From IMG/VR virus record IMGVR_UViG_3300043409_000172, positions 1 to 33,372 of that record: a stretch of 33,372 nt of DNA. The stretch is one strand, 5' to 3'. The number at the start of each line of letters is the position of its first letter. Position 1 is the first letter of the stretch. The position numbers and the translations under genes were made by a program. Below the pieces are notes generated by a model. The model was not told the DNA's origin, made no database searches, and saw only the letters and a list, made by a program, of their open reading frames with translations. This document shows positions 1 to 33,372 of this stretch, in pieces. The DNA is from a virus.

Positions 1-107
1 GTTCTTTAACAATATCAAAATTTGTTGCTGGTTCTTCAGCCGATCTTGCTGGTGATGTAGTTGCAGACGCTAGATTTTATGTTTCAGTTACTTATTTTAC
101 AGATTAA
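1..107 (+). CDS. C-terminal end of tail fibre (partial, wraps from right end)
   Basis: This is the last stretch of the receptor-binding fibre whose full copy lies at 31472-33352. It ends in ARFYVSVTYFTD and TAA at 105-107. It is the same gene seen twice because the contig is circular, not a second gene. The reading frame is open from base 1. Confidence 0.9.
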   Translation, partial: SLTISKFVAGSSADLAGDVVADARFYVSVTYFTD

Positions 108-126
108 CTAGATTGGATTATCTAGT
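107..126. other. hairpin just after the fibre stop codon
   Basis: ACTAGAT (107-113) and ATCTAGT (120-126) are perfect 7-base inverted arms around a 6-base loop, overlapping the fibre stop codon. No T-run follows, so it is a poor intrinsic terminator. It could stabilise an mRNA 3' end or mark a processing point between the fibre and lysis genes. The same hairpin appears at 33352-33371 because of the terminal repeat. Confidence 0.5.
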
Positions 127-152
127 CGGACATTTAACTAAGGAGAATTAAA

Positions 153-413
153 ATGGCATTAACTAAAGAAACAGTAGTAGACCAAATTACAGTAACAGAA
201 AATGGTATTGTTTTAGTTCGTGAAGTAACAAGAATTATGGAAGATGGTAAAGAAATATCTAAACAATATCATCGTTCATCTTTTGTACCTGCAAGTGATG
301 TATCTGCACAACCACAGAATGTTCAAGACATTTGTAATGTTGCTTGGACAACTGAAATTGTAAGTGCATATCAAGCACAACAAGAGGCACAACAAGCACA
401 AATTAATTCTTAA
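153..413 (+). CDS. small conserved phage protein, unknown function
   Basis: An 86-residue soluble protein with a good ribosome site (AAGGAG at 140-145). It begins MALTKETVVDQI and ends in a Gln/Ala-rich helix. Proteins of this look are, from memory, common just after tail fibre genes in environmental phages, but no function is known to me. The AYQAQQEAQQAQ tail is probably helical. It lies between the fibre and the lysis cassette on the circle, so it could be fibre-associated or simply the first gene of the lysis operon. No signal peptide or membrane segment is visible. Confidence 0.75.
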   Translation: MALTKETVVDQITVTENGIVLVREVTRIMEDGKEISKQYHRSSFVPASDVSAQPQNVQDICNVAWTTEIVSAYQAQQEAQQAQINS

Positions 414-429
414 TAACTAGGAGTATTAA

Positions 430-636
430 ATGAGTCAAGACAAGAAAAAAACTCAAATAACTGTAGATGATGTAGTTTACAACTACGAAGATTTAACACC
501 TGAACAACAGAAATTGTTTAGACATTGCGTTAGTTTAGATTCAAAAATAAACTCTGCAAGCGATAATCTTGAACAGTTAAATGGTGGTAAAGAGCATTTT
601 ATTAAGAAACTGAAGGATTCTTTAGAAAGCAAATAA
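430..636 (+). CDS. DUF6447-like small protein
   Basis: A 68-residue protein. The N-terminal part, TVDDVVYNYEDLTPEQQKL, followed by a helix that starts near residue 36, resembles the DUF6447 family of short phage proteins of unknown role. This match is from memory of the pattern. The C-terminal half is charged and likely helical. SD-like AGGAG lies at 419-423. Its TAA overlaps the next ATG (TAATG at 634-638), so the two are probably translationally coupled. An antisense frame at 483-719 is taken as a shadow. Confidence 0.75.
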   Translation: MSQDKKKTQITVDDVVYNYEDLTPEQQKLFRHCVSLDSKINSASDNLEQLNGGKEHFIKKLKDSLESK

Positions 637-842
637 TGAGTGAGATAGACCCTATAAAAGTTGGTGTTATGTGGCACAAAGTGGAGACTATGGAAAAAGA
701 AATCTCTGAATTGCGACAAGATGTTAAAACACTATTAGCAATGGCAGAACGATCTAAAGGCTCATTATGGGCTGGTATGATGATTGTTTCAGCACTTAGT
801 TCATTTGTAGGGTTTTTCTCTCATTACTTTACTGTTAAATGA
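636..842 (+). CDS. small membrane protein with coiled coil, putative lysis accessory
   Basis: A 68-residue protein with two parts. Residues about 12-40 are a charged helix (VETMEKEISELRQDVKTLL), probably coiled coil. Residues about 45-65 are one hydrophobic membrane segment. This layout recalls XhlA-type haemolysin or holin accessory proteins, but there is no diagnostic motif. It starts inside the TAATG of the gene before and ends ATGA with the gene after. Its place at the head of a run of four small membrane-protein genes before an endolysin suggests a role in lysis. Confidence 0.7.
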   Translation: MSEIDPIKVGVMWHKVETMEKEISELRQDVKTLLAMAERSKGSLWAGMMIVSALSSFVGFFSHYFTVK

Positions 843-1195
843 TTCCAGAAGGCTTTCTTATTGAGAAACTAGCACCAGCCTTAGGTGGTTTATTTGGTGG
901 TCTAAGTCTAGCTATGTTTTGGACTCCTGAAAAACTACAAGAGAAGGGTAAGGTTGCAAGCGTATTTATTGCTGGTGGGATAAGTGCAATGGCAGGCTTT
1001 GCTTTCACAGGAATAGTAGCTGATAAGTTAAGTATTGGTACTGATAAGCTAGATATGTTAATAGGATTAGCATGGATTCTAGGTCTATGTAGTGTAGCTG
1101 TCATTAATTGGGTATCTAATTACATGGTTAAGCGTGAACACATGGATATTGGTGAAGTAGCAGAAGAAATTAAGCAAAAAAGAGCAAAGAAATGA
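839..1195 (+). CDS. putative holin or membrane protein, three TM segments
   Basis: A 118-residue protein with hydrophobic stretches near residues 11-28, 40-60 and 72-92 and a basic tail (EEIKQKRAKK). A short hydrophobic protein with a charged C-terminus next to an endolysin is typical of holins, but no family motif is clear. It overlaps the genes on both sides by ATGA. It could be one member of a holin-antiholin set with the next two membrane proteins. Confidence 0.65.
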   Translation: MIPEGFLIEKLAPALGGLFGGLSLAMFWTPEKLQEKGKVASVFIAGGISAMAGFAFTGIVADKLSIGTDKLDMLIGLAWILGLCSVAVINWVSNYMVKREHMDIGEVAEEIKQKRAKK

Positions 1196-1482
1196 CATTA
1201 ATTCATTGGCTCATGTCTATTTTAGTAATTGAACTAATTGCAGTCTTTATAGTAGCTTTCTTAGCGTTTAGTGGATTCTTTACAGATATGCGTATGTTAA
1301 GCAAGATTGGTATATTTGTAATGACTATGGGATTAATGGTTCAAGTTATGCGTTCACTACATTACTTTGAGTTTGGTTCTTATCCTGTAGATACTTTTTT
1401 TCCTCTTTGGATAACTAAAGACATAGGTGCATCTATTATCATATTTGACTTAGCATTACTACACTTTAGAAAGGCTAAATAA
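1192..1482 (+). CDS. small integral membrane protein, three TM segments
   Basis: A 96-residue, very hydrophobic protein. Likely membrane helices are near residues 5-30, 37-55 and 72-90, with a short basic tail (HFRKAK). It starts within the stop of the previous gene (ATGA) and its TAA overlaps the next ATG (TAATG). I do not recognise the family. Its position between two holin-like genes suggests a lysis function, either a second holin or an antiholin. This is inferred from context only. Confidence 0.65.
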   Translation: MTLIHWLMSILVIELIAVFIVAFLAFSGFFTDMRMLSKIGIFVMTMGLMVQVMRSLHYFEFGSYPVDTFFPLWITKDIGASIIIFDLALLHFRKAK

Positions 1483-1886
1483 TGTTCCCACTTACAGCTT
1501 TGTTTGATGTTGGTATGAAAGTCTTAGATAAGTTTATTCCAGACCCAGAGGCTAAAGCTAAAGCCCAACAAGAGTTACTACAAATGCAACAAGAAGGCAA
1601 ATTAGCAGAATTAAACGCTGATAATATAGAGGCTCAAGAACTCACCAAGCGACAATCTGCTGATATGATGTCAGACTCTTGGCTATCTAAGAACATTCGC
1701 CCTATGACGCTTATATTCATTTTAATCACCTATACAGTCTTTGGCATGATGAGTGCATGGGATATTGAAGTAAATAACAATTATGTGGAGTTGCTAGGTC
1801 AATGGGGGATGCTCATTATGAGCTTTTACTTTGGCGGCAGAACATTGGAAAAAGTAATGGAGATGAAGAAAAATGCAACTAAGTGA
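1482..1886 (+). CDS. holin, GTA_holin_3TM type
   Basis: A 134-residue protein. An amphipathic N-terminal part (residues 20-60) carries PDPEAKAKAQQELLQMQQEG. It is followed by SWLSKNIRPMTLIFILITY and two hydrophobic segments (about 74-92 and 104-118) ending in YFGGRTLEKVMEMKK. The Lys/Ala/Gln-rich helix, the NIRP motif and the YFGGR-LEK end match the three-TM holin family found in gene transfer agents and many phages (PF11351, from memory). It would make the inner-membrane lesion that lets the endolysin downstream reach the cell wall. It overlaps the endolysin gene by 14 bases. Confidence 0.85.
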   Translation: MFPLTALFDVGMKVLDKFIPDPEAKAKAQQELLQMQQEGKLAELNADNIEAQELTKRQSADMMSDSWLSKNIRPMTLIFILITYTVFGMMSAWDIEVNNNYVELLGQWGMLIMSFYFGGRTLEKVMEMKKNATK

Positions 1887-2307
1887 ACATTTTAGTCTTG
1901 AAGAACTTACGCATACAGATCATCGTGAATTTGACAATACTCCAAACGATGTTGAACTTAGTAATCTTACACGCTTGGCAGAGTTTCTTGAACAAGTTAG
2001 AACGCTACTTAGCAAACCCATTTTTATTAATAGTGCTTTTCGTAGTAAACTGGTTAATGATGCTGTGGGTTCTAAAGATACTAGTCAGCATAGGATTGGT
2101 TGTGCTGCAGACTTGAGAGTTGTAGGAATGACTCCTGATGAAGTAGTTAAGGCCATTATCGCTAGTGACCTTAACTTTGATCAAATAATCAGAGAGTTTG
2201 ACAGATGGACACATATAAGTATCCCAAACTCAATTCATAACCAACCACGAAAACAAGCCTTGATAATAGATAAAAGTGGAACACGCTTATACAGTAGTGC
2301 AGTTTGA
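1873..2307 (+). CDS. M15-type peptidase endolysin
   Basis: A 144-residue protein starting MQLSEHFSLEELTHTD, the usual beginning of phage M15A (Peptidase_M15_3) enzymes. The zinc-site motif H-x(6)-D is seen as SQHRIGCAADL with His73 and Asp80. The second histidine motif is WTHI at His114, and the upstream NSAFRS motif lies at 53-58. The enzyme should cut peptide crosslinks of peptidoglycan, D-Ala or L-Ala-D-Glu type. It has no signal peptide and so relies on the holin encoded just before it. Its 3' end overlaps a convergent small reading frame (2235-2381). An alternative frame at 1883-2116 is a shadow. Confidence 0.92.
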   Translation: MQLSEHFSLEELTHTDHREFDNTPNDVELSNLTRLAEFLEQVRTLLSKPIFINSAFRSKLVNDAVGSKDTSQHRIGCAADLRVVGMTPDEVVKAIIASDLNFDQIIREFDRWTHISIPNSIHNQPRKQALIIDKSGTRLYSSAV

Positions 2308-2381
2308 AGTTTAAGCATATCCTTATCTGTTTCAAAGTAAGGTCTTGGTTTATAGTAGTGAATACCTATTTGTACTTTCAT
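2235..2381 (-). CDS. possible 48-residue protein, end of minus-strand operon
   Basis: An ATG at 2381 overlaps the stop of the minus-strand gene before it (ATGA), the same coupling used throughout this genome. The frame runs 48 codons, starts MKVQIGIHYYKPRPYF and ends in TGA at 2235. About 70 bases of it overlap the 3' end of the endolysin gene on the other strand. It fills the otherwise empty 2308-2377 interval. No family is recognised and the Shine-Dalgarno is weak (GGTGAAG). It could be a chance frame. Confidence 0.45.
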   Translation of the reverse strand: MKVQIGIHYYKPRPYFETDKDMLKLQTALLYKRVPLLSIIKACFRGWL

Positions 2382-2566
2382 GGTTTCTTCACCAGTTTAT
2401 ACATTTTAAACTTGCGACTTTCGTGCCAACGATCTTCAATGATATAACCTTTGGCTCTTAGTTCACCGACTCTAGTTGATAACTTCATAGTCCCTGCTTT
2501 ATGTAGTGCATCAAGAGGACTAATCCATTTGTGTAATGCTTGAACAATTAATTGATACTGTGTCAT
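2378..2566 (-). CDS. small winged-helix / HTH protein (HTH_39-like)
   Basis: A 62-residue protein: QYQLIVQALHKW-ISPLDAL, then TRVGELRAKGYIIEDRW, then a strand ending FKMYKLVKKP. The pattern of a helix, SPLDAL, R-x-x-ELR-x-x-G-Y-I and a terminal strand is that of the HTH_39 helix-turn-helix family seen in many phages. It is probably a DNA-binding protein or small regulator. It lies near the distal end of the minus-strand early operon, overlapping its neighbours by 4 bases on each side. Confidence 0.8.
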   Translation of the reverse strand: MTQYQLIVQALHKWISPLDALHKAGTMKLSTRVGELRAKGYIIEDRWHESRKFKMYKLVKKP

Positions 2567-2805
2567 ATATTCTCCTCATAAAAAGCTAAATATTCGTCAG
2601 GTTTTAAGTTCTTAGGCTTATGAAAAAATACACGATTCTTTAAGTCGTACTCCTCCATAAATGCTCTACTGTTTTCTAGTTTAATTTGATTAATAACATC
2701 CTCAAGAGCATAATTTGGTTTGCTCAAATCAGGATTTTCTACTCCATTAATCATTCTAGGTCTAGCTGCAGCCTTTAACTGTGCTTTTTGTCGTTCTGTA
2801 AACAT
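2563..2805 (-). CDS. unknown protein of early operon
   Basis: An 80-residue soluble protein starting MFTERQKAQLKAAARPRM. The frame extends 4 codons upstream to a TTG at 2817. I choose the ATG at 2803-2805 because GAGGA lies about 6 bases before it, whereas the TTG overlaps that Shine-Dalgarno. The protein is charged, with a KPNYALEDVINQIKLEN middle part. No family is recognised. It sits between the SSB-like gene and the HTH gene in the recombination operon. Confidence 0.7.
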   Translation of the reverse strand: MFTERQKAQLKAAARPRMINGVENPDLSKPNYALEDVINQIKLENSRAFMEEYDLKNRVFFHKPKNLKPDEYLAFYEENI

Positions 2806-2813
2806 AGTTGTCC

Positions 2814-3062
2814 TCAAAATGGCACATCGTCTGGGATGTCAGCTAAAGATTTAGGAAAAGCATCTTTAACAGGTTCAGGATCGTTCAAATAAGCGATTAA
2901 ACAACCATCTTTAAGAGAGAATAAAGGGATTGTTTCTAACTTCAACATAAGCCCATTTTTAGTCTCTAAAATGATTCCTATACTCTGATACTTCTTTTTT
3001 GCCTTTCCATCTTTATCTTGATACTCGGATACTGCTGCTTTCAGATACCATTTGATGGCCAT
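2814..3062 (-). CDS. putative single-strand DNA-binding-like protein
   Basis: An 82-residue protein beginning MAIKWYLKAAVSEYQDKDGK, with a beta-rich middle and the C-terminus LADIPDDVPF. That acidic, Pro-Phe-ending tip strongly resembles the C-terminal tip that bacterial SSB uses to recruit partner proteins (consensus DDDIPF). The strand pattern could be a small OB fold. It lies next to a YqaJ exonuclease and in the same operon as a DUF1071 annealing protein, a natural place for an SSB. The SSB call is an inference; similar phage proteins are, from memory, usually left as hypothetical. Confidence 0.6.
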   Translation of the reverse strand: MAIKWYLKAAVSEYQDKDGKAKKKYQSIGIILETKNGLMLKLETIPLFSLKDGCLIAYLNDPEPVKDAFPKSLADIPDDVPF

Positions 3063-3063
3063 A

Positions 3064-3693
3064 TTATTTACCTTTCATTAATTGCATTTCCACTTCCACT
3101 TCATTCAAGAACTTCAAAACTTCTTCTTCCATCTTCTTTATAAATTCTTCTTCTCGCATAACTTCTTCTATATACAACTGTGATCTTGTCGGCATCCTTG
3201 GGTCAAATGATACGAACCAGACCGACTTAGCACCTGTGCATGACATCTGTGCTTGTATTTGGGTATAGTATTTTGATGGGCAACCATCCTTAAAATATGA
3301 CCAATGTACTGCACTTTGATATGGGCATTTCAACTCCAGCAAAGAATCACCAATAACACCATCAGGTGAGCATCCAAAGTTTTTAATTGTAGGATGATCG
3401 ACAAATGCAACTTGATCTACAAACACATTATGAGCAACTTCAAACGCTGTTCTAGCAGTCTGTTCGTTGTCTTTGCCATGTTGCATAGCATCATTGGTGT
3501 AAGAAGGCTCTATGACACCTGTTACTCGTTCTAAAGCAAGCTGAATTAAGTAATTACCTCTTGATGCTGATACACCTGTTTTAGTCTTAGCCATGACATC
3601 TGCTACACGACTAGCTGTCACCTTGCCTCTGCGAATCTCTAACCAGGCATCTGTTCCTTGTTCTACTTCTCTATATATTAATGATTCAGTCAT
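3064..3693 (-). CDS. YqaJ-like viral recombinase (lambda-exonuclease family)
   Basis: A 209-residue nuclease of the YqaJ / lambda Exo fold. Visible motifs are EQGTDAWLEIRRGKVTASR (11-29), HGKDNEQTAR with Glu77, CSPDGVIG with Asp111, and LLELKCP with Glu120 and Lys122. These make the PD-(D/E)xK metal site. QIQAQMSCTGAKSVWFVSFD follows, as is typical. It should resect dsDNA ends to give 3' single strands for the annealing protein at 5053-5601. The longer open frame reaches 3750, but the ATG at 3691-3693 has AGAGGA just upstream and overlaps the gene before by 8 bases, so it is the better start. Confidence 0.92.
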   Translation of the reverse strand: MTESLIYREVEQGTDAWLEIRRGKVTASRVADVMAKTKTGVSASRGNYLIQLALERVTGVIEPSYTNDAMQHGKDNEQTARTAFEVAHNVFVDQVAFVDHPTIKNFGCSPDGVIGDSLLELKCPYQSAVHWSYFKDGCPSKYYTQIQAQMSCTGAKSVWFVSFDPRMPTRSQLYIEEVMREEEFIKKMEEEVLKFLNEVEVEMQLMKGK

Positions 3694-4315
3694 TTTTTTC
3701 CTCTGTTGTATAGAACCAATCGTTACTTGTTGTCCACTTTCTTGTGCCATCTACTGACCATGTATGTTGTGCTGCTTGAAAATCAGGAAATTTAACTTCA
3801 TTAGGGATAAGACTTTGGTCATACCATAAACAACGATTATTAGGCTGACAAGCAAATTGACCATTTTCTAATTGAATGAAGTTAAAACTTTTATGTTCTT
3901 CAGCTTGTTCTGTAAAAGTCGTATCTAAGTCACCATCTGCACAGAAATCAACTGTAAATAAGTAATTACCAAAATGCCACTCTTTATCTTTACCTAAAAA
4001 CTTGACTCCTAAGTTACGAAGTGCAATCTTCTCAACAACAGTAAATCTATAGCCCATGCAATCCCATAACTGTAAGAAATCAACAGGTAAGTCACCATGA
4101 TCTTCTTTCCATACATACGCACTAATAGGCAGTTTGTCGTACAAAGCACCATAGTTAGGTAGTAGTGACTCAATACGAAATACTTGTCCTCTGAGAGCCT
4201 TTAAACTAATCCATACACAAGGTTCTAGTTCTCCATGACCTTTAGTAAAGTTATATAAGTATTCTCTTTTTACAAAGCATTTTAAGGGGGGTAATGATGC
4301 GACAATAAAACTCAT
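3686..4315 (-). CDS. conserved phage protein, unknown function
   Basis: A 209-residue soluble protein rich in aromatics and Cys. It contains KREYLYNFTKGHGELEPCVW, LLPNYGALYDKLPISAYVW and HKSFNFIQLENGQFACQPNN. I recall closely similar proteins in many environmental phages, always without a function. It lies directly before the YqaJ exonuclease and overlaps its start, so it is co-translated with recombination genes. No catalytic signature or membrane segment is seen. A role in recombination, replication or host takeover is only a guess. Confidence 0.8.
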   Translation of the reverse strand: MSFIVASLPPLKCFVKREYLYNFTKGHGELEPCVWISLKALRGQVFRIESLLPNYGALYDKLPISAYVWKEDHGDLPVDFLQLWDCMGYRFTVVEKIALRNLGVKFLGKDKEWHFGNYLFTVDFCADGDLDTTFTEQAEEHKSFNFIQLENGQFACQPNNRCLWYDQSLIPNEVKFPDFQAAQHTWSVDGTRKWTTSNDWFYTTEEKND

Positions 4316-4500
4316 CTGTCGTTTCTCTCTTGTTTAGCAGCGATACACATTTCAGCATACTTCTTAGGTATGTCTGGATGCCAACCTCCCATTAACATTG
4401 CACAATTTACTTCTGATTTTCTACCTAATTCAGTCAAATAAATGACAAATCCACACAGTAGAATACCTAGAATAATTGACCAAAAGAACTCTCGACTCAT
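4312..4500 (-). CDS. small membrane protein
   Basis: A 62-residue protein with one strong N-terminal hydrophobic segment (residues about 7-24, FWSIILGILLCGFVIYLTEL) and a soluble tail containing two cysteines. It has a very strong ribosome site (AAGGAGGAT, about 6 bases upstream). It overlaps the HTH gene before it by 4 bases. The segment could be a signal anchor with the tail outside, but there is no clear cleavage site. Function is unknown. Membrane proteins in early operons sometimes act in exclusion or host takeover. Confidence 0.7.
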   Translation of the reverse strand: MSREFFWSIILGILLCGFVIYLTELGRKSEVNCAMLMGGWHPDIPKKYAEMCIAAKQERNDR

Positions 4501-4661
4501 AACACATCCTCCTTTTTATACTTGCGTTTAATGATAAAAGCTAGTTTTCTAAGTGCCATTCTCTCTATTTGTTCTACTTTAAATCGTGGTATTTGCAAGA
4601 TATAAGCAACTTCTTCTTGCGTAAAGTGGTTATCACTTCTGTGTTCTTTCGAATTTTTCAT
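4497..4661 (-). CDS. sigma-70 region 4-like HTH protein (54 aa)
   Basis: A 54-codon frame that fills the 4501-4632 gap. It starts MKNSKEHRSD and contains FTQEEVAYILQIPRFKVEQI followed by ERMALRKLAF. This mirrors sigma-70 region 4, where T-x-EE-V/I, a hydrophobic turn, R-x-x-V/I-x-QIE and ALRKL are diagnostic. Regions 2 and 3 are absent. It could bind promoter -35 DNA or the RNA polymerase beta flap and redirect transcription. It overlaps the gene before by about 29 bases and the gene after by 4 (ATGA). The Shine-Dalgarno is weak. Confidence 0.75.
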   Translation of the reverse strand: MKNSKEHRSDNHFTQEEVAYILQIPRFKVEQIERMALRKLAFIIKRKYKKEDVL

Positions 4662-4821
4662 CAATTTTCTTTAATAAAGATTCAAGACGATGATTCCATA
4701 ATTGCGAATCGACATTTTTAGGCCATGTAACTAAATACTCTTTAATTGTTTCAGTAACCAAGATATAGTCTATTTCTTTTTGCTTGGATAATAAAGACTC
4801 TATTTGCTCACTTATTGTCAT
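4633..4821 (-). CDS. small helical protein, unknown
   Basis: A 62-residue charged, probably all-helical protein (MTISEQIESLLSKQKEID at the start, RLESLLKKIDEKFERTQK at the end). GGAGG lies about 8 bases before the ATG, and the start overlaps the previous gene by 14 bases. No family is recognised. It is one of the run of small early proteins between the annealing protein and the exonuclease. Confidence 0.65.
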   Translation of the reverse strand: MTISEQIESLLSKQKEIDYILVTETIKEYLVTWPKNVDSQLWNHRLESLLKKIDEKFERTQK

Positions 4822-5056
4822 TTCTAGCCTCCATCATTGCATCAGCATATAGATAAGCATCTCTAGATAGCAACTCTATGTCAATATCTATGGCTTGCAT
4901 ATTATTTAATGTGTAATAAATAGAATCAGGTAAAGCATAGGCTATTAGACTTTGAAAGGCTTTAGCTGCAAAGTAATCTCTTAAATCCATGCCGTAATCT
5001 GTTTTCCAACCATCACCACCACTAGATTTTGTTACATTTGTTGGAAATGCTTTCAT
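4808..5056 (-). CDS. small conserved phage protein, unknown
   Basis: An 82-residue acidic protein with KTDYGMDLRDYFAAKAFQSL in the first half and ELLSRDAYLYADAMMEARND at the end. The GMDLRDYFAAKA phrase recurs, from memory, in small hypothetical proteins of many phages that infect proteobacteria. The start overlaps the stop of the annealing-protein gene (ATGA), with GGGAG upstream. There is no membrane segment. Function unknown. Confidence 0.75.
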   Translation of the reverse strand: MKAFPTNVTKSSGGDGWKTDYGMDLRDYFAAKAFQSLIAYALPDSIYYTLNNMQAIDIDIELLSRDAYLYADAMMEARNDNK

Positions 5057-5601
5057 ACTAGTTCTCCCTTTCTTTTATCTTTTGCCTTAGAAATACGATC
5101 AATTGCAGCCTTATCTTTTGATAGTTCTTTATATGCTTGACCATAAGCAGCTTTAAGCGTATCCATATCTAAGCACTCACCTATCATGTCGCACCAGTTA
5201 GTACATAAATCAGTCAGATCAGGAGTTTCCTCATCTATTGCCTCAGATGGAAGATCAGAACCAGCATAGACATACATACCGATACCAAAACAGGCAATAT
5301 TCTTAGCCAAGCACCTCATTTGCGAGTCACTAATTTTGCGTGAGTCTGGTGATTTAGCAGCGTTATTTCTGTTATCCATTACCGATAATTGCATTTCTAA
5401 AGTCTTACCAAAAGCAGTAACCTCAGTCTTAACCATCATCGTATCGTTATAGATTACAGGCTCTAGGAACTTCCAAGTAGCTGTAGAATCGTTTTGCAAG
5501 AGGATGTCAAGGGCATAAGTCCAACTTAAATAGGTTAATTGTCCCTTGCGTTCGGTAAATTCATTTACATTAATAAGTCGTAATTCGTTAAAAGTTTTCA
5601 T
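5053..5601 (-). CDS. single-strand annealing protein, DUF1071 / Sak3 type
   Basis: A 182-residue protein. Family landmarks are RKGQLTYLSWTYALDILLQN, TMMVKTEVTAFGKTLEMQL, MDNRNNAA and the block MRCLAKNIACFGIGMYVYAG followed by SDLP. This is the DUF1071 (Sak3-like) recombinase that anneals complementary single strands, here paired with the YqaJ nuclease four genes downstream. The two would form a Red/RecET-like system for double-strand-break repair and genome recombination. The C-terminal third is more variable and helical. It overlaps the gene before and the gene after by 4 bases each. Confidence 0.9.
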   Translation of the reverse strand: MKTFNELRLINVNEFTERKGQLTYLSWTYALDILLQNDSTATWKFLEPVIYNDTMMVKTEVTAFGKTLEMQLSVMDNRNNAAKSPDSRKISDSQMRCLAKNIACFGIGMYVYAGSDLPSEAIDEETPDLTDLCTNWCDMIGECLDMDTLKAAYGQAYKELSKDKAAIDRISKAKDKRKGELV

Positions 5602-5876
5602 TCTAATTCTCCATTGTTAAATTCGTGTTCGGCTTGTTTTGTAGCTAATTCATAAGCAAAGTCGTAGGTTTTTAAGTAAATGTAATTACCTAAACCTTGC
5701 ATATCGTTTTCGTTTACATAGTCAGCTATTTGTTGATTTTCTTTAACTGTAAACTCAGCAACAGCTTCATTAACTAAGTTAGCTGGTTTAAAATCAGTCT
5801 TGATAAGTTCGTTGATACGATCATCAATTAGTTCTTGACCATCGTCAGATAGTGGATCAATCCATAAGGTAGTCAT
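5598..5876 (-). CDS. unknown acidic protein of early operon
   Basis: A 92-residue acidic protein (MTTLWIDPLSDDGQELIDD at the start). The middle part is helical and Asn/Glu-rich, and the end is QAEHEFNNGELE. It is located immediately before the annealing-protein gene and overlaps it by 4 bases. Its ATG overlaps the stop of a 28-codon frame upstream (TAATG). No family or motif is recognised. Confidence 0.7.
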   Translation of the reverse strand: MTTLWIDPLSDDGQELIDDRINELIKTDFKPANLVNEAVAEFTVKENQQIADYVNENDMQGLGNYIYLKTYDFAYELATKQAEHEFNNGELE

Positions 5877-5962
5877 TATTTAACTCCTTGTAATAGCCAG
5901 ATTGTTAGTGCAGGGCCAAACATAACTGCAAATCCTACTAGTGCCTCTATAAATTCTCTCAT
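5876..5962 (-). CDS. possible 28-residue membrane peptide, first in early operon
   Basis: A 28-codon frame starting MREFIEALVGFAVMFGP. It is almost entirely one hydrophobic helix and ends QGVK. GAAAGGGAA lies 6-14 bases before the ATG, and its TAA overlaps the next ATG (TAATG), as in other genes here. Such leader-sized membrane peptides are often missed. The start could also be a chance open frame. If real, it is the promoter-proximal gene of the minus-strand operon. Confidence 0.5.
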   Translation of the reverse strand: MREFIEALVGFAVMFGPALTIWLLQGVK

Positions 5963-6006
5963 TTCATTTCCCTTTCGTTTCATTTAAATTTACTGCATGA
6001 CTCAAA

Positions 6007-6035
6007 TATATAGTAAAAAACATGATTTGTGTAAG
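6007..6035 (-). promoter_or_regulatory. candidate promoter of minus-strand early operon
   Basis: On the minus strand, CTTACA (6035-6030) lies 17 bases before TATATA (6012-6007), about 45 bases upstream of the first minus-strand ATG. Each box matches the sigma-70 consensus at 4 of 6 positions, so this is weak support. The neighbouring TTGT/ACAA half-sites overlap its -35 side. Confidence 0.4.
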
Positions 6036-6093
6036 TTTTTGTAAAAATATTTATTTTGTATCTTTTTTACAACTTCTATACAAATATACACAA
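6027..6093. promoter_or_regulatory. operator cluster, six TTGT/ACAA half-sites
   Basis: TTGT occurs at 6027-6030, 6039-6042 and 6056-6059, then ACAA at 6069-6072, 6080-6083 and 6090-6093. The array has a roughly symmetrical layout about its centre. The inner pair forms a perfect palindrome, TTGTA-N7-TACAA (6056-6072). It lies between two divergent transcription units, one starting with a Cro/YdaS-like gene. This is the expected place for repressor binding, and the Cro-like protein is the obvious candidate. Confidence 0.55.
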
Positions 6094-6098
6094 TTTAG

Positions 6099-6104
6099 TA
6101 TACT
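6099..6104 (+). promoter_or_regulatory. candidate -10 box for the rightward early genes
   Basis: TATACT at 6099-6104 lies 30 bases before the ATG of the Cro-like gene and matches the sigma-70 -10 consensus at 5 of 6. No good -35 stands 16-18 bases upstream, so it may need an activator. The last ACAA half-site ends only 6 bases before it, so a bound repressor would cover it. Confidence 0.4.
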
Positions 6105-6134
6105 ATCTTAATATTAACACAACAAAGGAAGAAA

Positions 6135-6329
6135 ATGAATCCAATAACTGCATTACAAATAGAGTTTGGTGTTTTATCAGACTTAGCACAAAAATTAGGT
6201 ATTCGAGAGAGTGCTATATATGCTTGGAAAGCACGAAATACAATACCCAAGAAGCATATTCGAAGTATTGAAAAACTGTCTGAGGGAAGACTAACAAGGG
6301 AAATGTTAAGACCTGATTTATTTAAATAA
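6135..6329 (+). CDS. Cro/YdaS-like helix-turn-helix regulator
   Basis: A 64-residue DNA-binding protein: ITALQIEFGVLSDLAQKLGI, then ESAIYAWKARNTIPKKHI, then IEKLSEGRLTREMLRPDLF. The L-AQKLGI turn, the recognition helix and the C-terminal LTREMLRPDLF signature fit the YdaS/Cro family of phage regulators. It has a clear ribosome site (AAGGAAG). It is the first gene right of the divergent control region and probably represses one or both early promoters there. No CI-type partner or integrase is seen, so temperate growth is not shown. Confidence 0.88.
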   Translation: MNPITALQIEFGVLSDLAQKLGIRESAIYAWKARNTIPKKHIRSIEKLSEGRLTREMLRPDLFK

Positions 6330-6332
6330 CTA

Positions 6333-6346
6333 GCGGATGCTAGATT
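6333..6346 (+). other. small hairpin after the Cro-like gene
   Basis: CTAGC-GGAT-GCTAG is a perfect 5-bp stem with a 4-base loop, located a few bases after the Cro-like stop codon. No T-run follows. It could weaken read-through or protect the short leading mRNA. It is too short to call a terminator with confidence. Confidence 0.3.
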
Positions 6347-6372
6347 GTCTAACTTTGGATAAAGGAAATGAT

Positions 6373-6582
6373 ATGTTGAAATTTGAATCGCAAGATGAAA
6401 CGCAAGTTTATGCAGGAAAAACAGGGTTTATATGTTTTAAAGCATCTGGTAATGTTATTGGCTTTGAAGAAGGCATAGTAATGCTTACGATAGGGCAATT
6501 TAGAAAAGTAATTAAAAATGCTGAAGAATTAATTGCTGAGGCAGAAGAAAATAAAAGATTGTATGAGGCTGAAAATGAGTGA
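6373..6582 (+). CDS. unknown small protein
   Basis: A 69-residue acidic protein starting MLKFESQDETQVYAGKTGFI, with a helical end (NAEELIAEAEENKRLYEAEN). The open frame extends upstream to 6337, but the ATG at 6373 follows AAAGGAAAT at 6361-6369 and is chosen. Its stop overlaps the start of the replication gene (the ATG at 6575 lies inside it). No family is recognised. The N-terminal half looks beta-rich. Confidence 0.7.
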   Translation: MLKFESQDETQVYAGKTGFICFKASGNVIGFEEGIVMLTIGQFRKVIKNAEELIAEAEENKRLYEAENE

Positions 6583-7381
6583 TCTTCGGGCTTTACCTTA
6601 TTACAAATGGTTTTGGCAAGATTGGAGAGCAAATCGGAAAGCCCAACGAATGAATTATATAGAAAGAGGTTTATATCGTGAGTTATTGGATGAATGTTGG
6701 GTAGAAGGATCAATACCTAATGATTTAAATATCCTTGCTGAAATATGTGGTTGTCCAAATGATGTTATGGCAAATGCTTGGCAAGTGCTAGAGAGTTGCT
6801 TTAAGTTGATAGAAGATGTTTATATCAATGAAAAGATGGAATCTTTAAGAACTGAAAAAGATACTGAACGATTAATTAAAGCCCTAAGTGGTAAAAAAGG
6901 TGGTGTTTCTAAATCTTTGAATATTAAGGAAGAAATAATTAAATCCAAGCAAGTGCTAGCAAGTGCTAAGCAAGTTCTAGCATCTGCCAATATAGAAGAG
7001 GAGAGAAGAGAAGAGAAGAGTATAGAAGAGAAGAGAACTACTATATTAGTGGAATCTAAGATTCCCCCATGTCCTCATTCTGAGATTATTAATATTTATC
7101 ATGAAGTATTACCTGAACTACCTAGAGTTGTATCTTGGAATAAAACACGAGAGGGTTATCTAAAACAACGATGGAGACAAATGTTCATAGAGTTTGAATG
7201 TAAAGACACAGAAGATGGACTAGATTGGTTTAGAAATGACTTTTTTGTATTTGTAAAAGGTTCAAAGTTTCTGACAGGAAAGGTGGTCAATAAAGACCGA
7301 AAACCTTTCTTGGCAGATTTAGAGTGGATGATTAAGCCTACAAACTTCACCAAAATAATAGAGAGAAAATATGAGAATTAA
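6575..7381 (+). CDS. DUF1376-containing phage replication protein
   Basis: A 268-residue protein. Residues about 5-60 (LPYYKWFWQDWRANRKAQRM, then YIERGLYRELLDECWVEGSI) are a DUF1376 domain, found at the N-terminus of O-like phage replication initiators. A low-complexity Lys/Glu linker follows (about residues 105-165), containing a 21-bp tandem repeat and a long purine run. The C-terminal part has W-KTREGYLKQRWRQMF and DWFRNDFFVFVKGSKFLTGK, similar to the C-terminal domain of several phage replication proteins. It probably binds the origin or loads the host helicase. ATG 6575 is chosen because the upstream 14 codons lie inside the preceding gene. Confidence 0.85.
   Translation: MSDLRALPYYKWFWQDWRANRKAQRMNYIERGLYRELLDECWVEGSIPNDLNILAEICGCPNDVMANAWQVLESCFKLIEDVYINEKMESLRTEKDTERLIKALSGKKGGVSKSLNIKEEIIKSKQVLASAKQVLASANIEEERREEKSIEEKRTTILVESKIPPCPHSEIINIYHEVLPELPRVVSWNKTREGYLKQRWRQMFIEFECKDTEDGLDWFRNDFFVFVKGSKFLTGKVVNKDRKPFLADLEWMIKPTNFTKIIERKYEN
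6948..6989 (+). repeat. 21-bp tandem repeat inside the replication gene
   Basis: Two head-to-tail 21-bp units encode KQVLASA twice in the linker of the DUF1376 protein. They differ at four positions (CAAGTGCT against CATCTGCC at the end, and one G/T inside). The in-frame length suggests slippage or unequal recombination in a flexible linker. DnaA-type or initiator iterons near a replication gene are another possibility, but two copies are not enough to argue for it. Confidence 0.7.
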
Positions 7382-7832
7382 ACTTGATAAACCTGTTTTG
7401 CAAGAGAAAAAGAGTTATTTCTGTAACGCTTATGGCTGTAAGCTACAAGCAAGTATGGGATTAGGAACAGATGGAACTGGTGCGTTTTACTGTCGATTTC
7501 ATTACGGATCAAAGCCAAACAAGAATGATTACATAACGCTACAGATTGATAAAAACAAAGACTTGGTGAACTTCTTGGATATGTCACTAAGACCTGAGTT
7601 GTTCTTTGAGGGTTCATTTGATGATAGAGCAAACTTAACTTTAAAGACTGGTTTAAGAGATTTAGGACTAGAACATTTATGGGATGCGACAAATTATAAG
7701 ACTTCAAAGGCTATATTAGGTGAGTTGAACTCCAGATTAGATGTGAATTTAGAAAAACAGTTTGCCAAAAAAGAAGTCACAGAACAGTTTAAAACGATGT
7801 TAGAAATGTTAAAAAAGGGGAAACATGAATGA
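7371..7832 (+). CDS. unknown protein with Cys/His cluster
   Basis: A 153-residue protein. The first 45 residues hold CNAYGCKL and FYCRFHYG, giving three cysteines and a histidine that could bind zinc. The remainder is helical and charged, ending KKEVTEQFKTMLEMLKKGKH. It starts inside the 3' end of the replication gene and ends inside the start of the methyltransferase gene. Its place after the initiator suggests a replication or DNA-binding role, but I do not recognise the family. Confidence 0.75.
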   Translation: MRIKLDKPVLQEKKSYFCNAYGCKLQASMGLGTDGTGAFYCRFHYGSKPNKNDYITLQIDKNKDLVNFLDMSLRPELFFEGSFDDRANLTLKTGLRDLGLEHLWDATNYKTSKAILGELNSRLDVNLEKQFAKKEVTEQFKTMLEMLKKGKHE

Positions 7833-8634
7833 GTTGGCTCTTTTCGCAGGTGCTGGTGGAGGAATACTTGGGGGACATTTGCTTGGATGGCGAACAGTCT
7901 GTGCAGTTGAATGGGAAGCCTACCCAGCTAGCGTACTTGTCGCAAGACAAAATGACAAAATACTCCCGCCTTTCCCGATTTGGGATGATGTACAAACCTT
8001 TGACGGAAAACCTTGGAGAGGAATTGTTGATGTTGTATCTGGAGGATTTCCATGCCAAGACATTTCAGCCGCGGGGGGGGGGGCTGGAATTGATGGAGAA
8101 AGAAGTGGAATGTGGCGAGAGATGGCAAGGATTATTGGCGAGGTTAGACCCAAATACGCATTTGTGGAAAATTCCCCAATGCTCACTACTAGAGGACTCG
8201 GAACAGTCCTTAGAGACTTGGCCCAGATGGGGTACGATGCAGAATGGGGAGTGCTTTCAGCAGCCGATGTTGGTGCAAACCACGAAAGAGACAGAATTTG
8301 GATTGTTGCCAAACAACGAGACATTCTTTCATACACCGAACACGACAGGGTTAGATGGGGGAAGCAACAGTCGAAAAGCATTGAAAAAACGGATGGAAAA
8401 ATACCCAACACCAGTAGCGAGAATGTGGAAAGACATGAATTGCCCTGCAGAACATCGGAGGGATTCTTTGCCTTTGGCAGCCATCGCTGGTGGAGCATTG
8501 AACCCAACCTGGACCGAGTGGCTCATGGGGTGGCCTCTAGAGTGGACAGACTTAAAGCCATTGGAAATGGACAAGTCCCACTTTGTGCTGCAACAGCCTG
8601 GTCAATCTTAATGGAGAGAATAAATGAATCTTGA
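7825..8634 (+). CDS. C5-cytosine DNA methyltransferase
   Basis: A 269-residue enzyme that would transfer a methyl group from S-adenosylmethionine to carbon 5 of cytosine, probably protecting phage DNA from host restriction. Motif I is LFAGAGGG (6-13). Motif IV is GGFPCQD with catalytic Cys77. Motif VI is FVENSP with Glu115, motif VIII is ERDRIWIVA (154-162) and motif IX/X is LKAIGNGQVP (243-252). The target-recognition part between 163 and 240 is short. An 11-G run (8073-8083) encodes the glycines after motif IV. The region looks richer in G and C than its surroundings. A second long frame overlaps almost all of it. Confidence 0.93.
   Translation: MNELALFAGAGGGILGGHLLGWRTVCAVEWEAYPASVLVARQNDKILPPFPIWDDVQTFDGKPWRGIVDVVSGGFPCQDISAAGGGAGIDGERSGMWREMARIIGEVRPKYAFVENSPMLTTRGLGTVLRDLAQMGYDAEWGVLSAADVGANHERDRIWIVAKQRDILSYTEHDRVRWGKQQSKSIEKTDGKIPNTSSENVERHELPCRTSEGFFAFGSHRWWSIEPNLDRVAHGVASRVDRLKAIGNGQVPLCAATAWSILMERINES
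7829..8611 (+). CDS. overlapping frame in the methyltransferase gene (MSWLFSQ family), possibly translated
   Basis: A 260-codon frame, +1 to the methyltransferase, starting 4 bases after its ATG with the same ribosome site and ending 23 bases before its stop. It begins MSWLFSQVLVEEYLGD. Middle phrases are RLSRFGMMYKPLT and WKIPQCSLLEDSEQSLETW. The end has TPVARMWKD, ALNPTWTEWLMGWPLEW and TDLKPLEMDK. I recall database proteins with these same phrases, so the frame recurs in other phages. Those records could be genuine products or only conceptual translations of the same gene. The protein lacks methyltransferase motifs. Against coding: the antisense strand is also open for 195 codons here, so local composition favours open frames. 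Confidence 0.5.
   Translation: MSWLFSQVLVEEYLGDICLDGEQSVQLNGKPTQLAYLSQDKMTKYSRLSRFGMMYKPLTENLGEELLMLYLEDFHAKTFQPRGGGLELMEKEVECGERWQGLLARLDPNTHLWKIPQCSLLEDSEQSLETWPRWGTMQNGECFQQPMLVQTTKETEFGLLPNNETFFHTPNTTGLDGGSNSRKALKKRMEKYPTPVARMWKDMNCPAEHRRDSLPLAAIAGGALNPTWTEWLMGWPLEWTDLKPLEMDKSHFVLQQPGQS
8073..8083 (+). repeat. poly-G tract (11 G) inside both overlapping frames
   Basis: Eleven consecutive G in an AT-rich genome, just after the catalytic motif of the methyltransferase (codons 83-87). A change of one G would fuse the catalytic half of the enzyme to the C-terminal half of the overlapping frame. Such tracts are classic sites of replication slippage, and also of sequencing error. Confidence 0.9.
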
Positions 8635-8956
8635 GAACTTAAACGAAAACAGAGTAGAAACTGCACTAAAAATGCTATCTTCTAGCGATGAAGATCATGC
8701 AAACTTATCAGGACAGGTTAAATACCTTGAGGAAGCGATAAAACAAGCTAAGGCTCATGTATTTTTACAATCTGAAGGCACAGTAGCAGAGAGACAAGAA
8801 AAAGCCCTAGACAGCGTTTTATACGATGATGCACTTAAAGCATGGATAGAGACATACAAGCAATTTAAGATATTAGATAACAAAAGGCAACATGAGGTGC
8901 GTATTATTGAGATATTTCAAACACTTAGTGCTAACCGAAGAAAAGGAATGTTATGA
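8624..8956 (+). CDS. conserved helical phage protein, unknown
   Basis: A 110-residue, mostly helical protein. Recognisable phrases are VETALKMLSSSDEDHANLSG, HVFLQSEGTVAERQEKALDS and FQTLSANRRKGML. I recall a widespread phage family with the same LxSEGTxAER and SLxANRR motifs, usually found in the replication region, with no assigned function. It starts within the 3' end of the methyltransferase gene. Its TGA overlaps the ATG of the next small gene. Confidence 0.8.
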   Translation: MNLENLNENRVETALKMLSSSDEDHANLSGQVKYLEEAIKQAKAHVFLQSEGTVAERQEKALDSVLYDDALKAWIETYKQFKILDNKRQHEVRIIEIFQTLSANRRKGML

Positions 8957-9111
8957 TAGATCATCCATTTTTAATATTGCAACACCTTATAAAAAACTAT
9001 GCTGAGGCTTGTAACCAACACGATCATGTTGCAGCGTATCAAATAGCTGTCGATATTACAGATCAAGCACAGAAACTAGAAGATTTTGCTCAAGAACTAG
9101 CTAATGACTAA
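8953..9111 (+). CDS. 52-residue protein, unknown
   Basis: A short frame that fills the gap 8957-9103. It starts MIDHPFLILQHLIKNYAEAC and ends KLEDFAQELAND. It overlaps the preceding stop (ATGA) and the following start by 8 bases, which is this genome's usual coupling, and AAAGGAATG provides a ribosome site. It is probably two helices. No family is recognised. Confidence 0.65.
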   Translation: MIDHPFLILQHLIKNYAEACNQHDHVAAYQIAVDITDQAQKLEDFAQELAND

Positions 9112-9373
9112 AGCACAGAAAGCACATTACGACAAAGTTGCACGATTAGGTTGCAGTTTATGTCGTTTTGTCTTAAAAATTGAAGATACTCCAACGGAAC
9201 TGCATCATATTCGTAAAGCTGGCAAACGAGTAGATGCACCTGTAATAGGCTTATGTCCAATCCATCATCGAGGTAGTAATACTGGAGTGCATGGACTTGG
9301 CAGGAGAGCATGGGAATCTCTGTATTCAACAACGGAAGAAGAATTATTAGAAAAGACATTGGCTCTATTATGA
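9104..9373 (+). CDS. Ref-like RecA-dependent nuclease (HNH type)
   Basis: An 89-residue protein. CSLCRF (17-22) is followed by ELHHIRKAGKR, then APVIGLCPIHHRG and GVHGLGRRAWE. The paired CxxC/CxxHH cysteines, the HHIR-x-GKR core and the GVHGLGRRAWE end match the Ref family. Ref of phage P1 is an HNH-fold nuclease that cuts DNA at RecA filaments. Here it is short and consists of little more than the nuclease core. It is co-located with a RusA resolvase, consistent with recombination or processing of replicated DNA. Confidence 0.85.
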   Translation: MTKAQKAHYDKVARLGCSLCRFVLKIEDTPTELHHIRKAGKRVDAPVIGLCPIHHRGSNTGVHGLGRRAWESLYSTTEEELLEKTLALL

Positions 9374-9699
9374 TCACCTTTCCTTGGCCACCCAAAGAAT
9401 TAAACCCAAATAATTGTAGTCACTATCACATAAAAGCCAAAAAAAAGGCTATTTACAAAGATATTTGCTATTGGATAACAAAAGAGGCTAATATACCAAA
9501 AGGTGATTACTCAGAGCTAAGTATTGTCTTTTACAAACCAAATCGAAGATGGATGGACTTGGATAATATGTTAGCAAGTATCAAAAGTGGGTTAGATGGT
9601 ATGTGTTTAGCGTTGGAAATTGATGACAGGTGCTTTACAAAAATAACAATAGAAATACATAAAGATATTTGTGGATTGATAAAAATTGAGTTAAAATAG
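9370..9699 (+). CDS. rusA: RusA-like Holliday junction resolvase
   Basis: A 109-residue protein beginning MITFPWPPKELNPNN. The RusA active-site signature is seen as RRWMDLDNMLASIKSGLDGM with Asp63, Asp65 and Asp76, followed by Asp85-Asp86. These acidic residues bind the metal ions that cut four-way junctions. The open frame extends back to 9310, but the ATG at 9370 overlaps the previous stop (ATGA) and starts exactly where the family starts. It would resolve recombination intermediates made by the annealing protein and exonuclease before packaging. Confidence 0.9.
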   Translation: MITFPWPPKELNPNNCSHYHIKAKKKAIYKDICYWITKEANIPKGDYSELSIVFYKPNRRWMDLDNMLASIKSGLDGMCLALEIDDRCFTKITIEIHKDICGLIKIELK

Positions 9700-9716
9700 T
9701 AAAAAGGGGGGTATTT

Positions 9717-10076
9717 ATGGAACAAATGGCACTTTTCTTAGTAACTCTGCTACATTCAGGGACTAATACCCATCTTCAGCATTGGACAACTAAATCGTAT
9801 GCACAACACAAAACGCTTGGCAAATTCTACGAAAACATTATTGAATTAACTGATCAGTTGGCAGAGGCATACTTTGGATGCTATAAACAAATAACTATAT
9901 TTCCTGATACTTATCATTTACCTAGAGGGTTACCTTTAAATTATTTAGAATCTTTACAAAAGTTTGTTAAAGATGCTAGAGACGATCTACCTAAAGAATC
10001 TGAGATTGTGCAATTAATTGATAACATTGCAGAACTAATAGATTCCACAATTTATATGCTCAAGTTTAAGGGTTAA
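9717..10076 (+). CDS. DUF5856-like, ferritin-like helical protein
   Basis: A 119-residue all-helical protein with NTHLQHWTTKSYAQHKTLGK (17-36) and a later ELTDQLAEAYFG. The spacing of H, W, AQH and E-x-x-D-x-x-AE residues resembles the four-helix, Dps/ferritin-like DUF5856 family present in several phages (pattern recognised from memory). Whether it binds iron is unclear. It has an unusual G-rich ribosome site (AAAAAGGGGGG at 9701-9711). Function in the phage is unknown. Confidence 0.6.
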   Translation: MEQMALFLVTLLHSGTNTHLQHWTTKSYAQHKTLGKFYENIIELTDQLAEAYFGCYKQITIFPDTYHLPRGLPLNYLESLQKFVKDARDDLPKESEIVQLIDNIAELIDSTIYMLKFKG

Positions 10077-10077
10077 T

Positions 10078-10263
10078 ATGCCACTTATAAAATCATCAAG
10101 TTCTAAAGCAGTAGGCGATAACTATAAGAAAGAAATAGAGTCAGGTAAGCCTAAGAAACAGGCATTGGCGATTGCATTATCTGTGCAACGAAAAGAGGCT
10201 ACAGGTAAGCGTAAAAAGACTCTTGAAGATGCGTATGCTAAATATGTAAAGGATAACGCATGA
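10078..10263 (+). CDS. small basic protein (MPLIKS family)
   Basis: A 61-residue Lys-rich protein that starts MPLIKSSSSKAVGDNYKKEI and contains GKPKKQALAIALSVQRKEA. I recall many phage proteins with MPLIKS-x-S-KAV and KQA-AIA-SVQR (DUF6496-like), of unknown function, often close to packaging genes. It is probably a nucleic-acid-associated basic protein. It overlaps the next frame by 4 bases. Confidence 0.75.
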   Translation: MPLIKSSSSKAVGDNYKKEIESGKPKKQALAIALSVQRKEATGKRKKTLEDAYAKYVKDNA

Positions 10264-10406
10264 AGAACGAACCTAAAAAACTAGATTTTAGTCTTAAAGC
10301 ACCAAAAGGTTATCAGAATACGCTTGATAAAAAAGAAAAAGAAAGGATCATGCGTAAAGAAAAGATAACAAAAGCATTTAATAAGATAGTAAAAGACCCA
10401 TTCTGA
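10260..10406 (+). CDS. 48-residue lysine-rich protein, unknown
   Basis: A short frame in the 10264-10405 gap. It starts MKNEPKKLDFSLKAPKGYQN and ends NKIVKDPF. It is very basic (many Lys). Its ATG overlaps the previous stop and its TGA overlaps the next ATG (TGATG at 10404-10408), the same coupling as its neighbours. No family is recognised. Confidence 0.65.
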   Translation: MKNEPKKLDFSLKAPKGYQNTLDKKEKERIMRKEKITKAFNKIVKDPF

Positions 10407-11974
10407 TGGACAACGAAACCCTTGCTAGTTTATTAAGAGGTAGAAATCGTGCAGGACAACCTGTAGATGCTACTGCTAATATTATTGGCCCTGCTATGAG
10501 TGCATTGGGCAACACAATATATGGTGCTGGTCGTGGTGCTTTAACTGCGATGGCTGGATTGCCTGGTGACATTAATCAATTAATCACAGACAACATAGGA
10601 ACTCTTGTAAATGCACAAGGATTACCTACAACAAAAGAAATTCAAGACTTTTTACCTTTCAAACCTACGACTTATGAGGGTAAGTTAGCCCAAAAATTAG
10701 GTGAATTTGTACCTGTAAACCCAACACCAATAGCTAAGGGTGCAGTAGCAATAGCTAAACCAGTAGGAAAAGCAATTGGAGAGCAAGCATATCGCATGAC
10801 TGAGGATATGTTACAAAAAGAAGGATTAATGCCAAGCGTTGTACCTGTTGGCCCGAACCGAATACCATCAAACGAAATACTTTTCCCTAATAGAACATTG
10901 CAAAGTTTAACCCCTGCTGAAAAATCTGCATTAACTAAATTTGATAAAGCATTAGCTAATCCTGCAGTTCGAAGGAGAGAAACACTAGCATTAGAAGGCC
11001 GAACTATATTAAAACCTAATATGGAAATGGCTGAACGAAATATTATTTTGCCAGAACAAATGCAGAATAAGATGTTAGTACCTGTTGTTGGTGACACATC
11101 AGAGGCTGGTTTAGAATTAAGTCAAATAAAAGGTGTACCTTTAGCTAGAAATGTAGATTTGCAAGGTGGTGGTAATTACATGAGGATGCAACCCAATATT
11201 GCTGAAAATAGAGCATGGGCATCTGAACCAGAGGCTGCAACTAGTAAACAGAACAATCTAACGGCTGCTGGACAATCGGGTAAGGATGTTTTGGGAGTTT
11301 ACACAACAATGTCACCTGAGGGTATTAATTTTTCACATCATGTGGCAGAGGCCATGATTGGTCAATTACCTGTATTAAAACCATCAAAAACTGCAATATC
11401 AGCATTAAACAATGAAATACAAAATTTAGCCGTAGTAAAAAAGAACAAAAAAACAGGTGAAAAGACTACATCTTATCCTTATAAAAACTTTGCTGGTGTA
11501 ACAAGTCCTAACATATACGAACAATTAGCTAATGGAACATCTACAGCTAGTGCTGGAAATTTAAGAAAAGCTATTGTTGAAACAATGAGTAAAGCAGAAT
11601 ATCGAAATATGGGATTTCCAAGATGGGAAGATGTTGCTGATGCTGTAATTACACCTGAGTTAAGAAACGCACCAACAGGCGAGGCAGGATATGGAATATT
11701 TCAAGGCATACCTGAAGATCCTATTATGCTTGCTAATACTTTAAGACATGGTAGTTATTCAGCAGGCATACCAGGCAAAATGGTAGGTGGACTAGAAAAT
11801 ACAATCCCATCAGAGTTAATGTTCCCTAAATCTTATGCTGCACAAAAAGCTATGGGTAGAGATCCTACCAAAATTAATCGTTCATTTATGATGAGCCATC
11901 AACAAGAACTTGCAGACCAACAATGGCTAGATAATATTATGCAGCATCTTGAAAGGCAGAAGTCTGGTCAATGA
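10406..11974 (+). CDS. large phage protein of unknown function upstream of terminase
   Basis: A 522-residue protein. Residues about 25-60 (MSALGNTIYGAGRGALTAMA then GLPGDINQL) are a hydrophobic Gly/Ala segment also typical of virion-ejected proteins. The middle contains PLARNVDLQGGGNYMRMQPN and VLGVYTTMSPEGINFSHHVA. The C-terminal part ends ADQQWLDNIMQHLERQKSGQ. I have seen similar phage proteins with the GGG-x-x-MR and FSHH phrases, but no function is assigned. It could be a structural or internal virion protein or an enzyme whose catalytic residues are the His pair. It directly precedes the packaging module. Confidence 0.8.
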   Translation: MDNETLASLLRGRNRAGQPVDATANIIGPAMSALGNTIYGAGRGALTAMAGLPGDINQLITDNIGTLVNAQGLPTTKEIQDFLPFKPTTYEGKLAQKLGEFVPVNPTPIAKGAVAIAKPVGKAIGEQAYRMTEDMLQKEGLMPSVVPVGPNRIPSNEILFPNRTLQSLTPAEKSALTKFDKALANPAVRRRETLALEGRTILKPNMEMAERNIILPEQMQNKMLVPVVGDTSEAGLELSQIKGVPLARNVDLQGGGNYMRMQPNIAENRAWASEPEAATSKQNNLTAAGQSGKDVLGVYTTMSPEGINFSHHVAEAMIGQLPVLKPSKTAISALNNEIQNLAVVKKNKKTGEKTTSYPYKNFAGVTSPNIYEQLANGTSTASAGNLRKAIVETMSKAEYRNMGFPRWEDVADAVITPELRNAPTGEAGYGIFQGIPEDPIMLANTLRHGSYSAGIPGKMVGGLENTIPSELMFPKSYAAQKAMGRDPTKINRSFMMSHQQELADQQWLDNIMQHLERQKSGQ

Positions 11975-12125
11975 GAAACTCTTTTTCTACTAACAACTCA
12001 TCAATTAATTGTGTAATAGCATTAAGTTTTACATTGTCTGGCATTTCTAAATATGCTTTACTGTTTCGAAAATCTACAGTTTCAAATTTAAAATCGTAAC
12101 TTGCTCGAATTATAATTGTTCGCAT
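11937..12125 (-). CDS. small isolated minus-strand protein, unknown
   Basis: A 62-residue frame on the opposite strand, starting MRTIIIRASYDFKFETVDFR and followed by KAYLEMPDNVKLNAITQLID. A good ribosome site (AGAGGTGAT) stands about 3 bases before the ATG. The composition looks like a real protein, with a beta strand and two helices. Its last 38 bases overlap the 3' end of the 522-residue gene. It is the only leftward gene in the right two thirds of the genome, so it probably has its own promoter in 12126-12216. Function unknown. Confidence 0.65.
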   Translation of the reverse strand: MRTIIIRASYDFKFETVDFRNSKAYLEMPDNVKLNAITQLIDELLVEKEFLIDQTSAFQDAA

Positions 12126-12152
12126 ATATCACCTCTAGAATGAATCCTAATT

Positions 12153-12182
12153 TTAACACTTTATTAGCAAATATGGTATAGA
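12153..12182 (+). promoter_or_regulatory. candidate promoter for packaging/late genes
   Basis: TTAACA (12153-12158, 5 of 6 to the -35 consensus), 18 bases, then TATAGA (12177-12182, 4 of 6). It lies 34 bases before the TerS ATG, in a gap between divergent genes. An inverted repeat overlaps the -10 box. It would drive the long rightward head and tail operon. Confidence 0.45.
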
Positions 12183-12190
12183 ATGATACC
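12175..12190. promoter_or_regulatory. inverted repeat over the late promoter (possible operator)
   Basis: GGTAT-AGAATG-ATACC is a perfect 5-bp dyad with a 6-base spacer, placed on the -10 box of the candidate late promoter and upstream of the divergent minus-strand gene. It could bind a regulator such as the HTH protein at 2378-2566 or the small divergent gene product. No protein is known to bind it. Confidence 0.4.
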
Positions 12191-12216
12191 TATATAAATC
12201 AACTACTTGAGAATAT

Positions 12217-12552
12217 ATGGACAAAAAACTGACGAAAACTGACGATGTAAGGTTAAAAAATCTTAGTAGAGCAGGCAGACCAGCAGGAATACCTAACAGA
12301 AGCACTACGCTTGCACGAGAAGCGATTGCTGGATTTGTTGATGCTAATGCTCACAAAATGCAAGAGTGGCTTGAGAAGGTCGCTAATGGTGTCCAAACAG
12401 ATGATGGTAAATGGGTAGTACCTCCATCACCTGATAAAGCGTTTACTATGCTACAACAAGTCATGGAGTATCACTTACCTAAACTTGCTAGACAAGAAGT
12501 AGTAGGAGACGAGGCAAAGCCAATCCACTATAGGTTTTCATGGAAGAAGTAG
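12217..12552 (+). CDS. terS: terminase small subunit
   Basis: A 111-residue protein. The N-terminal AGRPAGIPNRSTTLAREAI is a typical phage small-terminase or DUF5681-like start. Helical segments MQEWLEKVANG and FTMLQQVMEYHLPKLARQ follow. It would recognise the packaging site and stimulate the large subunit. It lies directly before terL and overlaps it by 13 bases in another frame. It has no clear extended DNA-binding domain, so the call rests on position and the N-terminal pattern. Confidence 0.8.
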   Translation: MDKKLTKTDDVRLKNLSRAGRPAGIPNRSTTLAREAIAGFVDANAHKMQEWLEKVANGVQTDDGKWVVPPSPDKAFTMLQQVMEYHLPKLARQEVVGDEAKPIHYRFSWKK

Positions 12553-13889
12553 TCGAGATAGAACTTGATTACAGTCCTAGAACTGTATTCGAGGGATTTC
12601 ACGATAGAACAGAGAGATGGGCAGTCATAGTCGCACATAGAAGATGTGGAAAGACTGTGGCTGTACTCAATGACACCATCTATAGGGCATTGACAGAAAA
12701 CAAAGAGAATGGTCAGTATGGGTACATTGCACCTTACTACTCACAGGCTAAGTCTATTGCTTGGTCATACTTATTACGCTTTAGTGAACCTGTACGCAAG
12801 ACTGCTAATCAATCTGAGTTATGGGTAGAACTAATCAATGGCTCAAAGATACGACTATTTGGGGGAGACAATCCAGATGCTTTGAGGGGAAATTACCTTG
12901 ATGGGGTAGTTTTAGACGAGATGGCAGATATGAAACCTAATCTTTGGGGTCAAATCGTGAGACCTCTACTTTCTGATCGCCTCGGCTGGGCCACCTTTAT
13001 AGGAACTCCGAAGGGACATAACGGATTCTATGACATTTTTAGCAAGGCAGAGCAACAAGATAACTGGTATGTAAAAGTCCTACGAGCAAGTCAAACAGGT
13101 ATATTACCTAGAGATGAGTTGGATGATGCAAGGTCTATGATGACAGAAGATCAGTATGAGGCTGAGTTCGAGTGTAATTTCGAAAGTGCAATCCTTGGTG
13201 CATACTTTGGAGTCCAAATGCGACAGATAATGGATGAGGGCAGAATCACGACAGTTGAGTATGATCCACTATTTCCTTGTTATACATCTTGGGACTTGGG
13301 TTACAGCGATGATACTGCGATATTTTGGTTTCAAGCTGTATTGGGAGAGATACGAGTCTTAGACTACCACTCAAGTAATGGTGAGAACATTGATTACTAT
13401 ACAAACCTAATCAAATCTAAAGAGAGGGAATATGGGTACAAATATGGCACTCATTGGCTACCTCACGATGCTAGAGCAAAGACTTTAAGTTCAGGTGGTA
13501 AGTCAGTTATTGAGCAAATAGCTACTAAAATACCTATAGAAACGCTTAAAATAGTACCTAATCTATCATTACAAGATGGAATACAAGCATCAAGGATGGC
13601 ATTACAAAGGGCTTGGTTTGACACTAAATGTCAAGAAGGTATAGAATGTCTAAGACAGTACCAAAGAGAATATGATGAGGACAAGAAGGTCTTTAGGGAT
13701 AAACCTAGACACGATTGGACAAGTCATGGTGCAGATGCGTGGAGATACCTCTCTATAGCGTATCGAGAAGAAGAAAAACCAATCTTGAAAGACCACTCAA
13801 TCAAGGGGTTATATGTAGGGCAAACAGATGTAACTTTGGATGAGATGTGGAAATTATCACCTAGACCAAACAGAAACGGAAGAATTTAA
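12540..13889 (+). CDS. terL: terminase large subunit
   Basis: A 449-residue packaging motor and nuclease. Walker A is AHRRCGKT (32-39), Walker B is DGVVLDE (121-127) with catalytic Glu127, and the coupling motif is FIGTPKG (153-159). The RNase-H-like nuclease domain starts near SWDLGYSDDTAIFW and includes HDWTSHGADAWRYL near the end. It ends DEMWKLSPRPNRNGRI. A second, diverged copy of this same ending (EMWAVSPKPRSGRI) lies 540 bases downstream, after the homing endonuclease gene. Its TAA overlaps the endonuclease ATG (TAATG). The enzyme translocates DNA into the prohead and cuts genome units. Confidence 0.95.
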   Translation: MEEVVEIELDYSPRTVFEGFHDRTERWAVIVAHRRCGKTVAVLNDTIYRALTENKENGQYGYIAPYYSQAKSIAWSYLLRFSEPVRKTANQSELWVELINGSKIRLFGGDNPDALRGNYLDGVVLDEMADMKPNLWGQIVRPLLSDRLGWATFIGTPKGHNGFYDIFSKAEQQDNWYVKVLRASQTGILPRDELDDARSMMTEDQYEAEFECNFESAILGAYFGVQMRQIMDEGRITTVEYDPLFPCYTSWDLGYSDDTAIFWFQAVLGEIRVLDYHSSNGENIDYYTNLIKSKEREYGYKYGTHWLPHDARAKTLSSGGKSVIEQIATKIPIETLKIVPNLSLQDGIQASRMALQRAWFDTKCQEGIECLRQYQREYDEDKKVFRDKPRHDWTSHGADAWRYLSIAYREEEKPILKDHSIKGLYVGQTDVTLDEMWKLSPRPNRNGRI

Positions 13890-14383
13890 TGTTTTGCACT
13901 TACTTGCATAAAAGATCGTCAGATAATAAGGTGTTTTATGTAGGCATGGGGAATCCTAACAGACCAAATAATTTATATCAAAGACCTGCACATTGGAAGA
14001 AAGTTAAGAATGAGCATGGTGTAAAGGTTGAAATAGTTGCATCTTGGGATACATTAGATGATGCGTGTTCTCATGAGAAGTTGTTAATTTCTGTATTTAA
14101 AGACTTAGGACATCCATTAATTAATAAAACATCTGGTGGATTGGGGAATGATTATCCTAAAACACAAGAACATAAAGAAGCACACAGTATTAAAATGTTG
14201 GGTAATTCTCATGCTAAAGGTAATAAATATAGCAATGAAGTTAAGCAGCATTTAAGTAATGTTCGTAAAGGGGTAAAAAAGCCCTCTATGATGTGTTTAG
14301 ACTGTGGCAAGGTATGTGGTGGTGGCAGTAATATAAGACAACATCAAAAACATCAAGATCATGTAGGTTTTTTTGAGTTGTAA
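13842..14383 (+). mobile_element. putative homing cassette: new terL 3' end plus endonuclease
   Basis: The unit spans the last 15 codons of terL (13842-13889) and the whole endonuclease gene. It is followed by the displaced second copy of the terL tail (14389-14433). Its left limit is approximate, because the donor terL segment could extend further upstream by co-conversion. No intron core and no terminal repeats of a transposon are present, so it resembles intronless homing. Confidence 0.55.
13889..14383 (+). CDS. GIY-YIG homing endonuclease with NUMOD3 and zinc-finger tail
   Basis: A 164-residue freestanding endonuclease. The GIY-YIG core is TYLHKRS (4-10) and FYVGMG (16-21), with basic residues at QRPAHWKK (31-38), catalytic-type Glu63 in HEKLL, and LINKTSGGLG. 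GNSHAKGNKYSNEVKQHLSN is a NUMOD3-type DNA-binding motif. The C-terminus, CLDCGKVC with QHQKHQDH, looks like a zinc finger. It is inserted exactly between terL and the portal gene, with a duplicated terL tail after it. That fits a mobile gene that brought its own terL 3' end. The ribosome site is GGAAGAAT inside terL. Confidence 0.88.
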   Translation: MFCTYLHKRSSDNKVFYVGMGNPNRPNNLYQRPAHWKKVKNEHGVKVEIVASWDTLDDACSHEKLLISVFKDLGHPLINKTSGGLGNDYPKTQEHKEAHSIKMLGNSHAKGNKYSNEVKQHLSNVRKGVKKPSMMCLDCGKVCGGGSNIRQHQKHQDHVGFFEL

Positions 14384-14388
14384 ATTGT

Positions 14389-14433
14389 GAAATGTGGGCA
14401 GTATCGCCTAAACCTAGGAGTGGAAGAATATGA
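14389..14433 (+). pseudogene. displaced remnant of terL 3' end (EMWAVSPKPRSGRI)
   Basis: Frame 14389-14433 reads EMWAVSPKPRSGRI then TGA, matching the terL end EMWKLSPRPNRNGRI with one codon missing and changed third bases. The TGA overlaps the portal ATG (ATGA), which is probably the ancestral terL-portal junction. The stretch has no start codon of its own but keeps GGAGTGGAAG, which serves as the portal ribosome site. That may be why it survived. Confidence 0.8.
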
Positions 14434-16685
14434 ATCACGATTATACGGATTGGTATAACAGAATACTTAGCTACGAGAGAGCCTTTAAGAAGTGGGAAGG
14501 TAGAGCAGATAAGATACTAAAACGCTATCGTGACGATTCAAGAACACAGAACAATCCTAATGCTAGGTTTAACATTCTATACAGTAATGTCCAAACAATA
14601 ACCCCAGCTATCTTTGCTAGACTTCCTAGACCTGATGTAACTAGACGATTTAAGGACAACGATCCGATTGGTCGAGTAGCTTGTACTATGCTTGAACGAG
14701 CATTAGAGTATGAGTTAGAACACTATTCAGACTATAAAACAGCAATGGATAGTGCAGTTTTTGACAGAATGATTGGTGGTCGAGGAACTGCATGGGTACG
14801 CTATGAACCACATATTGTTGCTGACGAACAAGGCTTACCTGAAGATGGTCTACAGATTACTGAAGATACAGACGAAGATGAGTCCAACGAGGGTATGCTT
14901 TCTGAAGCACCTGAAAGAATTGAATACGAATGTGCACCATGCGATTATGTCCATTGGAGAGACTTTGGTCACTCAGTAGGTAGAACATGGGAAGAAGTAA
15001 CTTGGGTATATCGTAAAGTTTACATGAATCGAGATGCTCTAGTTGAGCGTTTTGGCGATGACTTAGGCTATCAGATACCTTTAGATACAAAGCCTGAAGA
15101 AGGTAAGACTTACTCACAAAATCAGAATATGCGTGAACAAGCGTGTATTTATGAGATATGGGACAAAGAGTCTGGTGATGTACTGTGGATTTCTAAAGCA
15201 ATGGGCAAGATTCTTGATGAGAAACCTGATCCATTAGAGTTAGAGGACTTTTGGCCTTGTCCAAAGCCTTTATTCTCAAACATTACTACTGAGAACTTAG
15301 AGCCAATTCCTGATTTTACGATGTATCAAGACCAAGCTAAAGAGTTAGATACGCTTGCAGATCGTATTGATGGACTAATTAACGCATTGAAAGTAAGAGG
15401 AGTCTACGATGCTAGTGCATCTGAACTCAATCGACTGTTTAGTGAGGGTGAGAATAACTCGCTACTTCCTGTTAAGAATTGGGCAGCGTTTGCTGAGAAA
15501 CAAGGACTCAAGGGTGCTATTGACTTAGTAGACATTACACCTTTTGCGTCTGCTTTGATGTCGTGTTACCAAGCAATGGAACAAGTAAAGTCCCAAATTT
15601 ACGAGATTATGGGGATTGCTGACATTCAAAGGGGTCAAACAGACCCTAATGAAACACTAGGTGCTCAGATAATCAAGAGTAATAACGCTGCTGGTCGATT
15701 AAAGACTATGCAACACAATGTTGTAAACTTTGCGACTAAGATTCTCAACATCAAAGCACAGATCATTTGCAGACACTTTACAGAAGAAACAATAGTTAGA
15801 ATAAGTGGTGCAGCACAGTTATCAGATAACGATAAGCAACTTGTACCTCAAGCATTAGCACTACTCAAAGACGAGAGTGCAAAGAATTTTAGGATAGAAG
15901 TTACCTCAGATTCGATGATTTACCAAGATGAGATGCAAGAGAAGCAAGATCGCATGGAGTTCTTGAGTGCAGTAGGTAATTTTATGCAAAACATCATACC
16001 TTTAGGACAAAATGCACCTGAATTAGTACCAATGGCTATGGAAATGCTCAAGTTTGGTGTCACAGGGTTCAAAGTAGGTAAAGGTTTAGAGGGTTTAATT
16101 GACGAAACAGCAGATAAACTCAAAGAAATGGCTAAACAACCACGACAACCACAGCCTAATCCTGAGATGATGAAGATTCAAGCACAAAGCCAGGCTAAAC
16201 AAGCTGAAATGCAGATGAACGCACAGTTAGAACAAGCGAAAATGCAACAACAGATGCAAGTTGAGCAACATAAACAAGAGATGCAAGCACAAGAGAACAC
16301 GCTACGCAACCAGTTAGAGGCTCAACGACAGACTATGGATCGTGAGATGGAGATGAAGTTAGCCCAAATGAAGATGATGACAGAGAGGAACACACAGATT
16401 CTTCTTGCATACATCAATAATGGTGCGAAGATCGAAACTGCACGAATATCTAATGGTTTAGACGATGGTGCAATGGCTTATGCAGAGTATCAGAATGACG
16501 AAGATATGATGAAAGCCCAAGAGCATCCTCTAGCACCTATAGCCAATGCAATTAGTCAAGGTAATCAGAGTATGACTAATACAATAGGGCAGTTAATAGG
16601 TACTTTACAACAACAGCAAGAGGCATCAAACAGACCAAAACAAGTAATTAGGGATGAGCAAGGCAAAATTGTAGGAGTCCAGTGA
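14430..16685 (+). CDS. portal protein, P22-like
   Basis: A 751-residue protein, the size of P22-type portals. The N-terminal half has RFNILYSNVQTITPAIFARL (about 46-65), a PDVTRRF motif and CAPCDYVHWRDFGHSVGRTW. The core contains MGIADIQRGQTDPNETLGAQ, typical of this family. The C-terminal 170 residues are a Gln/Met-rich helix (MQMNAQLEQAKMQQQMQVEQ) that would form the barrel or crown. A dodecamer of this protein makes the DNA channel at the capsid vertex and docks terminase, then the tail. The start overlaps the displaced terL tail. Confidence 0.9.
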   Translation: MNHDYTDWYNRILSYERAFKKWEGRADKILKRYRDDSRTQNNPNARFNILYSNVQTITPAIFARLPRPDVTRRFKDNDPIGRVACTMLERALEYELEHYSDYKTAMDSAVFDRMIGGRGTAWVRYEPHIVADEQGLPEDGLQITEDTDEDESNEGMLSEAPERIEYECAPCDYVHWRDFGHSVGRTWEEVTWVYRKVYMNRDALVERFGDDLGYQIPLDTKPEEGKTYSQNQNMREQACIYEIWDKESGDVLWISKAMGKILDEKPDPLELEDFWPCPKPLFSNITTENLEPIPDFTMYQDQAKELDTLADRIDGLINALKVRGVYDASASELNRLFSEGENNSLLPVKNWAAFAEKQGLKGAIDLVDITPFASALMSCYQAMEQVKSQIYEIMGIADIQRGQTDPNETLGAQIIKSNNAAGRLKTMQHNVVNFATKILNIKAQIICRHFTEETIVRISGAAQLSDNDKQLVPQALALLKDESAKNFRIEVTSDSMIYQDEMQEKQDRMEFLSAVGNFMQNIIPLGQNAPELVPMAMEMLKFGVTGFKVGKGLEGLIDETADKLKEMAKQPRQPQPNPEMMKIQAQSQAKQAEMQMNAQLEQAKMQQQMQVEQHKQEMQAQENTLRNQLEAQRQTMDREMEMKLAQMKMMTERNTQILLAYINNGAKIETARISNGLDDGAMAYAEYQNDEDMMKAQEHPLAPIANAISQGNQSMTNTIGQLIGTLQQQQEASNRPKQVIRDEQGKIVGVQ

Positions 16686-17884
16686 TGGCTATTACAGTTA
16701 AGCATTTAAAAGTCTCAGCGATACCTGACGAGGCAGATACAAGCCTAGTAAGACCAAGTGATTGGAACGCAGACCATGTATTAACAGGTACTATTCCTAT
16801 TGTTAATGGTGGAACTGGTCAAATTACTGCTAATCTTGCGTTTAATGCACTTGCACCTAGTCAAACAGGTAATACAGGTAAATATCTAACAACAGATGGC
16901 ACAGATACAAGTTGGTCTACAAACCCTTTAGGAACTGTAACAAGTATCACAGCAGGAACTGGTCTAACAGGTGGAACGATAACGACAAGTGGAACTATAG
17001 CAATCGACAGTACAGTTGCAACGCTAACAGGAACACAAACACTAACAAACAAGACATTAACTACACCTATTATTGGGCAGATTAATGATGTCAATAGTAA
17101 TGAAATCCTCTTATTAACACCTGTCGCAAGTGCAACAGATTACTTTACTTTAAAGAATGGTATTGGAGTTGGTGTACCCTTGCACATAGTAGCTGAAGGA
17201 TCAAGCACAAATATTGGGCTACATATTCAACCTAAAGGCTCAGGTTTAGTAACAATTAGCGATGGTACAGACTTCAACAAAGGTATCAGATTTAGGAGTT
17301 CAAGTAGTGCTACAAGTGCTATTACGCTATTAGATGCAGTATCAACATCAGGTCGAGTCGTAACATTGCCTGACGCTACTACGACATTAGTAGGTAGAGA
17401 TACAACAGATACTCTAACAAACAAATCAATTTCAGGTTCTACAAATACCCTAACAAACATAGCTAACGCAAGTTTGACTAACTCAGCAATTACGATTAAT
17501 GGGACTAGCACAAGTTTAGGTGGCTCGATCAGCGTAGGAACTGTTACAAGCGTTACAGGTACAAGTCCTGTAGTCTCAAGTGGTGGTGCAACACCAGCAA
17601 TTAGTATGCCTGCAGCTACAGCAAGCGTAAATGGTTATCTAACATCGACTGATTGGACAACATTTAACAATAAGTCTAATACGAGTGGGACAGTCACTAG
17701 CGTAAGTGGTACAGGTACAGTCTCAGGTATATCACTAAGTGGTACAGTAACGACTACAGGAAGTCTTACATTAGGTGGCACATTAGACTTATCAGCACCA
17801 CCAGTCATAGGTGGAACAACACCAAACACAATCACAGGTACGACAATTACAGCAACAACAGGAATCTTTGGTGGGACTTTCTAA
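16685..17884 (+). CDS. repetitive beta-rich fibre-like virion protein
   Basis: A 399-residue Thr/Ser/Gly-rich protein with repeated units such as GTVTSITAGTGLTGGTIT, LTGTQTLTNKTLTTP and GTVTSVSGTGTVSGISLSG, typical of trimeric fibres. It lies between the portal and the scaffold and capsid genes, unlike the main fibre at the genome end, so it may be a head fibre or side fibre. It ends TITATTGIFGGTF, almost the same ending as the 79-residue fibre module at 31233-31472. ATG 16685 overlaps the portal stop (TGATG) and has AGGAG upstream; the GTG at 16682 is less likely. Confidence 0.8.
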   Translation: MAITVKHLKVSAIPDEADTSLVRPSDWNADHVLTGTIPIVNGGTGQITANLAFNALAPSQTGNTGKYLTTDGTDTSWSTNPLGTVTSITAGTGLTGGTITTSGTIAIDSTVATLTGTQTLTNKTLTTPIIGQINDVNSNEILLLTPVASATDYFTLKNGIGVGVPLHIVAEGSSTNIGLHIQPKGSGLVTISDGTDFNKGIRFRSSSSATSAITLLDAVSTSGRVVTLPDATTTLVGRDTTDTLTNKSISGSTNTLTNIANASLTNSAITINGTSTSLGGSISVGTVTSVTGTSPVVSSGGATPAISMPAATASVNGYLTSTDWTTFNNKSNTSGTVTSVSGTGTVSGISLSGTVTTTGSLTLGGTLDLSAPPVIGGTTPNTITGTTITATTGIFGGTF

Positions 17885-18331
17885 ATGTTTCAAGCAGCGT
17901 TTCAAGTCAATGCTTTTCAGAATAATGCGTTTCAGACTACAAATCCTGTACCTGAGATGGATATGCACGATGGCATTACTAAAGAAGAACTAAGAAGGAT
18001 TCGAGCATTACTCAAGAAACGACAACAGGCAGAGAATGAACGCAACAGACTAAGAATTGAGAAGATACGAGCAAGAAAAGAGGCATTAACTAACTTAATT
18101 GACCCAAAAGAAGTACGCAAAGTCATTGAAGTTAAAGTAAAATCTATACAACCAAAGATAGACAAAGTCGATTTTGACATTCAATCACTTGAAAATGAAC
18201 GACAGAAACTTATTTATGCAATTAATGCTCGCCAAGAAATATACAGACTCAATATGGAATTGGCTATTCAAAATGCCAAGATTAGAGCAGATCAAGATGA
18301 TGAGGAGGCCATATTAATACTCCTACATTAA
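17885..18331 (+). CDS. coiled-coil virion-region protein, unknown
   Basis: A 148-residue protein. The N-terminus has FQ-repeats (FQAAFQVNAFQNNAFQ), a pattern I recall in environmental phages after fibre-like genes. The rest (about 30-140) is a highly charged coiled coil (RRIRALLKKRQQAENERNRL). It ends DDEEAILILLH. The gene starts directly after the fibre-like TAA. Its 3' end contains a strong AGGAGG that serves the following glycosyltransferase gene. Function is unknown; it could be a structural or chaperone-like partner of the fibre. Confidence 0.75.
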   Translation: MFQAAFQVNAFQNNAFQTTNPVPEMDMHDGITKEELRRIRALLKKRQQAENERNRLRIEKIRARKEALTNLIDPKEVRKVIEVKVKSIQPKIDKVDFDIQSLENERQKLIYAINARQEIYRLNMELAIQNAKIRADQDDEEAILILLH

Positions 18332-19221
18332 ATCCTCATACTGAATACAAAAAGGCTTATGAGCATTTACACGCTGGAAGATTAGATGCTGGTTTCAGAT
18401 TATTTGAATACAGATGGCATCCTGAAGTCATGGCGAATCAAGCTGCAGATTATGTTAAACCTTTAAAAATACCTGTTTGGCGAGGCGAATGTCTCATAGG
18501 TAAGTCAATAACAGTTGTGCATGAGCAAGGCTTTGGCGATATTATTCAATACGCTAGATTCTTACCAGCTTTGAAAGTCTTAGGTGCAAGAAAGGTCGTA
18601 AGTCTTAATCACGACTCATTACATTATCTATTAGGGCAGATCAGTAGCATAGATGTATTTACCAATGCAACAGAAGAAGGAACAGCAGTTGAATCAGATT
18701 ATTGGATTGGTGCAATATCTTTACCTTATTACTTATCATTACAACATCCTCATGTTAAGGCATTATTTCCATGTAGTTTGCAGAAAATTGTTGGTAGTGA
18801 GGGTTATTTTGAGGCAATTCCATCAAATATTCCAAGCAAGATAGGGGTAAATTGGGCGACATCCAAGGGTATATTGCATTATGTAAGGACTATGCACCCT
18901 AAGAATATGCTTGAGTTGGTAGGTACAAATGCTTACTCATTAAACCCTGATGGTGACGAGTTTTGGCATCCTTTACCTAACGATGGGTGGAAAAAAGATT
19001 GGTCTAAGACTGCTAGTCACATTAAGGCTATGAAAGGTGTAGTTACAGTTGATACTGCTACTGCTCATCTAGCTGGTGCGTTAGGAGTTAAATGTATTGT
19101 ATTGATGCCTAAAGACGAGTTTAAATGTTGGCGATGGAAACATGGTAGTTGGTACGACTCTGTAATACCTGTTGATGAGAAAGACTACGATCAGATACCA
19201 GAACTTATAAGGAGAATGTAA
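18313..19221 (+). CDS. GT9-like glycosyltransferase with apparent ATT start
   Basis: About 302 residues in the ADP-heptose/TPR-linked glycosyltransferase (GT9-like, GT-B) family. YKKAYEHLHAGRLDAGFRLF then EYRW is followed by VWRGECLIGKSITVVHEQGF, GDIIQYARFLP, KIGVNWATSKG, VTVDTATAHLAGALGVKCIV and a WRWKHGSWY end. The HEQGFGD and DTATAHLAGALG motifs contact the nucleotide-sugar. The first ATG (18430) would cut off conserved residues. The upstream frame is open to TGA 18301 and has AGGAGG (18303-18308) before ATT 18313, so initiation there is likely. It could decorate virion proteins or host surface sugars. Confidence 0.8.
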   Translation: MNTPTLNPHTEYKKAYEHLHAGRLDAGFRLFEYRWHPEVMANQAADYVKPLKIPVWRGECLIGKSITVVHEQGFGDIIQYARFLPALKVLGARKVVSLNHDSLHYLLGQISSIDVFTNATEEGTAVESDYWIGAISLPYYLSLQHPHVKALFPCSLQKIVGSEGYFEAIPSNIPSKIGVNWATSKGILHYVRTMHPKNMLELVGTNAYSLNPDGDEFWHPLPNDGWKKDWSKTASHIKAMKGVVTVDTATAHLAGALGVKCIVLMPKDEFKCWRWKHGSWYDSVIPVDEKDYDQIPELIRRM

Positions 19222-19526
19222 TGACAGATAAAGAAGCATTTTTAGCCCATTGGACTCCTACAATCGGTCAAGAGGAAGCTGAAAGATCATGGGAAATGAA
19301 AGATGTTAAGCGACAAGCTAACATGGTAATGAGTGATATTCAACCTTATAAGTCAATGATTGATGGTAGTTGGATAACCTCAAGATCACGACACAGAACA
19401 CATTTAAAAGATCATGGTTGCATCGAAGTAGGTAATGAGAAGCAAGAGCATAAGCCTAAACAGTATTATGATCCTAGTCTCAAGGCTAAGATTGGTGAGA
19501 TTGTTTATTCTAAATTGAAGTATTAA
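19221..19526 (+). CDS. small conserved phage protein, unknown
   Basis: A 101-residue charged protein with MIDGSWITSRSRHRTHLKDH in the middle and GCIEVGNE following. I recall the MI-DGS-ITSRS-HR-HL-HGC-EVGNE pattern in many phage genomes, always just before scaffold or capsid genes and without a function. It ends in a helix (PSLKAKIGEIVYSKLKY). It starts inside the glycosyltransferase stop (TAATG). Possible head-assembly accessory by position only. Confidence 0.8.
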   Translation: MTDKEAFLAHWTPTIGQEEAERSWEMKDVKRQANMVMSDIQPYKSMIDGSWITSRSRHRTHLKDHGCIEVGNEKQEHKPKQYYDPSLKAKIGEIVYSKLKY

Positions 19527-19547
19527 TCCGATTACTTGGAGAGAAAA

Positions 19548-20516
19548 ATGGCAGATTTACGATCAGCACTAGAAGAAGCGTTTAGCAATGAGCCTGTAGA
19601 AGTTAGGGAAGAACAACAACCAGAGCCTATTGAAGTACAAGAAGAAGGCTCACATGATGAGCCACATGAAGTAGAGGAGATTGTAGAAGAATCTAAGCCT
19701 ATTAGACCTACAACATGGAAAAAAGAGTATCTTCCGATTTGGGACAAGATTCAAAATGGTGAGGAATTATCTAGCGATGAACGCAAGAAACACCTTGAAT
19801 ACTTAAATCAGAGGGAGTCTGAATACAAAAAAGGGGTAAATACTTACAAAGCAGAGGCAGACAGATTTAAGCCTTTGGATGAGGCTATTGCACCTTTTAG
19901 AGAACACCTTAAACAACAGAATATTAATGAGGCACAATGGATTAACAACTTAGGAAGGGCACACTTGATACTAAGTCAAGCACCTCCTGAGCAAAAAATC
20001 CAAATGTTTCATCGACTTGCACAAGACTATGGTATACAATTAAACCAAGGGGAGATGCAAAAGCAACAAATTGACCCTTATACTCAGCAATTAATGCAAC
20101 AACTTCAACACATGAATCAAGAAGTTGGTACTATTAAGTCTAGGTATGAGCAAGAAGAAAATAATCGGTTGATGTCAGAAATCAATCGAGTAGCAACGAA
20201 TGTGGAGAAGTTTCCACATTTTGAATCGGTTAGGGAAACTATGGCTCAATTACTTGAGAAAGGTTATGCCCAAGACCTTGAAGGTGCTTATGCAAAAGCT
20301 GTGCGTTTACAAGACGATGTATGGGAACTTGAGAGAGAACGACTCCTCAAACAAGGTTCTACACAAAGCCAAGCACAACGAGTAGCTAAAGCAAAATCGA
20401 CTGCATTAAGTCCTCGATCCGTTACACCTAGTGGATTAAGTTCAACAGTTGATAAAAAGGATAGACGATCTGTGATTGAGGAACAATTAAATCAATCTAT
20501 GGGTGGTCGGGTTTAA
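19548..20516 (+). CDS. capsid scaffolding protein
   Basis: A 322-residue, highly charged, largely helical protein just before the capsid gene. The first 60 residues are Glu-rich and disordered. The middle has DRFKPLDEAIAPFREHLKQQ and Gln-rich coiled coil. The end is basic-acidic (STVDKKDRRSVIEEQLNQSM). This composition and position are standard for phage scaffolds, which guide capsid assembly and then leave. The track frame opens at a TTG (19536), but ATG 19548 follows GGAGAGAAAA and is chosen. Confidence 0.85.
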   Translation: MADLRSALEEAFSNEPVEVREEQQPEPIEVQEEGSHDEPHEVEEIVEESKPIRPTTWKKEYLPIWDKIQNGEELSSDERKKHLEYLNQRESEYKKGVNTYKAEADRFKPLDEAIAPFREHLKQQNINEAQWINNLGRAHLILSQAPPEQKIQMFHRLAQDYGIQLNQGEMQKQQIDPYTQQLMQQLQHMNQEVGTIKSRYEQEENNRLMSEINRVATNVEKFPHFESVRETMAQLLEKGYAQDLEGAYAKAVRLQDDVWELERERLLKQGSTQSQAQRVAKAKSTALSPRSVTPSGLSSTVDKKDRRSVIEEQLNQSMGGRV

Positions 20517-20538
20517 CTAAACTAAAAAGGATATTATT

Positions 20539-20722
20539 ATGGCTTTCGCTAATAGTGCTATCACCGATATTATCGCAACGACTATTCAAAGTCGTAGTGG
20601 TGAGTTGGCAGATAACTTAACACAAAACAATGCAATACTACAAAGACTTGACCAAAAAGGTAACATCAAGCCTTTCTCTGGGGGGAATGTTATCCTTCAG
20701 GAGATTATGTATAATGATCCAT
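20539..20722 (+). CDS. major capsid protein, exon 1 (residues 1-61)
   Basis: Encodes MAFANSAITDIIATTIQSRS through FSGGNVILQEIMYNDP plus one base. Without splicing, the frame runs into the intron and stops after 69 residues (TAA at 20746). The ribosome site is AAAAAGGA at 20524-20531. Spliced to 20971-21770 the total is 984 nt, giving an unbroken 327-residue protein whose junction reads MYNDP-S-TNNANSYSGYEV. The 5' splice site follows U20722, which pairs with G20732 as a U-G wobble, as group I introns require. Confidence 0.88.
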
Positions 20723-20970
20723 TAATTGCTGGTGGCCTTTTGCATTAAAACGCAAATTGAATAATTTTCTCTGATTGACTTGGAAGCCTAGAAGTAGGCG
20801 ACAGGGGGCAAGCGAAAGCAGCCTGAACGACTAAGTGAGAAAACACCTGAAAAGGTGGTGCGATAGTCTGAACTAGGATATAACTTAAGTTAGCAGAAGT
20901 CCTAGAGTTTAAGTCGAAGAACTTGAACCGCCAGAAATGGTCAGTAAGCGAAAGCTGAAGTAACAGAATG
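20723..20970 (+). ncRNA. group I self-splicing intron in the major capsid gene
   Basis: A 248-nt ORF-less intron. Pairings seen: P1 20719-20722/20732-20735 with U-G at the splice site; P2 20739-20743/20752-20756; P3 TTTTCTC 20765-20771/GAGAAAA 20837-20843; P4 20779-20782/20802-20805; P5 20786-20790/20795-20799; P6 20807-20813/20818-20823 with GAAA loop; P7 GACTA 20829-20833/TAGTC 20864-20868; P8 20844-20848/20853-20857. P9 is CTAGGA 20873-20878/TCCTAG 20900-20905, and P9.1 and two GAAA-capped hairpins follow. The terminal G is 20970, and P10 pairs 20726-20731 with the first six bases of exon 2, with one mismatch. Confidence 0.92.
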
Positions 20971-21770
20971 CAACAAATAACGCTAACAGCTATTCGGGAT
21001 ACGAAGTATTAAATATTTCCCCTGATAGCCCTATTAGTGCTGCTCAGTATTCAATTACTCAGTACGCTGATAGCGTAACAATGAGTGGTCTAGAAATGTT
21101 ACAGAACAGTTCTAAAGAGGCGATTATCGACTTACTAGATGGTCGTATGCAAGTATCTGAGGCTCGTTTACTAAATCGAATTTCTGGTGACTTGTACCTT
21201 GATGGCACTGGCAATGGCGGGAAAAATATTACTGGACTTGCAGCTGCAATTCCTGATAATGCAGCCACAGGAACATACGGCGGAATCAACAGAGCCAACT
21301 GGACTTTTTGGCGGCCAGTCGTAACCACAGGCGGTGCAGCAGTTAGTGCAACAACTATCTTGGCTAAGATGACTTCTACAGCTATTCAATTAGTTCGTGG
21401 AACAGACAAAGCTGACTTAATCGTTGCTGATAACAACTACTACTCTTTCTATGTTCAAGCACTACAAGCTATTCAGCGTATTACTTCTGAGGAATCAGGT
21501 GCATCAGGTTTCGCATCCCTTAAGTTCTATGGTGGTGGTACAAGTGCCGATGTCGTACTCGGAGGTGGTGTAGGCTCACAAGCTACAGCAAACACAATGT
21601 TCTTCTTGAATACTGATTACATTTTCTTACGACCACATAAAGAACGCAATTTCGTTCCTATTGGTGGCGAAAGACAAGCGATCAATCAAGATGCGATTGT
21701 TAAATTGTATGGTTGGGCTGGTAACCTTACTTGTTCTAACCAATTTTTACAGGGCAAGTTAATTGCTTAA
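20971..21770 (+). CDS. major capsid protein, exon 2 (residues 62-327)
   Basis: Encodes most of the HK97-fold-type capsid protein, from TNNANSYSGYEVLNISP through ITQYADSVTMSGLEMLQNSS and IIDLLDGRM, to the end FLQGKLIA. The coding frame is open well upstream of the first ATG (21081), which would omit about 37 conserved-looking residues, so the real reading comes from exon 1. The SGYE-LNISP and SGLEML-NS phrases recur in capsid proteins of related podophages, from memory. The protein forms the icosahedral shell with the scaffold encoded just before it. Confidence 0.9.
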
Positions 21771-21785
21771 GAAAGGAAAATAATC

Positions 21786-22082
21786 ATGGCTTATTCAGTT
21801 CTCCCTATTGCAGGGATTGATTTAACAAACCTAGCAAATACTAACCTTAACTCGGCTGGTGCAAGTGTTCCTACTACAGGCCCATTGGGTTTAGAGACAT
21901 TTGGTTCAGATGGTTTCCGTTATGTGTTTGCCGTAGCTGGTGCAGCTATTACAGCATCATTAGCTACTTGTTCTATCAACGCATCAACTTTTGTAGCAAC
22001 AGCAAGTGGTGGTACTTATCTAAGTCCAGCAACTGCAATGGCATCAGGTGACTATGGCTGGTTCAGCAAAGCATCTGTGTAA
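21786..22082 (+). CDS. putative capsid decoration or head protein
   Basis: A 98-residue Ala/Thr/Gly-rich, probably beta-rich protein (MAYSVLPIAGIDLTNLANTN at the start, GDYGWFSKASV at the end). It follows the capsid gene directly with a good ribosome site (AAAGGAAAA) and is followed by a strong terminator. Small abundant proteins in this place are often capsid cement proteins, but there is no diagnostic motif. A terminator after the scaffold-capsid-decoration block would help make these the most expressed structural genes. Confidence 0.6.
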   Translation: MAYSVLPIAGIDLTNLANTNLNSAGASVPTTGPLGLETFGSDGFRYVFAVAGAAITASLATCSINASTFVATASGGTYLSPATAMASGDYGWFSKASV

Positions 22083-22090
22083 GTAAGTCG

Positions 22091-22124
22091 AAGGGTTGTC
22101 AGAGATGGCAACCTTTCTTTTTTT
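22091..22124 (+). terminator. rho-independent terminator after the capsid block
   Basis: AAGGGTTGTC (22091-22100) pairs with GGCAACCTTT (22107-22116) as a 10-bp stem with two G-U wobbles and a 6-base loop, followed by CTTTTTTT. This is the clearest intrinsic terminator in the window and lies in the only real gap of the head operon. It may act partially, since tail genes continue in the same direction. Confidence 0.85.
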
Positions 22125-22151
22125 AAAAACCTAAATACTTGGGAGTTTTAA

Positions 22152-22775
22152 ATGATTGATTCAGATATTCACAACGCAGATTCACGATTAGCAGTTAAGT
22201 TTGAAAAGCGAGAAGTTCAAAACGCTGATAGGACATTAGAAGAAGGTAGACCGATCTTTGAAGAACGAGTCTTTATTAAAATAGTAGTACCAGGCGATTC
22301 TTTATCAGAGATTGATCGTCAAGTGTACGAATCAGATAAAAATAGGTTTCCAATACAATGGGCTAATTTTATGAATCGCATAGGCGATGATGCAAGTTAC
22401 TCAGGGACTTCATTAAAAGAATGGCCTTTGATTACTTCAACACAAGCCGAAGAATTGCGAGGAATTAAGTTCCATACAGTAGAGTCTATTGCAATGGCAA
22501 CCGATCAAAGCATCCAAAAGCTAGGAATGTTGGCAGGAATGTCACCACATACCTTTAGGGATAAAGCGAGGGCTTTCCTTAAAATGGCTAAAGAGGGTGC
22601 AGATGTAGCACAAAGAGAAGAAGAAATAAACAAATTGCGTGAAGAAAATGCTAAAATAAGGCAAGAAACAGATGCAAAGATGTTGGAGATGCAAACTAAG
22701 TTTGAATCCCAAATGACATCTCTACTTGCAGCCGTTGGTCAAAAAAGAGGTAGGAAACCAAAAGTAGAGGAATAA
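22152..22775 (+). CDS. conserved phage protein with C-terminal coiled coil
   Basis: A 207-residue protein. The N-terminal part (EERVFIKIVVPGDSLSEIDR, then RFPIQWANFM and GTSLKEWPLITSTQAEELRG) is a pattern I recall in many environmental podophages. The C-terminal 60 residues are coiled coil (REEEINKLREENAKIRQETD) followed by a basic GRKPK stretch. It lies between the capsid and tail genes. Function is unknown; a head-completion or virion role is suggested by position only. Confidence 0.8.
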   Translation: MIDSDIHNADSRLAVKFEKREVQNADRTLEEGRPIFEERVFIKIVVPGDSLSEIDRQVYESDKNRFPIQWANFMNRIGDDASYSGTSLKEWPLITSTQAEELRGIKFHTVESIAMATDQSIQKLGMLAGMSPHTFRDKARAFLKMAKEGADVAQREEEINKLREENAKIRQETDAKMLEMQTKFESQMTSLLAAVGQKRGRKPKVEE

Positions 22776-22776
22776 T

Positions 22777-23679
22777 ATGTCATCGACAATGCTCGAACTC
22801 ATGCAACAAACATCTAGTGAACTAGGTCTAGTTGCACCAACTTATGTCGCAGGCAATACTCAGCAAGATGTAATTCAGTTATTAGCTTTAATGAATCGTG
22901 CTGGTTATAACCTGATTAAAGAATACGATTGGCGAGCATTGCAAAAGGAGTATCGTTTCTACACACAAGCGATTAGTACGACTGGCGATGGTGTAAATGG
23001 TTCTTACAATCTGTTAAATGTAGCAAATACAACAGGTTTAAGTAATAAGTGGCAAGTAACTGGCACAGGAATAGCACAAGATTGTTATGTGGTTTCTGTT
23101 GCTGGTTCTACTGTTACGCTTAATCAACCTTTACAAGCAACTACTGTCGGTATAGCACTAACATTTGGTCAAACAAAGTACGATTTACCTCCTGATTACG
23201 AGACTATTACAGATAGAACGCAGTGGGATAAAACAAAACATTGGGAAATGCTCGGGCCAGAGGATGCACAGCAATGGCAATGGCTAAAGTCGGGTTATAT
23301 TTCGACAGGCCCACGAGTAAGATGGCGAATCTATGGCGAATATTTCAATATATGGCCAATAATGAACACACAGGAGTATCTAGGATATGAATACAGATCA
23401 AAAGGGTGGGCTGAAAGTTCAAGTGGAACTGTTAAAAACAGCTTTACTGCTGATACTGACACGACTTTCCTTGACGATACAATCATGGTGCTTGCTACTA
23501 AACTCAAGTTCTTCCAAATTAAGAACTTTGATACTACAAGCCTACAACAAGATTACGAAAGGTATCTAAGCGTAGCTAAAGCAAACGATAAGGGTAGTGC
23601 TACATTGAGTTTTGCACCTTATCCAAGCAAGGTATTGATAGGGTACGCTAACATTCCTGATACTGGATATGGGTCATGA
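22777..23679 (+). CDS. head-tail adaptor / tail accessory protein, P22 gp4-like
   Basis: A 300-residue protein. The N-terminus is helical (LMQQTSSELGLVAPTYVAG, then VIQLLALMNRAGYNLIKEYD). A beta-rich insert follows. The conserved core is KYDLPPDYETITDRTQWDKT, LGPEDAQQWQWLKSG and PRVRWRIYG. These match proteins annotated as phage adaptor or P22 gp4-like tail accessory factor. It should bind under the portal and close the capsid after packaging, then carry the tail hub encoded by the next gene, whose start overlaps its stop. Confidence 0.8.
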   Translation: MSSTMLELMQQTSSELGLVAPTYVAGNTQQDVIQLLALMNRAGYNLIKEYDWRALQKEYRFYTQAISTTGDGVNGSYNLLNVANTTGLSNKWQVTGTGIAQDCYVVSVAGSTVTLNQPLQATTVGIALTFGQTKYDLPPDYETITDRTQWDKTKHWEMLGPEDAQQWQWLKSGYISTGPRVRWRIYGEYFNIWPIMNTQEYLGYEYRSKGWAESSSGTVKNSFTADTDTTFLDDTIMVLATKLKFFQIKNFDTTSLQQDYERYLSVAKANDKGSATLSFAPYPSKVLIGYANIPDTGYGS

Positions 23680-25430
23680 TCCCACAAAAGTTTAGGGCTA
23701 AGACTGCTAGTATTCCATCACCAATAGGGGGTTGGAACGCTAGAGATTCATTAGCTAATATGGATGCAATGGATGCTGTAACCATGAATAACTGGTTTCC
23801 TACACCTACAGACATTACTTTTAGAAAAGGTTATACAAAGTATTCAACAGGTATATCAGGTAAAGTTAATACTTTGATGAATTATTCTAGTCCTACAGGG
23901 AATAAACTGTTTGCAGTAGGTACTTCAATCATATATGACGCATCGACAAGTACAGCAACAAGCGTATTTACAGGATTAACTAATAATAGACTTCAGTTTG
24001 TATCTTTAACTAACTCTGGTGGTAGTTTTCTAATAGCGTGTAATGGTGCAGACCCAGTCTTAGTCTATAACGGAACATTTTGGTCATATATAGCTACGAC
24101 ATCGACTGCACAAACAATTTTAACGATTACAAAGAGTGGAACTACTGCTACTTTAACGACTGCTAGTCCTCATGGCTTAATAACAGGTAATCAAGTAACA
24201 ATTACAGGTGCAACAAGTAGCGAATATAACGGAAATTACAGAATTACAGTTACAGGTGCATCAACATTCACTTATACAATGGCGAGTACCCCTGCTGCTG
24301 ATGCAACAGTCGTGGGGACTTATACAGTCTTAGGGATTACAGGAGTAAATTCAAATACATTTATTAATGTAAATCTCTTTAAAAACAGACTATATTTTAC
24401 GCAAAAAGATACGCTAAATTGTTGGTATATGCCTGTTCAAAGCATAGGTGGAGCAGCTAGTCAATTAGATTTTGGTAGTATTGCAAGAAATGGTGGCTAT
24501 TTACAAGCAATGGCAACATGGACAATAGACGCTGGCGAAGGTGCAGACGATTACGCTGTATTTGTTACATCTAATGGCGAAACAATCGTATATCTAGGTA
24601 CTGATCCTAGTAATGTAGCGACTTGGGCATTAAAAGGGGTATGGCAATTAGGTCAAACATTCACTAGAAGATGCTTTTTCAAGTGGGGTGGTGATGTTCT
24701 ATTACTTACTCAAGATGGACTTGTACCACTTGCTAGTGCTTTACAATCGTCAAGACTAGACCCTAGAGTTAATCTAACAGACAAAATTTACTATGCTGTA
24801 AGTCAAGCTGCTAGTTCTTTCTCAAGTCTTCCTAATTGGCAGATTTCGTATTACGCTGGTGAGAATATGCTTATTTTGAATATTCCGACAGATGTTGGGA
24901 TGCAACAATATGTCATGCACACCATTACAAAGTCATGGGGACAATTTACAGGTATTGAGGCTTATACATTTCAAATGAGCAATCAAGATATGTACTTTGG
25001 TGGTGATGGTTATGTAGGTAAGTTTTGGGACACATTCGCAGATAATGGTGCGAATATAGTCGGTCAAGTTCAACAGGCATATAGCTATTTCGAGACTAGA
25101 GGGCAACAAAAGAGATTCACAATGGTAAGACCTATGCTATTGACAGATAATGGTGTACCGACTGTTTTATGCAATGTATCGACAGACTTTCAAGAACAGA
25201 ATAACTTAGGTGCAGTTCAGTTTAACCCTGGTGCGTATGCAATAGGTAAGTGGGATACAGCATTATGGAATCAAGCAACATGGGGTGGAACATTGACAAT
25301 TAATAAAGATTGGCAAGGAGTAACAGGAATAGGTTACTGTGCAGGGTTAAATTTAAGTATTGCAAGTCAAGGAATTGAAGTGCATTGGACATCTACCGAT
25401 TTCGTAATGGAAGCAGGTGGGGTTATATAG
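23676..25430 (+). CDS. tail hub / DNA-stabilisation protein, P22 gp10-like
   Basis: A 584-residue beta-rich protein. It opens with SIPSPIGGWNARDSLANMDA and MNNWFPTPTDITFRKGY, then WD/propeller-like repeats such as NRLYFTQKDTLNCWYMPV and AVFVTSNGETIVYLGTDPSN. Residues about 155-215 are an inserted small beta domain (SPHGLITGNQVTITG, then YNGNYRITVTGASTFTYTM) that is common in phage structural proteins. The whole resembles tail hub or packaged-DNA stabilisation proteins. It would form the lower nozzle of a short tail. Confidence 0.8.
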   Translation: MIPQKFRAKTASIPSPIGGWNARDSLANMDAMDAVTMNNWFPTPTDITFRKGYTKYSTGISGKVNTLMNYSSPTGNKLFAVGTSIIYDASTSTATSVFTGLTNNRLQFVSLTNSGGSFLIACNGADPVLVYNGTFWSYIATTSTAQTILTITKSGTTATLTTASPHGLITGNQVTITGATSSEYNGNYRITVTGASTFTYTMASTPAADATVVGTYTVLGITGVNSNTFINVNLFKNRLYFTQKDTLNCWYMPVQSIGGAASQLDFGSIARNGGYLQAMATWTIDAGEGADDYAVFVTSNGETIVYLGTDPSNVATWALKGVWQLGQTFTRRCFFKWGGDVLLLTQDGLVPLASALQSSRLDPRVNLTDKIYYAVSQAASSFSSLPNWQISYYAGENMLILNIPTDVGMQQYVMHTITKSWGQFTGIEAYTFQMSNQDMYFGGDGYVGKFWDTFADNGANIVGQVQQAYSYFETRGQQKRFTMVRPMLLTDNGVPTVLCNVSTDFQEQNNLGAVQFNPGAYAIGKWDTALWNQATWGGTLTINKDWQGVTGIGYCAGLNLSIASQGIEVHWTSTDFVMEAGGVI

Positions 25431-25448
25431 TTTTTTAAGAAAATCGAG

Positions 25449-25454
25449 TATAAT
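25449..25454 (+). promoter_or_regulatory. perfect -10 box before the ejection-protein genes
   Basis: TATAAT at 25449-25454, 45 bases before the next ATG, in a 68-base gap. No -35 consensus lies 15-18 bases upstream. It could be a promoter used with an activator or a chance match in AT-rich DNA. Confidence 0.3.
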
Positions 25455-25469
25455 CGGTACAAGACCGAT
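25453..25469. other. hairpin in the gap after the tail hub gene
   Basis: ATCGGT (25453-25458) and ACCGAT (25464-25469) form a 6-bp stem with loop ACAAG. A broken T-rich stretch follows (TTGGTTTCTTTT). It may be a weak terminator or an mRNA-processing stem between tail and ejection genes. Confidence 0.4.
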
Positions 25470-25498
25470 AACTTGGTTTCTTTTAACAGGAGAGAGTT

Positions 25499-26818
25499 AT
25501 GGGTTTATTTGATCAAGCGACATCACAGCCAAATCAAGGGTTAATGGGGTTAGGACAACAACCTCAAGCAAAGCCTTTGCAATCATTTTTTTCAGGCCCT
25601 AATGCAGGTCAAATGCCTCAAGGAATGAGCATGGTTAATGGTGAATTTGTGCCTAGTGGACAACCTCAAGCACCATATAATAATGGGCAACTTAAATACG
25701 ATAGTTATGGTAGTGACTCTGTTATGCCTCAAGGTTATCAACAACCAACAACTAATCAATTTTTTCAACCTATGCAACCTAGTAATCCTGTAAATACTCA
25801 AACTGTGCAACCTAATTTTATGGGTCAAACACCATTTGGACAACCACAGACTAGTCAATTTACTTCTACCAACCCTTTTGTACAAGCTGCACAAGCTAAT
25901 GCTCAAGGTAATATTGCTGGTGCATTACAAGCAACTGCAGCAAATCGTATTAATCAACAAACACCTTACGGAAGTCTAAGTTATCAACAAACAGGTACAG
26001 ATGCTCAAGGTAATCCTATTTGGAGTGCTAATCAACAGTTAAGCCCTGAGTTACAAAATCTTACTCAAAGTTCATTAGCTGGTTTACAAGCATCGCAAGC
26101 AAATCCGATGTATGGAATTAACCCTGGCGATACTTATTCTAATGCAATTATGCAAAGGTTAGCACCACAACAATCTCAAGCAAGAGAGGCTCTTGATGCA
26201 CAGTTAGCTAATCAAGGCATTATGCCTGGCTCTGAGGCTTACAATCGTGCTAAAACATTGCTAGGTCAAACTCAAAATGATGCTCTTACAAGTGCTATTG
26301 TTGGTGGTATGCAAACAGGTTTACAAGCACAAGGATTACAGAATACAACAGCAGCGAATATTCGTAATCTAGCAACTCCAGGCTATGTAACTCCTTATAA
26401 TCAAGCAGCAGTAGCAGGGCCTGATTATCTAAGTGCATATACAAGTCAAAACGCTACAGATATTGCAAGAGCAAACGCTGAAGCAGCACAAAGGTCATCA
26501 CTTTTAAGTGGATTATCAGGACTTGGTTCAAGTGCAATCTTAGGTGGAACAGGCCCAAATAGTGCATTAGGTGGATTGTTAGGATTAGGTTCAAAAGGAC
26601 TTGAATCAATAGGTAATTCAGGTTTATGGAATCAATTATTTGGTGGTGGTGGTTCTGCAATTACAGGTAATGCTGATTATTTAAAATCTATTGGTTTAGA
26701 TAATACATTTTATGGCTCAGGTACAGGTGGTATGCTAACCGATCCTTTAGCAGGAATGGACTTCACTACTAATTTAGACCCCAATTACTTAAATAATTTT
26801 TTTAATTTAGGTGGCTAA
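25499..26818 (+). CDS. putative internal virion / ejection protein, Gln- and Asn-rich
   Basis: A 439-residue protein. The first 120 residues are low-complexity Gln/Pro/Asn (QGLMGLGQQPQAKPLQ). The middle contains INQQTPYGSLSYQQTG, LAPQQSQAREALDAQLANQG and IMPGSEAYNRAKTLLGQTQN, phrases I recall in podophage proteins thought to be ejected with DNA. The end is Gly/Leu-rich (GLSGLGSSAILGG) and could cross or touch a membrane. Its neighbours share this style. It has a good ribosome site (AGGAGAGA). Role by context: part of the channel that carries DNA through the cell envelope. Confidence 0.65.
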   Translation: MGLFDQATSQPNQGLMGLGQQPQAKPLQSFFSGPNAGQMPQGMSMVNGEFVPSGQPQAPYNNGQLKYDSYGSDSVMPQGYQQPTTNQFFQPMQPSNPVNTQTVQPNFMGQTPFGQPQTSQFTSTNPFVQAAQANAQGNIAGALQATAANRINQQTPYGSLSYQQTGTDAQGNPIWSANQQLSPELQNLTQSSLAGLQASQANPMYGINPGDTYSNAIMQRLAPQQSQAREALDAQLANQGIMPGSEAYNRAKTLLGQTQNDALTSAIVGGMQTGLQAQGLQNTTAANIRNLATPGYVTPYNQAAVAGPDYLSAYTSQNATDIARANAEAAQRSSLLSGLSGLGSSAILGGTGPNSALGGLLGLGSKGLESIGNSGLWNQLFGGGGSAITGNADYLKSIGLDNTFYGSGTGGMLTDPLAGMDFTTNLDPNYLNNFFNLGG

Positions 26819-28084
26819 GTGAGAATAGATTACGGAGGTGCTGTAATTCCTTGGTATGAAGCACCTCTTGCTGGAGGTGTTAATTACACTTGGCAAGAAA
26901 AACCTGTGGCACCTCCTGTTGAAGAAATTAAACAATATATTGCTAATGAACAATATCAACAAGAAAAGATGAGGGAAGGTAGTGGTGGAATTGGGGGATT
27001 TTTAAACAGTTATGTTAATCCTATTCTTAACAATATGGCTGATGATCCTATTAAAACTGCAGCTATATTAGCAGCCACAGCTACAGGTAATGCTTATCTT
27101 GTGCCTTATATTGTTGGTGCTGATACAGCTATAGCAGGTGGAAGCCCAGAGGATGTATTGAAATCGGCTGCTACTGCTTATGTAGGTCAGCAAATAGGAA
27201 CTGCAGTAGGTGGTGCAATAGGTGGCGATGGGTTTACAGGTGTAACAGAAACAGGATTACCAACATTAGCAAGTGAAACTGTCGGTGCAGATTTATTAGG
27301 AACTACTTTATTAGGTGATGCTGGTGCTACAGGTGCATACGAATCAGCAATAGATTCTTACCCTACACCAACACCTGATGTTTCATCAATAGCAACCGAT
27401 GATGCTACAAGACTTGCTCAAATGTTGAAAGAGTTTGGTAATCCGACAGAATTGACAGGGCCAACTATAGATACTGCTGGTAGAGCAACTGTTACTTTAG
27501 AAGATGGTGTTATTGATAGTCAAGTACCAGTAATGCCTAGCAATTTACAAGATACTGCCTATTTAGACCCAGGCTTAATTGATGTTGCACCTGAGAATGT
27601 AACTATTGGAACACTTGAACCTACTTTTAATGGTGTAGATTTAGGTAGTACAGATATAGGGCAAATCGGTGGTGGAATAATTGGCTCAAATATAGGTGGT
27701 GGCACAAGTATTGGTGGAACAGGTGTTAAACCTAATTTAAGTGCAGGAGAATTAACAGTATCAGGAACTCCAAATACTTTTGACCCTTGGGATAACCCTG
27801 AAAATTTACCTACAATTGCAGAAAATTTACCTGTACAAGAGCCAGTCAAACCTGATACTACAGCTAAAGCAAATTCTATAAAATTAGGTAATTTATTAAA
27901 ATCTTCATTACAACAATCAGCTTTAACACAGCAACAGTCTAATATATCAAATGCTCTTAGAGGTTCACAAATACCAACAATGATTCCATCTATTTATAAA
28001 CAAGCAAATCCATTTAACTTTGGACAACAGAATCAACCTGTGCAAGATACAAACGCACTAGCAAAATTATTGAGGACAGCATAA
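26819..28084 (+). CDS. putative internal virion protein, Gly-rich, GTG start
   Basis: A 421-residue protein starting with GTG right after the preceding TAA; AGGTGG lies about 6 bases upstream, and no nearer ATG exists. It has a hydrophobic Ala/Gly segment at about 75-135 (KTAAILAATATGNAYLVPYI and AYVGQQIGTAVGGAIGG), then Gly/Thr-rich repeats (IGGGIIGSNIGGGTSIGGTG). The segment could insert into a membrane during DNA ejection. No family is recognised. It overlaps the next ATG (TAATG). Confidence 0.65.
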   Translation: MRIDYGGAVIPWYEAPLAGGVNYTWQEKPVAPPVEEIKQYIANEQYQQEKMREGSGGIGGFLNSYVNPILNNMADDPIKTAAILAATATGNAYLVPYIVGADTAIAGGSPEDVLKSAATAYVGQQIGTAVGGAIGGDGFTGVTETGLPTLASETVGADLLGTTLLGDAGATGAYESAIDSYPTPTPDVSSIATDDATRLAQMLKEFGNPTELTGPTIDTAGRATVTLEDGVIDSQVPVMPSNLQDTAYLDPGLIDVAPENVTIGTLEPTFNGVDLGSTDIGQIGGGIIGSNIGGGTSIGGTGVKPNLSAGELTVSGTPNTFDPWDNPENLPTIAENLPVQEPVKPDTTAKANSIKLGNLLKSSLQQSALTQQQSNISNALRGSQIPTMIPSIYKQANPFNFGQQNQPVQDTNALAKLLRTA

Positions 28085-29376
28085 TGGCACAATCTCCCTA
28101 TCTTGATCAAAATGCACCTGAAATATTGGCTCTTGAAAGACAGAAGAAACTTGCAGATTTATTGCAATCAAGGGCATTAGAACAACCACAAGGACAAATG
28201 GTAAGTGGTCGTTATGTTGCACCTAGCATAATACAACAGTTAGCACCTTTAGCTAATGCTTATATGGGTAGGCAAGCAGGGGAGGAAGTTGAAAGCAAGC
28301 AATCTAAGTTGGCTAATCTTATTCGTGAACAACAAACAGAGCAAGCGAATAAGTTTACAGATTTAATGTATGGTAAGGCTGGTACTCCTGATGTTGAGGC
28401 AATGCCTGAGACTATAACAACACCAACAGGTGAACGAGTTGCACCAAGTGCTATAGGTTCAAGAGATGACATGGGTAACTTGTTGCCTAACTTTACTGTA
28501 AACCCTGCACAAGAGGCTGTAAAAGGTACGGAAGTTAAAGGTAATTTACTTGAGGCTCTTAAATATGCACAGTCTACAGGTAATCCAGCACTAGTTGCAC
28601 AAGTTCAAGAGCAATTAAAACCATTTACTTTAACTGAAAACGCTATAAGAAGGCAATTTAACCCTGTAACAAATCAATATGAAACTATTGGTGAGGGTAA
28701 TATTAAGAAAGAAAAAGAGACATTCCCACCTGAAATTAAAGCAAATGGAATGATATTAGGTTTTGGTACTGATCCAGCACAATATACTGCACAACAATTA
28801 GCAGCAATAGGTCAAAAGATCAAACAAGATAAATTAGATTTAAAACCTGTTCAAAATATAAATGTTGAAGCAGCTAAAGCCGATCAAAAAACATTTCAAA
28901 ATATTGTTGAGATTAAAAAAGCATTTAATCAAGAGCCTATTTATAAAGCATATCAAGAAATACAAAGTGCTTATGGTCAAATTAATGAAGGAATTAAGGC
29001 TAAGAGTCCTGCTGGTGATTTAGTTGCAGCGACTAAGTTTATGAAATTGCTTGATCCAACTTCTGTTGTAAGAGAATCAGAATTAGCGTTAGCATTAAAA
29101 GCTGGTGGTGCATTAGATAGATTAGAAAATTATGTCCAAAATGTAGCTGCAGGAACAAAATTAACACCAAAACAAAGAGAAGATTTCCATAATTTAGCAA
29201 CCAAATTTAACAATTTAGCTGTGCAACAATACAATTCAAAAAGAACTGAATGGGCTGATGTGGCAAAGTCACATAATTTAAACCCTAATCTTGCAGTAGG
29301 TAATGAAGCAAATTTAGAGTTTAAATCAGGTGTAAATCCTAATAATCCTTTATTAAATATAGAGCCTAAACAATGA
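28084..29376 (+). CDS. putative internal virion / ejection protein
   Basis: A 430-residue mostly helical protein (MAQSPYLDQNAPEILALERQ at the start). The C-terminal half has AATKFMKLLDPTSVVRESEL, ALKAGGALDRLENYVQNVAA and KLTPKQREDFHNLATKFNNL. This phrase series recurs in large virion-associated proteins of many phages (from memory), where its role is not established. It starts in the previous TAATG and ends in ATGA with the next gene. An ejection role is inferred from its neighbours. Confidence 0.7.
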   Translation: MAQSPYLDQNAPEILALERQKKLADLLQSRALEQPQGQMVSGRYVAPSIIQQLAPLANAYMGRQAGEEVESKQSKLANLIREQQTEQANKFTDLMYGKAGTPDVEAMPETITTPTGERVAPSAIGSRDDMGNLLPNFTVNPAQEAVKGTEVKGNLLEALKYAQSTGNPALVAQVQEQLKPFTLTENAIRRQFNPVTNQYETIGEGNIKKEKETFPPEIKANGMILGFGTDPAQYTAQQLAAIGQKIKQDKLDLKPVQNINVEAAKADQKTFQNIVEIKKAFNQEPIYKAYQEIQSAYGQINEGIKAKSPAGDLVAATKFMKLLDPTSVVRESELALALKAGGALDRLENYVQNVAAGTKLTPKQREDFHNLATKFNNLAVQQYNSKRTEWADVAKSHNLNPNLAVGNEANLEFKSGVNPNNPLLNIEPKQ

Positions 29377-31229
29377 ATTTAAAAGACCTCCTTACTAATC
29401 CTGATTATGTCAATGCTAATCAGGAAACCAAAAAAGCTATTTTTGAGAAATTTGCACCTCAAGACGAAAATTTTGTATCGGCAAATGAAGCTACTCAAAA
29501 TGCCATAAGAGAAAAATGGGGTGTAGAAGTATCTGTTGCCAAGCCACAAACAAAAGGAACAGTAACAATAGGTGGAGTTGAAGTTAAGAAACCTACTTCT
29601 GTTGTTGGCCCTGCTATAGCTGCAGGAATGGGGGAATTAGTTAAAGGTTTAGGTGCAGCAGGAGAGTTAGTAACACCTGAAAAATATCAACAATACCCTA
29701 AAAAAGTAACTGAAATGGGTCAATCAATGGTTGATTTAGCCAATGAGATTAATCCAGTATCGGCAACAGTAGGACAAATAGGTTCTTATATAATACCTCA
29801 AGCTGGTGGTACAAAAGCTATACAAGCACTAACAGGTGTACCATCAAATCTTATAAGTAAGATGGCTCAACAAGCAACTGTAGGTGGTGTTTTAGGTAGT
29901 GCAATGACTCCAGGCGATTTAGAAGATCGTGTTAAAGCTGGAGGGATAAACGCTGCCTTTGGTGGTTTTGCACCAGCAGTAGGATCAGTACTTAATCAAG
30001 CATGGCAAAAAGTAGGACAACCATTAATTGAACCTTTTACTAGAGAAGGTAAGGAGGCAATTTTAGCAAGGGCATTGCGTAAGTTTACAGGTGGTGAAGA
30101 AAATACAGCTATAAGTAATTTACAAAATGCTAGAGATTTAGTACCAGGCTCAAAACCAACAACAGCACAAGTAGCTAATGTTCCTAGTTTAGCAGCTACT
30201 GAAAGAGCAGTAGGTGCATCTTCTCCAGAGGCAACTAATTTATTAGCAAATCGTCAAGCAGCAAATGCTCAAGCAAGAATAGATGCACTACAAAATATTG
30301 CTACACCAACACGAGTTGAAAAATATACTAATTTACGAGAAACAGTAGCCGATGATTTATATCAAAAGGCTTTAAGTAAACAAATGGATTTTTCTACATT
30401 AACACCATTATTACAAGATGAAATTGCATCTTTAGTTAAATCACCATCTATTAAAAAAGCAATGGTAGAGGCTAGAAAAAATGCCTTGGATAAAGGTATT
30501 GATATTGGTAAACCTGAAGGTTCATTACAAGGCTTACATCAAACAAAGTTGGCTCTTGATGACGAAATAGCTAAACTTAATGTTCTTGATCCTACTTCTG
30601 CACAAAAGGCTCGCAAAAATGCTTTATTAAGTGCAAAAAATAGATTATTAGATTTTATGGAAAACCCACAAGTTAGTCCTGAATACAAAGTAGCTAGAGA
30701 AACATTTGCTCGTTTATCTAAACCTGTTGATCAATTAGACGAAATTGCTAAGTTAGCTGGAAAATCTATTGATCCTAATCAAACTAAAATTTTTGCTAAT
30801 AATTTTGCTAAAGAATTAGAAAAGATTAAAAAAGAAGGTGTTTTATCTAAGCAACAATTAGCAAGATTAGAGGCTATTGCTGAAGATATAAAAACTAAGA
30901 CTTTTGTTGAAACTTCTGGCAAAGGTGTTGGTTCTGATACTGTGCAAAAACTAGCTTATTCAAACATGGTAAATCAAGCAAATATACCTAACTTGTTAAG
31001 AAATTGGCCTGGTGGTCAAATTGCAGGAAAAGTAGCCCAAAAAATAGGCGATGTTGCTTATAAAAACTCTAATAAAGAATTAGAATCTATGTTGGCTCAA
31101 ACAATGTTATCACCAGAGGATGCTTTAAGATTATTGCAAATGCCTAATGTATCTAAACCTTTAAATACTACAGCAACAGAAAACTTAGCTAAAATGTTAA
31201 TGCTACAACAAACAACGCAAGGAGAATAG
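29373..31229 (+). CDS. large putative ejection protein with N-terminal repeats
   Basis: A 618-residue protein. Its first 50 residues hold two similar units, NPDYVNANQETKKAIFEKFA and DENFVSANEATQNAIREKWG. Then come a Gly/Ala hydrophobic part (AAGMGELVKGLGAAGELVTP; GGVLGSAMTPGDLEDRVKAG) and a long helical region up to MLMLQQTTQGE. The NANxxT-x-x-AI repeats are a small module I recall at the N-termini of phage virion proteins. The size, helix content and place between tail hub and fibres fit an internal protein injected before the genome. Confidence 0.7.
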   Translation: MNLKDLLTNPDYVNANQETKKAIFEKFAPQDENFVSANEATQNAIREKWGVEVSVAKPQTKGTVTIGGVEVKKPTSVVGPAIAAGMGELVKGLGAAGELVTPEKYQQYPKKVTEMGQSMVDLANEINPVSATVGQIGSYIIPQAGGTKAIQALTGVPSNLISKMAQQATVGGVLGSAMTPGDLEDRVKAGGINAAFGGFAPAVGSVLNQAWQKVGQPLIEPFTREGKEAILARALRKFTGGEENTAISNLQNARDLVPGSKPTTAQVANVPSLAATERAVGASSPEATNLLANRQAANAQARIDALQNIATPTRVEKYTNLRETVADDLYQKALSKQMDFSTLTPLLQDEIASLVKSPSIKKAMVEARKNALDKGIDIGKPEGSLQGLHQTKLALDDEIAKLNVLDPTSAQKARKNALLSAKNRLLDFMENPQVSPEYKVARETFARLSKPVDQLDEIAKLAGKSIDPNQTKIFANNFAKELEKIKKEGVLSKQQLARLEAIAEDIKTKTFVETSGKGVGSDTVQKLAYSNMVNQANIPNLLRNWPGGQIAGKVAQKIGDVAYKNSNKELESMLAQTMLSPEDALRLLQMPNVSKPLNTTATENLAKMLMLQQTTQGE

Positions 31230-31232
31230 ATA

Positions 31233-31472
31233 ATGTCACGCAATGGATCGGGTAGTTACAGCTTGCCTGCAGGCAATCCTGTTATCACTGGTACTACAAT
31301 ATCAAGTACATGGGCAAATACGACATTAAGTGATATTGCAAGTGCTTTAACAGGATCAGTAGCAAGTGATGGTCAAACACCAATGACAGGAAGCCTTGCA
31401 ATGGGTGGAAATAACATAACAAATGCAGGAACTATAACAGCCGTAACAGGCATCTTTGGAGGAACATTCTAA
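31233..31472 (+). CDS. small tail fibre module
   Basis: A 79-residue protein starting MSRNGSGSYSLPAGNPVITG, then STWANTTLSDIASALTGSVA and DGQTPMTGSLAMGGNNITN. This is the usual N-terminal anchor of podophage tail fibres, here as a stand-alone protein. It ends TITAVTGIFGGTF, matching the end of the 399-residue fibre-like protein at 16685-17884. Its TAA overlaps the ATG of the main fibre (TAATG). It may be the adaptor between tail and main fibre. Confidence 0.8.
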   Translation: MSRNGSGSYSLPAGNPVITGTTISSTWANTTLSDIASALTGSVASDGQTPMTGSLAMGGNNITNAGTITAVTGIFGGTF

Positions 31473-33352
31473 TGTCAGCAAGCGGATTCACACCTATCAG
31501 CATTTATTATTCTACGACTGCTAGTGCAGTTCCTACTGCAGCTAATCTTGTCCCTGGCGAACTAGCTATAAACACAGCAGATGGTAAGTTATATTACGAA
31601 GATTCTAGTGGAGTAGTTCAAGTTTTAGCTACTAAAAGCACAGGCTCAATAGGTGGTTCTAACACACAAGTACAGTTTAATAATAGTGGCTCATTAGGTG
31701 GCTCATCAGGTCTAACATGGGATGGCTCATTTCTAACTACAAGTTCTATTAAGAATAGTGCATTAACAAGTGGTCGAGTAACATTTGCTGGTGCTAGTGG
31801 ATTATTAAGTGATAGTGCTGGACTTACATATAACGGAGCATCATTAACAATTAGTTCAGGTGCATCTGCATCTGCTTTAATTGCTACTTCTACTAGTGCA
31901 GGTGGTACAGCGTTAAACATACAAAATAGTGGAACTGTAAATGCTTTAATAGGTGGATATTTAAGTTGTATAGGTTCAGGTAGTGCAACAGATGTTGCTA
32001 TTGCTGCTTATCAAGGTGCTTTAGCATTTGCTACAAATGGTGCAAATGAAAGAATGAGAATTACAAGTGCTGGTAATGTAGGTATAGGTACTAGTAGTCC
32101 TAGCACAATTTTTACCATCAATGGTAATGACCCTCTTATTACATTAAAAAATGGGGATGTAAATCGTTGGCAATTTGGACTTGAAAATACAACATCAAAC
32201 AGATTTGTTTTTTATGACAATACTGCAAGTGCATATAGATTAATCCTTGATTCGGATGGTGACTTGGGAATTGGTGCTACAAACCCAGTTGCAAAACTAC
32301 AAGTTAAAGGTTCAGGTACAAGTGGTCAAGTAACTGCTTCTTTTATATTAGAAAATTCATCAAGTGGTACTGGGGGTATGGATATTACAGGCTCTGCTGG
32401 TGCAAGTCGTTGGAGGTTTTTGTATGGTGGTGGACCAAGTACAGGAACAAATGCTTTAACAGAAGCAATGTGTATTGGTACAGAAGGTACTAGTGCTGGT
32501 CTAGTCGGTATAGGTACTAGTAGTCCTAGTTCATTACTACAAGTAGGCGTAGGTTCTCCTAGAGAAACAACTGCATCTTTCTTTGGAACAGGCAATAGTA
32601 TTTCTTCATCAATAGGAACTGTTGGAATTTACTCAACAGATACAACAGGTGCAAATGTAGGACCATCAATAGCGTTAGGTGGTCAAACAGGAAATGCTGT
32701 TAATCCTTATCCTTTTGGTTTTATTCAAGGTGCTAAAAATTCTGCAACTGCTGGTGATTATGGTGGTTATCTTAGGTTTTTAACTATTCCATCAAACGGA
32801 GGTTCACCTGTTCAAAACTTAGTTTTAAATACTGGTGGTGGGATTACAGCATTAAGCACTATTGGTGTTGGTAGTGTAACACCATCAGCATCTGGTGCTG
32901 GCATTACATTTCCTGCAACACAATCAGCATCTTCTGATGCTAATACACTAGATGACTATGAAGAAGGTACTTGGAGTTTTGGTTTTACATCAACAACAGG
33001 AACAATTACAAAATCTGCTACATTTGTAAATGCTGCATATACAAAAGTAGGCAGAGTAGTTACTGTTACTGGATTTTTGGCTGTGGCTTCTGTATCAGCA
33101 CCAACTGGTGTTTTAACAGTTACTGGTTTACCTTTTCCTATAGGGACATTAAATAGAGAAAATTATGTTGCTGGTGGAGTTTTTGGAAGTTTATTAGCGG
33201 TTGGTTCTGTTTCACCATTAATGATTTCAGGTGTTGCTGGAAGCAGTTCTTTAACAATATCAAAATTTGTTGCTGGTTCTTCAGCCGATCTTGCTGGTGA
33301 TGTAGTTGCAGACGCTAGATTTTATGTTTCAGTTACTTATTTTACAGATTAA
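31472..33352 (+). CDS. receptor-binding tail fibre
   Basis: A 626-residue Ser/Thr/Gly-rich fibre. The N-terminus, GFTPISIYYSTTASAVPTAA and LVPGELAINTADGKLYYED, is a typical virion-attachment start. The shaft contains repeats of the form GNVGIGTSSPS (three versions). The C-terminal domain begins near DANTLDDYEEGTWSFGFT and continues YTKVGRVVTVTGFLAVASVS, a beta-sandwich end domain common in fibres and likely the receptor-binding part. No chaperone domain follows, so no autocleavage is expected. The end of the gene is repeated at the window start. Confidence 0.85.
   Translation: MSASGFTPISIYYSTTASAVPTAANLVPGELAINTADGKLYYEDSSGVVQVLATKSTGSIGGSNTQVQFNNSGSLGGSSGLTWDGSFLTTSSIKNSALTSGRVTFAGASGLLSDSAGLTYNGASLTISSGASASALIATSTSAGGTALNIQNSGTVNALIGGYLSCIGSGSATDVAIAAYQGALAFATNGANERMRITSAGNVGIGTSSPSTIFTINGNDPLITLKNGDVNRWQFGLENTTSNRFVFYDNTASAYRLILDSDGDLGIGATNPVAKLQVKGSGTSGQVTASFILENSSSGTGGMDITGSAGASRWRFLYGGGPSTGTNALTEAMCIGTEGTSAGLVGIGTSSPSSLLQVGVGSPRETTASFFGTGNSISSSIGTVGIYSTDTTGANVGPSIALGGQTGNAVNPYPFGFIQGAKNSATAGDYGGYLRFLTIPSNGGSPVQNLVLNTGGGITALSTIGVGSVTPSASGAGITFPATQSASSDANTLDDYEEGTWSFGFTSTTGTITKSATFVNAAYTKVGRVVTVTGFLAVASVSAPTGVLTVTGLPFPIGTLNRENYVAGGVFGSLLAVGSVSPLMISGVAGSSSLTISKFVAGSSADLAGDVVADARFYVSVTYFTD
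32081..32103 (+). repeat. 23-bp direct repeat in fibre shaft, copy 1
   Basis: The 23 bases starting GGTATAGGTACTAG and ending TAGTCCTAG are identical to 32507-32529 and encode GIGTSSPS in both places. It is a shaft repeat in which the DNA, not only the protein, is conserved, which favours recombination between copies. Confidence 0.9.
32507..32529 (+). repeat. 23-bp direct repeat in fibre shaft, copy 2
   Basis: Identical to 32081-32103, in the same reading frame, 426 bases later (142 codons). Recombination between the two would delete exactly 142 residues and keep the frame. Confidence 0.9.
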
Positions 33353-33372
33353 CTAGATTGGATTATCTAGTC
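33246..33372. repeat. right copy of the 127-bp terminal direct repeat
   Basis: Identical to bases 1-127. It contains the end of the fibre gene (stop at 33350-33352) and the hairpin 33352-33371. Together with the left copy it shows that the sequence closes on itself. Confidence 0.95.

Follow-up and report, generated by a model that had tools for sequence, protein, structure and literature searches.

The small open reading frame of the C5 methyltransferase M.EcoHK31I, which targets YGGCCR, lies inside the large one, in a different frame, and encodes a beta polypeptide of 176 aa, and M.AquI targets CYCGRG. SPR, phi3T and rho11 are multispecific phage C5 methyltransferases that carry tandem TRDs in single chains. 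M.EcoHK31I and M.AquI are established two-polypeptide C5 enzymes with motif IX on the second polypeptide; the large subunit of M.EcoHK31I contains motifs I-VIII and X, and a predicted TRD was reported there too, while M.AquI is split inside its variable region (PMC3404938). The ShiLan methylase contains a hidden HNH element (PMC11855218), which is a different kind of insertion from the nested subunit described below. Our literature searches turned up no account of a nested phage methyltransferase.

The DNA that we analyzed, hereafter the window, is a 33,372-base virus record in which a C5-cytosine DNA methyltransferase frame (alpha, 7825-8634, 269 aa) overlaps a +1 frame (beta, 7829-8611, 260 aa). 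Alpha has motifs I-VIII and X without an in-frame motif IX, and beta, which is supported by its open frame, a phrog_1008 match and substitution rates, has a putative recognition region and motif IX. All features located here within alpha, beta and their start region are on the plus strand. The locus very probably encodes a split C5 methyltransferase in which recognition subunit beta is nested within catalytic subunit alpha; translation, assembly and activity of the two subunits are what we infer from sequence.

Like the large subunit of M.EcoHK31I, alpha combines motifs I-VIII with motif X and leaves motif IX to the smaller protein. However, the predicted TRD of M.EcoHK31I is in its large subunit, whereas the recognition region here is constrained only in beta, which also spans nearly the whole gene and shares its start region. 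Because the position of the TRD differs, we do not assign the locus to the M.EcoHK31I group, and we liken the two by described layout and probable way of working rather than by sequence. The layout of M.AquI is resembled by gp7/gp6 of phage Suarez and gp79/gp78 of phage Twister, but M.AquI beta carries motif X too, whereas the window keeps motif X in alpha and has one gene inside the other. Shelly gp56, Suarez gp6 and Twister gp78 are phrog_1008 relatives and belong to the same beta family as the window. Unlike beta of the window, the betas of Shelly and R9.1 begin well inside alpha, and those of Suarez and Twister overlap alpha in part and include motif X. As in SPR, phi3T and rho11, several exchangeable modules lie between motifs VIII and IX, but here they are in the second frame and their role in recognition is predicted. 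Placement of the recognition region in beta, near-complete overlap and module shuffling distinguish the present family from the known split enzymes.

Two frames open from one start box

The initial annotation described two frames with ATGs 4 nt apart behind a single Shine-Dalgarno, and the sequence bears this out. The alpha ATG (7825) and the beta ATG (7829) stand in CATGAATGAGT behind AAGGGG (7815-7820), which is 4 nt ahead of the former and 8 nt ahead of the latter. The upstream gene (7371-7832) ends with a TGA (7830-7832) that overlaps the beta start, and three frames converge within this shared initiation box (7815-7832). A third-frame stop is present inside the box in 125 of 126 genes, where it terminates a long upstream ORF in a minority only.

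Of 126 distinct genes, 125 retain the beta ATG, in line with the conserved second ATG that the initial annotation expected. Alpha starts in the same box with ATG (66 genes), GTG (23) or TTG (18), and the remainder start elsewhere. In 11 loci beta can begin upstream of alpha (MSWLISKALMN...), which suggests that the order of starts can flip with both proteins persisting. In L061, L089, L109, L121, L131, L149 and L158, beta opens with MSWLISxALMN or a variant of it, ~27 nt upstream, and the alpha start falls inside beta, the reverse of the usual order.

The +1 frame avoids stop codons

With only the alpha protein as query, we fetched 80 viral loci, which together with the window yielded 76 distinct genes. 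Beta is open in all 76: it begins in the common start region and ends close to where alpha stops (-22 to +50 nt), a stop-free +1 stretch of ~240-340 codons. When synonymous codons were permuted within each gene, which preserves the alpha protein and its codon usage, the shuffled genes contained a mean of 5.7 stops in the +1 frame (2.7 in the lowest gene), and this frame stayed open in at most ~2% of shuffles. Stop-codon avoidance, which had been proposed as a check in homologues, is therefore evident.

The dual-coded gene has a GC content of 48% in a genome of 34-41%, which suggests that composition contributes somewhat to openness. Composition does not explain the open +1 frame, because the +2 frame of the same 76 genes has ~20 stops on average. 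The argument that 260 open codons in an AT-rich genome reflect selection thus holds as to selection on both frames and as to the genome, but the gene itself is 48% GC. Either recent acquisition or dual-coding constraint could account for a gene of this composition in such a phage.

Constraint passes from one frame to the other

Changes between 41-46 independent gene pairs were classified according to what they alter in the two frames, with 78 neighbour-gene pairs from the same loci as controls. Over the whole gene, beta NN/NS was 0.36 compared with 0.66 in controls, and beta SN/SS was 0.34 compared with 0.70, which is the suppression of synonymous change that the initial annotation expected. 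The pattern by position is the key result. Codons 2-165 are under strong constraint in alpha. At codons 166-240 (8320-8544), which in beta encode the putative recognition region and motif IX, alpha evolves freely (NN/SN 0.97): alpha-nonsynonymous/beta-synonymous changes reach 0.32-0.57 per site across blocks, and beta-altering changes are much rarer than alpha-only changes, rarest at codons 226-240. In that last block (beta NPTWTEWLMGWPLEW), values of.039 (NN),.317 (NS) and.064 (SN) indicate constraint in beta only, whereas at codons 241-255 (alpha DRLKAIGNGQVP, motif X) values of.010,.042 and.219, respectively, indicate that alpha is constrained and beta is free. Constraint therefore passes from alpha to beta at codons 166-240 and back to alpha at codons 241-255.

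A second test, which is independent of rates, compared the observed and expected effects on beta of alpha-synonymous changes using BLOSUM scores. Such changes in codons 2-166 were biased toward beta-conservative outcomes (+0.16 to +0.44 BLOSUM, t 2.4-4.6), whereas neighbour control genes scored -0.09, without this bias. New beta stops numbered 0 in codons 2-45 compared with 14.9 expected, and 22 over the whole gene compared with 63 expected. Taken together, stop avoidance, rates relative to neighbour genes and the conservative bias indicate selection on both frames, as was initially proposed. Recoding of divergent homologues was also tried as a test for beta and was set aside: large z-scores were obtained in the +1 frame but also in the +2 frame (codons 2-165), which indicates that the test detects conserved synonymous sites and not which frame conserves them.

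Alpha as a catalytic half and beta as its probable complement

The assignment of alpha to the C5 methyltransferases is confirmed by a PF00145 match (8.9e-32, above the Pfam cut-off), which covers residues 4-188 only, and by a Foldseek search with the alpha model, for which M.HaeIII and M.HhaI were the best matches. The motifs typical of the large domain of the family, I, IV (PCQ), VI (ENx), VIII and X, are present in alpha. GGFPCQ, which contains the catalytic PCQ of motif IV (8050-8058), is conserved together with ENSP, R157 and GN in 64 sequences (alignment A4), and motif X (DRLKAIGNGQVPL, 8545-8583) coincides with the codons constrained in alpha and free in beta. Motif IX and a recognition domain, which the family carries in the same chain, are instead both found in the +1 frame. 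In the AlphaFold model of alpha, the large domain (residues 1-166) is good and motif X forms a helix at the C-terminus; most of residues 169-246 score below pLDDT 50, and the linker region has pLDDT 31-46. The partial PF00145 match and the predicted disorder of residues 169-246 suggest that alpha pairs a catalytic domain with a linker that is unstructured, and this modelled linker occupies the place of the usual C5 recognition domain and motif IX.

Beta of the window matches phrog_1008 (1e-21), as do all 121 beta sequences scanned (alignment A1), and other phages do share the phrases MSWLFSQ and WLMGWPxxWTDLKP, as the initial annotation had it. The C-terminal LNPTWTEWLMGWPLEWTDL of beta corresponds by layout to C5 motif IX (M.HhaI LHPRECARVMGYPDSYKV), and the motif as delimited by us (NPTWTEWLMGWPLEWTDL, 8501-8554) includes the codons under beta-only constraint and is also present in gp78 of phage Rabbitrun. 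The PF00145 profile gave a weak match at its positions 286-316 on this motif (E 0.26), and phmmer placed a second domain on M.HhaI 273-306, below significance. Beta had no match among Pfam and PDB sequences, the beta and IX-X profiles found no C5 enzyme among PDB sequences, and profile-profile comparison of beta with alpha returned nothing, as expected. Beta modelled alone gave a poor result (pLDDT 57, pTM 0.24), which leaves its fold unproven. The N-terminal part of beta (~80 residues), which is not needed for motif IX, is also under selection.

Modules between the beta core and motif IX

Between its core and motif IX, beta contains one to five units that start with xPTP or a variant. We parsed 88 betas (38 others were left unparsed by the simple pattern) and obtained 212 units, which fell into 54 clusters that recur in varied combinations. 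Module 1 of the window (FHTPNTTGLDGGSNSRKALKKRMEK, 8327-8401; cluster 0) is the first unit in 58 of the 88 parsed betas and is followed by many different modules, and module 2 (YPTPVARMWKDMNCPAEHRRDSLPLAAIAGGAL, 8402-8500; cluster 3) is preceded by at least five different modules. Locus L040 shares 155 of 160 alpha residues with the window before the module region and 20 of 23 in motif IX, but in the module region itself the aligned beta residues agree at 22 of 65 positions. Exchange of recognition modules would be expected to leave such a pattern, with the modules as the presumed contacts to DNA, and the xPTP modules are plausibly swappable recognition elements. The alpha frame could tolerate such exchange because only openness is required of it there. 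Mosaics of 1-5 xPTP modules beside near-identical catalytic parts were observed in the window (8327-8500), L040, L010, L003, L005, L025 and L027.

Related arrangements in phages and bacteria

In Suarez, gp7 contains motifs I-VIII and ends after VIII, and gp6, in the +1 frame, contains an LPTP recognition region, EWMMGWPDGWVT (motif IX) and IGNGVCPQQA (motif X). Twister (gp79/gp78) and Jinkies have a similar staggered layout. Rabbitrun gp78 carries EWMMGFPPGWVT...FGNAV (motifs IX and X) in one chain with motifs I-VIII. In this Gordonia phage (L190:1224-2087) part of the LFPTP region is still in the +1 frame of the single chain, which suggests a split enzyme that has become partly fused. The nested beta of Paenibacillus phage Shelly, gp56, is annotated as 'g55 internal gene', and Bacteroides phage BU730P1, with 35% alpha identity, has a +1 beta that ends in motif IX.

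Alpha-like C5 enzymes were found in 76 of 369 gammaproteobacterial genomes and beta in 12. At bacterial loci without an in-frame motif IX (L209, L211-L214 and L216-L218), the +1 frame has 0-3 stops, mostly ahead of the beta start, and ends in motif IX, which in L217 is a textbook example (RRMLPSEYEILQGFPEGWTEV); L215 was judged by eye to follow the same pattern. Of the bacterial loci sampled, those whose motif IX was recognised in frame contain 4-20 stops in the +1 frame and no motif IX there. The sampled bacterial C5 methyltransferases thus have motif IX in the main frame or in the +1 frame, but never in both.

Alternative explanations

Beta could be a separate regulatory protein, such as an inhibitor, an anti-restriction factor or an adaptor, nested in a complete methyltransferase. 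Its lack of a match to a known fold and the selection on its N-terminal ~80 residues would suit such a protein, but alpha is incomplete, since it has no motif IX and its VIII-X region is neutral and predicted to be disordered. Furthermore, motifs IX and X are part of the beta relatives of Suarez, Twister and Jinkies, these motifs share a chain with I-VIII in Rabbitrun, and the distant Bacteroides phage beta retains the motif IX end without the MSWLFSQ part. We therefore regard a regulatory protein as very improbable. The initial annotation had suggested a partner, an inhibitor or an anti-restriction factor; a partner is supported by the recognition region and motif IX that beta has and alpha lacks, and nothing supports either of the other two roles.

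A programmed frameshift that moves ribosomes from the alpha frame to the beta frame once motif VIII has been read, possibly followed by a return shift, would yield a fused enzyme. The hand-over points after motifs VIII and IX sit where such a fusion would need them, overlaps of the Suarez and Twister type could work in this way, and Rabbitrun is a genetic fusion. However, at the start of the gene beta has an ATG of its own (conserved in the 125 of 126 genes above), its N-terminal half is under selection yet would be absent from any frameshift product, and regaining motif X would require two shifts in opposite directions, which makes a frameshift very improbable. It could also be argued that the +1 frame is no gene and is open through composition and conservation of the methyltransferase protein, since the gene is 48% GC, the antisense strand does have the open frame of 195 codons that was initially noted, and conserved methyltransferase motifs force similar +1 peptides. 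Synonymous shuffles nevertheless introduce stops (~5.7), canonical methyltransferases whose motif IX is recognised in frame contain 4-20 of them in the +1 frame, and beta is more constrained than alpha at codons 166-240. Chance openness is already refuted by this pattern of rates, unless the alignments are systematically wrong.

Proposed mechanism and significance

For the split methyltransferase that we favor, alpha would supply the AdoMet-binding, catalytic large domain (motifs I-VIII and X), and beta would supply the small domain, which comprises the exchangeable recognition region of xPTP modules and motif IX. Ribosomes at the one Shine-Dalgarno would choose between the two ATGs and make both subunits from one message, and alpha and beta would then assemble into a single C5 methyltransferase. 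The enzyme would methylate phage DNA at a target site set by beta, most likely for protection from host restriction. Nesting may also keep the pair together during horizontal transfer. The gene is surrounded by replication and recombination genes, and no restriction enzyme was recognised among the neighbours scanned; the likely role is therefore that of an orphan methyltransferase that protects DNA.

On balance, we lean toward the broader view that the locus represents a class of split methyltransferases that is widespread and largely missed by annotation. In this class, the entire recognition subunit would be dual-coded within the gene of the catalytic subunit, shuffled xPTP modules (1-5 per protein) would create new specificities, and the catalytic frame would serve as a tolerant linker. 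If so, many cytosine methyltransferase genes of phages, plasmids and bacteria that are annotated as complete or as 'inactive' would encode one half of an enzyme whose other half, which sets specificity, is concealed in the +1 frame; this would affect methylome prediction, restriction-modification annotation and enzyme cloning. A simple rule would follow: where motif IX is absent in frame (a tail like RVAHGVPNRVDRLKALGN), the +1 frame should be searched. The locus would also be an unusually clear case of dual coding, with constraint handed between frames motif by motif, and its modules would make the origin of methyltransferase specificity testable.

Elsewhere in the window, a 522-aa ORF without a PHROG or Pfam match is located near the terminase gene (10406-11974). 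In a prophage of E. coli PCP07014, annotated as a pseudogene, stops in alpha and beta occur at most 4 nt apart (L181:1860-1869), and the two halves are lost together. Gene 9.1 of Streptomyces phage phiBT1 (L189:1218-2330) is annotated 'DNA methylase may be inactive', and an unannotated +1 ORF at this locus contains a recognition region, motif IX and motif X, which suggests that this enzyme is probably not dead but split.

Follow-up and report, generated by a model that had tools for sequence, protein, structure and literature searches.

A GIY-YIG endonuclease gene inserted at the terL/portal junction of a tailed phage, probably by intronless homing with a recoded terL 3' end

The terL/portal junction of a tailed-phage contig (IMG/VR record IMGVR_UViG_3300043409_000172; the window, hereafter, is the whole stretch of 33,372 nucleotides that was analyzed) contains a 549-bp insert composed of a short terL 3' end and a free-standing GIY-YIG endonuclease gene, and the native end of terL is displaced to the downstream side of that gene. 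Comparison of this sequence with its relatives makes it probable that the insert entered an endonuclease-free (HEG-less) relative as a single cassette by intronless homing, with the endonuclease traveling together with the recoded end of the adjacent essential gene. In compact phage genomes, free-standing homing endonuclease genes must enter without breaking essential genes, and the intermediates are seldom observed. In this case, natural phages display the empty site, the filled site and its displaced original end, and the donor-type arrangement.

The insert and its empty site

The original prediction held that the end of terL occurs twice, on either side of the endonuclease gene. Both copies are present: the upstream tail, EMWKLSPRPNRNGRI and its stop codon, lies at positions 13842-13889, and the downstream tail, EMWAVSPKPRSGRI and its stop codon, lies at 14389-14433, in frame, with its TGA (14431-14433) overlapping the portal ATG (14430) as ATGA. 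Aligned with each other, they match at 35 of 51 columns. None of 3,311 other 49-nt positions sampled genome-wide matches the upstream tail to this degree, so the similarity is above chance, but the margin is small (a tail-to-tail local score of 25 against a genome maximum of 23). We accept the duplication despite this small margin because comparison with relatives settles the matter.

The terL relatives were taken from IMG/VR (at least 80 loci); the junction counts given here describe a sample rather than a survey. Among the matches listed, 17 relatives have no endonuclease gene at the junction (L002-L009, L011-L015, L018, and L022-L024). Their sole terL tail is EMWAVSPKPRSGRI with a TGA that overlaps the portal ATG, which is the empty site that had been predicted, and no second tail copy was found in any of the 17. 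The window's downstream, or orphan, tail (46 nt) is identical to the functional tail of 11 of these relatives, differs by one or two bases in five, and differs by four in L011. Close relatives at these 17 loci thus carry the HEG-less allele at the same site, as intronless homing requires. Among the junctions sampled, the duplicated tail is found in one contig only, that of the window.

Because the relatives with an empty site end terL in what is the orphan copy of the window, aligning the window to their junctions sets the edges of the insert at 13839 and 14387. It lies between ACTTTG and TGAAATG and takes the place of the two bases found there in the relatives (AA in 16, TC in L011). To the left of the insert, 5-9 of 150 nt differ from the HEG-less relatives (18 in L015); to the right, 1-15 of 150 nt do. 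The native part of terL, which encodes the terminase large subunit (12540-13838, plus strand; phrog_2, E=1.5e-39; whole open reading frame, 12540-13889), is 93-97% identical at the amino acid level to that of 14 HEG-less relatives over a full-length or nearly full-length match, and its last 300 nt diverge from the relatives by 2-4%. The native portal protein gene (14430-16685, plus strand; phrog_12082 portal, E=2.5e-180) is 97-99% identical in amino acids to its nearest HEG-less relatives. The GC content of the insert is 0.339, compared with 0.408 for terL and 0.403 for portal.

The insert opens with the terL 3' end that it supplies (13839-13889, plus strand), DEMWKLSPRPNRNGRI followed by a stop codon. 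The endonuclease gene comes next (13889-14383, plus strand; 164 aa; phrog_314 homing endonuclease, E=3.3e-11), its ATG overlapping the terL stop by one nucleotide (TAATG). Four bases, ATTG (14384-14387, plus strand), separate the endonuclease stop from the returning native sequence and form the right edge of the insert by the empty-site comparison. The displaced native terL 3' end follows at 14388-14433 (plus strand). Within it we note a possible mini-ORF of 13 codons, MWAVSPKPRSGRI and a stop (14392-14433, plus strand), whose stop overlaps the portal start and which would keep the original ATGA coupling, and a candidate ribosome-binding site for portal, AGGAG (14416-14420, plus strand), 9 nt before the ATG. 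The CTTTG at the insert edge fits an I-TevI-style CNNNG pattern; this motif is common, and we give it no weight.

The endonuclease gene stands free of any intron or intein, as terL stops ahead of it. No Rfam match or structured RNA indicative of an intron was found, and we rejected an intron because terL has its own stop codon and no Rfam family matches. The residues Y5, Y17-x-G19, R25, E63, and N79, which correspond to the GIY/YIG strands and the catalytic Arg, Glu, and Asn, are invariant in 26 homologs. The AlphaFold model (pLDDT, 86.5) has the GIY-YIG fold; its best PDB match is the I-TevI catalytic domain (1ln0; probability 0.99, with a weak E value of 0.096), and the UvrC N-domain is also among the best matches. 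A Pfam search returned no significant family. The C terminus bears a C2H2-type zinc-finger-like motif (CLDCG...HQKHQDH). The gene is probably selfish.

Two observations on the relatives belong here. Four of the HEG-less set (L018 and L022-L024) have a mosaic terL with an internal recombination point: its identity is about 80% over most of its length and rises to about 97% toward the 3' end. A further relative, L010 (IMGVR_UViG_3300027971_001226), has a contig that stops 3 nt beyond the point of insertion in the window (...ACTTTGAAT); in this single case, filled and empty alleles might coexist in the sample.

The upstream tail and the donor-type arrangement

The stretch just before 13889 had been predicted to look like a different lineage. 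It does depart sharply from its clade: 13 of 48 aligned nt are substituted, whereas the 300 nt before them have 7-12 substitutions (Fisher p 2e-6 to 5e-8, assuming independent sites), and the edge falls at 13839, about 50 bases upstream. The changes include amino acid changes, and the tail is 3 nt (one codon) longer than that of the clade. It encodes W-K (TGG-AAA), which is common in other clades, whereas its own clade has W-A. Its nucleotide identity to the tails of other sampled clades is much the same as to those of its own clade (67-71%). The co-converted flank is a terL end of 51 nt bounded by native sequence, and the gene has a foreign or recoded 3' end fused in frame and a native 3' end displaced 3' of the endonuclease, as do the fungal mobile ORFs discussed below.

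Farther upstream, a terL patch at about 13166-13241 has 23-27 differences in 75 nt from all close relatives but one (L029) and is flanked by sequence of 4-20% divergence; it looks like a second allele of this segment. We considered it as part of a longer co-conversion tract and rejected it, as about 600 nt of native-like sequence lie between it and the insert and L029 shares the patch at 90%.

A donor-type arrangement occurs in a more distant phage, L250 (IMGVR_UViG_3300020158_000059), detected by an alignment-based scan. Its terL and portal are 66.6% and 69% identical to those of the window, and its endonuclease (163 aa), also at the terL/portal junction, shares 51% identity with the window's along its entire length; in the tree, the two endonucleases are sisters with a support of 100/100. 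The gene order is terL-TAATG-endonuclease-portal, with a single terL tail and the portal start 13 nt further on, and this is the arrangement expected of a donor. A stretch of 20 nt, GGGCAAACAGATGTAACTTT (13818-13837, plus strand), is identical in the window and L250 and stops 1 nt short of the insert edge; it is a candidate left recombination anchor. However, L250 is not the direct donor because its tail (LRELWNQPQVKRNDRI) is only 31/51 nt like the window's upstream tail, no nearer than the tails of other clades.

The search for a nearer donor gave nothing within its scope. Among 150 distinct terL/portal junctions sampled, none has an identical upstream tail; the back-translated tail pattern, sought as an exact match, returned 0 matches in IMG/VR; and a two-sequence endonuclease alignment scan gave nothing nearer than L250 among the matches listed. 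Among the matches listed, pattern-limited IMG/VR scans with the single endonuclease sequence and with the terL C terminus, and an endonuclease scan of bacterial genomes, gave no terL ending in KLSPRPNRNGRI.

A second GIY-YIG lineage at the same junction

GIY-YIG genes occupy 7 of 151 sampled terL/portal junctions; they are sporadic and belong to two lineages. Distant GIY-YIG genes, about 30% identical in amino acids to the window's, are found there in L135 (= L162), L145 (= L164), L163, and L165, and each encodes a zinc finger at its C terminus. L207 has a further GIY-YIG zinc-finger gene in this position (L207:3263-3820); it groups with the L135 lineage, and its stop codon overlaps the ATG of portal. 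In the tree, the junction genes fall into two separate groups, and a single origin of both groups is, strictly, still conceivable.

This second lineage also has a short flank of its own, on the other side. The endonuclease genes of L135, L145, and L163 are 92-96% identical in nucleotides, whereas the terL ends just upstream of them are only 71-80% alike, and each is 95-98% identical to that of a separate HEG-less phage. Over the initial 48 nt of portal, the three differ from one another at 0-1 positions. From every HEG-less kin tested they differ at nine or more positions (median, 10), compared with a median of 3 and a maximum of 9 among the HEG-less phages themselves; the recoding leaves the amino acid unchanged in 6-9 of the affected codons and alters it in 1-2. 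From nt 49 of portal onward, each of the three again resembles its own kin. Because these 48 nt are common to different backgrounds and the sequence is kin-like beyond them, the L135-type lineage travels with a recoded portal start, the mirror image of the recoded terL end in the window. Its presence in three backgrounds shows that such endonucleases move to this junction with short flanks.

Taken together, the two lineages lead us to a tentative proposal, somewhat less likely than not to hold: in this phage group, each junction endonuclease would carry a short recoded end of its target, one or the other essential neighbor (about 50 nt at the end of terL for the window's lineage, the first 48 nt of portal for that of L135, L145, and L163), so that the host gene is rescued, its protein stays intact, and the cut site is gone. 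With the cut site removed by the recoded end, the element would bring its own immunity from the enzyme and would not rely on insertion to destroy the target.

Proposed course of the insertion and known systems

The original prediction of a cassette that combined a diverged terL tail with the endonuclease, replaced the tail of the gene, and pushed the old one downstream is supported by the empty sites, the divergence at 13839, and L250. We propose the following course. The cassette would consist of the free-standing GIY-YIG gene together with the terL 3' end found before it in the donor phage. The endonuclease would cut the HEG-less allele near the terL/portal overlap, and the broken terL end would recombine with the donor terL, by strand invasion, in the conserved stretch that ends at 13838, so that the donor's diverged tail and the endonuclease are copied into the recipient by homologous repair from one side. 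The other end would then be rejoined by short or no homology at TGAAATG, with loss of the AA. Since that join lies outside portal, the tail native to the recipient would stay behind on the downstream side. The recoded tail keeps TerL whole and probably removes the target of the enzyme, and the orphan tail would still supply the ribosome site and the overlapping stop for portal. The AGGAG 9 nt before the portal ATG, the retained ATGA overlap, and the unchanged orphan sequence suggest that this is plausibly why the orphan remains; it may also be unchanged simply because the insertion is recent. The window encodes a RecE-like exonuclease (3064-3750, minus strand), a Sak-like single-strand annealing protein (5053-5601, minus strand), and a RusA-like resolvase (9310-9699, plus strand), a set that would suit short-homology repair.

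The tail and the endonuclease could also have been transferred passively by ordinary phage recombination (e.g., Sak-type annealing at short homology) without a cut by the enzyme, which we regard as unlikely. On the one hand, genes for a Sak-like annealing protein and an exonuclease are present in the phage, the mosaic terL of L018 and L022-L024 switches from ~80% to 97% identity within the gene, and a cut and a chance break look the same in sequence alone. On the other hand, GIY-YIG genes of two lineages have settled at the same place, the tracts are very short and end at the endonuclease, and the catalytic residues are intact. Quite improbable, in our judgment, is an endonuclease insertion into the overlap that duplicated the native tail, with the upstream copy then diverging in place: a tail pressed to escape the enzyme could change fast, and an exact-tail donor was not found in the scans made, but the upstream tail has 13 substitutions in 48 nt, some of which change amino acids, plus a 3-nt insertion, compared with 7-12 substitutions in the 300 nt before it and mostly 0-1 in the orphan, its W-K is that of other clades, and L250 has the terL-TAATG-endonuclease unit without any duplication. 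That an assembly chimera joined two phages is very improbable: the arrangement is known from a single assembled contig, and the L010 contig stops just past the insertion point, as assembly breaks do, but both flanks come from the same clade, the right join offers too little homology (at most about 7-10 nt) for an assembler to bridge, and neither side shows a disrupted frame or overlap.

Homing with a recoded gene end has its closest parallel in the mobile ORFs of fungal mitochondria, known from atp6 of Allomyces macrogynus (PMC3630166, PMC4019555) and from atp6, atp9, cox2, and nad3 of Glomus, where the atp9 element uses a GIY-YIG enzyme (PMC3630166). As in the window, a free-standing endonuclease comes with a foreign 3' end that is fused in frame, and the host gene's original 3' end is pushed beyond the endonuclease gene; that original copy clusters with its kin, unlike the inserted one (PMC3630166). 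Unlike the window, these elements are mitochondrial and mostly LAGLIDADG, and a role of their displaced copies in the following gene is usually not reported, whereas the window's orphan overlaps the portal start. A limited, narrow literature search found no phage example with a displaced gene end; within that search, the window extends to phage an architecture traced only to fungal mitochondria, and since the search was small, we do not claim priority.

Among phage systems, the GIY-YIG Seg enzymes of T4 (SegF and relatives) are also free-standing in intergenic junctions, absent from relatives, and associated with co-converted flanks (PMC2988022). However, they cut hundreds to thousands of bases away and leave long tracts with homology on both sides (PMC2988022), whereas the window has a tract of about 50 nt and retains the recipient's copy on one side. 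Free-standing phage enzymes usually cleave hundreds of bases from their gene (PMC2988022), which counts against homing in the window, as do the donor scans that yielded no direct donor, the tail of L250, alike at only 31/51 nt, and the occurrence of the duplicated tail in one contig. T4 mobA is likewise a phage homing endonuclease gene within an essential-type gene (topoisomerase genes 39/60) whose product is functional (PMC3014915); mobA splits the gene in two, whereas terL in the window stays whole because the cassette supplies a new end. In Skunavirus, an HNH endonuclease gene (HrdP) also lies at the terL/portal junction (PMC12724721), but it is present in all Skunavirus genomes and is thought to act in packaging (PMC12724721), whereas the GIY-YIG genes described here are sporadic.

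The terL/portal junction holds other genes as well: about 31 of the sampled loci (e.g., L020, L036, L049, and L125) carry a small ORF, about 100 codons long, in the gap of about 300-330 nt that separates terL from portal; the window's clade lacks it.
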